A stretch of 31,067 bases of DNA, taken from positions 1 through 31,067 of IMG/VR virus record IMGVR_UViG_3300037041_000610; one strand, written 5' to 3'. The position numbers were made by a program, and so were the translations under genes. Shown piece after piece: positions 1 to 31,067 of the stretch (positions are counted from its first letter, which is position 1; each line of letters starts with the position of its first letter). A model generated the notes under the pieces. That model was not told where the DNA came from. It searched no databases and was given only the letters and a program-made list of their open reading frames with translations. The stretch comes from a virus.

Positions 1-127
1 CGAGTTCGTGTTTCGTTATATCATTCCCCGAAATGGCCTCGAGAATATGATACCAACCCCATCGGCTTAATCCTGAGGGGGTATAATCGTCGTCAGCTCC
101 GCCACCATCAGACGGTCCAAAGAGTCC
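1..127. repeat. Terminal direct repeat, left copy (circularisation overlap)
   Basis: These 127 bases are identical to the last 127 bases of the window (30941-31067), base for base by eye. An exact 127-bp overlap is what a k=127 de Bruijn assembler leaves on a circular contig, so I read it as an assembly overlap and not as a biological terminal repeat. It lies inside the tail-assembly chaperone gene, which is therefore split across the window ends. A short true direct terminal repeat cannot be excluded from sequence alone. Confidence 0.9.
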
Positions 128-657
128 AACGAATTGTTGACTAATTCGGCGCCGATACTCGAAAAAAAAAGCAAGCCCCCTTGAATGCGATCCATCGTTA
201 GCGCGTTAATCGCGTGCATGTACTTTTTAACGTTGGATGAATCGTATTTAACGAGGTTATAATAATCCCCAACCTGCTCGGAAATGGGGCGGTAAATTAT
301 CGCCGCGAGTTGCGGGAGGTTCGTGTAATCCGTTTCGCCATTCGTAAGCCAAATCGATTTCGAAAGTTGATCCAAGTCAACATGCTCGCGGAATGTCATG
401 TTATTAATATCAGGAATAAAGCCCAGCTTAACCCCCTCGACGGTCACTGTCGGCGCGTGGGTATCCTTTCCCGTTATGCAAGCGGTCGAAAACAAATCGA
501 TAACCGTTTGCACCGTTTCGGCCTTGAGGCCCTCGCAATATTCGCGGCTTTTGTTAATGGCAATCATCGCGCGTTCGGTATCGTCGGCGGCCGTTTCAAA
601 ATCGACGAACCGCTTTAACGTTATTTGGTCGGCGCTTACGGGAATATACAGTTTCAT
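67..657 (-). CDS. Tail assembly chaperone, zero-frame (short, gpG-like) product
   Basis: This 196-residue protein is read as the short form of a phage tail-assembly chaperone, which in siphoviruses coats the tape measure before the tube polymerises and is absent from the virion. Residues about 81-165 run from a FIPDINNMTF segment through a YRPI segment to an I-x-G-G-L-L-F-F motif, a layout I recall from chaperone-like proteins of Bacteroidota phages. The strongest evidence is the slippery T-TTT-TTT heptamer at codons 164-165, 31 codons before the zero-frame stop, with a long open -1 frame that continues past the window start into 30840-30940. The ATG shares ATGA with the small terminase stop. 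Unusually, the gene is separated from the tape measure by four large genes and one small one. The assignment rests on the frameshift architecture more than on remembered similarity. Confidence 0.72.
   Translation of the reverse strand: MKLYIPVSADQITLKRFVDFETAADDTERAMIAINKSREYCEGLKAETVQTVIDLFSTACITGKDTHAPTVTVEGVKLGFIPDINNMTFREHVDLDQLSKSIWLTNGETDYTNLPQLAAIIYRPISEQVGDYYNLVKYDSSNVKKYMHAINALTMDRIQGGLLFFSSIGAELVNNSLDSLDRLMVAELTTIIPPQD
162..170 (-). other. Probable programmed -1 ribosomal frameshift site (U9 run)
   Basis: On the minus strand the mRNA reads CUUUUUUUUUCGAG. In the chaperone frame the codons are CUU UUU UUU UCG, which contain the canonical X-XXY-YYZ heptamer U-UUU-UUU. A single -1 slip after codon 165 enters a frame that begins F-E-Y-R-R-R and stays open for 87 codons to a TGA at 30840-30842 on the circular molecule. 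The predicted fusion is 252 residues (165 + 87). This matches the G/GT arrangement of lambda and most siphoviruses. Confidence 0.72.
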
Positions 658-1013
658 AAATTGGCGCTTATGGTTATTACGGGTTGGTTATCGGCGCCCG
701 TGATTTCCTGGCGCTCAATGTAACCGCGTTTTTTACCTTTGGTTTTTAAAAAGAAAATCGTCGCGGCGGTATCCCCCTCTTTTATTAGCGTGTGTAGTTG
801 GCCCTCGGCGAAATCCAAAACGGACCCGTCGAGCTCATCGACCGCGAGTTTATAATCGGGGTCGTTCTTAAGCCAATAGTAATGGATTTCGCGGCTCATG
901 CCAACGGCGGCGGCCGCTTTGGTTACAATACCTAAGTTAGCCTCGAGCGCGTCGAGGAACGCCCTTTTTTTAGTGTTAAACTCCGAGTAGTCCTTTTCGT
1001 TCTTTTTTTCCAT
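654..1013 (-). CDS. terS: Terminase small subunit
   Basis: This roughly 119-residue protein has the layout of a DNA-recognition subunit of the packaging motor: an N-terminal helix-turn-helix (FLDALEANLGIVTKAA followed by VGMSREIHYYW) and a C-terminal segment containing IFFLKTKGKKRGYIER, which is typical of small terminases in this phage group. The small subunit binds viral DNA and hands it to the large subunit. I chose the ATG at 1013 over an upstream in-frame TTG at 1019. The stop overlaps the chaperone start as ATGA, so the two are translationally coupled. Oddly, the large subunit lies 2.5 kb away on the opposite strand, whereas the subunits are usually adjacent. Confidence 0.8.
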   Translation of the reverse strand: MEKKNEKDYSEFNTKKRAFLDALEANLGIVTKAAAAVGMSREIHYYWLKNDPDYKLAVDELDGSVLDFAEGQLHTLIKEGDTAATIFFLKTKGKKRGYIERQEITGADNQPVITISANL

Positions 1014-1074
1014 CTTCAAAAATCAATTTTTCCCGTAAACATTGGTATTCCACCGACGGCCAAATCGCATTTAC

Positions 1075-1227
1075 TTAGTTTTCGTTTTGAGGCTTTTCGG
1101 CCTGATATTGGCAAACCGCGTAACGCTGGGCCGCCTCGGGGAATTCCTTAATTGCTTTACTATCAGCCATGCACCGCCCAATAAATTCGTGGCGGTCCTC
1201 GTTAGGTTGGCGCGTTGGGAGTGGCAT
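1075..1227 (-). CDS. 50-residue protein with an RCM...EFP...QRYAVC motif
   Basis: This is a 50-codon ORF with the pattern P-L-P..., HEFIGRCMADS, KEFPEAAQRYAVC. Short segments of the type FI-x-RCM...EFP...QR-x-AVC recur in head-maturation regions of many phages, often next to proteases or portals, but I know no assigned biochemical function. The ATG follows immediately on the TAA of the 31-codon gene upstream (TAAATG), which suggests coupling. It sits just upstream of the small terminase; the remaining 61 bases before that gene hold only ORFs of 15 codons or fewer. Confidence 0.6.
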   Translation of the reverse strand: MPLPTRQPNEDRHEFIGRCMADSKAIKEFPEAAQRYAVCQYQAEKPQNEN

Positions 1228-1323
1228 TTAGTTAGTTTTTTTTTGTTTGGTGTTACGAATGGAGAATAATTCTATTAATTCCCCTTTGATTCGGGCCCAA
1301 AGGGATTTAATTTTAGCTTTCAT
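1228..1323 (-). CDS. 31-residue basic mini-protein
   Basis: This short ORF encodes a basic, helical-looking peptide (MKAKIKSLWARIKGEL at the start, a Lys/Gln/Asn tail). It fills the space between the Cys-rich protein and the 50-residue protein, ends directly against the next ATG, and reads in the same direction as its neighbours. Its coding status rests on this tight packing only. No function can be assigned. A run of nine A residues near its 3' end could cause slippage but would not open an informative frame. Confidence 0.4.
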   Translation of the reverse strand: MKAKIKSLWARIKGELIELFSIRNTKQKKTN

Positions 1324-1367
1324 GCAATAGTAACGGCTAAACCTTAACCTTTTGCCCGAAAACGTCC

Positions 1368-1829
1368 CTAATCGTCCAATTGGCCCTCGTTAATTTCCGT
1401 TTTCAGCCAGCTAATGAGGTCGGACCCTCGGCACGATACGCAACCAACGCGGCTCCCCGTCATTTTATAAACCCACTCGCCAAGGTCGCGAACCGTTTGG
1501 CCTGTTATTGAGCCCTGTGACGGAAGCCCCGAAATGAAGGTCCGTAGTAATTCGGTTTCCTCATCCGATAGCCGATAGCGCCCCCATTTATTAATTGGGC
1601 AACGGTATAACGAGTATTTCGTTTTTCGAGGCATGTAACACCCACAAAGCCGAGTTTTACGTCGGTAGTGGGTTATTTTGTTATTTTCCTCAGCCTCGGC
1701 CAAATCCTCGGGGCTGAGCTTGTTTCCTATTATGATAGTGCCGCAACTTAACGTAGAGGCTCGGAAGTGTTTACAGGCCGTGCACGTCGCTAATCGCTGG
1801 GCCCGAATGGTGGGGGGTACGGTGAACAT
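1368..1829 (-). CDS. Cys-rich, probably zinc-binding protein of unknown function
   Basis: This 153-residue protein carries paired cysteines near the N-terminus (CTACKHF, then LSCG) and a second group (LCGCYMPRKTKYSLYRCPINKW). The C-G-C-x-M-P-x-K-T-K...C-P-x-x-K-W pattern recurs in small proteins of Bacteroidota phages and looks like a zinc ribbon. The C-terminal half has another CVSC pair. The gene starts 59 bases inside the 3' end of the sigma-like gene in a different frame, so the two probably share a transcript. A role in DNA or RNA binding is possible from the cysteines but is an inference. Confidence 0.6.
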   Translation of the reverse strand: MFTVPPTIRAQRLATCTACKHFRASTLSCGTIIIGNKLSPEDLAEAEENNKITHYRRKTRLCGCYMPRKTKYSLYRCPINKWGRYRLSDEETELLRTFISGLPSQGSITGQTVRDLGEWVYKMTGSRVGCVSCRGSDLISWLKTEINEGQLDD

Positions 1830-2322
1830 TTTTTCGAATTTTGGTTAAAGCGTTTTCAACTAATTTGTAAAGGGTTTTAATCGGGATTCCTGTTTTGGCG
1901 CTGGCGTCCTTATAACTGAAATCGGGCAAAGCGTAGAGCCTCAAAATCACGGCGTCCATTTGTGGCATGAGTGAAATATAGGCGTCGACGTACTCGTTAT
2001 TTAATCGCGATCCAAGCCACGGGGCCAAAGGTTCCTCGAGATGCTTAACGCTATTTTCGTCCCAATTCCTGAGGAACTTACTAAATTTCACATGGTAACG
2101 GCTCGAGCGGTCGATAGCCATTAAGAACAAAGCGCGGTTAACGTAAAATTCCAAAGTACCCTCAGCCGCCAGCCGCTCGGCTTTGTCGCGTTGGTTTTCG
2201 AGTATCTTTAAAAGGGTTTCAGAGAGGAGGTCGTCGCCGCGGTGGGGGTCGCTCATTAATCCCCTCGCGTGCCTGAGCCATTTGGGATATAATCGAGCCG
2301 TTTCGTTTTCCAAAGTTTTCAC
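1771..2322 (-). CDS. Sigma-70-like transcription factor
   Basis: This roughly 183-residue protein has two regions separated by a linker, as in small alternative sigma factors. The N-terminal part (WLRHARGLMSDPHRGDDLLS, then ETLLKIL) fits region 2. The C-terminal part (YISLMPQMDAVILRLYALPD, then FSYKDASAKTGIPIKTLYKL) fits a region 4 HTH. It is the first gene of the minus-strand block that encodes virion and lysis proteins, so it may direct host polymerase to late promoters; that is an inference. The start is uncertain: no ATG lies near the frame's 5' end, and I prefer GTG at 2322 over TTG at 2340 or 2313. The TTG at 2340 would put the start inside the opposing promoter's operator. Confidence 0.62.
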   Translation of the reverse strand: MKTLENETARLYPKWLRHARGLMSDPHRGDDLLSETLLKILENQRDKAERLAAEGTLEFYVNRALFLMAIDRSSRYHVKFSKFLRNWDENSVKHLEEPLAPWLGSRLNNEYVDAYISLMPQMDAVILRLYALPDFSYKDASAKTGIPIKTLYKLVENALTKIRKNVHRTPHHSGPAISDVHGL

Positions 2323-2326
2323 CCCG

Positions 2327-2357
2327 TTTGAATGTAGCAAAAAATCTACTATATTTG
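2327..2357 (+). promoter_or_regulatory. Plus-strand promoter P1 with embedded operator-like inverted repeat
   Basis: TTTG at 2327-2330 and TATATTTG at 2350-2357 are separated by 19 bases, which fits the Bacteroidota sigma-ABfr consensus (TTTG, about 19-21 bases, TAnnTTTG). The spacer contains ATGTAGC-A6-TCTAC (2332-2349), an imperfect inverted repeat that is also present, in perfect form, at the second promoter near 4.9 kb. Transcription would start just before 2370 and read into the small-gene cluster. The element overlaps the 5' end of the divergent sigma-like gene. Confidence 0.65.
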
Positions 2358-2374
2358 CCGCCGTAAATATAAAC

Positions 2375-2382
2375 CAAATTTA
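2375..2382 (-). promoter_or_regulatory. Possible minus-strand -7 box for the late block
   Basis: On the minus strand this reads TAAATTTG, a match to TAnnTTTG, with an imperfect -33 box (TTCG) about 18 bases upstream. It faces away from P1, and the two -7 boxes are only about 17 bases apart, so polymerases at the two promoters would interfere with each other. It would leave a leader of roughly 45 bases before the GTG of the sigma-like gene. Confidence 0.4.
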
Positions 2383-2389
2383 TAACCGT

Positions 2390-2524
2390 ATGACATTTAA
2401 CGAAATATCGGGGTTATTCCTAACCCATCTCAGCGCGGCCGTCCTCGGCTTTGCGTTCGGCCATTATCGCGGCTGGCTATCGGAGTACAAACACCACGAA
2501 CAAAAGGAGGCCGAAAATGACTAA
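2390..2524 (+). CDS. 44-residue membrane peptide, first gene of plus block
   Basis: This is the first ATG downstream of P1. The 44-residue product has one probable transmembrane helix (residues about 8-24, LFLTHLSAAVLGFAFG) followed by a charged, His/Glu/Lys-rich tail. There is no Shine-Dalgarno sequence at its own start, but its 3' end carries AAAAGGAGG, which serves the next gene. The next ORF begins at 2517 inside this one. As the most promoter-proximal gene it would be expressed early; a takeover or exclusion role is possible but not shown. Confidence 0.55.
   Translation: MTFNEISGLFLTHLSAAVLGFAFGHYRGWLSEYKHHEQKEAEND
2502..2510 (+). promoter_or_regulatory. Strong Shine-Dalgarno site for the 99-residue gene
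   Basis: AAAAGGAGG lies here with GGAGG ending 6 bases before the ATG at 2517. It is the first of three strong Shine-Dalgarno sites in a genome whose other starts mostly lack one, and it sets the start of this gene. Confidence 0.7.
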
Positions 2525-2816
2525 GGATTATTTAAGAATCAATAGAACCGCCATTAACTATTTATTGCCGCGCGTGTTTAGTTGGTATAATAACGACCGA
2601 AAAATTTACCTCAATATAGAGGATTTTAGTAGTATGTTGGCTTACGCTAAAACACTTGAGCAAATCCAAATTGAGCAAGCCTATCGGGACGGGGCTAAGG
2701 CGGGGGCGTTAGCGGGTAAATATGTTGGAACATCCGCCCGAGATTATTACGAACAAAATTTTAAAACTAAATCAATACATGAATATTATTTAGCATCGAA
2801 AGGAGGTGAGCAATGA
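2517..2816 (+). CDS. Hypothetical protein, 99 residues, AYRDGAKAG motif
   Basis: The start is fixed by a Shine-Dalgarno sequence 6 bases upstream and by the overlap with the preceding gene. The protein is mostly helical in appearance, with IEDFSSMLAYAKTLEQIQIE followed by QAYRDGAKAGALAGKY. The QAY-x-x-G-x-x-A core is echoed in the 87-residue gene two positions downstream (QAYLEGYRAA), so the two may be distant paralogues. It ends in KGGEQ, and the codons for these residues are themselves the Shine-Dalgarno sequence of the next gene. I do not recognise a family. Confidence 0.65.
   Translation: MTKDYLRINRTAINYLLPRVFSWYNNDRKIYLNIEDFSSMLAYAKTLEQIQIEQAYRDGAKAGALAGKYVGTSARDYYEQNFKTKSIHEYYLASKGGEQ
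2799..2809 (+). promoter_or_regulatory. Perfect Shine-Dalgarno site encoded within KGGEQ codons (copy 1)
   Basis: AAAGGAGGTGA, which is complementary to the conserved 3' end of bacterial 16S rRNA, has its GGAGG core 6 bases before the ATG at 2813. It is read in frame as the C-terminal residues K-G-G-E of the upstream protein, followed by CAATGA (Q-stop), whose ATG starts the next gene. Confidence 0.8.
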
Positions 2817-2995
2817 GTAAAATATTTTCAGAAGACGATGTTAAATTTTTTTTTGCAAAAGCAATTGAATCCGCTCCTTTGGCGGAAACTCACACGAGAA
2901 TGATAAGCGACTTAGAATATCGTAATTATGTTATGGATATTTTATACGATAGGACTTTTAAACTTTGGGAAACATACAAAGGAGGTGAGCAATGA
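2813..2995 (+). CDS. Hypothetical protein, 60 residues
   Basis: This small acidic/aromatic protein (SEDDVKFFFAKAIESAP, then YVMDILYDRTFKLWETYK) is translated from a perfect Shine-Dalgarno site. Like its upstream neighbour it ends in KGGEQ and overlaps the next ATG by ATGA. The identical 17-base junction on both sides of this gene suggests that gene-plus-junction units were duplicated or inserted as cassettes. No family is recognised. Confidence 0.6.
   Translation: MSKIFSEDDVKFFFAKAIESAPLAETHTRMISDLEYRNYVMDILYDRTFKLWETYKGGEQ
2978..2988 (+). promoter_or_regulatory. Perfect Shine-Dalgarno site encoded within KGGEQ codons (copy 2)
   Basis: This second AAAGGAGGTGA has GGAGG 6 bases before the ATG at 2992. 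The stretch AAAGGAGGTGAGCAATGA is identical to the copy at 2799-2816. It again encodes the C-terminal KGGEQ of the upstream protein. Confidence 0.8.
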
Positions 2996-3255
2996 ATAAC
3001 GAAAACCAAACCCCAATTAACGAATGGGTCGATAAGACCCGAAAAAAACTCAATTCGAACCCCTTGAGCCTTTCGGCTATGGCTTACCGTGAATTCATTA
3101 ACGAAAGCCCCGAGTTGATCGTTAAGGAAGCCCAATTAATTCGCCAAGCATACCTCGAGGGGTATCGGGCGGCCTTTGAGGATTTAAAAAACCATTATGA
3201 AACGAAAGGAAATGACGCGCCTATCGAGCGAGGATTTGAGAGCTTTACGCCTTGA
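2992..3255 (+). CDS. Hypothetical protein, 87 residues, QAYLEGYRAA motif
   Basis: This mostly helical protein contains FINESPELIVKEAQLIRQAY and LEGYRAAFEDLKNHYETK. The QAYLEGYRAA core resembles the QAYRDGAKAG core of the gene at 2517. Its start is set by the second perfect Shine-Dalgarno site. Its last 44 bases overlap the next ORF in another frame. Function is unknown. Confidence 0.62.
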   Translation: MNNENQTPINEWVDKTRKKLNSNPLSLSAMAYREFINESPELIVKEAQLIRQAYLEGYRAAFEDLKNHYETKGNDAPIERGFESFTP

Positions 3256-3370
3256 AACGCTCGCGGCCTTTCCCGCGCCCGAAAATCAGGCCTCAAGACT
3301 GCGGCTAATTTTAAAACGAATAGAAAACGAGCTTGACGTTCGAAACCCCCTCCGCCATGAACTCCGATAA
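3212..3370 (+). CDS. Hypothetical helical protein, 52 residues
   Basis: This ORF begins MTRLSSEDLRALRLETLAAF and continues with RLRLILKRIENELDVRNPL. It looks like a pair of amphipathic helices and is charged throughout. AAAGGA lies 3 bases before the ATG. It fills the space between the 87-residue gene and the HTH gene and overlaps both, in keeping with the packing of this cluster. No family is recognised. Confidence 0.5.
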   Translation: MTRLSSEDLRALRLETLAAFPAPENQASRLRLILKRIENELDVRNPLRHELR

Positions 3371-3542
3371 ACTCAATAACCTAATTTCTGAAACCTTTGG
3401 AACCCGAAATGAATTCGCCCTTAAAATGAAGGTTTCCCGTTGGACTGCTTACCGTTGGCTCGATAACCCCGAAAGGATGGATTTAAAGGCTTTAAAACGC
3501 CTCGCAAAGCTCACGGGTAAACCTTTAACCGAACTCGTTTAA
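3357..3542 (+). CDS. Cro/XRE-like HTH DNA-binding protein
   Basis: This 61-residue protein is little more than a helix-turn-helix: NEFALKMKVSRWTAYRWL followed by ALKRLAKLTGKPLTELV. This layout fits small Cro-like regulators. I chose the ATG at 3357 over a TTG upstream. It lies between the two promoters that share the GTAGC-A6-GCTAC-type palindrome, so it is the obvious candidate to bind that palindrome; this is an inference. Its TAA overlaps the terminase ATG as TAATG. With no integrase present, an early-to-late switch is more likely than a lysogeny switch. Confidence 0.65.
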   Translation: MNSDKLNNLISETFGTRNEFALKMKVSRWTAYRWLDNPERMDLKALKRLAKLTGKPLTELV

Positions 3543-4837
3543 TGGTTACTTTTTTACCCAAGCAAATCGAATGCTTAAACGCCCTCGGGTTGGATTCCCC
3601 CGCCGAGGTTGTTTTATTCGGTGGAGCCGCTGGCGGGGCGAAGTCGTTCACGGGTTGCGCGTGGCAAATCCAACGCCGTTTAAAATACCCGAAAACGAGG
3701 GGGCTTATTGGCCGCTCGAAACTCGACACCCTGAAAAAAACGACCCTAAAAACTTTTTTCGAGGTTGCTCAGCTATTCGGACTCCGAGCGAATGAACATT
3801 ATCAGTTTAACGCACAATCGAACGTTATCACGTTTTACAATGGCTCGGAAATCATTCTCAAGGATTTGTTTTCGTACCCGTCCGACCCCTCGTTTGATTC
3901 CCTCGGGTCGCTAGAAATTACCGACGCCTTTATCGACGAATGTAGCCAGGTTAGTAAAAAAGCCGTGGACATCGTTAGAAGCCGTATCCGTTACAAACTG
4001 AGGGAATTCGATTTAAGCCCGAAAACCTTATTAACGTGTAACCCGTCGAAAGGTTGGTTATATAACGAAATTTATGCCCCGTGGCGGGCTCAAAACCTGC
4101 CCGCGTTTATTTCCTTTATACCCTCAAGGGTTAGCGATAACCCCCACCTCCCAGCAACATACGCCGAGACTTTGGCGCGGTTGCCTGAGATGGATCGTAA
4201 ACGCTTGCTTGAGGGCGATTGGGATTACGACGAAACCGCCGACGCCCTTTTCTTAACCGACGACATCCTGAGGGCTTTTCGCGAGCCCCAAAACGACGGG
4301 GAACTGTATATAACGGCCGACGTCGCGCGCCTTGGAAAAGATAGGACCGTTATCGCCCTTTGGCGCGGCCTTTCGCTCATTCATATAACCGAACTCAGAA
4401 AAAAGAAAATCGACGAAACCGCCGCCGTTATTCGTGCAATGGCGGACCATCATAAAGTAAAACTTTCGAACGTGCTCGCCGATGCCGACGGGCTGGGCGC
4501 TGGGTTAGTGGATGTTTTAAAATGCCGCGAATTTCGTAACGGCTCAAGGGCTACTAAGCCCGAGCGGTTCGTTAACCTCAAGGCCGAATGCTTTTTTAAA
4601 CTCGCCGAATTTATCGAACTCAATAGAATGGTTTTCCCTCAGGCTAACCGCGACGTAATCGTTAAGGAGCTCGATTTAATCCGCCGCAAAAATCCCGATG
4701 GGGACGGAAAGTTAGCAGTAACAGGAAAGGAGGAAATCCAACGAACTCACGGTATGAGCCCCGATTACGCCGACGCTATCGCGATGCGGATGTATTTCGA
4801 GCTTTTCCCCAATTATGGGCGGTATTCTTACGCCTAA
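3542..4837 (+). CDS. terL: Terminase large subunit
   Basis: This 431-residue protein is the ATPase-nuclease of the DNA packaging motor, which docks on the portal. Visible features are Walker A GGAAGGAKS (27-35), Walker B ITDAFIDE (126-133, catalytic D-E), coupling motif LLTCNPS (163-169) and a C-terminal RNase H-like nuclease with acidic residues in TADVARLGKDRT (D260), ADADGLG (D314/D316) and MSPDYADA (D408/D411). Length fits phage large terminases. It is co-directional with the HTH gene (TAATG overlap) and with replication genes, and it is on the opposite strand from the small subunit. A 111-base intergenic region with a new promoter follows it. Confidence 0.93.
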   Translation: MVTFLPKQIECLNALGLDSPAEVVLFGGAAGGAKSFTGCAWQIQRRLKYPKTRGLIGRSKLDTLKKTTLKTFFEVAQLFGLRANEHYQFNAQSNVITFYNGSEIILKDLFSYPSDPSFDSLGSLEITDAFIDECSQVSKKAVDIVRSRIRYKLREFDLSPKTLLTCNPSKGWLYNEIYAPWRAQNLPAFISFIPSRVSDNPHLPATYAETLARLPEMDRKRLLEGDWDYDETADALFLTDDILRAFREPQNDGELYITADVARLGKDRTVIALWRGLSLIHITELRKKKIDETAAVIRAMADHHKVKLSNVLADADGLGAGLVDVLKCREFRNGSRATKPERFVNLKAECFFKLAEFIELNRMVFPQANRDVIVKELDLIRRKNPDGDGKLAVTGKEEIQRTHGMSPDYADAIAMRMYFELFPNYGRYSYA

Positions 4838-4896
4838 AAACCCTCTGAAACCCGCGTCATTCCTCATTTTAACATTTGTTAACATTTTAAATTAGG

Positions 4897-4924
4897 ATGT
4901 AGCAAAAAAGCTACATTATATTTG
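4897..4924 (+). promoter_or_regulatory. Plus-strand promoter P2 with perfect 7-bp palindromic operator
   Basis: ATGTAGC (4897-4903), A6 (4904-4909) and GCTACAT (4910-4916) form a perfect inverted repeat immediately followed by the -7 box TATATTTG (4917-4924). The -33 box is weak (TTAGG just upstream of the palindrome). The same ATGTAGC-A6-xCTAC sequence fills the spacer of P1 at 2332-2349. A protein bound here would cover the -33/-7 spacer and should repress, or activate if it compensates for the poor -33 box. The promoter would drive the genes from 4949 onward. Confidence 0.65.
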
Positions 4925-4948
4925 TCAAACAATTAAAAAACAAACCCC

Positions 4949-5239
4949 ATGAACGCAGTACAAAAATTAATCGAAATGGCTACAAAGTACGGAACCGTAA
5001 CGAAAACGGATATTTGGACTAACGAGGACGGCGAAAAATATCAGTTTGAAGATATTCAGGGCCCAAAGCATACGCCCGTATATTTAAAGAAAGCTTTCGA
5101 AGCTGCCGCAACTGAGGCCGCTGGCAAGTATTACGAGGGCCGTTTTAACGCTGAGGGTTATTCATTTTTTTTCGATCGTAACCCGTTTAAAAGCGGTTTA
5201 CACGGTAGCGTGTATATCAGAAAGCTAATCGTATTTTAA
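4949..5239 (+). CDS. Hypothetical protein, 96 residues
   Basis: This is the first gene downstream of P2. It has a short N-terminal helix, an acidic stretch (TNEDGEKYQFEDIQGP) and an Ala-rich helix (LKKAFEAAATEAAGKYY), and ends with aromatic and basic strands. No family is recognised. There is no Shine-Dalgarno sequence; the leader ends in AAACAAACCCC before the ATG. Confidence 0.65.
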   Translation: MNAVQKLIEMATKYGTVTKTDIWTNEDGEKYQFEDIQGPKHTPVYLKKAFEAAATEAAGKYYEGRFNAEGYSFFFDRNPFKSGLHGSVYIRKLIVF

Positions 5240-5303
5240 AAAACCCTCAGGGGCGCGGCTGATCAACGCGCATTCATTAAGCAACTTAAAACCCCCTTAT
5301 AAC

Positions 5304-5498
5304 ATGTATCAAATTATTATCAAACACCGCCACAACGGAACCGCCCAAATTATCGACTATCCCAAACTCGGGAGCTGCCTTAACTCATTCAAAGAAATTT
5401 GTAACGACAAAGGTTACGAGTACGAATGGACGGGCGACCTCCCAACCGCTGGCGGTATCGGCCACGATTACGACATCGAAATCGCAATAACTTTTTAA
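5304..5498 (+). CDS. Hypothetical protein, 64 residues
   Basis: This small protein alternates hydrophobic and polar residues at both ends (MYQIIIKHRH and DIEIAITF), which suggests a small alpha/beta fold. It lacks a Shine-Dalgarno site; ACCCCCTTATAAC precedes the ATG and resembles the leaders of neighbouring genes. Function is unknown. Confidence 0.6.
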   Translation: MYQIIIKHRHNGTAQIIDYPKLGSCLNSFKEICNDKGYEYEWTGDLPTAGGIGHDYDIEIAITF

Positions 5499-5519
5499 CC
5501 CCTTAAAACCCTTTACATC

Positions 5520-5813
5520 ATGAAAACAATCACGATTGAATTAGAACGCCCAGCGACCCTTGAGGTTCTCGAATTCGAGCTCCCTTACTTCGCAAAGTTT
5601 AACGCCTGTTATTACGCCGTAATTGACCCGCTCGAGGCTTTGCGCGTAGTTTATTGGCCAACTATCGACGCGCCGTTAATTGACGTCGTACGCCATGCCT
5701 CAAGCGTAAAACAGGCCTTTGCATGGGAGGCCGAACCCGTAAGCCGTGAGGAGTTCTTTCGCGTGTATAACGAGGCCCTGAATTCAGTAACCGCAAAATT
5801 TGAAAAGCTATGA
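5520..5813 (+). CDS. Conserved hypothetical protein of Bacteroidota phages, 97 residues
   Basis: It opens with beta-strand patterns (TITIELERPATLEVLEFELP) and closes with VSREEFFRVYNEALNSV. A Y-F-x-K segment in the first half and an E-E-F-F-x-x-Y-N-E motif at the end are features I recall from short proteins in early regions of Flavobacterium- and Bacteroides-type phages, but no function is known to me. The leader has AACCCCTTAAAA. The stop overlaps the next ATG as ATGA. Confidence 0.6.
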   Translation: MKTITIELERPATLEVLEFELPYFAKFNACYYAVIDPLEALRVVYWPTIDAPLIDVVRHASSVKQAFAWEAEPVSREEFFRVYNEALNSVTAKFEKL

Positions 5814-5914
5814 GACGCGCGGCTCGATTCGTAAAATACGCCGCGTGGACGGTGGCGGTTTACGGACTCCTCAAATACTGCGAGGAACTTAACCAATGTT
5901 TAGCCAACTTTTAA
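5810..5914 (+). CDS. 34-residue membrane mini-protein
   Basis: This short ORF is coupled to the preceding gene by ATGA. The product starts with basic residues (MRRAARFVK) and has a hydrophobic stretch (YAAWTVAVYGLL) and a short tail with two cysteines. It could be a single-pass membrane peptide. Evidence is the overlap and the membrane pattern only. Confidence 0.4.
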   Translation: MRRAARFVKYAAWTVAVYGLLKYCEELNQCLANF

Positions 5915-5925
5915 AACCCCTTAAC

Positions 5926-6591
5926 ATGTATCCTTTGAACCCCGAAACAATGGCGCAAATTCAGAAATTTACCCAGCGCCTAAATTCTCAGCCCGACCCG
6001 CTGAGCATCGAACAAACCCCCGACCGTAAGGCCTCGACCGTGGTTATTTCACACATCGAAATGTCGCTTGACGAGCTTTTCTTTGGCCAATGGAAAACCG
6101 AAAATTTTAAATGGAGCCCCGTAGCGAATGAAATTCAAGGCGCGCTCGAGCTTGTGGTAATTCACCCCGTCACGGGCTACGAAATTCGCCGAACGGGAGC
6201 CGCTTCCATTGTCATTATGGTTGATCGTGTACCCGAAAACGTCACGGGAACCGACCGCAACCAATGGGCGTTAAATCCCGCCAATAAAAAAGCCAACGCC
6301 CTCGACATGGCTTTCCCAAAACTCAAAAGCGAATGTTTAAAGAACGCCGCCCAAAGCCTGGGCCCGATATTCGGCCGCGACCTCAATCGTAAAAATAAGG
6401 ACGTTTACAAACCATTCAAGATAGCGAGCGCGGGCGAATTACCCGAGGCGCTTATCGCTCGGCTCGAGGTTGGTATTCTTAACGGCGACCCTCAAGCGGC
6501 CGACGCTATCAAAGCGCTCGAGGCCCATCTAAGCCCCGAACAAAAAACCAATTTACAAACCCTTTTAATTTCAAAAGAAAATGGAAATTAA
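5926..6591 (+). CDS. Single-strand annealing protein, Rad52/Sak-like (probable)
   Basis: This roughly 221-residue protein is likely a phage single-strand annealing protein. I recognise a central region typical of such proteins in Bacteroidota phages: EMSLDELFFGQWKTENFKWS, then HPVTGYEIRRTGAASIVI and ALDMAFPKLKSECLKNAAQS. The neighbour supports it: a lambda-exonuclease-like protein starts inside its last codons, the classical annealing protein/exonuclease pair for recombination. I prefer ATG 5926, preceded by AACCCCTTAAC like other leaders here, over ATG 5896, which would overlap the mini-gene. Family assignment is from memory of motifs. Confidence 0.65.
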   Translation: MYPLNPETMAQIQKFTQRLNSQPDPLSIEQTPDRKASTVVISHIEMSLDELFFGQWKTENFKWSPVANEIQGALELVVIHPVTGYEIRRTGAASIVIMVDRVPENVTGTDRNQWALNPANKKANALDMAFPKLKSECLKNAAQSLGPIFGRDLNRKNKDVYKPFKIASAGELPEALIARLEVGILNGDPQAADAIKALEAHLSPEQKTNLQTLLISKENGN

Positions 6592-7285
6592 CCCATACCT
6601 CGCCGAGTATATGGCGACCGTTAACCAACAAACAGCCGCTTGGGATAAACTACGCCTCGGCCGTTTCACAGGCTCAGGAATCAGCGCTTTAATGACGGAC
6701 CCGAAAACAAAGGCCGCAAAGGAATCGGGCGAAATGAGCGAAACCGCCAAAAAATACATCTACGAGAAAGTAATGGAGGAGGTCACGGGCCAAAGCGCCA
6801 ATGAAGCCACTTCCCGCGCTATCGATTGGGGGAACGAATGGGAGGAGCACGCCTTGAATGAACTTAAAAAAGCTATTCAATGCGCCGACGATCGTTTCGA
6901 ATTTAAGCCGTCGTTTAAGTTATTCAATGATTACTTTGGATGCAGTCCCGATGCTTTCGCATGGCTCCCCGATTTTGATCGCGTGGGTGTCGAAATCAAA
7001 TGTCCTTGGAATTCGGTTAATCATTACCTCCATTCTCAGGTGCAAACGCCCGAGGATTTGAAAAAAGTTAACCCCGATTATTACTGGCAGATAATGGGCA
7101 ACATGTTAACCCATAATTTACCCGCTTGGATATTCGCCAGCTATGACCCGCGCCAACCTGAAAACCGCCGACTTCATTACGTTGTAATCGAGGCCGAAAT
7201 CGACGCCCTCAATGCGCTTTGCGAGCGAATGGAAACCGCTCACCGCTATAAAGAATCTATTAAAAACGCTTGGATTAATTCGTAA
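6581..7285 (+). CDS. YqaJ-like / lambda Exo-type 5'-3' exonuclease
   Basis: This 234-residue protein resembles YqaJ viral recombinases, which resect double-stranded ends to feed the annealing partner. Motifs in order are WDKLRLGRFTGSGISALM (residues about 21-38), AIDWGNEWEEHAL with the acidic residues, FGCSPDAFAW, the nuclease core VGVEIKCPWNSVNHYL (E-x-K) and DYYWQIMGNML. Together they match the PD-(D/E)XK fold of lambda exonuclease. It overlaps the annealing protein gene by 11 bases. Confidence 0.85.
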   Translation: MEINPYLAEYMATVNQQTAAWDKLRLGRFTGSGISALMTDPKTKAAKESGEMSETAKKYIYEKVMEEVTGQSANEATSRAIDWGNEWEEHALNELKKAIQCADDRFEFKPSFKLFNDYFGCSPDAFAWLPDFDRVGVEIKCPWNSVNHYLHSQVQTPEDLKKVNPDYYWQIMGNMLTHNLPAWIFASYDPRQPENRRLHYVVIEAEIDALNALCERMETAHRYKESIKNAWINS

Positions 7286-7302
7286 ACCTTAAAATTTATA
7301 AT

Positions 7303-7782
7303 ATGCAAAAGAGAAGCCCTTTTAATTATGTCGCTCGCATCGAGCGCGTTCAAAAATGGATAACCGCAAACCCTGGCCTCCATGTTAACGACATGCTCGA
7401 TGAATTCAGCGATACCCCACGCGGGACGCTGAGCTCCTTAATGTCCCACATGTTAGGCGCTGGGCACTTAATACGCCACCAAAAAGGATTTTACAGCCTC
7501 CCCGATTTAGTGGCGAGCCCGAGATCCGTAGCGTATGACATCAAAAAGCTCAAAAAATCGCCCAACCTTTTCAGGCGTATAAAACCACGCGCGGCAAAGC
7601 CTCAGGGAGTACTCCCCGAAATGCCCCAAAATGCCCCCGAGCGCTCGAGCTCATTCCCCATCGTAACCAATAACGAGGAATATGCGAGGAAAAGCCTCGA
7701 CGAATTCAACCGCAATCAGGCAATTATGAGCGCCGTCGACGTGTTGAAAAGTTACGGCGTAAAAGTTACGCTCGAGTTTTAA
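7303..7782 (+). CDS. Winged-helix protein of unknown function
   Basis: In this 159-residue protein the first 70 residues (RIERVQKWITANPGLHVNDM, then LSSLMSHMLGAGHLIRHQKG with a wing FYSLP) look like a winged-helix domain of the type that begins replication or regulatory proteins. The rest is basic and Pro-rich, ending in a conserved-looking helix and strand (DVLKSYGVKVTLEF). It sits between the recombination and replication genes. It could be a regulator or replication accessory; I cannot tell which. Confidence 0.6.
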   Translation: MQKRSPFNYVARIERVQKWITANPGLHVNDMLDEFSDTPRGTLSSLMSHMLGAGHLIRHQKGFYSLPDLVASPRSVAYDIKKLKKSPNLFRRIKPRAAKPQGVLPEMPQNAPERSSSFPIVTNNEEYARKSLDEFNRNQAIMSAVDVLKSYGVKVTLEF

Positions 7783-7802
7783 AATGGGCTATTATTGCGA
7801 CG

Positions 7803-7898
7803 CGACTACCTCATGAAAAAATTAAATACAGACTACCGCCGTAATGCTTAAGCTCATTCGAGCGAGGGGTCGCCGTTGCGCGCGGTAGTCGTATTTTT
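7803..7898 (+). ncRNA. Structured intergenic element (terminator or alternative-hairpin leader)
   Basis: The 119-base gap between the winged-helix gene and the replication gene contains no ORF longer than 14 codons. GACTACCGC (7831-7839) pairs perfectly with GCGGTAGTC (7882-7890), and flanking TAC/GTA add three pairs across a one-base bulge. A T5 run follows, as in an intrinsic terminator with a 42-base loop. An upstream copy, CGACTACC (7803-7810), can pair with the same 3' arm (GGTAGTCG, 7884-7891), so two mutually exclusive folds are possible. The loop contains a small inner hairpin, GCTC-ATTC-GAGC. Confidence 0.45.
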
Positions 7899-7901
7899 AA
7901 A

Positions 7902-8549
7902 ATGAAAAAATCCTTTATTCTTTACATTGATTCGCTCAATATCTTGGGCGACCTCAACACCCAGCAAGCGGGCGAACTGTTTTTAGCGATTTATAATTAT
8001 CATTTAAGCGGCGAAATGCCCTCCGAATTTTGGCTTAAAATTGCGTTAACCCCCTTTATTAATCAATGGGAGCGCGATTTAGAAAAATGGGAACGAATAG
8101 CCGAGGTACGAAAAGAAAACGGCCGAAAAGGAGGGCTAAGCAAATCTAAGCAAATGCTAGCAAATGCTAATTTAGCTAAGCAAGATTTAGCAAACGTAGC
8201 GGTAAATGTAAATGTAAATGGTAATGTAAAGGGTAACGGTAATGTTACTCAAGAAAAAAAGTCTATAAAAAAAGAATTTACCCCGCCAACCCTTGAGGAG
8301 GTTAAAAGTTGGTTTATCGAAAACGGTTCCACCGCTGAGGCTGGCGCCAAGGCTTGGCAGTATTACACCGATGGGGAATGGATAGATTCCAAAGGAACGC
8401 CCGTCAAAAATTGGCGCCAAAAAATGAGGGGCGGCCGTTGGCTCGAGGATAAACCAAAAACAACCAAACCCGAGGAGGTTTATCGCCAGCTCGACCGTGA
8501 ATTAGTTCCTGGCTCCGATATCCTTTACAAATACAATCCGCACGGATAA
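7902..8549 (+). CDS. Replisome-organiser-like protein (DUF6291-type N-terminus)
   Basis: This 215-residue protein starts KKSFILYIDSLNILGDLNTQ and continues with AGELFLAIYNYH, then PFINQWERDLEKWERIAEVR and NGRKGGLSKSK. I recall this pattern from replication proteins next to DnaB-type helicases in Bacteroidota phages. The middle (residues about 84-125) is low complexity, rich in Asn/Ala/Val, and is encoded by tandem DNA repeats. The C-terminal domain (FTPPTLEEVKSWFIENGSTA ... VKNWRQKMRGGRW) resembles the C-terminal region of phage initiators. It directly precedes the helicase, so a helicase loader or origin-binding role is likely. Confidence 0.65.
   Translation: MKKSFILYIDSLNILGDLNTQQAGELFLAIYNYHLSGEMPSEFWLKIALTPFINQWERDLEKWERIAEVRKENGRKGGLSKSKQMLANANLAKQDLANVAVNVNVNGNVKGNGNVTQEKKSIKKEFTPPTLEEVKSWFIENGSTAEAGAKAWQYYTDGEWIDSKGTPVKNWRQKMRGGRWLEDKPKTTKPEEVYRQLDRELVPGSDILYKYNPHG
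8136..8248 (+). repeat. Iteron-like repeats, candidate origin of replication
   Basis: Within the replication gene, CTAAGCAAAT occurs at 8136-8145 and 8146-8155. A variant CTAGCAAAT is at 8157-8165, and further variants start at 8176 (CTAAGCAAGAT) and 8187 (TTAGCAAAC). The spacing is close to one helical turn. A second block of GTAAAT hexamers follows (8202-8219), then degenerate GGTAAT/GTAAAG/GGTAAC units to about 8248. The stretch is clearly AT-rich compared with its surroundings. Lambda has its origin iterons inside the O gene in the same way. The repeats may instead only encode a flexible Asn/Val linker. Confidence 0.5.
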
Positions 8550-8563
8550 CCCGAAAACCACCC

Positions 8564-9892
8564 ATGTTAACACCACCAAACGATACCGAACTCGAAAAAA
8601 TAGCCCTAGGAGCCATTCTCCTCGATTTTAACGCGCTCAAACGTGTTGAGGGTATCCTAACCTCGGAAAAGTTTTTTGACCCGCGTAATGGGCTTATTTT
8701 CGATTCCATTCTAAAATTGAAAAGTGAAAATTTACCCATTGATATTTTAACCGTAACTCAAACGCTGAGGAAATCGAAACAATTGAGCGCGGCGGGGGGA
8801 CCGATTTACCTATCAGAATTAACGACCCGCGTAAGTTCTACGGCCAACCTCGAGACGTGGGCGCTCCAAATGGTGGAAATGTACCTTAAAAGGGAACTCG
8901 CCAAAATGGCGGCTCGGTTAGCTGAGGAAGCGTTATCGCCTGAAAACGACCCGTTCGACCTTTATAACAGCTACTCGTTACAACTAACCGACCTCATTAA
9001 ATCAAACCTCAAGGGCGAAACCTCGCATATTTCCCAAATTACCCCCGAAACCACCCAAAGCATTGAGGAGCGCGAGCGCCACGGCCTAAGCGGGATACCT
9101 ACGGGGATTTCAAACGTCGACCACATCCTCGGAGGCCACCAAAAAGGCGACCTCGTTTATATTGCCGCCCGTCCTGGCATGGGGAAAACCGCCCTCGCGT
9201 TAAGCGTGGCGCTCAACATGGCGCAAAGCGGTTACCCCGTCGCGTTCTTTTCACTCGAAATGTCACGGGCCCAACTTGTTTTTAGGCTCGCCTCCATGCT
9301 TTCGGGAATGAACGCCGAGAAACTTTCGAAATACACCTTAACCGCTGACGAAAAGCGCACCTATTACCAAACCGTTGACCGTTTGAACGCGCTCCCGATA
9401 TACATCGATGACCGCCCAGGCCTTTCCATTCTCGATTTAAAAACGCGCGTTCGAACTTTGGCCGAGCGTTCTAACGTCAAAGCGGCGTTTATTGATTACG
9501 TCCAACTCCTAAGCGCGGGGAATAAGAAAAATTTCGGCTCCCGTGAACAGGAAATAAGCACGATTTCGAGGGGGTTAAAATTAATCGCAAAAGAAAACGC
9601 CATTCCCGTAATTGCATTAAGCCAACTCAGCCGAGCAGTAGAGGCCCGCCAAGATAAACGGCCGCTCCTTTCCGATTTGCGCGATTCGGGGAGCCTCGAA
9701 CAGGATGCCGACGTCGTGGCGTTTCTTTACCGCGCGGGTTACTATGACACCAACGCCCCAATTAACGGAGCCGAGTTTATAATCGCCAAACATCGTAACG
9801 GACGCACGGGAATGCTTGGCGTTAATTTCACCCCCGAGACGATGCATTACACGAGCCAACTCAATAACAATAACGATATTTTTGAACTATGA
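8564..9892 (+). CDS. dnaB: Replicative DNA helicase, DnaB family
   Basis: This 442-residue protein is close to the length of bacterial DnaB. The N-terminal domain begins NDTELEKIALGAILLD and continues to about residue 150. The RecA-like domain has TGISNVDHILGGHQKGDLVY, Walker A ARPGMGKTA (202-210), FFSLEMSRAQLVFRLA, Walker B AFIDYVQLL (308-316), ALSQLSRAVE (351-360), DLRDSGSLEQDADVV and AKHRNGRTG. It would unwind the phage DNA at the fork as a hexamer, probably loaded by the upstream protein. The stop overlaps the methyltransferase ATG as ATGA. Confidence 0.95.
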   Translation: MLTPPNDTELEKIALGAILLDFNALKRVEGILTSEKFFDPRNGLIFDSILKLKSENLPIDILTVTQTLRKSKQLSAAGGPIYLSELTTRVSSTANLETWALQMVEMYLKRELAKMAARLAEEALSPENDPFDLYNSYSLQLTDLIKSNLKGETSHISQITPETTQSIEERERHGLSGIPTGISNVDHILGGHQKGDLVYIAARPGMGKTALALSVALNMAQSGYPVAFFSLEMSRAQLVFRLASMLSGMNAEKLSKYTLTADEKRTYYQTVDRLNALPIYIDDRPGLSILDLKTRVRTLAERSNVKAAFIDYVQLLSAGNKKNFGSREQEISTISRGLKLIAKENAIPVIALSQLSRAVEARQDKRPLLSDLRDSGSLEQDADVVAFLYRAGYYDTNAPINGAEFIIAKHRNGRTGMLGVNFTPETMHYTSQLNNNNDIFEL

Positions 9893-10833
9893 AACATGGA
9901 TCGTTATTTTCAGGAATCGGAGGTTTCGACCTCGCCGCTGAGTGGATGGGATGGGAAAACGTTTTTCATTGTGAGTGGAACGAATTCGGAAAGCGCGTTT
10001 TAAAATATTATTGGCCTAATGCCGAATCTTTTCACGATATAACTAAAACGGATTTTAAAAAATATGCAAACGAAATTGATATTCTCAGCGGAGGATTCCC
10101 ATGTCAGCCCTACTCAAAGGCGGGGAAGCGCCTCGGAAAAGAGGACGAACGCCATTTATGGCCCGAGATGTGTCGCGCAATTCGAGAGATTGCCCCGCGT
10201 TACGTCGTGGGCGAAAACGTTCGCGGGCTTACTACTTGGAACGGGGGAATGGTATTCGAAGAGGTGTGTTCTGACTTGGAAAATCTTGGGTATTCGGTCG
10301 CGCCCTTTATTATATCTGCAAGCGCGACAAATGCGCCGCACCAACGCGAGCGAATTTGGTTTATTGCCTACCATGACGGCGCACCAACAAAATACGAAAT
10401 TCAAACAAGGGGGGACGTGTTTACAAGCGAAAGCGGTTATGGGAATGCTTCCCACGCCGACCGCGATGGACTCGAGCAACGCGACGGCCAACATGAAATC
10501 GAGCCAAGTAAAAGCGGGATCAATGCACTCCATGACGCTAACGCGAATGATGACGGAGGGAATGTTACCAACGCCAATGGCCTCGGATTGCGGGGAAAAG
10601 TTGACGGGATTAGAAACCCAGGATTCACTAACAAAACGAGCGCGAGAGATAACTGGGAAAACTTCCCAACTCAATCCCCGCTTTGTGGCGGAAATGATGG
10701 GTTTCCCTCCGAATTGGACGGAGTTACCTTTTCAAAATGGCGAGCCGAATCAATAAAGGCTTACGGTAACGCGGTCGTCCCTCAGGTTGTACATGAAATA
10801 TTTAAAGCGATAGAAAAATATGAAAGCATTTAA
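9889..10833 (+). CDS. dcm: C5-cytosine DNA methyltransferase
   Basis: This 314-residue protein has the class motifs in order: motif I LFSGIGGFDLAA (residues 6-17), motif IV GGFPCQPYS with the catalytic Cys (about 67-75), motif VI VVGENVRGL, motif VIII NAPHQRERIWFIA, and the C-terminal motif X AYGNAVVPQVVHEIF. It transfers methyl groups to cytosine C5; the target is not readable from sequence. No restriction enzyme is nearby, so protection against host restriction is the likely role. The region between motifs VIII and X is rich in Asn, Asp and Gly (NASHADRDG, NANDDGG) and is overlapped by a 230-codon open frame. Confidence 0.92.
   Translation: MKHGSLFSGIGGFDLAAEWMGWENVFHCEWNEFGKRVLKYYWPNAESFHDITKTDFKKYANEIDILSGGFPCQPYSKAGKRLGKEDERHLWPEMCRAIREIAPRYVVGENVRGLTTWNGGMVFEEVCSDLENLGYSVAPFIISASATNAPHQRERIWFIAYHDGAPTKYEIQTRGDVFTSESGYGNASHADRDGLEQRDGQHEIEPSKSGINALHDANANDDGGNVTNANGLGLRGKVDGIRNPGFTNKTSARDNWENFPTQSPLCGGNDGFPSELDGVTFSKWRAESIKAYGNAVVPQVVHEIFKAIEKYESI
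10064..10756 (+). CDS. Overlapping 230-residue ORF inside the methyltransferase gene
   Basis: This frame is open for 693 bases, wholly inside the methyltransferase gene and on the same strand. It starts at an ATG and stops just before motif X of the host gene. Its product has SWAKTFAGLLLGTGEWYSKR, two LPTP-x-A-x-D-type motifs (LPTPTAMD, LPTPMASD) and an ending QLNPRFVAEMMGFPPNWTEL. I recall similar phrases as in-frame parts of other phage cytosine methyltransferases and of separate short proteins. Its first half could look conserved only because the methyltransferase frame is conserved. Whether it is translated is undecided. Either genuine dual coding or a relic of an ancestral frame arrangement would explain it. 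Confidence 0.42.
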   Translation: MQTKLIFSAEDSHVSPTQRRGSASEKRTNAIYGPRCVAQFERLPRVTSWAKTFAGLLLGTGEWYSKRCVLTWKILGIRSRPLLYLQARQMRRTNASEFGLLPTMTAHQQNTKFKQGGTCLQAKAVMGMLPTPTAMDSSNATANMKSSQVKAGSMHSMTLTRMMTEGMLPTPMASDCGEKLTGLETQDSLTKRAREITGKTSQLNPRFVAEMMGFPPNWTELPFQNGEPNQ

Positions 10834-10990
10834 AAACTCCGATGGATCGTTTGACGTCCTCAAGGAAAACCAACTTTTCCACGTGAAAAGCGGCCGCGCG
10901 AAATACGTCGGCCAAATCGGCCCAGCGTGGAAAGCGTGGGGCGCTGAGGTTAAAAGAATTCCGAAAACCGTTTTAAAAGCGATCCAATGA
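10820..10990 (+). CDS. Hypothetical protein, 56 residues
   Basis: This short ORF starts inside the last codons of the cytosine methyltransferase and ends with ATGA at the start of the second methyltransferase. The product (MKAFKNSDGSFDVLKENQLF ... GPAWKAWGAEVKRIPKTVLK) is basic, with a pattern of short strands. Position and the double overlap support coding. Function is unknown; coupling to two methyltransferases hints at an accessory role, which is an inference. Confidence 0.5.
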   Translation: MKAFKNSDGSFDVLKENQLFHVKSGRAKYVGQIGPAWKAWGAEVKRIPKTVLKAIQ

Positions 10991-12051
10991 GCCAACAAGT
11001 AATTGAGGGCGATAACCTCGCCACGCTCAAAACGTACCCCGATAATTATTTCGACGCCGTCGTTACCGACCCGCCTTATGGGCTTTCTTTTATGGGTAAA
11101 AAATGGGATTACGATGTCCCGCGGGTTGAACTTTGGGCCGAGGTTTTTAGGGTTCTGAAACCTGGCGGACATTTGCTCGCATTTGCGGGGACCCGAACTC
11201 AGCACCGAATGGCGGTAAATATCGAGGACGCGGGCTTTGAAATTCGCGATTTAATCGCATGGGTTTACGGCTCAGGCTTTCCTAAAAGTTTGGATATTGG
11301 CAAAGCAATCGACAAAGCGGCTGGGGCTGAGCGGGAAATAACGGGAACGGCCGAAAATTTTGGCGTTAGTACAAAAGCGGAAGGTAAAAATAGTTATGGA
11401 GATTATTTAGGGCAATGGAATTTAACCGCCCCCGCAACCGACGCCGTCAAGGAATGGGAGGGCTGGGGGACGGCTTTAAAACCCGCGCTTGAGCCGATAA
11501 CGGTCGCCCGTAAACCAATAGAGACAACCGTCGCGGCCAACGTTTTAAAATACGGAACGGGCGGGCTAAATATCGACGGGGCGAGGGTTGGAACCGAAAA
11601 GGTCGCCAAATTTATCAGCGCACCAAATGAAGCAAAAGGCCAAGGATTATTTAAAGGAACGATATTAAACACTATTAAGGGTTGTGAAATTGGGGAAATT
11701 GAAGGCCGCTGGCCCGCTAACTTAATTCACGACGGGAGCGAAGATGTTTTAAACTTATTCCCCAACGAAAACGAGGAAAGCGCCGCGCGTTTTTTCTACT
11801 GCCCGAAAGCCTCGAAAAGCGAAAGGGATAACGGGTTAAAAGGATTCGAGGCAAAAACGGCGGGCGTTGGCGATTTGAGGGATGGAGGCAGAGAATCTGA
11901 GGGGCGCGGTAATTTTCACCCCACCGTTAAACCCGTCGATTTAATGAGGTACCTCGTTAAGTTAGTAACGCCCAAAGACGGGACCGTCCTCGACCCCTTT
12001 AACGGCTCAGGAACGACGGGCGTCGCGTGTAAACTTGAGGGCTTTAATTAA
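10987..12051 (+). CDS. Beta-class DNA N6-adenine/N4-cytosine methyltransferase, prematurely stopped
   Basis: This 354-residue protein has the amino-methyltransferase motif order of the beta class: motif IV VTDPPYGLSFMGKKW near the N-terminus and motif I DPFNGSGTTGVA near the C-terminus. DPPY is more common in N6-adenine enzymes. The frame stops at TAA (12049-12051) right after KLEGFN. The next 40 codons in the same frame read VGLEFDPEYCKISRARI and on to a TGA at 12172, exactly the segment that normally follows (G-x-E-x-D-P-E-Y-C, the acidic residue that contacts the methyl donor). The product as written lacks that residue and may be inactive unless the stop is read through. Confidence 0.85.
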   Translation: MSQQVIEGDNLATLKTYPDNYFDAVVTDPPYGLSFMGKKWDYDVPRVELWAEVFRVLKPGGHLLAFAGTRTQHRMAVNIEDAGFEIRDLIAWVYGSGFPKSLDIGKAIDKAAGAEREITGTAENFGVSTKAEGKNSYGDYLGQWNLTAPATDAVKEWEGWGTALKPALEPITVARKPIETTVAANVLKYGTGGLNIDGARVGTEKVAKFISAPNEAKGQGLFKGTILNTIKGCEIGEIEGRWPANLIHDGSEDVLNLFPNENEESAARFFYCPKASKSERDNGLKGFEAKTAGVGDLRDGGRESEGRGNFHPTVKPVDLMRYLVKLVTPKDGTVLDPFNGSGTTGVACKLEGFN

Positions 12052-12174
12052 GTGGGCCTCGAATTCGACCCCGAATATTGCAAAATCAGCCGCGCGAGGA
12101 TTCAAAATTACGTATGGAACCCAGCGCCCGAACCCGAGCCAACCGCCCCGAACCAATTAAATTTGTTCGAATGA
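12052..12174 (+). pseudogene. Detached C-terminus of the beta-class methyltransferase
   Basis: This segment is in the same frame as the methyltransferase and separated from it only by one TAA codon. It encodes VGLEFDPEYCKISRARI followed by a Pro/Glu-rich tail ending NQLNLFE. It has no suitable start of its own apart from the GTG directly after the stop. Its TGA overlaps the NinG ATG as ATGA, the junction style used throughout this block, which shows that the intact gene once ended here. Confidence 0.7.
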
Positions 12175-12707
12175 AACGTTGCAAAATTTGTAAGGCGCCC
12201 TTTACGCCAACTTACTCGAGCTTGCAAGCAACTTGCACAAAGCCCCAATGTTTAATTGAATGGGGCCGCGTTACTGAGCGAAAAAAAGCCAAACGGGAAA
12301 TTAAGCGAATGAGGAAAAACATTAAAAGCGTTTCGGAGTATCGGCGCGAGCTTCAAAAGGTTTTTAACGAATTCATCAGGCTCAGGGATAAAAACGAGCC
12401 GTGTATATCTTGCGGGCGAACCCTCCCCGCTAAATATGACGCTGGGCACTTTTATAGCGTGGGGGCTTATCCTAACCTAAGATTTAACGAGGATAACGTT
12501 CACGGCCAATGTGTCGAATGTAACCAGCATCGACACGGGAATTTATTAGAATATTCCCCAAGATTAACCGAACGAATCGGATTCGAGCGGGCGAGTAAAT
12601 TAATGACGATTCGAAACGAGCCGCTGAGGCTTAGCCTTGAGGAAATAAAGGAAAAAACCGAACATTATAAAAAGTTGGTCAAAGAATGGAAAACGAGGAA
12701 CGAATAA
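12171..12707 (+). CDS. ninG: NinG/Rap-like recombination nuclease
   Basis: This 178-residue protein fits the lambda NinG (Rap) family, a Holliday-junction nuclease. It has an N-terminal zinc-binding CKICK...CTKPQC group, a charged helical linker (TERKKAKREIKRMRKN), and the core region CISCGRTLPAKYDAGHFYSV, then NVHGQCVECNQHRHGNLLEY with paired Cys and His. I take the ATG at 12171, which overlaps the original methyltransferase stop and starts at MKRCKICK. A longer frame opening at 12078 would include methyltransferase sequence in a foreign frame. Confidence 0.88.
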   Translation: MKRCKICKAPFTPTYSSLQATCTKPQCLIEWGRVTERKKAKREIKRMRKNIKSVSEYRRELQKVFNEFIRLRDKNEPCISCGRTLPAKYDAGHFYSVGAYPNLRFNEDNVHGQCVECNQHRHGNLLEYSPRLTERIGFERASKLMTIRNEPLRLSLEEIKEKTEHYKKLVKEWKTRNE

Positions 12708-12847
12708 AGGAATTAAAAAACGAGTTATTTATCCTCATGGCGCGGCGATCACTCCGCCCATGCGTAACCGAAAACGCCCGCCAATGGTCAATAATGGCCG
12801 AGCTTTATAAACTAACGGGTGAGGACCGTTGGAAATTGAATAGTTAA
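12686..12847 (+). CDS. Hypothetical protein, 53 residues
   Basis: This ORF starts within the last codons of ninG and encodes a helical, charged protein (MENEERIKELKNELFILMAR, then WSIMAELYKLTGEDRWKLN). The pattern of small alpha-helical proteins after recombination genes is common in phages. No family is recognised. It fills an otherwise empty 158-base gap. Confidence 0.5.
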   Translation: MENEERIKELKNELFILMARRSLRPCVTENARQWSIMAELYKLTGEDRWKLNS

Positions 12848-12865
12848 CCCTTAAAATTTAAATAA

Positions 12866-13099
12866 ATGAGTAATTTTCAAGCAAAGGAGGGGCAAGGTTC
12901 CCTTTTCAGAAACGACAAAAAGCAAAATGAGAAATCCCCCGATTATGGCGGGTCCGTTATCGTTAACGGCCGCGAAATGCGCCTCAGCGCGTGGGTAAAA
13001 GAGGGGAAAAGTGGTAAATTCCTAAGCCTCCAAATCAGCGAAAAGAAACAAACCGAAACGCCAGCAAATGGAAGCCAATCCAACGACCTCCCTTTCTGA
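12866..13099 (+). CDS. Small SSB-like protein with an acidic LPF tail
   Basis: This 77-residue protein has a strand-rich core ([33 protein letters not shown]), a Gln/Thr/Asn linker and a C-terminus ending NDLPF, which resembles the DDIPF tip by which bacterial SSB recruits partners. It is shorter than a standard OB-fold SSB. A single-stranded DNA-binding or replication-accessory role is plausible given the neighbours, but it rests on the tail and the strand pattern. The leader has AACCCTTAAAA. Confidence 0.5.
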
Positions 13100-13238
13100 G
13101 TTGATCGACCAACTCACGGCTTTAATTTCCAACTATGACGGCCGAAATACTGAGCTTTCTGACGGATTACGCGGGTACATTCAAGGCCTAAGGGAAGCGC
13201 GCCACCTCGCGCAAAATTTACAGGACCGCGAATTATGA
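13068..13238 (+). CDS. Hypothetical helical protein, 56 residues
   Basis: This ORF overlaps the SSB-like gene by 32 bases in another frame and ends ATGA with the next gene. The product ([20 protein letters not shown], then [16 protein letters not shown]) looks like two amphipathic helices. Support comes from packing only. Confidence 0.5.
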
Positions 13239-13429
13239 AGAAAGCCCTGTTAGATGAAACGTTTAAACTCACCGCGGAAATTAACGCGCTGAGGGCTGAG
13301 CGGATTGAGCTCCTTAAATGCGAATTCGATTACACCACGCGAGCCTACGCCCACAACTATAAACGCCTGAGGGTAATAAATAAACGTTTGTACGAACTAA
13401 CGGGGAATGAGATTTATAATAAGCCTTAA
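13235..13429 (+). CDS. Hypothetical coiled-coil protein, 64 residues, last plus-strand gene
   Basis: This mostly helical, heavily charged protein (TFKLTAEINALRAERIELLK, then YKRLRVINKRLYELTG) has heptad-like spacing. It is the last gene of the plus-strand block. Its TAA overlaps the stop of the converging endopeptidase gene by three bases within TTAA. Confidence 0.6.
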   Translation: MKKALLDETFKLTAEINALRAERIELLKCEFDYTTRAYAHNYKRLRVINKRLYELTGNEIYNKP

Positions 13430-13812
13430 ATTTCAAAATGGGGGCGGTCGGGGAATCTTTTCCAATCGCCCCCCCATTTTATCAGGCCGTTAAAATTTGC
13501 CTTTATAATCGCCGCAAATTTGGCGAATAAATCACCGTCCCAATCGAGAACCCCTTCCGAGTTTTTAAAAGCAATGTCGAAAGCCTGAGCGGGTTTAACG
13601 TTGTGTTTTCCCCCTTTCCTGATATTGGTAACTATCTTTCCTGGCGCCGTTCGGCCCTTGGCGTAGAGTTCGGCCTGTTCCTCGTTACTTCTAAACGTAC
13701 ACGTTAAAAAGGGTTGGGGGTCGTTGGGGTACATCGCCCGAAATTCATGAGCCGCCAGCGTGTACGCCCTTTGGAGTCGGTAATCGCAATCGGTTAGTTT
13801 TCGGCTTGCCAT
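13426..13812 (-). CDS. M15-family peptidase (endolysin)
   Basis: This 128-residue protein matches the VanY/L-Ala-D-Glu endopeptidase type of phage lysin. It has FRSNEEQAELYAKGR, then GGKHNVKPAQAFDIAF (the zinc-binding H...D set) and the C-terminal WGGDWKRFPDRPHFEI (catalytic D/E region and the third zinc ligand in PHFE). It would cleave the peptide stems of peptidoglycan at lysis. I take the ATG at 13812 (MASRKLTD), which overlaps the holin-like gene by 19 bases; the longer open frame upstream to 14016 is an out-of-frame reading of that gene. There is no signal peptide, so it needs the holins. Confidence 0.85.
   Translation of the reverse strand: MASRKLTDCDYRLQRAYTLAAHEFRAMYPNDPQPFLTCTFRSNEEQAELYAKGRTAPGKIVTNIRKGGKHNVKPAQAFDIAFKNSEGVLDWDGDLFAKFAAIIKANFNGLIKWGGDWKRFPDRPHFEI
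13435..13480 (+). terminator. Possible terminator hairpin inside the convergent endolysin gene
   Basis: AAAATGGGGGCG (13435-13446) can pair with CGCCCCCCCATTTT (13467-13480), leaving two bulged C residues. This is directly downstream of the last plus-strand stop, and the T4 run forms part of the 3' arm. The sequence also encodes the catalytic end of the endopeptidase, so the fold may be incidental. No other terminator candidate was seen at the junction of the two blocks. Confidence 0.4.
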
Positions 13813-14375
13813 TTCCTTAATGTTTCGTCCTTCATTCGTGAGCCCCGAGAGCTTCCAACGTAGTAAGCAAAAATCGAGGTTCCAATCGATAGCACGCTCC
13901 CGAAAGTCATATCGGCGAGCCGTTGGTTTTCGTGGGGAATTACGATAAAGATTAACGATAAAACGACGCCAATTAATAGGCTGAGCCCTATAATTACCAC
14001 GGCGGCGAAAAGCCAATCTCGTTTACCCGTTGCACTCAGGAAAGCCGCCTCACGTTCGCGGGCGCTTTTGCGATCGTCGACCTCAGCGCGGTAAAATTCG
14101 AGCTCCGTAGTTAAATCGAGCCGCGTCATTTCAAGCTCAAAGTTTAAACGCAACTTTTCGAACTCCAAAGCAAGGGCGTTATGTTCGTCGCTTTTATGCT
14201 TTTGGCCGTTAAGCCACGCGCCCACCGTCTCAAGGGCTTGAACGCCCGTAATATCGCCCGCTATTTCGAGAATATCGCCCGCGACGGGTTTCACCTTATC
14301 CCGAATAAATGAGCCGAATTTCGAGCCCTTAATCCGTTCGCCGACGGGTTTCTTATTTGGGTTTTTTTTGCTCAC
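13794..14375 (-). CDS. Holin-like membrane protein with an N-terminal helical domain
   Basis: This 193-residue protein has a basic, helical N-terminal domain, a long coiled-coil-like segment (HNALALEFEKLRLNFELEMT), then two hydrophobic segments (WLFAAVVIIGLSLLIGVVLS, continued by LIFIVI, and a second including SVLSIGTSIFAYYVGSS). It ends with SSRGSRMKDETLRKW, which resembles the GSSKGS-type tail of the 3TM holins (PF11351 type). It is coupled by ATGA to the upstream holin-like gene and overlaps the endopeptidase start, so the three form a lysis cassette. Confidence 0.68.
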   Translation of the reverse strand: MSKKNPNKKPVGERIKGSKFGSFIRDKVKPVAGDILEIAGDITGVQALETVGAWLNGQKHKSDEHNALALEFEKLRLNFELEMTRLDLTTELEFYRAEVDDRKSAREREAAFLSATGKRDWLFAAVVIIGLSLLIGVVLSLIFIVIPHENQRLADMTFGSVLSIGTSIFAYYVGSSRGSRMKDETLRKWQAEN

Positions 14376-14698
14376 TTTTTAGGCATGAAAAAAGAAAGTA
14401 TTCCCGTAAAAATCTTTTTATAATTAGCCATGACGTAAATAAACAGTTTCTCGCCCATTAGCGTCGCCATTGGAACGGCCCAGCTGGCTTCAACACCGAA
14501 CCCGTTATTTTCGCAGTAGATGGAAGTCATATAACCCGAAAAAACGGAAAGCCCGATTACCGCCACCCATTGAATAACGGTTAGGGTTCTTTTCATATAT
14601 AACATGTAACTAATTTTCCCCATCGTACCCAGCACGATACCGAACACCCAATTTTGAACGTTCGAAAGGAAATCCGCGAAAGCATCGAGAAAGCTCAT
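14372..14698 (-). CDS. Holin-like membrane protein
   Basis: This 108-residue protein has about three hydrophobic segments (NWVFGIVLGTMGKISYML, VIQWVAVIGLSVFSGYM, and one near AVPMATLMGEKLFIYVM) and a Lys-rich C-terminus (FFMPKK). Size, topology and position before a second holin-like gene and the endopeptidase suggest a holin or antiholin. No specific family is recognised. Confidence 0.62.
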   Translation of the reverse strand: MSFLDAFADFLSNVQNWVFGIVLGTMGKISYMLYMKRTLTVIQWVAVIGLSVFSGYMTSIYCENNGFGVEASWAVPMATLMGEKLFIYVMANYKKIFTGILSFFMPKK

Positions 14699-14787
14699 TT
14701 TCGTAGTTTAGTTTTTAATAAAAGCTCCTTTTCGTACCGCTTGAGCGCCTCAAGTTGCACGCGCTTTTTTTCAGTTAGTTTTTTCAT
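14695..14787 (-). CDS. 30-residue lysine-rich mini-protein
   Basis: This small ORF encodes MKKLTEKKRVQLEALKRYEK and a further Glu/Leu/Lys stretch, a likely single amphipathic helix. It starts three bases after the connector stop and ends ATGA at the holin-like start, so it exactly fills the 92-base gap between two genes. It could be a coupling leader for holin translation. Confidence 0.45.
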   Translation of the reverse strand: MKKLTEKKRVQLEALKRYEKELLLKTKLRK

Positions 14788-14790
14788 CAG

Positions 14791-15354
14791 TTAGGGAATT
14801 TGGTTAATTCGCCTTACGCCATAAGTACGGCTCGAGGCGGTATTTCCCGAACTAAAAAGATAAGTGTTCGAACCTTTTGTTATACCTATCGGGCAACGCT
14901 GAGGCCAAACGTTATTCGAATATTCGGGGAATAAAGCCGAGTTCGCGCATAAGTAATCCACCATTAAACTCGTATAATGCTCGGCGTTTTGTTGCCATTT
15001 ATTTAATTGATCTTTAAACACGACATCGGGCACGGGCGTAGAATCCTCGGAGGTTCTTTGGACCATCGTCGCATTATCGATTTTATAGGTTAACGCTGGC
15101 GCCGCCTCGACCATCGCCCACCATAAAACCACGCGCCGCGCGTAATCGTCAACGAGCGTTAAATAATCGCCCGCGAGGGTATTATTTGCGACGTCGTTTT
15201 TAATCTTTTCGTAAAGGTTGGTCCCCAAATAAGGCGCGAGAAATTTATCCTGAGCCAAATAAATTGAGGGATAAAGTAAATTAGGGTCGACCGCCCCGTT
15301 AACGTTGGTATATTTTTTAATATACACGTCGCTTATTAAAAGTATTTCAGCCAT
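14791..15354 (-). CDS. Head-tail connector protein (DUF6712-like)
   Basis: The 187-residue protein begins ILLISDVYIKKYTNVNGAVD and continues with LYPSIYLAQDKFLAPYLGTN and LYEKI. I recall this opening from connector proteins (DUF6712-type) that follow portal genes in Bacteroidota phages. The middle is helical (YARRVVLWWAMVEAAPAL). It probably forms the ring beneath the portal to which the tail attaches. The ATG overlaps the portal TAA as TAATG. Confidence 0.68.
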   Translation of the reverse strand: MAEILLISDVYIKKYTNVNGAVDPNLLYPSIYLAQDKFLAPYLGTNLYEKIKNDVANNTLAGDYLTLVDDYARRVVLWWAMVEAAPALTYKIDNATMVQRTSEDSTPVPDVVFKDQLNKWQQNAEHYTSLMVDYLCANSALFPEYSNNVWPQRCPIGITKGSNTYLFSSGNTASSRTYGVRRINQIP

Positions 15355-17165
15355 TATCTTCTATAATTTTTACCGTTTACGCCGTAAATTGGGTTATCAG
15401 GAAGAAACCCGTTAAAATCCTGATCCACGGGCAAAAGCGCGACCCTTATATCGTTTCGCACCGTGTACCCCATCCGCTCGGCTTTTTTAACCGCGATTTG
15501 TTGGGAATCATTCGCGAGCGGGTTAATTCCTTTCGCGTTTATATAAACCTCTTTTTGCCAAAAGTGATAACAGTTACCGCCGCCTTTATAAAGCCAAATC
15601 GAGTAATAATCCGTCCCGTATGGACCCCACCCACGATTTACCGCTTTGTCCTCCATTGCCTCAATATCTTCTTTCCTGTAAAGTTTATCGGCGGCAATCA
15701 TCTTTTTACAAAATTCGCGCTCAGTGGACGCGCGCCCTTTATACCTATACCGCGTCATGAATGTAACGCCCGCGTAATTCGTTTCGTCCTGTTCGCTTGG
15801 CCGCATGGCTTGAGCTCTTCCCGTCGATGCCAACTCATGGGCGGTTATTTTAACGAGCTCCTCGTTTTCGGCGTCGTCGTTTTCATAATCGACCTCATAG
15901 GAATCTATTAAAATATAACCCGAGGGCGGGTCCGTTCCAAGGGCTATCAGCTCCTCGGCGATTTCCGAGCCCAGCTCCTCGAGTTCGTTGGTTTCACGCG
16001 CGCAGCAAACGGGCTTTTTTTTTTCATCCTCGAGCGCCTGAGGGGCTGGGGTTGGCGTTGGCTCAACCTTAACGGGAGCCGTTAAAACGAGCGGCGAATT
16101 CGGAATAACGGTAATCGTTATATTGGGCATTTCATAGCTCAAGATTTCCTCGAGCCCGTCCGCTAGTTTTCGCTGGGCAGGATCAACGACCTGATTTGTA
16201 AAAATCTCAAGGCCCACCGCCATTTCATCTTTATTCGAACCGAACCCACCGCCCACGTCGCGAATACCAAATAACAAAGGAGTTACTACGCGGTGAGCGA
16301 CCATGATTAACGAGGTCGATTCTTTCGATAGAAACTCGTATTGTTTATCGGCGTCGCTGAGCGGGAAAGTAGTTATTTCAGGCTTTGGCGTGTCCCGCTC
16401 GTTAAACGTCATTATAAACTTACCCGCGTTGCGAGCGCCCGTTAATTCACGTTCCCAATCCCTTTTTATTTGCTGTTGTTCATCAGGAGCGGGGGCGCCT
16501 TGGAATAGGCTTACAATCATGGACGGACTCAAACCATTCATAATATTATTAACGTGATAAACGCTAATTTCGCGCGCCAATTCAATAGAATTAATTGCCG
16601 AGTAATAATCAGGGCGCGGGTAAATATTCGCGCCGCAATATGCGAACTTATAAAATATTTGTCTCGGCTCCTCGCCGTTATTCGTTGGATTAAATACGGG
16701 TAAAAATTCGGGCTTATTCCTTTTTTTACGCGTGTTCGCCCAATCGTTGGAATGATAAACGCCGACGATTTCCTCGTCCTCACTCGCGACCGCTATTCGG
16801 CACTCCTCAAAGGGTAAATGGCGAATTTTCGCGATGTTTTGGCGATCAACTGAATAAATTACCTCAATGTAATAACCGCCGTATTTTTTGTAATCATGAG
16901 CACACCCATAAAAAACATCGTAAGCGCTGAGCGCCTCGAGTCGTTTGTTATAAACGCCAGCCTCGAGCCCTTTCCCCGCGAACATGTCGCCAATCGATAC
17001 ACACAGCGAACCGTGAACGGCTCCCGTGGCGGCGAGCTCAGATAAATACTGAGGGAAAAGATTATCGACGCCATAATTAACCCACCCCGAACGGTCGGTT
17101 TTTTCGGCTGAGCTTCTAACCGTGTAATCGGCTAGGTTTAATCGTTTAACGTTATGGGTTTCCAT
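15354..17165 (-). CDS. Portal protein with a C-terminal extension domain
   Basis: This 603-residue protein is read as the portal, the dodecameric ring for DNA entry and exit. Residues 1 to about 360 carry portal-like features (VNYGVDNLFPQYLSELAATG, GGYYIEVIYSV, SVYHVNNIMNGLSPSMIV, RVVTPLLFGIRDVGGGFGSN). A Pro/Thr linker (VEPTPTPAPQ) and an A10 tract at residues 381-384 lead to a roughly 215-residue extra domain containing FMTRYRYKGRASTEREFCKK, KLYRKEDIEAM and YYSIWLYKGGGNCYHFWQKE, a module I recall at the end of Bacteroidota phage portals, function unknown. The gene follows the capsid genes instead of preceding them and overlaps the upstream gene by 14 bases. Confidence 0.82.
   Translation of the reverse strand: METHNVKRLNLADYTVRSSAEKTDRSGWVNYGVDNLFPQYLSELAATGAVHGSLCVSIGDMFAGKGLEAGVYNKRLEALSAYDVFYGCAHDYKKYGGYYIEVIYSVDRQNIAKIRHLPFEECRIAVASEDEEIVGVYHSNDWANTRKKRNKPEFLPVFNPTNNGEEPRQIFYKFAYCGANIYPRPDYYSAINSIELAREISVYHVNNIMNGLSPSMIVSLFQGAPAPDEQQQIKRDWERELTGARNAGKFIMTFNERDTPKPEITTFPLSDADKQYEFLSKESTSLIMVAHRVVTPLLFGIRDVGGGFGSNKDEMAVGLEIFTNQVVDPAQRKLADGLEEILSYEMPNITITVIPNSPLVLTAPVKVEPTPTPAPQALEDEKKKPVCCARETNELEELGSEIAEELIALGTDPPSGYILIDSYEVDYENDDAENEELVKITAHELASTGRAQAMRPSEQDETNYAGVTFMTRYRYKGRASTEREFCKKMIAADKLYRKEDIEAMEDKAVNRGWGPYGTDYYSIWLYKGGGNCYHFWQKEVYINAKGINPLANDSQQIAVKKAERMGYTVRNDIRVALLPVDQDFNGFLPDNPIYGVNGKNYRR
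16015..16024 (-). other. A10 tract with an A-AAA-AAG heptamer at the portal domain boundary
   Basis: On the minus strand the portal codons read GAT GAA AAA AAA AAG CCC, which contain A-AAA-AAG, the slippery heptamer of E. coli dnaX. A -1 slip would add A-R-L-L-R-A and stop, giving a portal of about 390 residues without its C-terminal domain. A GAGG sequence lies a few bases upstream, as in dnaX. There is no direct proof of slippage. Confidence 0.35.
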
Positions 17166-17547
17166 TGTAAATAATATCGTCGTTAATGGTTATCGTTGGG
17201 ACGTCATAATAAATCGTCGAGCTCTTTAAATCGAGCCAACCGATGCGGCAAAGGCCAACGACCGCCGCGTTAGTTGGGTCTAAATTTACGCCTGAATTTT
17301 GGCCGTAAACATAGAAGCGATAGCGGCCAGGAAGCGTAAGCCCGAACGTCGTTACGGTTAATTGGGTTATTCGTTGGTTTTCGATTACAATCGTGGGGAC
17401 TTGGGCGAGCTCCTCGCCAGCGGTGGAATTTTCCTCGTGAATTAAAATAAATAAATAATGGGTAAAAGCGATCGCGAAATATTGCCGCGATTCGTTCAAA
17501 CTTAAATATAAAGTTTGCCCCGCCTGATTTGTATTTAAATAATTCAT
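17152..17547 (-). CDS. Probable structural protein of unknown role, 131 residues
   Basis: This strand-rich protein has NYLNTNQAGQTLYLSLNESR near the start, RYRFYVYGQNSGVNLDPTNA in the middle and VPTITINDDIIYNGNP at the end. Proteins with this G-Q-x-L-x-L...Y-G-Q-N-S-x-x-N-L-D-P-T pattern recur beside the portal and capsid genes of Bacteroidota phages. A decoration or neck protein is possible. It is preceded by a terminator-like hairpin after the tube gene and overlaps the portal start. Confidence 0.6.
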   Translation of the reverse strand: MNYLNTNQAGQTLYLSLNESRQYFAIAFTHYLFILIHEENSTAGEELAQVPTIVIENQRITQLTVTTFGLTLPGRYRFYVYGQNSGVNLDPTNAAVVGLCRIGWLDLKSSTIYYDVPTITINDDIIYNGNP

Positions 17548-17555
17548 CGTTTTAC

Positions 17556-17585
17556 AAAAAAGGGGCGAGTTTTGACGCCCGCCCC
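17556..17585 (-). terminator. Intrinsic terminator after the tube gene
   Basis: On the minus strand GGGGCG (17585-17580) pairs with CGCCCC (17567-17562) and is followed by a T6 run. A shorter-loop alternative with GGGCG/CGCCC is also possible. It lies in the 69-base gap between the tube gene and the next structural gene, so it could lower expression of the portal relative to capsid and tube. Confidence 0.6.
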
Positions 17586-17616
17586 CGTTTTAAATATAGA
17601 ACCCCTTTAACGAATA

Positions 17617-18162
17617 TTATTGAACTACGGCAATACCCGCGAAATTATCGAAAGGAACCGAAGTAAAAGCCTCAAGGAAATCGGGTTGGCCTGGCTCCTG
17701 AGCGTTAACGGTAATTTGGTAACCGTTAAGGTCGCCTTTCGCCTTTCCTGATTGATAAGAACCCGTCGTTAAAAACGCGCCGTCGGTACGTCCTACACAA
17801 ACGATTTGGTTATCGTACAATTCAACGAAAACAATTAGTTTCGCTTTGCTCATTTGCTCGAGTTCTTTTTTCTTATCGTTGGAAAGTTTGCCCAAAGTGA
17901 GCTCGACCGTTTGATCGTAGTATAAAGTCCCATTTTCGAGGTTAGCGGTTGGAACTACTGTTACCGCTCCCGTGTTTCGATTCGGCTGATATTGGAAAAC
18001 GTCAACGCTTCCCGCCACTCCTGGCAGTCCGTCAATGATTCCATTTGCATCTAACGTAATTCCGCTCGAGAAAAATTCCCAATTCGCAAAATATACGTTT
18101 TTGACGCCGCCGACCCCCTCGTTACAATCGAGCATGAAGCCCGCACTCAGTAAACATGGCAT
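17617..18162 (-). CDS. Major tail (tube) protein, probable
   Basis: This 181-residue protein begins MPCLLSAGFMLDCNEGVGGV and KNVYFANWE, and has ENGTLYYDQTVELTLGKLSN and AKLIVFVELYDNQIVCVGRT, ending with DLNGYQITVNAQEPG. This M-x-C-L-L...D-C-x-x-x-x-G-G opening is one I recall from tube-like structural proteins of Bacteroidota phages. Position right after the capsid gene and between two terminator-like hairpins suggests high, separate expression, as expected for a tube subunit. Confidence 0.65.
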   Translation of the reverse strand: MPCLLSAGFMLDCNEGVGGVKNVYFANWEFFSSGITLDANGIIDGLPGVAGSVDVFQYQPNRNTGAVTVVPTANLENGTLYYDQTVELTLGKLSNDKKKELEQMSKAKLIVFVELYDNQIVCVGRTDGAFLTTGSYQSGKAKGDLNGYQITVNAQEPGQPDFLEAFTSVPFDNFAGIAVVQ

Positions 18163-18187
18163 AATATGTTGATTTTTAATGGTTTAA

Positions 18188-18207
18188 AGGGGGTTTTTAC
18201 GCCCCCT
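18188..18207 (-). terminator. Terminator-like hairpin after the capsid gene
   Basis: AGGGGG (18188-18193) pairs with CCCCCT (18202-18207) around an 8-base loop in the 55-base gap after the capsid gene. The T run on the minus strand is short (CCCCCTTTAAACC), so termination is probably partial or the hairpin protects the 3' end of the capsid mRNA. Confidence 0.5.
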
Positions 18208-18217
18208 ATTTAATTTT

Positions 18218-19117
18218 TTAGAACCAAGTACCGTAAGCGGCGATTTCGTTTCCGATACCGAACTGAGCACCCGCAAAGAACTTCGCGCTAAAGCGAACGT
18301 TATCCTCAGCAAATTGGCCCATATCCACAACCTGAATATTATTCCAATCGCTCAGCACGTTTGTACCGAACCAAAGGTTTGATTTTTGAGCCATAACGAT
18401 GGTATCATCGGGCATGCCTGGGCAAATAGCCAACTGATAACCTAAATAAGATTTAGGCATTTCAGGACCGCCGTAAGTGTACCAACCATTACCCGCCGCC
18501 GCGCTTGCTTGCATAAATGCTTCCCAAACGTTTTGGGCGATGTAAATAACAGGCTTTTCGGTAGAACGCTTAACGGCCGTTGGGCAATCCGCAACGGTCA
18601 AAGCGATTTTAGCGATTACGTTAGTGGAATCGATAGCTACGGGGGTAGCTACGAAATTAACGCCCGAACCGCCCGCGTTCATGAGGGTCAAAAGTCCGTC
18701 GTATTGACCCGCCGTAGCGTTAACACCCGTCCACAAAATCTCTTCATTTTTCGCCGCGATTCCCTCGAGCATGTTAGCGATCAAAGTTTCGCTCAAAGCT
18801 GGCTCGAGCTCACCGTTTTGAACGTAGTTCGCGCCCCAATCCGCTAGGAAAGTGTTTTTACACAAGTTGCGTTGAACTTGGAATTTCTCAAGCGTCAAAG
18901 TACGTTCGGTAATTGTCACCGTACCCAGCGGCGTAAAGTCGCACGTCGGAGCCTCAAAAGTGATATTATCGACGAGCTTTTTTACGACTTGCTTATAATC
19001 GATATTTTCTTTAACGGTTACGTGTTGCAAAGATTCGTTCGCAAGGAACGCCGCTTTGATATACTCACCCGCGTATTTTCCCGCGTAGGTAGTAGTTAAA
19101 TTTGCAGTAGTTGGCAT
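18218..19117 (-). CDS. Major capsid protein (HK97-fold, probable)
   Basis: This 299-residue protein lies directly after a scaffold-like gene and a prohead protease. It has an N-terminal segment (TTTYAGKYAGEYIKAAFLAN), then FEAPTCDFTPLGTVTITERT and LEKFQVQRNLCKNTFLADWG, and a C-terminal half with VIYIAQNVWEAFMQASAA, YLGYQLAICPGMPDDTIVMA and KFFAGAQFGIGNEIAAYGTW. This pattern fits HK97-fold capsid proteins of Bacteroidota siphoviruses. Hairpins flank it on the far sides of the scaffold-capsid pair. Confidence 0.82.
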   Translation of the reverse strand: MPTTANLTTTYAGKYAGEYIKAAFLANESLQHVTVKENIDYKQVVKKLVDNITFEAPTCDFTPLGTVTITERTLTLEKFQVQRNLCKNTFLADWGANYVQNGELEPALSETLIANMLEGIAAKNEEILWTGVNATAGQYDGLLTLMNAGGSGVNFVATPVAIDSTNVIAKIALTVADCPTAVKRSTEKPVIYIAQNVWEAFMQASAAAGNGWYTYGGPEMPKSYLGYQLAICPGMPDDTIVMAQKSNLWFGTNVLSDWNNIQVVDMGQFAEDNVRFSAKFFAGAQFGIGNEIAAYGTWF

Positions 19118-19127
19118 TTTTTAAAAT

Positions 19128-19736
19128 TTATTTAATTTTTTCGATATTATTTATAATACGTTCACGGAGCGTCATTTGGTTAAATGGCTTTTCCGCTTTT
19201 TGCTCGCCGAGAATTACGCGAGTTGGATTTTTTTCTTTAACCGATACGGTCGCGGGTTGCTTTTTTACGGCGGCTAATTCAGCCTTAACCGCTCCGAGGT
19301 TTTCGGTAGCTTTTGCGGCCTGATTTTTCACCGTGGCGAGCTCAGTTTCCAAAACCGTTTTTTCACCCTCAAGGGTTGAAACGCGTTCGCTCAGTTTGTT
19401 AATGGCGCTCAGCAAATCGTCCGAGCTCATTTCCTCCTCCATTTCGGGGAGGCCCATTTCGGCGATTTGTGACGCCTCGTTAACGTCGATAAATTCACCG
19501 CTTTCGAGCTCGTAACGGCCAGCGGTTGCGGGGACCATATTACCCTCGGCGTCCTTAGTGTAAACCTCGGCGCCAATGGCGAAACTTTCGGCGCTTGTAT
19601 AAATGGGAGTTCCATCCATTAATTTGCCTTCCGTTTCGAGCTTAACTTCCTCGAGCTTTATACCGTGAACGCTTGGATCAATCCCAAACTTTGAAAATAT
19701 ATTTTTCAAAGAATCTTTTAAATTGGTTTTTGACAT
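19128..19736 (-). CDS. Capsid scaffold/assembly protein
   Basis: This 202-residue protein lies between protease and capsid genes. It has an N-terminal globular part (KLMDGTPIYTSAESFAIGAE), an acidic segment (LPEMEEEMSSDDLLSAINKL) and a long coiled coil (LSERVSTLEGEKTVLETEL to LGAVKAELAAVKKQ), and ends in a capsid-binding-like helix (FNQMTLRERIINNIEKIK). This layout is typical of scaffolding proteins that shape the procapsid and are then removed by the protease. It is separated from the capsid gene by only 10 bases. Confidence 0.72.
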   Translation of the reverse strand: MSKTNLKDSLKNIFSKFGIDPSVHGIKLEEVKLETEGKLMDGTPIYTSAESFAIGAEVYTKDAEGNMVPATAGRYELESGEFIDVNEASQIAEMGLPEMEEEMSSDDLLSAINKLSERVSTLEGEKTVLETELATVKNQAAKATENLGAVKAELAAVKKQPATVSVKEKNPTRVILGEQKAEKPFNQMTLRERIINNIEKIK

Positions 19737-19793
19737 GCGTTTAATGTTTTGCGTATGGAACGGAAAGCCCTATTTATTTCCCCATTTTGCACG

Positions 19794-19825
19794 AAAAAAG
19801 GGCCCCTCGTTAGGAACCCTTTTTA
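19794..19825 (-). terminator. Bidirectional-looking terminator between protease and scaffold genes
   Basis: On the minus strand AAGGGTTCC pairs with GGGGCCCTT (two G-U pairs) around a short loop, followed by a T6 run. The plus strand also has a T5 run after the hairpin. It lies in the 137-base gap between protease and scaffold. If it works, the scaffold-capsid-tube genes need a promoter of their own within about 60 bases upstream; I saw no clear TAnnTTTG there. Confidence 0.55.
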
Positions 19826-19873
19826 GCTTCACCCTTAAACACTTGAACCAGAAACTCACCTTTCGGCGATATT

Positions 19874-20458
19874 TTAAAGCGAATTAAATAACCTTTCGAT
19901 TTCCTGTAATGCCAAAGCCTCAGGGCTCACGGCGCCCATGTTCAACCCCACGTGGTCAAAGTATCCCTCTATTGAAAATCCTTTTACTTTCCCCGATTTG
20001 ACGTTCGCCCATATTTCGGGGTTATCTACTTTCGAGCCTATTAACCACGTCCCAACGGGTACATCCATACCCAAATGGACGCTCTTATCATTCTCACCCT
20101 CTTTATACCATGACTCTACTACGGTAACGCCCTCGATAGGTTTCAAATGTTCAAAAGTATGGGCATTTTGAAACCCGTTTTTCATGAATGCATGAGCGCA
20201 GTTATAAATTGTTTCGCGGTCGAAAACGATATAATACTCCTCTCCCGTTTCCTTATCGATTCTCAAAATTGGCTTATCAGGAATCAGCGCGGGGCCGTAT
20301 AACATACGCCTCTCGTTATCGAGCGCCTCGAGTTTTACTTCCTTTTTTAAGGCTATCCAATTCGACTCAATAGCGGGAAATTCCACTAACGAAATCGCCT
20401 CAACTCCGAGGCTACCCTCGGGCCCGATTACACACTTAAATATTTTTTTCGAATCCAT
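19874..20458 (-). CDS. Prohead protease, XkdF-like serine peptidase
   Basis: This 194-residue protein has the features of capsid-maturation proteases: LVEFPAIESNWIAL, MLYGPALIPDKPILR, then the catalytic region AHTFEHLKPIEGVTVVESWY (His), and SGKVKGFSIEGYF with the likely catalytic Ser. It would cut the scaffold and capsid during maturation. The family usually precedes the capsid gene, as here. The start codon follows an A-rich leader without a Shine-Dalgarno sequence. A hairpin and a promoter-like box in the opposite direction lie just upstream. Confidence 0.8.
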   Translation of the reverse strand: MDSKKIFKCVIGPEGSLGVEAISLVEFPAIESNWIALKKEVKLEALDNERRMLYGPALIPDKPILRIDKETGEEYYIVFDRETIYNCAHAFMKNGFQNAHTFEHLKPIEGVTVVESWYKEGENDKSVHLGMDVPVGTWLIGSKVDNPEIWANVKSGKVKGFSIEGYFDHVGLNMGAVSPEALALQEIERLFNSL

Positions 20459-20466
20459 CTTTTTTT

Positions 20467-20539
20467 TATATTTGTGACGTTACTAGTTTTCAGTGTTAAA
20501 ATATGGGTTAAGCCTCCAAACGTGGGGGCTTTTCTTTTT
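20467..20539 (+). ncRNA. Possible short plus-strand transcription unit (promoter box plus terminator)
   Basis: On the plus strand, opposite to all flanking genes, TATATTTG (20467-20474) is followed after about 35 bases by a hairpin AAGCCTCC/GGGGGCTT (20510-20531, one G-T pair) and the T-rich TTTTCTTTTTA. If the box is used, this would give an RNA of about 55 bases with no ORF. The -33 region is only T-rich, and the box overlaps the A-rich leader of the protease gene, so it may be chance. The hairpin can also act on the minus strand between the tape measure and protease. Confidence 0.3.
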
Positions 20540-22787
20540 ATAGTCGCGCCAAATCCTGAACCTTTGCCCGCGCCTCAAGTGAACTCGCCACGTCACCCGC
20601 GAGCACATATGCGGGCGTCGCTTGCTGAGGTTGGTTCTGAATATTAAACGCCGCCAGCGGGTTAAAATCGGGAACGGTTCCACCCGTCGCCGCCACGCCT
20701 TGAGCGCTTAGGCTTGGGACGCTAGTATTACTTCCACCACTTGGGGCGGGTGAACTGAATGTAGTGGCCTTAATCTTTGCCACGTTAGCCAATCCCGCCG
20801 CCACAGCTGCCGCCGCCGCGATAAATGCACGCGGTACGCTCGTGGGATCGCCAGGAATTAATTGGGAGGCGTAAGCCCCTTGCGCGGCTTTATACGTCTC
20901 AATACCCGTCTGAGCGATTTGGAGGGCTTTTTGGCGCTGAAATGCGGCCTTTTGGCTTTGCTGGCTTTTCCCCGCGAAAGCCTCGTTTAACGAAAGGAGG
21001 GTCGATACGGTATTTGTGGCGGCTTGGATTCGGGCGTCGCTTAATTGTTTCGCCTTATCCGCTTCCTTTTTGGCCTCATCCTCGCGTTTTTTCGTTTCCT
21101 CATCCCGATACTTTTGGCGGATTTCCCCCTCCTTAGTCAATAACTCGTTTTCGAGGTTGGCCGCATCAGCGCCCGCCGCCTTTAATATTTCGATTCGCTC
21201 GAAATATGAGTCTCTAAGCGCCTGTAATTCGCGGTCCTTTGCGCTTAACCCCGCTTGGAAATTTTGCTCCTCAAGCGCCTCAAGCTCGGCCGCTTCATTA
21301 ATTGCGTTTTGGCGGACTTGATCCGCGAGCGCCTTATCCTTTTCCGCTTGCTGGGCGAGTTCTAAATCCGAATATTTTTTTAATACCCCAAGGCGCTCGG
21401 CTTCCTTTTCCTCCGCGATTTGGTTTATTAATTTTTGATTGTTTCCCGCTTGGGTTTTTAACTTTTCATATTTTAAATCGAGTTGGCGGAGCTCCTTATC
21501 TTCATCACTCAAGCCCGCCTGAAAACGAGCCTCGCGGGCGTCCTTAATTGCCTGAGTTACCTCGGCCTCGTTTTGTTTAATTTGTTGGGCGCGTTGCTGG
21601 GCCGCTTGCTTTGCCTTTTCGATACGGTCGGCCTCCGCCTTTTCGGCATCTTCTCGAGCTTTTGCCACCCCCGCCGCTTCATCCTCGGCGCTTTTAATAT
21701 TAATCTCAGTATTTGCCGCGATAGCTTTGGCGCGTGCATCGAGTTGCTCTTTTGTTAAAAGCGTTCCAATTTTTTCGAGGTTATTGGCCTCGTTAATTAC
21801 CTTCTCATTTTCGGCTATTTCGAGTTTTCGATATTCGGCATTTATAGCCGCAACGTCCCCGCCTGTTTTCTGAGCGTTGGCCACCGCCAAACGGCGCGCG
21901 TTGTCGAGTTTTTTCTGATTCCCCTCGAGGTTCGCGATAGCTGAATCCACAGCATCAGCCGCCGCGACCGCCGTTAATCCGATAGCGTCGGTAAATCCTG
22001 TAATCGCATCTTTGACAAATCCAACGACCTTACCAATCGCCTCGAAAGCAATTCCAACGCCAGGAATGACGTTCGCGAGTTTATCGAAATTCGTTACGAT
22101 TAACGCGATGATGCCACCAATTAAAAAAATGGGGTTCGTTAATAACGCTTTTCCGAGATTTAAAACCGATTTTGTAAACGCCCCCGAGCCTTCCGTCGCA
22201 CCTGAGAAATTAAGCCCCTTAACGTTTTTCGCGAGCCCGTTAATACTATCAGCGGCCCCCGCGAAATCGAGCGACCCGAGGCGGCTTTGGAGGTTCCTTA
22301 AATTATTCCCCGCACTTTCGAAAGCAGGCCCAGCGTTGGCCCCGATTTCCTCGTTAAAATCCTTTTGCGCGTCCTTTAATTGCTCGAGCCGCGTTTTTAG
22401 TTGCTGATATTCCGCCGAGGTTTTCGGTAGGTTAGTAGTTTGGAGCTCATTCGTTAAATCCTTTATTTGCTGGCGGAAATTCTTAACGGGTTCCGTGGGT
22501 ACATTCGCCCCCAAATCATTCAAGCGCCCTTTTAATTCGTCGACGCTTTGGCTAACCACTTTCGAGGAGCCTCCGAGTTCTTTGTATTGTAATGCGAGCT
22601 CAGTCCATTCGCGCGAGCTTGGATCAACTGAAGCTAATTGTTTTTTAAGGTCGCCGACCTGCTGGGCCCAACCCTGAGCCGACGCCCCCGCCTCGTTAAT
22701 GGCGCCCGTGAGGTTGTCGATACTTTTGGTAGCGCCCGAATCGTCGACCGTTAAAACTACTTGAGCTTTTAAATTTTCCTCAGCCAT
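20538..22787 (-). CDS. Tail tape measure protein
   Basis: This 749-residue protein sets tail length and is ejected with the DNA. It is long and helical with coiled coils, has a hydrophobic segment (PIFLIGGIIALIVTNF, residues about 219-234) and a Gly/Ala-rich stretch after it, and extended Glu/Lys/Gln/Ala-rich coils from about 290 to 580. It contains an internal repeat: FQAGLS-x-x-D-x-E-L near residues 422 and 510, a period of 88. The C-terminal part has Ala-rich helices and a Ser/Pro-rich region. At about 0.15 nm per residue the tail would be near 110 nm. It is downstream of the tail-tip genes, the reverse of the usual order. Confidence 0.88.
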   Translation of the reverse strand: MAEENLKAQVVLTVDDSGATKSIDNLTGAINEAGASAQGWAQQVGDLKKQLASVDPSSREWTELALQYKELGGSSKVVSQSVDELKGRLNDLGANVPTEPVKNFRQQIKDLTNELQTTNLPKTSAEYQQLKTRLEQLKDAQKDFNEEIGANAGPAFESAGNNLRNLQSRLGSLDFAGAADSINGLAKNVKGLNFSGATEGSGAFTKSVLNLGKALLTNPIFLIGGIIALIVTNFDKLANVIPGVGIAFEAIGKVVGFVKDAITGFTDAIGLTAVAAADAVDSAIANLEGNQKKLDNARRLAVANAQKTGGDVAAINAEYRKLEIAENEKVINEANNLEKIGTLLTKEQLDARAKAIAANTEINIKSAEDEAAGVAKAREDAEKAEADRIEKAKQAAQQRAQQIKQNEAEVTQAIKDAREARFQAGLSDEDKELRQLDLKYEKLKTQAGNNQKLINQIAEEKEAERLGVLKKYSDLELAQQAEKDKALADQVRQNAINEAAELEALEEQNFQAGLSAKDRELQALRDSYFERIEILKAAGADAANLENELLTKEGEIRQKYRDEETKKREDEAKKEADKAKQLSDARIQAATNTVSTLLSLNEAFAGKSQQSQKAAFQRQKALQIAQTGIETYKAAQGAYASQLIPGDPTSVPRAFIAAAAAVAAGLANVAKIKATTFSSPAPSGGSNTSVPSLSAQGVAATGGTVPDFNPLAAFNIQNQPQQATPAYVLAGDVASSLEARAKVQDLARL

Positions 22788-22959
22788 TGCACCAATTAAA
22801 TATTAGGTAAATAATGAAGCCCCACCAAACAGCAAATGAGCCCCACTTAAATAAACGGAAAAGCCAAAGGCGTTTACCCTTTAAAGCGTGAGACGGCGTT
22901 TTTGATTTTACGCCCATTCTGAGGAGTTTTAACGTTGGGGTTATTGTGTTCGCCTTCAT
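22780..22959 (-). CDS. 59-residue C-terminally anchored membrane protein
   Basis: This ORF starts directly after the stop of the tail-tip gene (TAAATG) and ends 8 bases inside the tape measure gene. The product has a basic N-terminal half (LKLLRMGVKSKTPSHALKGK) and a hydrophobic, Trp-rich C-terminal helix (WGSFAVWWGFIIYLIFNW). The exact fit to the 172-base gap supports coding. A membrane protein amid tail genes might act in DNA ejection, superinfection exclusion or lysis, but nothing decides between these. Confidence 0.5.
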   Translation of the reverse strand: MKANTITPTLKLLRMGVKSKTPSHALKGKRLWLFRLFKWGSFAVWWGFIIYLIFNWCNG

Positions 22960-25900
22960 TTAACGGATTTGTGTATAGTTAAGCCTCAAAAGTACGTTAA
23001 CGCCAGCGTAAGGAAAGCCCGAGCCGCCCGAGGTTACTTTAAAACGGTGCTCGGCGGTATTCGTTGCGGTATCAATTGTAAACGCCAGCGTTAAAAGTGT
23101 ACCACTATTATCCCCCGCGAAAATGGCGGGCGTCGATGCCGCCGTTATACCGCCGATTTTTTCCATGTAAAAAGAACCCGTTTCGTAAATCCAAAGGCCG
23201 TTAACGTCGCTCGCGTGTAAAATGAAATCAACTACCCACGTAGTTGAATCGGGAATAGATAAACGAGCCGCGACATCATTCGAGGGGAATAGCTCGAGCA
23301 CCTGAGAAACGGCCGAAAATCCTCGAGCGTTTGAAAATATAACCGTTCCCGCCTGAGCCGCTCCAAAGTCACCCGAGGTCGTACGGTCCCCGCCCCCGAA
23401 ATGGAACCCGAAAACGTTGGCGTAAGCATTACGGCCGAGAATTGTCGTTCCCTTATTTGCCCCCTCAAGTTTTAATGTTGATCCAACGGCGAGCGTGGCC
23501 ATATTACCGTCCTCAATTGTCAACTTTTCACCAGCTAAAACGCTAAACGATGTTTCAGGGCTAACAATAGCGTTAGATGTTGCGGCGAGTACATTCGTTG
23601 GCCTGTTTACGGATGGGGTTCCAAGCATGATAGCCGCCGCCGCGCCTCCACCTCCTGGACCTCCTGGCGTATCGATACCCTCACCAAATGCAAGGCATCG
23701 ACCCCCGTCGACCTCGCTCCACGTATACCCGTAGCGCTCGCAACATATTTGATTTGCGGGCTGAGGGTCGCCGTTGAAATCCTCGAATGTTACCTCCTGA
23801 ACTTGGCCCGCCGTCACGGTTACCGAAACGGGAACTAATGAGCAATCGGGAACGTCCTCGAGCACCTTTAAAAGGGTGAGTTTTGTCGATTCCTGAAGCC
23901 CGATTTTATAATCGGAAATTTCGAGGATTCGCCAATAGGAGTCCTTAATCCAATAGCGGTTGTTAAAACCAAAGGAAAGAACGTCGCTAAAGTCTAACGC
24001 TAAATGGGCCTCCATTATTCGAGCCTGTGGCGAATAAATTCCGTTTAAATACGGGCGCCAATATTCGTTGAATAGATTTCGAAAAGGCGGGGCGGTTATC
24101 GCATGTAACGGCGTCTCGGGTGCAAAGTTTAAATCGAAATCCGCGACGCTTGCGTCCACGCTTGAGTAATTATTGAAAATATTAACCGCCGTAGCCGCGA
24201 CGTCCTGAGCGTAATCGTCGAAAAGTTGCACCGTTGCAATATCAGCAAGGAATAAAAAGCGAAGATTCGGGATAACGAACTCGCGCGCGGGGTTAATGAA
24301 TTTCGGTATAACGATAGCGCTCCCGTCGACGTAAGTCGCTGGCGTACTTTCGGCGGTGAGTTGGATTTTCAGGTCACCGTTTGCGAATTCGTTGGGCTGA
24401 GCGGTTGCGCTCGTTTGATATCCATTCAATATTTGGAACCGTCCGTAAACGCGCCCGTTATCCTGAAAAAACTTGCTAAATTGATCGCCGCCGCCCTTAT
24501 AACTAAAATCGAAATTCCTTTTCTGAAATTCCGTCGTTGGGCTCAGGGTTACGTCCTTGGAAATATCGAGCTTTTGGGTCCAATTTTCGGTAATGCCTGA
24601 ATTTATATAATCCTTAATAGGCACTATTAAAACCTCCCGAGGTACGTCGCGGCTTGGAATCATTACGCCAGCGTGCATATTTAAAACGTCCCGCACGAAA
24701 TCAATCTTTTTGATAATTGGCGCGTTGGCCGTAGCGTCGAAAGTATCCCCGTAAAGCCTGAAATAATCCACAAGCTCCCAACCTGAGCCCGTTAACGGGT
24801 CGTTTGTCGCTGAGCCGATAAATAAAGGCGTGGCGGGAAAGCTCGAATAGGGTCGCATTTCATCCCCCGCCTCCATAAATAGCGGGTCCGTAGTAAATTG
24901 AATTGCTTGGATTACCCCGTTATTTTGGTCCGTTCCCGAAACGGCGATTTCCAAATTAACAACGGTCGTATAATTGAGCGGCGTCGTATATCTACGGAAC
25001 GTAATTCCCGCAGTATTCGCCCCAAAACTCGCCGTTGGTTGGACGTGAGCAAAAAAACGGAACGTGTAAAACCCATCATTCGGCGCCACGAAACCCGTCG
25101 CGCTATAATTGCCCCCATTATCTACTATCGAACCGAACGGAATCGGGTTATTATCAGTAACGGCCGTAGTGGCGGCAGTTAATCCCGCGTTAAAATAAAT
25201 ATCTGAGGCGGTTTCCTCAGTTATTACGCGCTGGCTATTTATCCACGGAACCCAATACCCCGTTAAAATAGATTCTAAGGGGGTCGGAAGCAAAGTAAAA
25301 CCCGCGTCCGTTATAATACCCTCGAATAATTCCCAAGCGTTTAAAAACGGCGTTAAATCAGCGGCGTAAATAGGTTGCTCGGAATTACTAACGGGCCTCG
25401 AATTTGGGCTCCCAAGTTGGTCCCAATTTTGGCCGCGATCAACTAAGCCCCATTGAACGGAATTCCCGAGGTCTAAATCTACTAAGCTCCAAATGTCGCC
25501 CGCCGTGTAATTATAACTTGAGCCAATAGCCCATTGAATTAAACTATTCGCGACGTCGACCGATGTAATTACGCGGTTAGTTATATTCGTTCCGTTATCA
25601 AATCGAATTGTAAAGCCAATCAACTCAGGCGTTACGGGTAACGGGTAAAAGAAATCAGTTTCGCCAATATTTACGTTGGTAGCCATTACTCCCGTTTCGA
25701 TAATAAAATCGTCCTGAGTTATTCCATAATTTATAACGTGGTTATAACTCGGAAGCCGCGAAATAGTCCCGAGTAAGCCGTCCCCAATCGAGCGGAATAA
25801 ATCGGGCGTCTCACCGTAGAACGTAACGAGAATGTCCGTTAACAAATCATTTTGGCGAAACGTTTTCATTACCCGCAAATGACCCCTAACGATGGGCACC

Positions 25901-26421
25901 GTATCGACCCGAATTTCGGCCGCTACTTTGGTAGCGTAAATATTTTCAGAATCTAAATAATTCGAGTCATCCAAAAAACCGAAAACGGTAATATTACGGT
26001 CGCTCGCGGGGATTCGAAACTCGCGCGTAAAATCGCCCAGCGCCTGAAAATTCCCCACATCCTGAAACGCCCAATTTTGCGAAATGGATTCGAGCGGGTA
26101 CAAATCCAAATAAGTTTCCTCGACCGCGCCGATTCGAAACGTGGCGCCGTCCCAGTTGGGTAAATCGATAGAAATGTCGTAATTAATTTCGTAAAGCCCA
26201 GGCCAAACGTTCTCAAAAGTTACCCCGTTAATTAACCCCCCATCGTATTCGGTTAAATCGGCCGCTATAATCGTAATCGGTAACCCAACTAGCGAAAAGA
26301 GACCCTCGAAAAAGTTAACGCCGATTTTATTGGTAGGAAACCCCAAAACGCCCGTAGGCTCCTCAAAGGTAGCCTCAATGTTTTGGCCTCTTCTAACTAT
26401 TAAATGAACTTCATTTATCAT
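22960..26421 (-). CDS. Tail-tip protein (Tal/hub-like) with C-terminal adhesin-like region
   Basis: This 1153-residue protein follows the Dit-like gene. Residues about 100-300 include WAFQDVGNFQALGDFTREFR and IPASDRNITVFGFLDDSNYL, then RVDTVPIVRGHLRVMKTF, a start I recall from tail-hub proteins of Bacteroidota phages. The middle is strand-rich. After a Cys segment (CCERYGYTWSEVDGGRCLAF) there is a Gly-rich linker (TPGGPGGGGAAAA) and a distinct C-terminal region of about 200 residues that looks like a fibre or adhesin. It likely forms the tip that contacts the host and releases the tape measure. I take the ATG at 26421, which forms ATGA with the upstream stop. Confidence 0.72.
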   Translation of the reverse strand: MINEVHLIVRRGQNIEATFEEPTGVLGFPTNKIGVNFFEGLFSLVGLPITIIAADLTEYDGGLINGVTFENVWPGLYEINYDISIDLPNWDGATFRIGAVEETYLDLYPLESISQNWAFQDVGNFQALGDFTREFRIPASDRNITVFGFLDDSNYLDSENIYATKVAAEIRVDTVPIVRGHLRVMKTFRQNDLLTDILVTFYGETPDLFRSIGDGLLGTISRLPSYNHVINYGITQDDFIIETGVMATNVNIGETDFFYPLPVTPELIGFTIRFDNGTNITNRVITSVDVANSLIQWAIGSSYNYTAGDIWSLVDLDLGNSVQWGLVDRGQNWDQLGSPNSRPVSNSEQPIYAADLTPFLNAWELFEGIITDAGFTLLPTPLESILTGYWVPWINSQRVITEETASDIYFNAGLTAATTAVTDNNPIPFGSIVDNGGNYSATGFVAPNDGFYTFRFFAHVQPTASFGANTAGITFRRYTTPLNYTTVVNLEIAVSGTDQNNGVIQAIQFTTDPLFMEAGDEMRPYSSFPATPLFIGSATNDPLTGSGWELVDYFRLYGDTFDATANAPIIKKIDFVRDVLNMHAGVMIPSRDVPREVLIVPIKDYINSGITENWTQKLDISKDVTLSPTTEFQKRNFDFSYKGGGDQFSKFFQDNGRVYGRFQILNGYQTSATAQPNEFANGDLKIQLTAESTPATYVDGSAIVIPKFINPAREFVIPNLRFLFLADIATVQLFDDYAQDVAATAVNIFNNYSSVDASVADFDLNFAPETPLHAITAPPFRNLFNEYWRPYLNGIYSPQARIMEAHLALDFSDVLSFGFNNRYWIKDSYWRILEISDYKIGLQESTKLTLLKVLEDVPDCSLVPVSVTVTAGQVQEVTFEDFNGDPQPANQICCERYGYTWSEVDGGRCLAFGEGIDTPGGPGGGGAAAAIMLGTPSVNRPTNVLAATSNAIVSPETSFSVLAGEKLTIEDGNMATLAVGSTLKLEGANKGTTILGRNAYANVFGFHFGGGDRTTSGDFGAAQAGTVIFSNARGFSAVSQVLELFPSNDVAARLSIPDSTTWVVDFILHASDVNGLWIYETGSFYMEKIGGITAASTPAIFAGDNSGTLLTLAFTIDTATNTAEHRFKVTSGGSGFPYAGVNVLLRLNYTQIR

Positions 26422-27707
26422 GTCCAATAATCTTGGCTATAACTCAATTTCAGAGTTACGTTATATAACTTTCCGTTCCGCTCGCGGCGCTCCAAAAAAC
26501 TCGTTTCCGTTAACGATACGGGCCTCATATCCGTACCCGATAATATTTGCACCTGATTCGAGGCGAGGAGCGACCTTAAAAATATATATTCGTTTTCCTG
26601 AAGCCAATCCGAGGTAACGGTTAGCGTTTGAGTTACGATGTTTTGGCGGTCGTAAAGCTGGCGGTCGTATTGTGTGAATATTGACGACGTGCCATTGAAT
26701 AAAACGCGCTTAAACTGTTTACGTTCCACGTTATCCGTTATTTCGCTTTTCTTTATGAAATTGAAATAATCCCAACCGCCTCGAGAGTTTACAAATGCGA
26801 GCCGAACGTTATCGTAACGACAATCGTACTGCCCGTAATATTCGGCGTTGTAAAAGTAATAACGAACGCTCGCCTGTGCTGAGGCCTTTGAGTAACATTG
26901 AATAATATAATAACGCCATCCTGGACTCGATGTTGGGTCGGGCATACTTGGGACCGTGCTATTTTTTAGATTCTGAGGCCCGCAAGGAATCCCCTCGAGA
27001 ATGTTTTCCGCGAAATTAACCTCTAATATTGAGGTGGAACCCGTGGCGCTAACGAGTGTAACGCGATATTTAGCCGCAAGCGTTGGCGATAAATACGTCG
27101 CAACTCCTGGGACCATCAATAACCCGTAATCACTTTCGAGCGTGGGAATAAATACTTGCCCAGCGGTTAGCGTTATCCCCATACTTTCCGCAAGCGGCCA
27201 AACGTGGGTGTTAGTTTTACGGTCGCTCATGGCGTAAGCGTTGGCGCTATTGAGTGAAAATCTAATATTGAAATTCGCACTCCCGAAAACGTTGGGGCGA
27301 AATCCGTCCGTTGGTTGATAGTATGCATTAAATACGGCTGTTTCGGTGGTTTCATCTACGCCCTCGTTTTGAGTGAGCACCCCGTCCACGATCCACCACT
27401 CAGAAAAAACTAACTCGTAAAGGTTCCACCCATTGCCGACCGTTTCCGTATAAGTTGCGGCGGTTGAAATGTGGACGTTGGTCCCCTCGTAATTATGCAA
27501 GTTAACGAGCGGGCTTAAATCAAAATAAATATGTCCATCGGGGCTCGGTTGTAAGTAGAAAAAATAAACCTTTCCGCTCGCCGTATCGGTGACCTCAATA
27601 CCAAATCGAAACCCAGCGTTTCCGCTGTTTGTGCTCGTTAAATCGTAAATTAGCTTTTGGCCGCGTGGCGTCCAATCGTAGGGCTGTTCGTTAATCGTTA
27701 ACGCCAT
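26418..27707 (-). CDS. Distal tail protein (Dit-like), probable
   Basis: This 429-residue protein has two strand-rich halves. The N-terminal part begins INEQPYDWTPRGQKLIYDLT. The C-terminal part has RLAFVNSRGGWDYFNFIKKS, then TQTLTVTSDWLQENEYIFLR and SLLASNQVQIL, which resembles baseplate proteins attaching the hub to the tube. The neighbours (neck protein upstream, hub-like protein downstream) and size fit a distal tail or baseplate protein. It is 2 bases from the gp10-like gene. Confidence 0.58.
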   Translation of the reverse strand: MALTINEQPYDWTPRGQKLIYDLTSTNSGNAGFRFGIEVTDTASGKVYFFYLQPSPDGHIYFDLSPLVNLHNYEGTNVHISTAATYTETVGNGWNLYELVFSEWWIVDGVLTQNEGVDETTETAVFNAYYQPTDGFRPNVFGSANFNIRFSLNSANAYAMSDRKTNTHVWPLAESMGITLTAGQVFIPTLESDYGLLMVPGVATYLSPTLAAKYRVTLVSATGSTSILEVNFAENILEGIPCGPQNLKNSTVPSMPDPTSSPGWRYYIIQCYSKASAQASVRYYFYNAEYYGQYDCRYDNVRLAFVNSRGGWDYFNFIKKSEITDNVERKQFKRVLFNGTSSIFTQYDRQLYDRQNIVTQTLTVTSDWLQENEYIFLRSLLASNQVQILSGTDMRPVSLTETSFLERRERNGKLYNVTLKLSYSQDYWT

Positions 27708-27709
27708 TT

Positions 27710-28234
27710 TTATTTAATGTATTTATCGGCCTTTAGTCGAGCCTGTTTAAATATTTCTTTCTGATAAAATAAACGGAATTCCTTACCGCTTTTTCTAAAT
27801 TCATCTTGGAACGCGTCGCGCATGTAATCGATTCCAACGATGCCACGGGTTCCGATTCGGCGAGCCATTCTCGCGGCTTCCCAAAGTTTCGTTTTTTGGT
27901 TATCTGATTTAAACAAACTTTTCGCTTTCATCCAATCGTAAATCGGCGAAACGGGCGGCCACGTTTTCGGGTCGTTATTTGGGCGGCGTCCCTTTTCGAT
28001 AACGTCGGCGTAGTTACGTGTGGGGTCGTTTGGCTTAACTCCAAACCATTGTAATATTTGCGGGCCTCGTTTGAAATATCCCCAAGTTAACGCGGCCAAT
28101 AAATTACCCCGATAAACACGGTTAACGGACCGCCCGCGAATGGTGCGTTTCTTTCTTAGATTCGCTTGAGCGCGTTTAATTACTCGCGCCCCGAATTCAT
28201 CTAAAACGGGTTTATATGTTTCGAGTTTTGCCAT
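27710..28234 (-). CDS. HK97 gp10-like neck / tail-completion protein
   Basis: This 174-residue basic protein has an N-terminal helix with many Arg/Lys (AQANLRKKRTIRGRSVNRVY), then NYADVIEKGRRPNN and PPVSPIYDWMKAKSLF, and ends with IDYMRDAFQDEFRKSGKEF. The Y-A-x-x-x-x-x-G-R-x-P...I-x-x-W-M pattern is one I recall from HK97 gp10-type head-tail joining proteins. The ATG overlaps the upstream stop as TAATG. It would sit at the neck and help attach tail to head. Confidence 0.65.
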   Translation of the reverse strand: MAKLETYKPVLDEFGARVIKRAQANLRKKRTIRGRSVNRVYRGNLLAALTWGYFKRGPQILQWFGVKPNDPTRNYADVIEKGRRPNNDPKTWPPVSPIYDWMKAKSLFKSDNQKTKLWEAARMARRIGTRGIVGIDYMRDAFQDEFRKSGKEFRLFYQKEIFKQARLKADKYIK

Positions 28235-30843
28235 TATAATACCTCTGAATATTCAAGAACGCTGCCCGCTCTTACTGTTAAGTTACCACCGACTGAGCAT
28301 CGAAAGCGAATTGTCCATGTACCTGATGCGCTTACCTTCACTATGCCGTCGGCCGTAGCCAATCCGTTACTTGTTACGACTACGTTTGTACCGCTATCGT
28401 ATGTAACTTGATTACTCACCGCGTTAGCCGTCGCGTTTGTTGTTATCGTAAATCGCGAGTTATTAAGCGTCGTAGCTGGGCCGTTGGTTGAAAACATTCC
28501 CGTCCCTGAAACGGCGCCGAAACTAATCGTCGCGCGCCATTTGTACGTTTTACCCGCCGTAACCGCAAAGCTCAAGCCCGTGACGTCCTCGAAAGTCGTT
28601 CCAACGTTTACCACGTTCGAAGCCACAACGAGCGTAATATCCGAGCCGAGCGAAAGGTCGGTTTTCAACTCCGCCAGGGTCAAAGCCGCGACCGTATTAT
28701 CGGCGTTTATTCTGAGGTATCGAACCGCGCTCGGGTTCGGAAGCGTGGCGAGGTTGGTCCCAACCGTAGTTAATCCAATAGAATTTTGTTTACTATTGAA
28801 CGTCGACCAATCCGCACTTGATAACGCGCCCCGATTTGCCGCGCTCGCCGTTGGTAGATTAAACGTGTGAACGCTTGCCGCTGAGTTGATCGCGAAATCC
28901 GTCCCCGCCGTTCCCGTGGTTAGGCTTTGCACCTGAGCCGTTAAACTGTTTAACGCCGTTATGCCTGTGCTAAACGTCGTCGTTATTTCGCTGAGGTGAG
29001 GGCCCTCAGTGTGGAGCGTTAACGTTCGTCCGCTCGTATTTACAAAAATTCGGATAGCTATCCTATCGCTCGCAGTTAGAACCGTAGCGGGCACGCTTAT
29101 AACCGACGTATATAAATCAATTACGGTCCCCGCCGTAATGCCCTCGGGGTTGGCCGAGTTGCTTGCGATTAACGTTAACGTCACTCCATTATATTTATAT
29201 AATTCAATATAAAAAGAGGGATTTCCCCCACTGCTTGACGCGCTAAAAAACGTTTCGAAATGCCAATTTCCCGAGGGGATTAAAAGTAAAGCGGGGTCGT
29301 TTATATCCGTAATAAATTGAGCTATGTATCCATTTCCCGCCCCGTTAGTTCGAACGAAATCCGTTCCCGTACCTATGATAGCCGTTTTACTTAATTGATG
29401 AAATGTAGCGCCTCCAATAGTGCCTTGCGCAACGCTACCGTTTAAATAATAATTAACTGAGGCGCCCCCGCCGCCGCCCGTTGGAAAGTTAGCGAGCGTT
29501 CCGTCGCCCCGTACATATTGCGACGCTACACCCGCGCCCGTTACCGCAAGCGTTCCCGCCGTGGTTACGGGTGAGCCTGCCACCGTGAACGCGCTCGGCA
29601 TGGTTAGGCCTACCGACGTAACCGAACCGCCACCGCCCACCGTGGTAAATTCCACCTCACCCGTTCCCGCGTTGCTGAGCGTGAGCACTTGGCCGACCGT
29701 AGCCGTCGCGTCGTTTACGTTTGGCGTTTTAAGGCGGGCCGAATTCGGGAAAAGCGTTAACGAGGTTTCATTAGCCGAGGCCGATTCGCTCGCGCTTATT
29801 GCGGCCTTTGTGGTATCGACGCTAACCTGAGTTTGAGTCGTACCCGTTACCTTTTGCAACGTTACCGAAGCGCTGTCAATACCCAGCGACGCGTCCGAAC
29901 TTACGTTAATATCAACTTTTGAAGTTGAGTTAACGGTAAAGTTTGACGTGCCGTCAATAGTTAGCCCGAATGTGTTGCAATCAATAGTGTTGTCAGAAGT
30001 TAATACAGGGTCGGTTGTTATAACATCTTGCAACCCCTGAGCCGTTGGAATGGCTGGGAACGTTTGGAGCGCCCCCGTTCCGTCGATGTAATCGCCCGAG
30101 GTTCCCGCCCCTGTAATCGCCAGGGTCCCCGCTCCCGTTATGGGCGATCCACTAACCGCAAAAGCCGAGGGGACCGTTAAGGCTACTGAGGTAACCGTCC
30201 CACCTCCGCCACCGCCTCCCGTTGAATTTATCGTAACGGTTCCGTTGCCATTATCTACTATCGTGACGTTGGTCCCTTGCTGCAAGTTGAGCAAACTTTG
30301 AAGCCCGTTGTTTACGCCGTTGGTTTGTAAGGTAATCCCAACCGCCACGCCCTCACCGCCTGAGCCTGAGCCCCCGATAGTGAAATCGGCGGGTATATCG
30401 CACGCGCTCCAATCCCAAGGAACGGAAAGCGTTAATTGAAGATTTACGCCTACGAGAGTATGACTAAACTCATTTATAAAAACCTCGATACTCGCGCCCC
30501 CATCCAACTCCACGAACGGCCCGAAAACGATTTGCCCGTTTTGAACCTCAGCCAACAAATCCTCGGCGAGCTTAATACAGTCCGAAATACATTCGCGCTG
30601 ATATTCGGCGGGCGTTTCCTTATCCCTCGGGAGGTCGGCGAAGATTATTACGAACGAATAAAGGCGCGTCCCCGCTCGTGGTTCCACCTCCACGGGTAAA
30701 ACGTGCATCCAAGGAAACTCGACCTCCTTTTCAATGTCGATATTGGACAAATCCCCATGCGAGAAACCCTTAATTAAAAAATGGGCCTCGGCGAACGCTC
30801 GGAACCTATCAATTAAAACGTTATAACTTATTTGCGGTATCAT
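28234..30843 (-). CDS. Tail-terminator-like domain fused to a fibre / receptor-binding region
   Basis: This 869-residue protein is chimeric. Residues 1-150 (MIPQISYNVLIDRFRAFAEA ... FSHTLVGVNLQLTLSVPWDW) look like a small neck or tail-terminator protein that is usually a gene of its own here. From 155 it becomes a fibre: Gly-rich linkers, two copies of a roughly 58-residue repeat (209-266 and 403-460), the RGALSSADWSTFNSKQ motif common in tail fibres, and a C-terminal strand-rich domain of about 120 residues (TTFEDVTGLSFAVTAGKTY ... GGNLTVRAGSVLEYSEV) typical of fibre ends. The ATG overlaps the frameshifted chaperone stop as ATGA. A neck whisker or collar fibre is the simplest reading. Confidence 0.72.
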   Translation of the reverse strand: MIPQISYNVLIDRFRAFAEAHFLIKGFSHGDLSNIDIEKEVEFPWMHVLPVEVEPRAGTRLYSFVIIFADLPRDKETPAEYQRECISDCIKLAEDLLAEVQNGQIVFGPFVELDGGASIEVFINEFSHTLVGVNLQLTLSVPWDWSACDIPADFTIGGSGSGGEGVAVGITLQTNGVNNGLQSLLNLQQGTNVTIVDNGNGTVTINSTGGGGGGGTVTSVALTVPSAFAVSGSPITGAGTLAITGAGTSGDYIDGTGALQTFPAIPTAQGLQDVITTDPVLTSDNTIDCNTFGLTIDGTSNFTVNSTSKVDINVSSDASLGIDSASVTLQKVTGTTQTQVSVDTTKAAISASESASANETSLTLFPNSARLKTPNVNDATATVGQVLTLSNAGTGEVEFTTVGGGGSVTSVGLTMPSAFTVAGSPVTTAGTLAVTGAGVASQYVRGDGTLANFPTGGGGGASVNYYLNGSVAQGTIGGATFHQLSKTAIIGTGTDFVRTNGAGNGYIAQFITDINDPALLLIPSGNWHFETFFSASSSGGNPSFYIELYKYNGVTLTLIASNSANPEGITAGTVIDLYTSVISVPATVLTASDRIAIRIFVNTSGRTLTLHTEGPHLSEITTTFSTGITALNSLTAQVQSLTTGTAGTDFAINSAASVHTFNLPTASAANRGALSSADWSTFNSKQNSIGLTTVGTNLATLPNPSAVRYLRINADNTVAALTLAELKTDLSLGSDITLVVASNVVNVGTTFEDVTGLSFAVTAGKTYKWRATISFGAVSGTGMFSTNGPATTLNNSRFTITTNATANAVSNQVTYDSGTNVVVTSNGLATADGIVKVSASGTWTIRFRCSVGGNLTVRAGSVLEYSEVL
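29464..29637 (-). repeat. Fibre repeat, copy 2 (residues 403-460)
   Basis: The translated unit is GGGGSVTSVGLTMPSAFTVA, then GSPVTTAGTLAVTGAGVAS, a Y-x-x-G-x-G-x-L-x-x-F-P segment and a Gly-rich end. It matches copy 1 (30046-30219) closely at protein level. These V-T-S-V...S-G-S-P...A-G-T-L repeats are common in phage tail fibres. Confidence 0.7.
30046..30219 (-). repeat. Fibre repeat, copy 1 (residues 209-266)
   Basis: The unit starts with a Gly-rich run and TVTSVALTVPSAFAVSGSP, then ITGAGTLAITGAGTSG, and ends Y-x-x-G-x-G-x-L-x-x-F-P. Copy 2 is about 580 bases further along the gene. The DNA copies are similar enough to recombine. Confidence 0.7.
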
Positions 30844-31067
30844 TTTCTAAAAGTCGTTTTCATTATTCGCGTTTGCTCACTGCTAAAATCCCTCATGTAA
30901 CTCAGGTGCGTAAAAATCGCCGTCGCTGGGGTATCTAAAACGAGTTCGTGTTTCGTTATATCATTCCCCGAAATGGCCTCGAGAATATGATACCAACCCC
31001 ATCGGCTTAATCCTGAGGGGGTATAATCGTCGTCAGCTCCGCCACCATCAGACGGTCCAAAGAGTCC
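30840..31067 (-). CDS. Chaperone -1 frame extension (gpT-like), split by the contig ends
   Basis: This is the 3' part of the -1 frame entered at the slippery site at 162-170; because of the 127-bp overlap it appears here as an ORF open at the right end. The extension is 87 residues. It contains a Gly/Asp-rich spacer (GPSDGGGADDDYTPSG) and a compact domain, RWGWYHILEAISGNDITKHE, then FTHLSYMRDFSSEQTRI. A W-G-W...G-D-I-T...L-x-Y-x-R/K pattern is what I recall from T-domains of chaperone fusions. Its TGA (30840-30842) overlaps the ATG of the next gene as ATGA, which strongly supports this frame being translated. Confidence 0.72.
   Translation of the reverse strand, partial: GLFGPSDGGGADDDYTPSGLSRWGWYHILEAISGNDITKHELVLDTPATAIFTHLSYMRDFSSEQTRIMKTTFRK
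30941..31067. repeat. Terminal direct repeat, right copy (circularisation overlap)
   Basis: Identical to bases 1-127. Removing one copy gives a 30,940-bp circle in which the chaperone frameshift region is continuous. Confidence 0.9.

Follow-up and report, generated by a model that had tools for sequence, protein, structure and literature searches.

A run of nine uridines near the 3' end of one open reading frame (ORF) raises a question about the phage genome studied here: does this gene yield two proteins, a short product (G) and a longer one (GT) reached by a -1 frameshift, and do these two act as a tail assembly chaperone? The window, by which we mean the whole 31,067-nucleotide stretch of IMG/VR record IMGVR_UViG_3300037041_000610, had received an initial annotation that proposed just this and held that the second half of the gene was hidden by the contig break.

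The slip site and the two reading frames

The two ends of the window share a 127-bp direct repeat, and thus the molecule is circular, with a circle of 30,940 bp. When the locus was re-read on this circle, every number in the initial annotation proved correct: the U9 run, the heptamer, the 87-codon -1 frame, its stop and the ATGA overlap (Table 1). The masking by the contig break was likewise borne out, as T is contiguous in relatives and on the circle. Within the T9 run, only U_UUU_UUU at 169-163 gives a heptamer in the correct phase. A -1 slip at this site joins 165 residues to 87 more, yielding a fusion of 252 amino acids whose G-T junction peptide reads LLFFFEYRRR. A small correction applies to the extent of the -1 frame, which is open already from 14 codons upstream of the slip.

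To judge the length of this frame, the 17 other genes of the window serve as a reference: a -1 frame open for 87 codons occurs at none of their 6,865 codon positions, and the median is 8. This result, combined with the retention of the features in relatives (described below), excludes chance. Elsewhere in the window, a terminase-like gene (3542-4837, plus strand) contains U_UUU_UUA in phase, and its -1 frame is open for 79 codons.

Table 1. Positions of the frameshifted gene and associated features in the window
Feature	Position	Strand	Basis or remark
Terminal direct repeat	1-127		Same sequence as 30941-31067; overlap left by assembly of a circle
G, 0-frame product, 196 aa, tail-assembly-chaperone-like	67-657	-	ORF; structure model, profile match and selection (see text)
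U9 run (T9 on the coding strand)	162-170	-	Seen in the sequence; codons CTT TTT TTT TCG
Slippery heptamer U_UUU_UUU, in phase (CUU UUU UUU)	163-169	-	Sequence and relatives
T domain, part 1, -1 frame after base 163 is read twice	1-163	-	Continues at the other end of the record
T domain, part 2, stop codon TGA ending at 30840	30840-31067	-	30941-31067 duplicates 1-127; selection past the G stop (see text)
Region coding in two frames, G tail in 0 and T in -1	67-163	-	Dip in pS (see text)
ATGA overlap of T stop and start of next gene (28234-30843)	30840-30843	-	Kept in 26 of 27 close relatives
Tape measure protein, expected partner	20538-22787	-	phrog_1538, E 8e-17; five genes downstream of the T stop

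Conservation among relatives

A scan of IMG/VR with the fusion as the query returned 33 relatives, and all 33 have the in-phase heptamer and a T domain in the -1 frame. More scans, together with one of GTDB contigs, brought the catalogue to 294 loci representing about 239 distinct G genes. The in-phase U_UUU_UUU is present in every one of these loci, and the -1 T frame extends for at least 60 codons in 289 of them; of the other five, four run off the end of their contig, and one (L143) has a premature T stop. Both features are kept in 26 close relatives and also in groups that are just 20-30% identical. The check suggested alongside the initial annotation, namely whether relatives keep the heptamer and the -1 frame, is therefore answered by some 290 relatives (239 distinct genes). 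The length of the run was 9 in 216 of the 239 distinct genes, 10 in 12 and 7 in 11; it was never 8. A codon-blind search for FFYHLGND gave 97 recognised family members, in all of which FF is encoded by TTT TTT and the run has exactly 9 T's; elsewhere in these genes, TTC makes up one third of Phe codons (TTT:TTC 1420:722).

Two loci were left out of the catalogue. Their slip runs are T11 (L330, near 2986) and T12 (L331, near 3490), and the frame relation is altered; in L330, G and T occupy one frame. These runs are either homopolymer errors or real length variants. By alignment scan, the family comprises at least 595 confirmed stretches, mostly from uncultivated phages, and the cultured members of the frameshifted family among those found infect a flavobacterium. 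Three members (L181, L182 and L183) reside in metagenome-assembled contigs titled Epsilonproteobacteria, Euryarchaeota and Pseudooceanicola, reflecting either binning error or a wider host range.

Selection on the two frames

We computed dN/dS and pS on nine close relatives. Before the slip, G had a dN/dS of 0.105. In the 31-codon overlap, pS fell from 0.57 to 0.18 in the 0 frame and to 0.23 in the -1 frame, a dip that is the mark of dual coding. Past the G stop, dN/dS was 0.147 in the -1 frame and above 1.4 in the other two; purifying selection acts there on the -1 frame only. In the L030-like group, which is more distant, pN/pS from the slip on was 0.22 in the -1 frame vs. 1.56 in the 0 frame. 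With the 0 frame thus unconstrained, the tail of the short product is effectively free in that group. In loci L029-L035 and L340-L417, the 0 frame stays open over T for about 62-89 codons past the slip, without protein-level constraint. Given the heptamer, the -1 frame and the selection observed in relatives, the conserved -1 frameshift and the G/GT design put forward initially hold.

One-ORF homologues, separate genes and homopolymer errors

Relatives that lack the heptamer would have counted against the initial annotation. Such relatives were encountered only at a distance, and in them G and T form one continuous ORF, an arrangement that supports the fusion. A single ORF of 274-301 aa is found in cultured Duneviridae (Ingeline, laban6-1, 2A and FPSV-F7) and in a Microcystis phage. 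Aligned by hhalign to the whole fusion, these one-ORF homologues gave a probability of 98.5 and an E-value of 3e-15, with 246 aligned columns that cover both G and T. Several proteins of 226-267 aa in BFVD, from uncultured phages, are matched by the models of G and T alike. A putative -1 heptamer in gp10 of Flavobacterium phage 6H was rejected, as 6H has an indel relative to the continuous ORF of 2A and FPSV-F7; its gp10 (L419, NC_021867.1 10047-10927) is a truncated form of their 293-aa ORF, and the truncation is probably an indel or a sequencing error.

These homologues bear on two other ways of reading the locus. T could be a gene in its own right that overlaps G and has its own start; indeed, gp39 of phage P12024S is annotated as its own gene, and some ATG lies between the slip and the GW motif in 65 of 229 distinct T's. 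However, no ATG, GTG or TTG precedes the WGWY/GW motif in 138 of the 229, and the same is true of the window T from the slip to its conserved WGWY. Moreover, the constraint on the -1 frame starts at the slip, and relatives join G and T in one ORF. We consider a separate T gene highly improbable. One might also suppose that a sequencing or assembly error in the homopolymer has split a single gene: nine-base runs are error-prone, the T11 locus reads as one frame and a split of this kind sets 6H apart from 2A and FPSV-F7. This reading is refuted by the concordance of about 290 loci from independent samples, all in the same phase, by the genes with a run of 7, which are less error-prone and have an identical frame relation, and by the dual-coding signature in the overlap, which requires both frames. 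Its probability is close to nil.

Slippage by the ribosome or by RNA polymerase

Bacterial RNA polymerase slips at high efficiency on 9 A or T residues (PMC5009743), which renders the U9 site ambiguous. The same two proteins could arise if the polymerase slipped on T9, adding one U or dropping two, such that part of the mRNA encoded GT. In keeping with this possibility, 228 of the 239 distinct genes have a run of 9 or 10, with the length of 8 missing, and the run is extended 5' when the next base is not T (TTT TTT TTT ATC/CTG). Transcriptional slippage would lead one to expect a homopolymer of at least 9 in all members, but 12 relatives in five to six independent lineages have a run of 7 along with the T frame, under the documented slippage length. 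Further, U_UUU_UUU is always in phase, a placement that RNA polymerase would not need, and the residues V/L/I/F before and Y/S/W after FF favour a run of 9 for protein reasons. Slippage by RNA polymerase as the source of GT is accordingly rather unlikely.

The runs of 7 carry most of the weight in this comparison. All 12 loci belong to the L030-like group, and in each the run is bounded as ACT/TCT/AGT/CGT, TTT TTT and then ACC/ACG/ATC. When run length is placed on the tree, six changes to 7 are needed, five of which are forced by well-supported branches; segment exchange between lineages would reduce the number of independent events. Every U9-to-U7 change leaves exactly the minimal heptamer, in phase, while the flanking sequence is free to vary. 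Repeated shrinkage to exactly 7 favours ribosomal slippage over slippage by RNA polymerase, and we infer from these sequences that the frameshift is ribosomal. Still, the lack of any run of 8 is unexplained, and slippage in transcription may contribute as well. U9 could be a dual-use site, at which both kinds of slippage feed GT in most lineages while only the ribosome does so in the U7 lineages; this idea strikes us as unlikely. Were it true, transcription would share in setting the G:GT ratio. We found no report in the literature of such control for a phage tail chaperone.

Downstream stem-loops or pseudoknots are common at -1 sites, yet lambda-type sites do not require them. Nine stretches, taken from eight genomes in several groups, showed no downstream stimulatory stem-loop beyond shuffled controls (fold z from -1.4 to +0.3). 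Lambda-type low-efficiency sites are likewise devoid of stable downstream RNA structure.

Identity of the protein pair

The label of tail assembly chaperone was examined by structure and by profile. The AlphaFold model of G had a pLDDT of 85.4; T was modelled as a helical domain with modest confidence (72.3). Among the PDB chains re-aligned to G with VIA-align, the top match was the HK97 tail assembly chaperone (2OB9) over 56 residues, with a Z of 3.5 that is weak and below the tool's trust level. Foldseek gave no significant match for G in the PDB (no E below 0.5). In BFVD, apart from unnamed relatives, the two matches named for this function were the tail assembly chaperones of Kitkat and ctCpR1 (probabilities of 0.63 and 0.87, respectively). 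Neither G nor T had a named match in Pfam, NCBIfam or PHROGs; G corresponds to phrog_32199 (E 1e-11) and the T of the P12024-like group to phrog_38404, both listed as of unknown function. A hit to phrog_166 ("tail protein") reached an E of 0.005 in just four of 27 members and was not counted. An hhalign comparison of the G profile with lambda gpG returned nothing.

The position of the gene is also informative. The phage is of the long-tailed type, and the gene belongs to its tail module, on the strand of the tape measure gene and upstream of it. A place immediately upstream of the tape measure is typical of tail chaperones, albeit not defining. Here, five genes and 8.05 kb separate the T stop (30840) from the tape measure (22787). 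The initial annotation was right about this distance, but its view that the linkage is broken in this phage needs amending, as the related groups that were examined show the separation too; P12024-like relatives have their candidate tape measure some 6 kb downstream. In Ingeline, the gene order is portal, adaptor, gp04, G-T, gp06, gp07 and tape measure, which places the fused homologue two genes ahead of the tape measure.

Where long-tailed phages make a tail-region product in two forms by a -1 shift, that product is characteristically a tail assembly chaperone. With the frameshift itself close to certain, and from this architecture, from gene order and position, from the in-frame fused homologue near a tape measure and from the weak fold matches, we conclude that the G/GT pair is very likely a tail assembly chaperone. 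The label given initially is therefore supported, although G and T are named by no curated profile. It is conceivable that the frameshift is real and that the pair, in its two forms, serves some other step of tail or neck morphogenesis: no profile supplies a name, the fold match to HK97 gp13 is weak and the gene adjoins those for terminase or connector proteins, at a distance from the tape measure. Against this stand the typical association of such two-form products with tail chaperones, the Ingeline homologue's location and the identity, as tail assembly chaperones, of the structural matches named for this function. We regard the non-chaperone identity as unlikely.

Proposed mechanism and significance

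Judged from sequence comparisons, a G/GT-type chaperone gene with a ribosomal -1 slip is in all likelihood the best explanation of this locus. Ribosomes in the G frame would mostly stop at 67, producing G. A minority, with P- and A-site tRNAs-Phe on UUU UUU, would slip back by one base, re-pair within U_UUU_UUU and go on to produce GT. Presumably, the slip needs no RNA structure. By analogy to lambda, many copies of G and a few of GT may bind the tape measure, and the T domain may recruit the tail-tube protein.

Very probably, these genes constitute a large unannotated family of frameshifted tail chaperones; the -1 mechanism has long been known from lambda, and its use in this family is newly recorded. 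A literature search found no paper joining tail assembly chaperone, Flavobacterium and frameshift, and for Bacteroidetes only a general GeneTack survey. The assignment would give a name to two proteins whose PHROGs entries carry no function. The repeated changes from U9 to U7 amount to a natural experiment on the requirements of a -1 slip site, and the sister families with a continuous G-T ORF offer a clean comparison for why tail chaperones need two forms.

Comparison with known systems

The window gene shares with gpG/gpGT of phage lambda a short ORF, a -1 slip near its 3' end, a C-terminal T domain in the -1 frame and the lack of an evident stimulatory RNA structure; the lambda T/H overlap also parallels the overlap of the window's T stop with the next start. 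In lambda, the frameshift yields gpG and gpGT in a ratio of 30:1 (PMC5009743). The window differs from lambda in its heptamer (U_UUU_UUU within U9), in the length of G (196 aa), in having no detectable sequence similarity and in a tape measure gene that is 8 kb away rather than adjacent.

HK97 gp13/gp13-14 (PDB 2OB9) is a frameshifted tail chaperone, annotated as "translated due to a -1 frameshift"; the same is proposed for the window. The fold match between gp13 and G is weak (residues 1-65, Z 3.5). Unlike the window gene, the HK97 pair is close to its tape measure, with one gene between.

Among the Duneviridae, Ingeline_1 gp05, laban6-1 gp17 and Flavobacterium phage 2A gp12 are homologous to the full fusion, but each is a continuous ORF (293-301 aa). 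Laban6-1 and Ingeline have an FF motif at the junction, as the window does, and differ from it in having no in-phase -1 heptamer there.

Nonlabens phages P12024S and P12024L (Inhavirus) encode, as gp38-gp39, a homologous G (27% identity) and T, with the same in-phase U_UUU_UUU in U9. Their genes, in contrast to the window's, directly follow the terminase large subunit gene and are annotated as two hypothetical proteins. In P12024S (L036, NC_018271.1 23136-23830), a single frameshifted gene accounts for both, gp38 being one half and gp39 the other.
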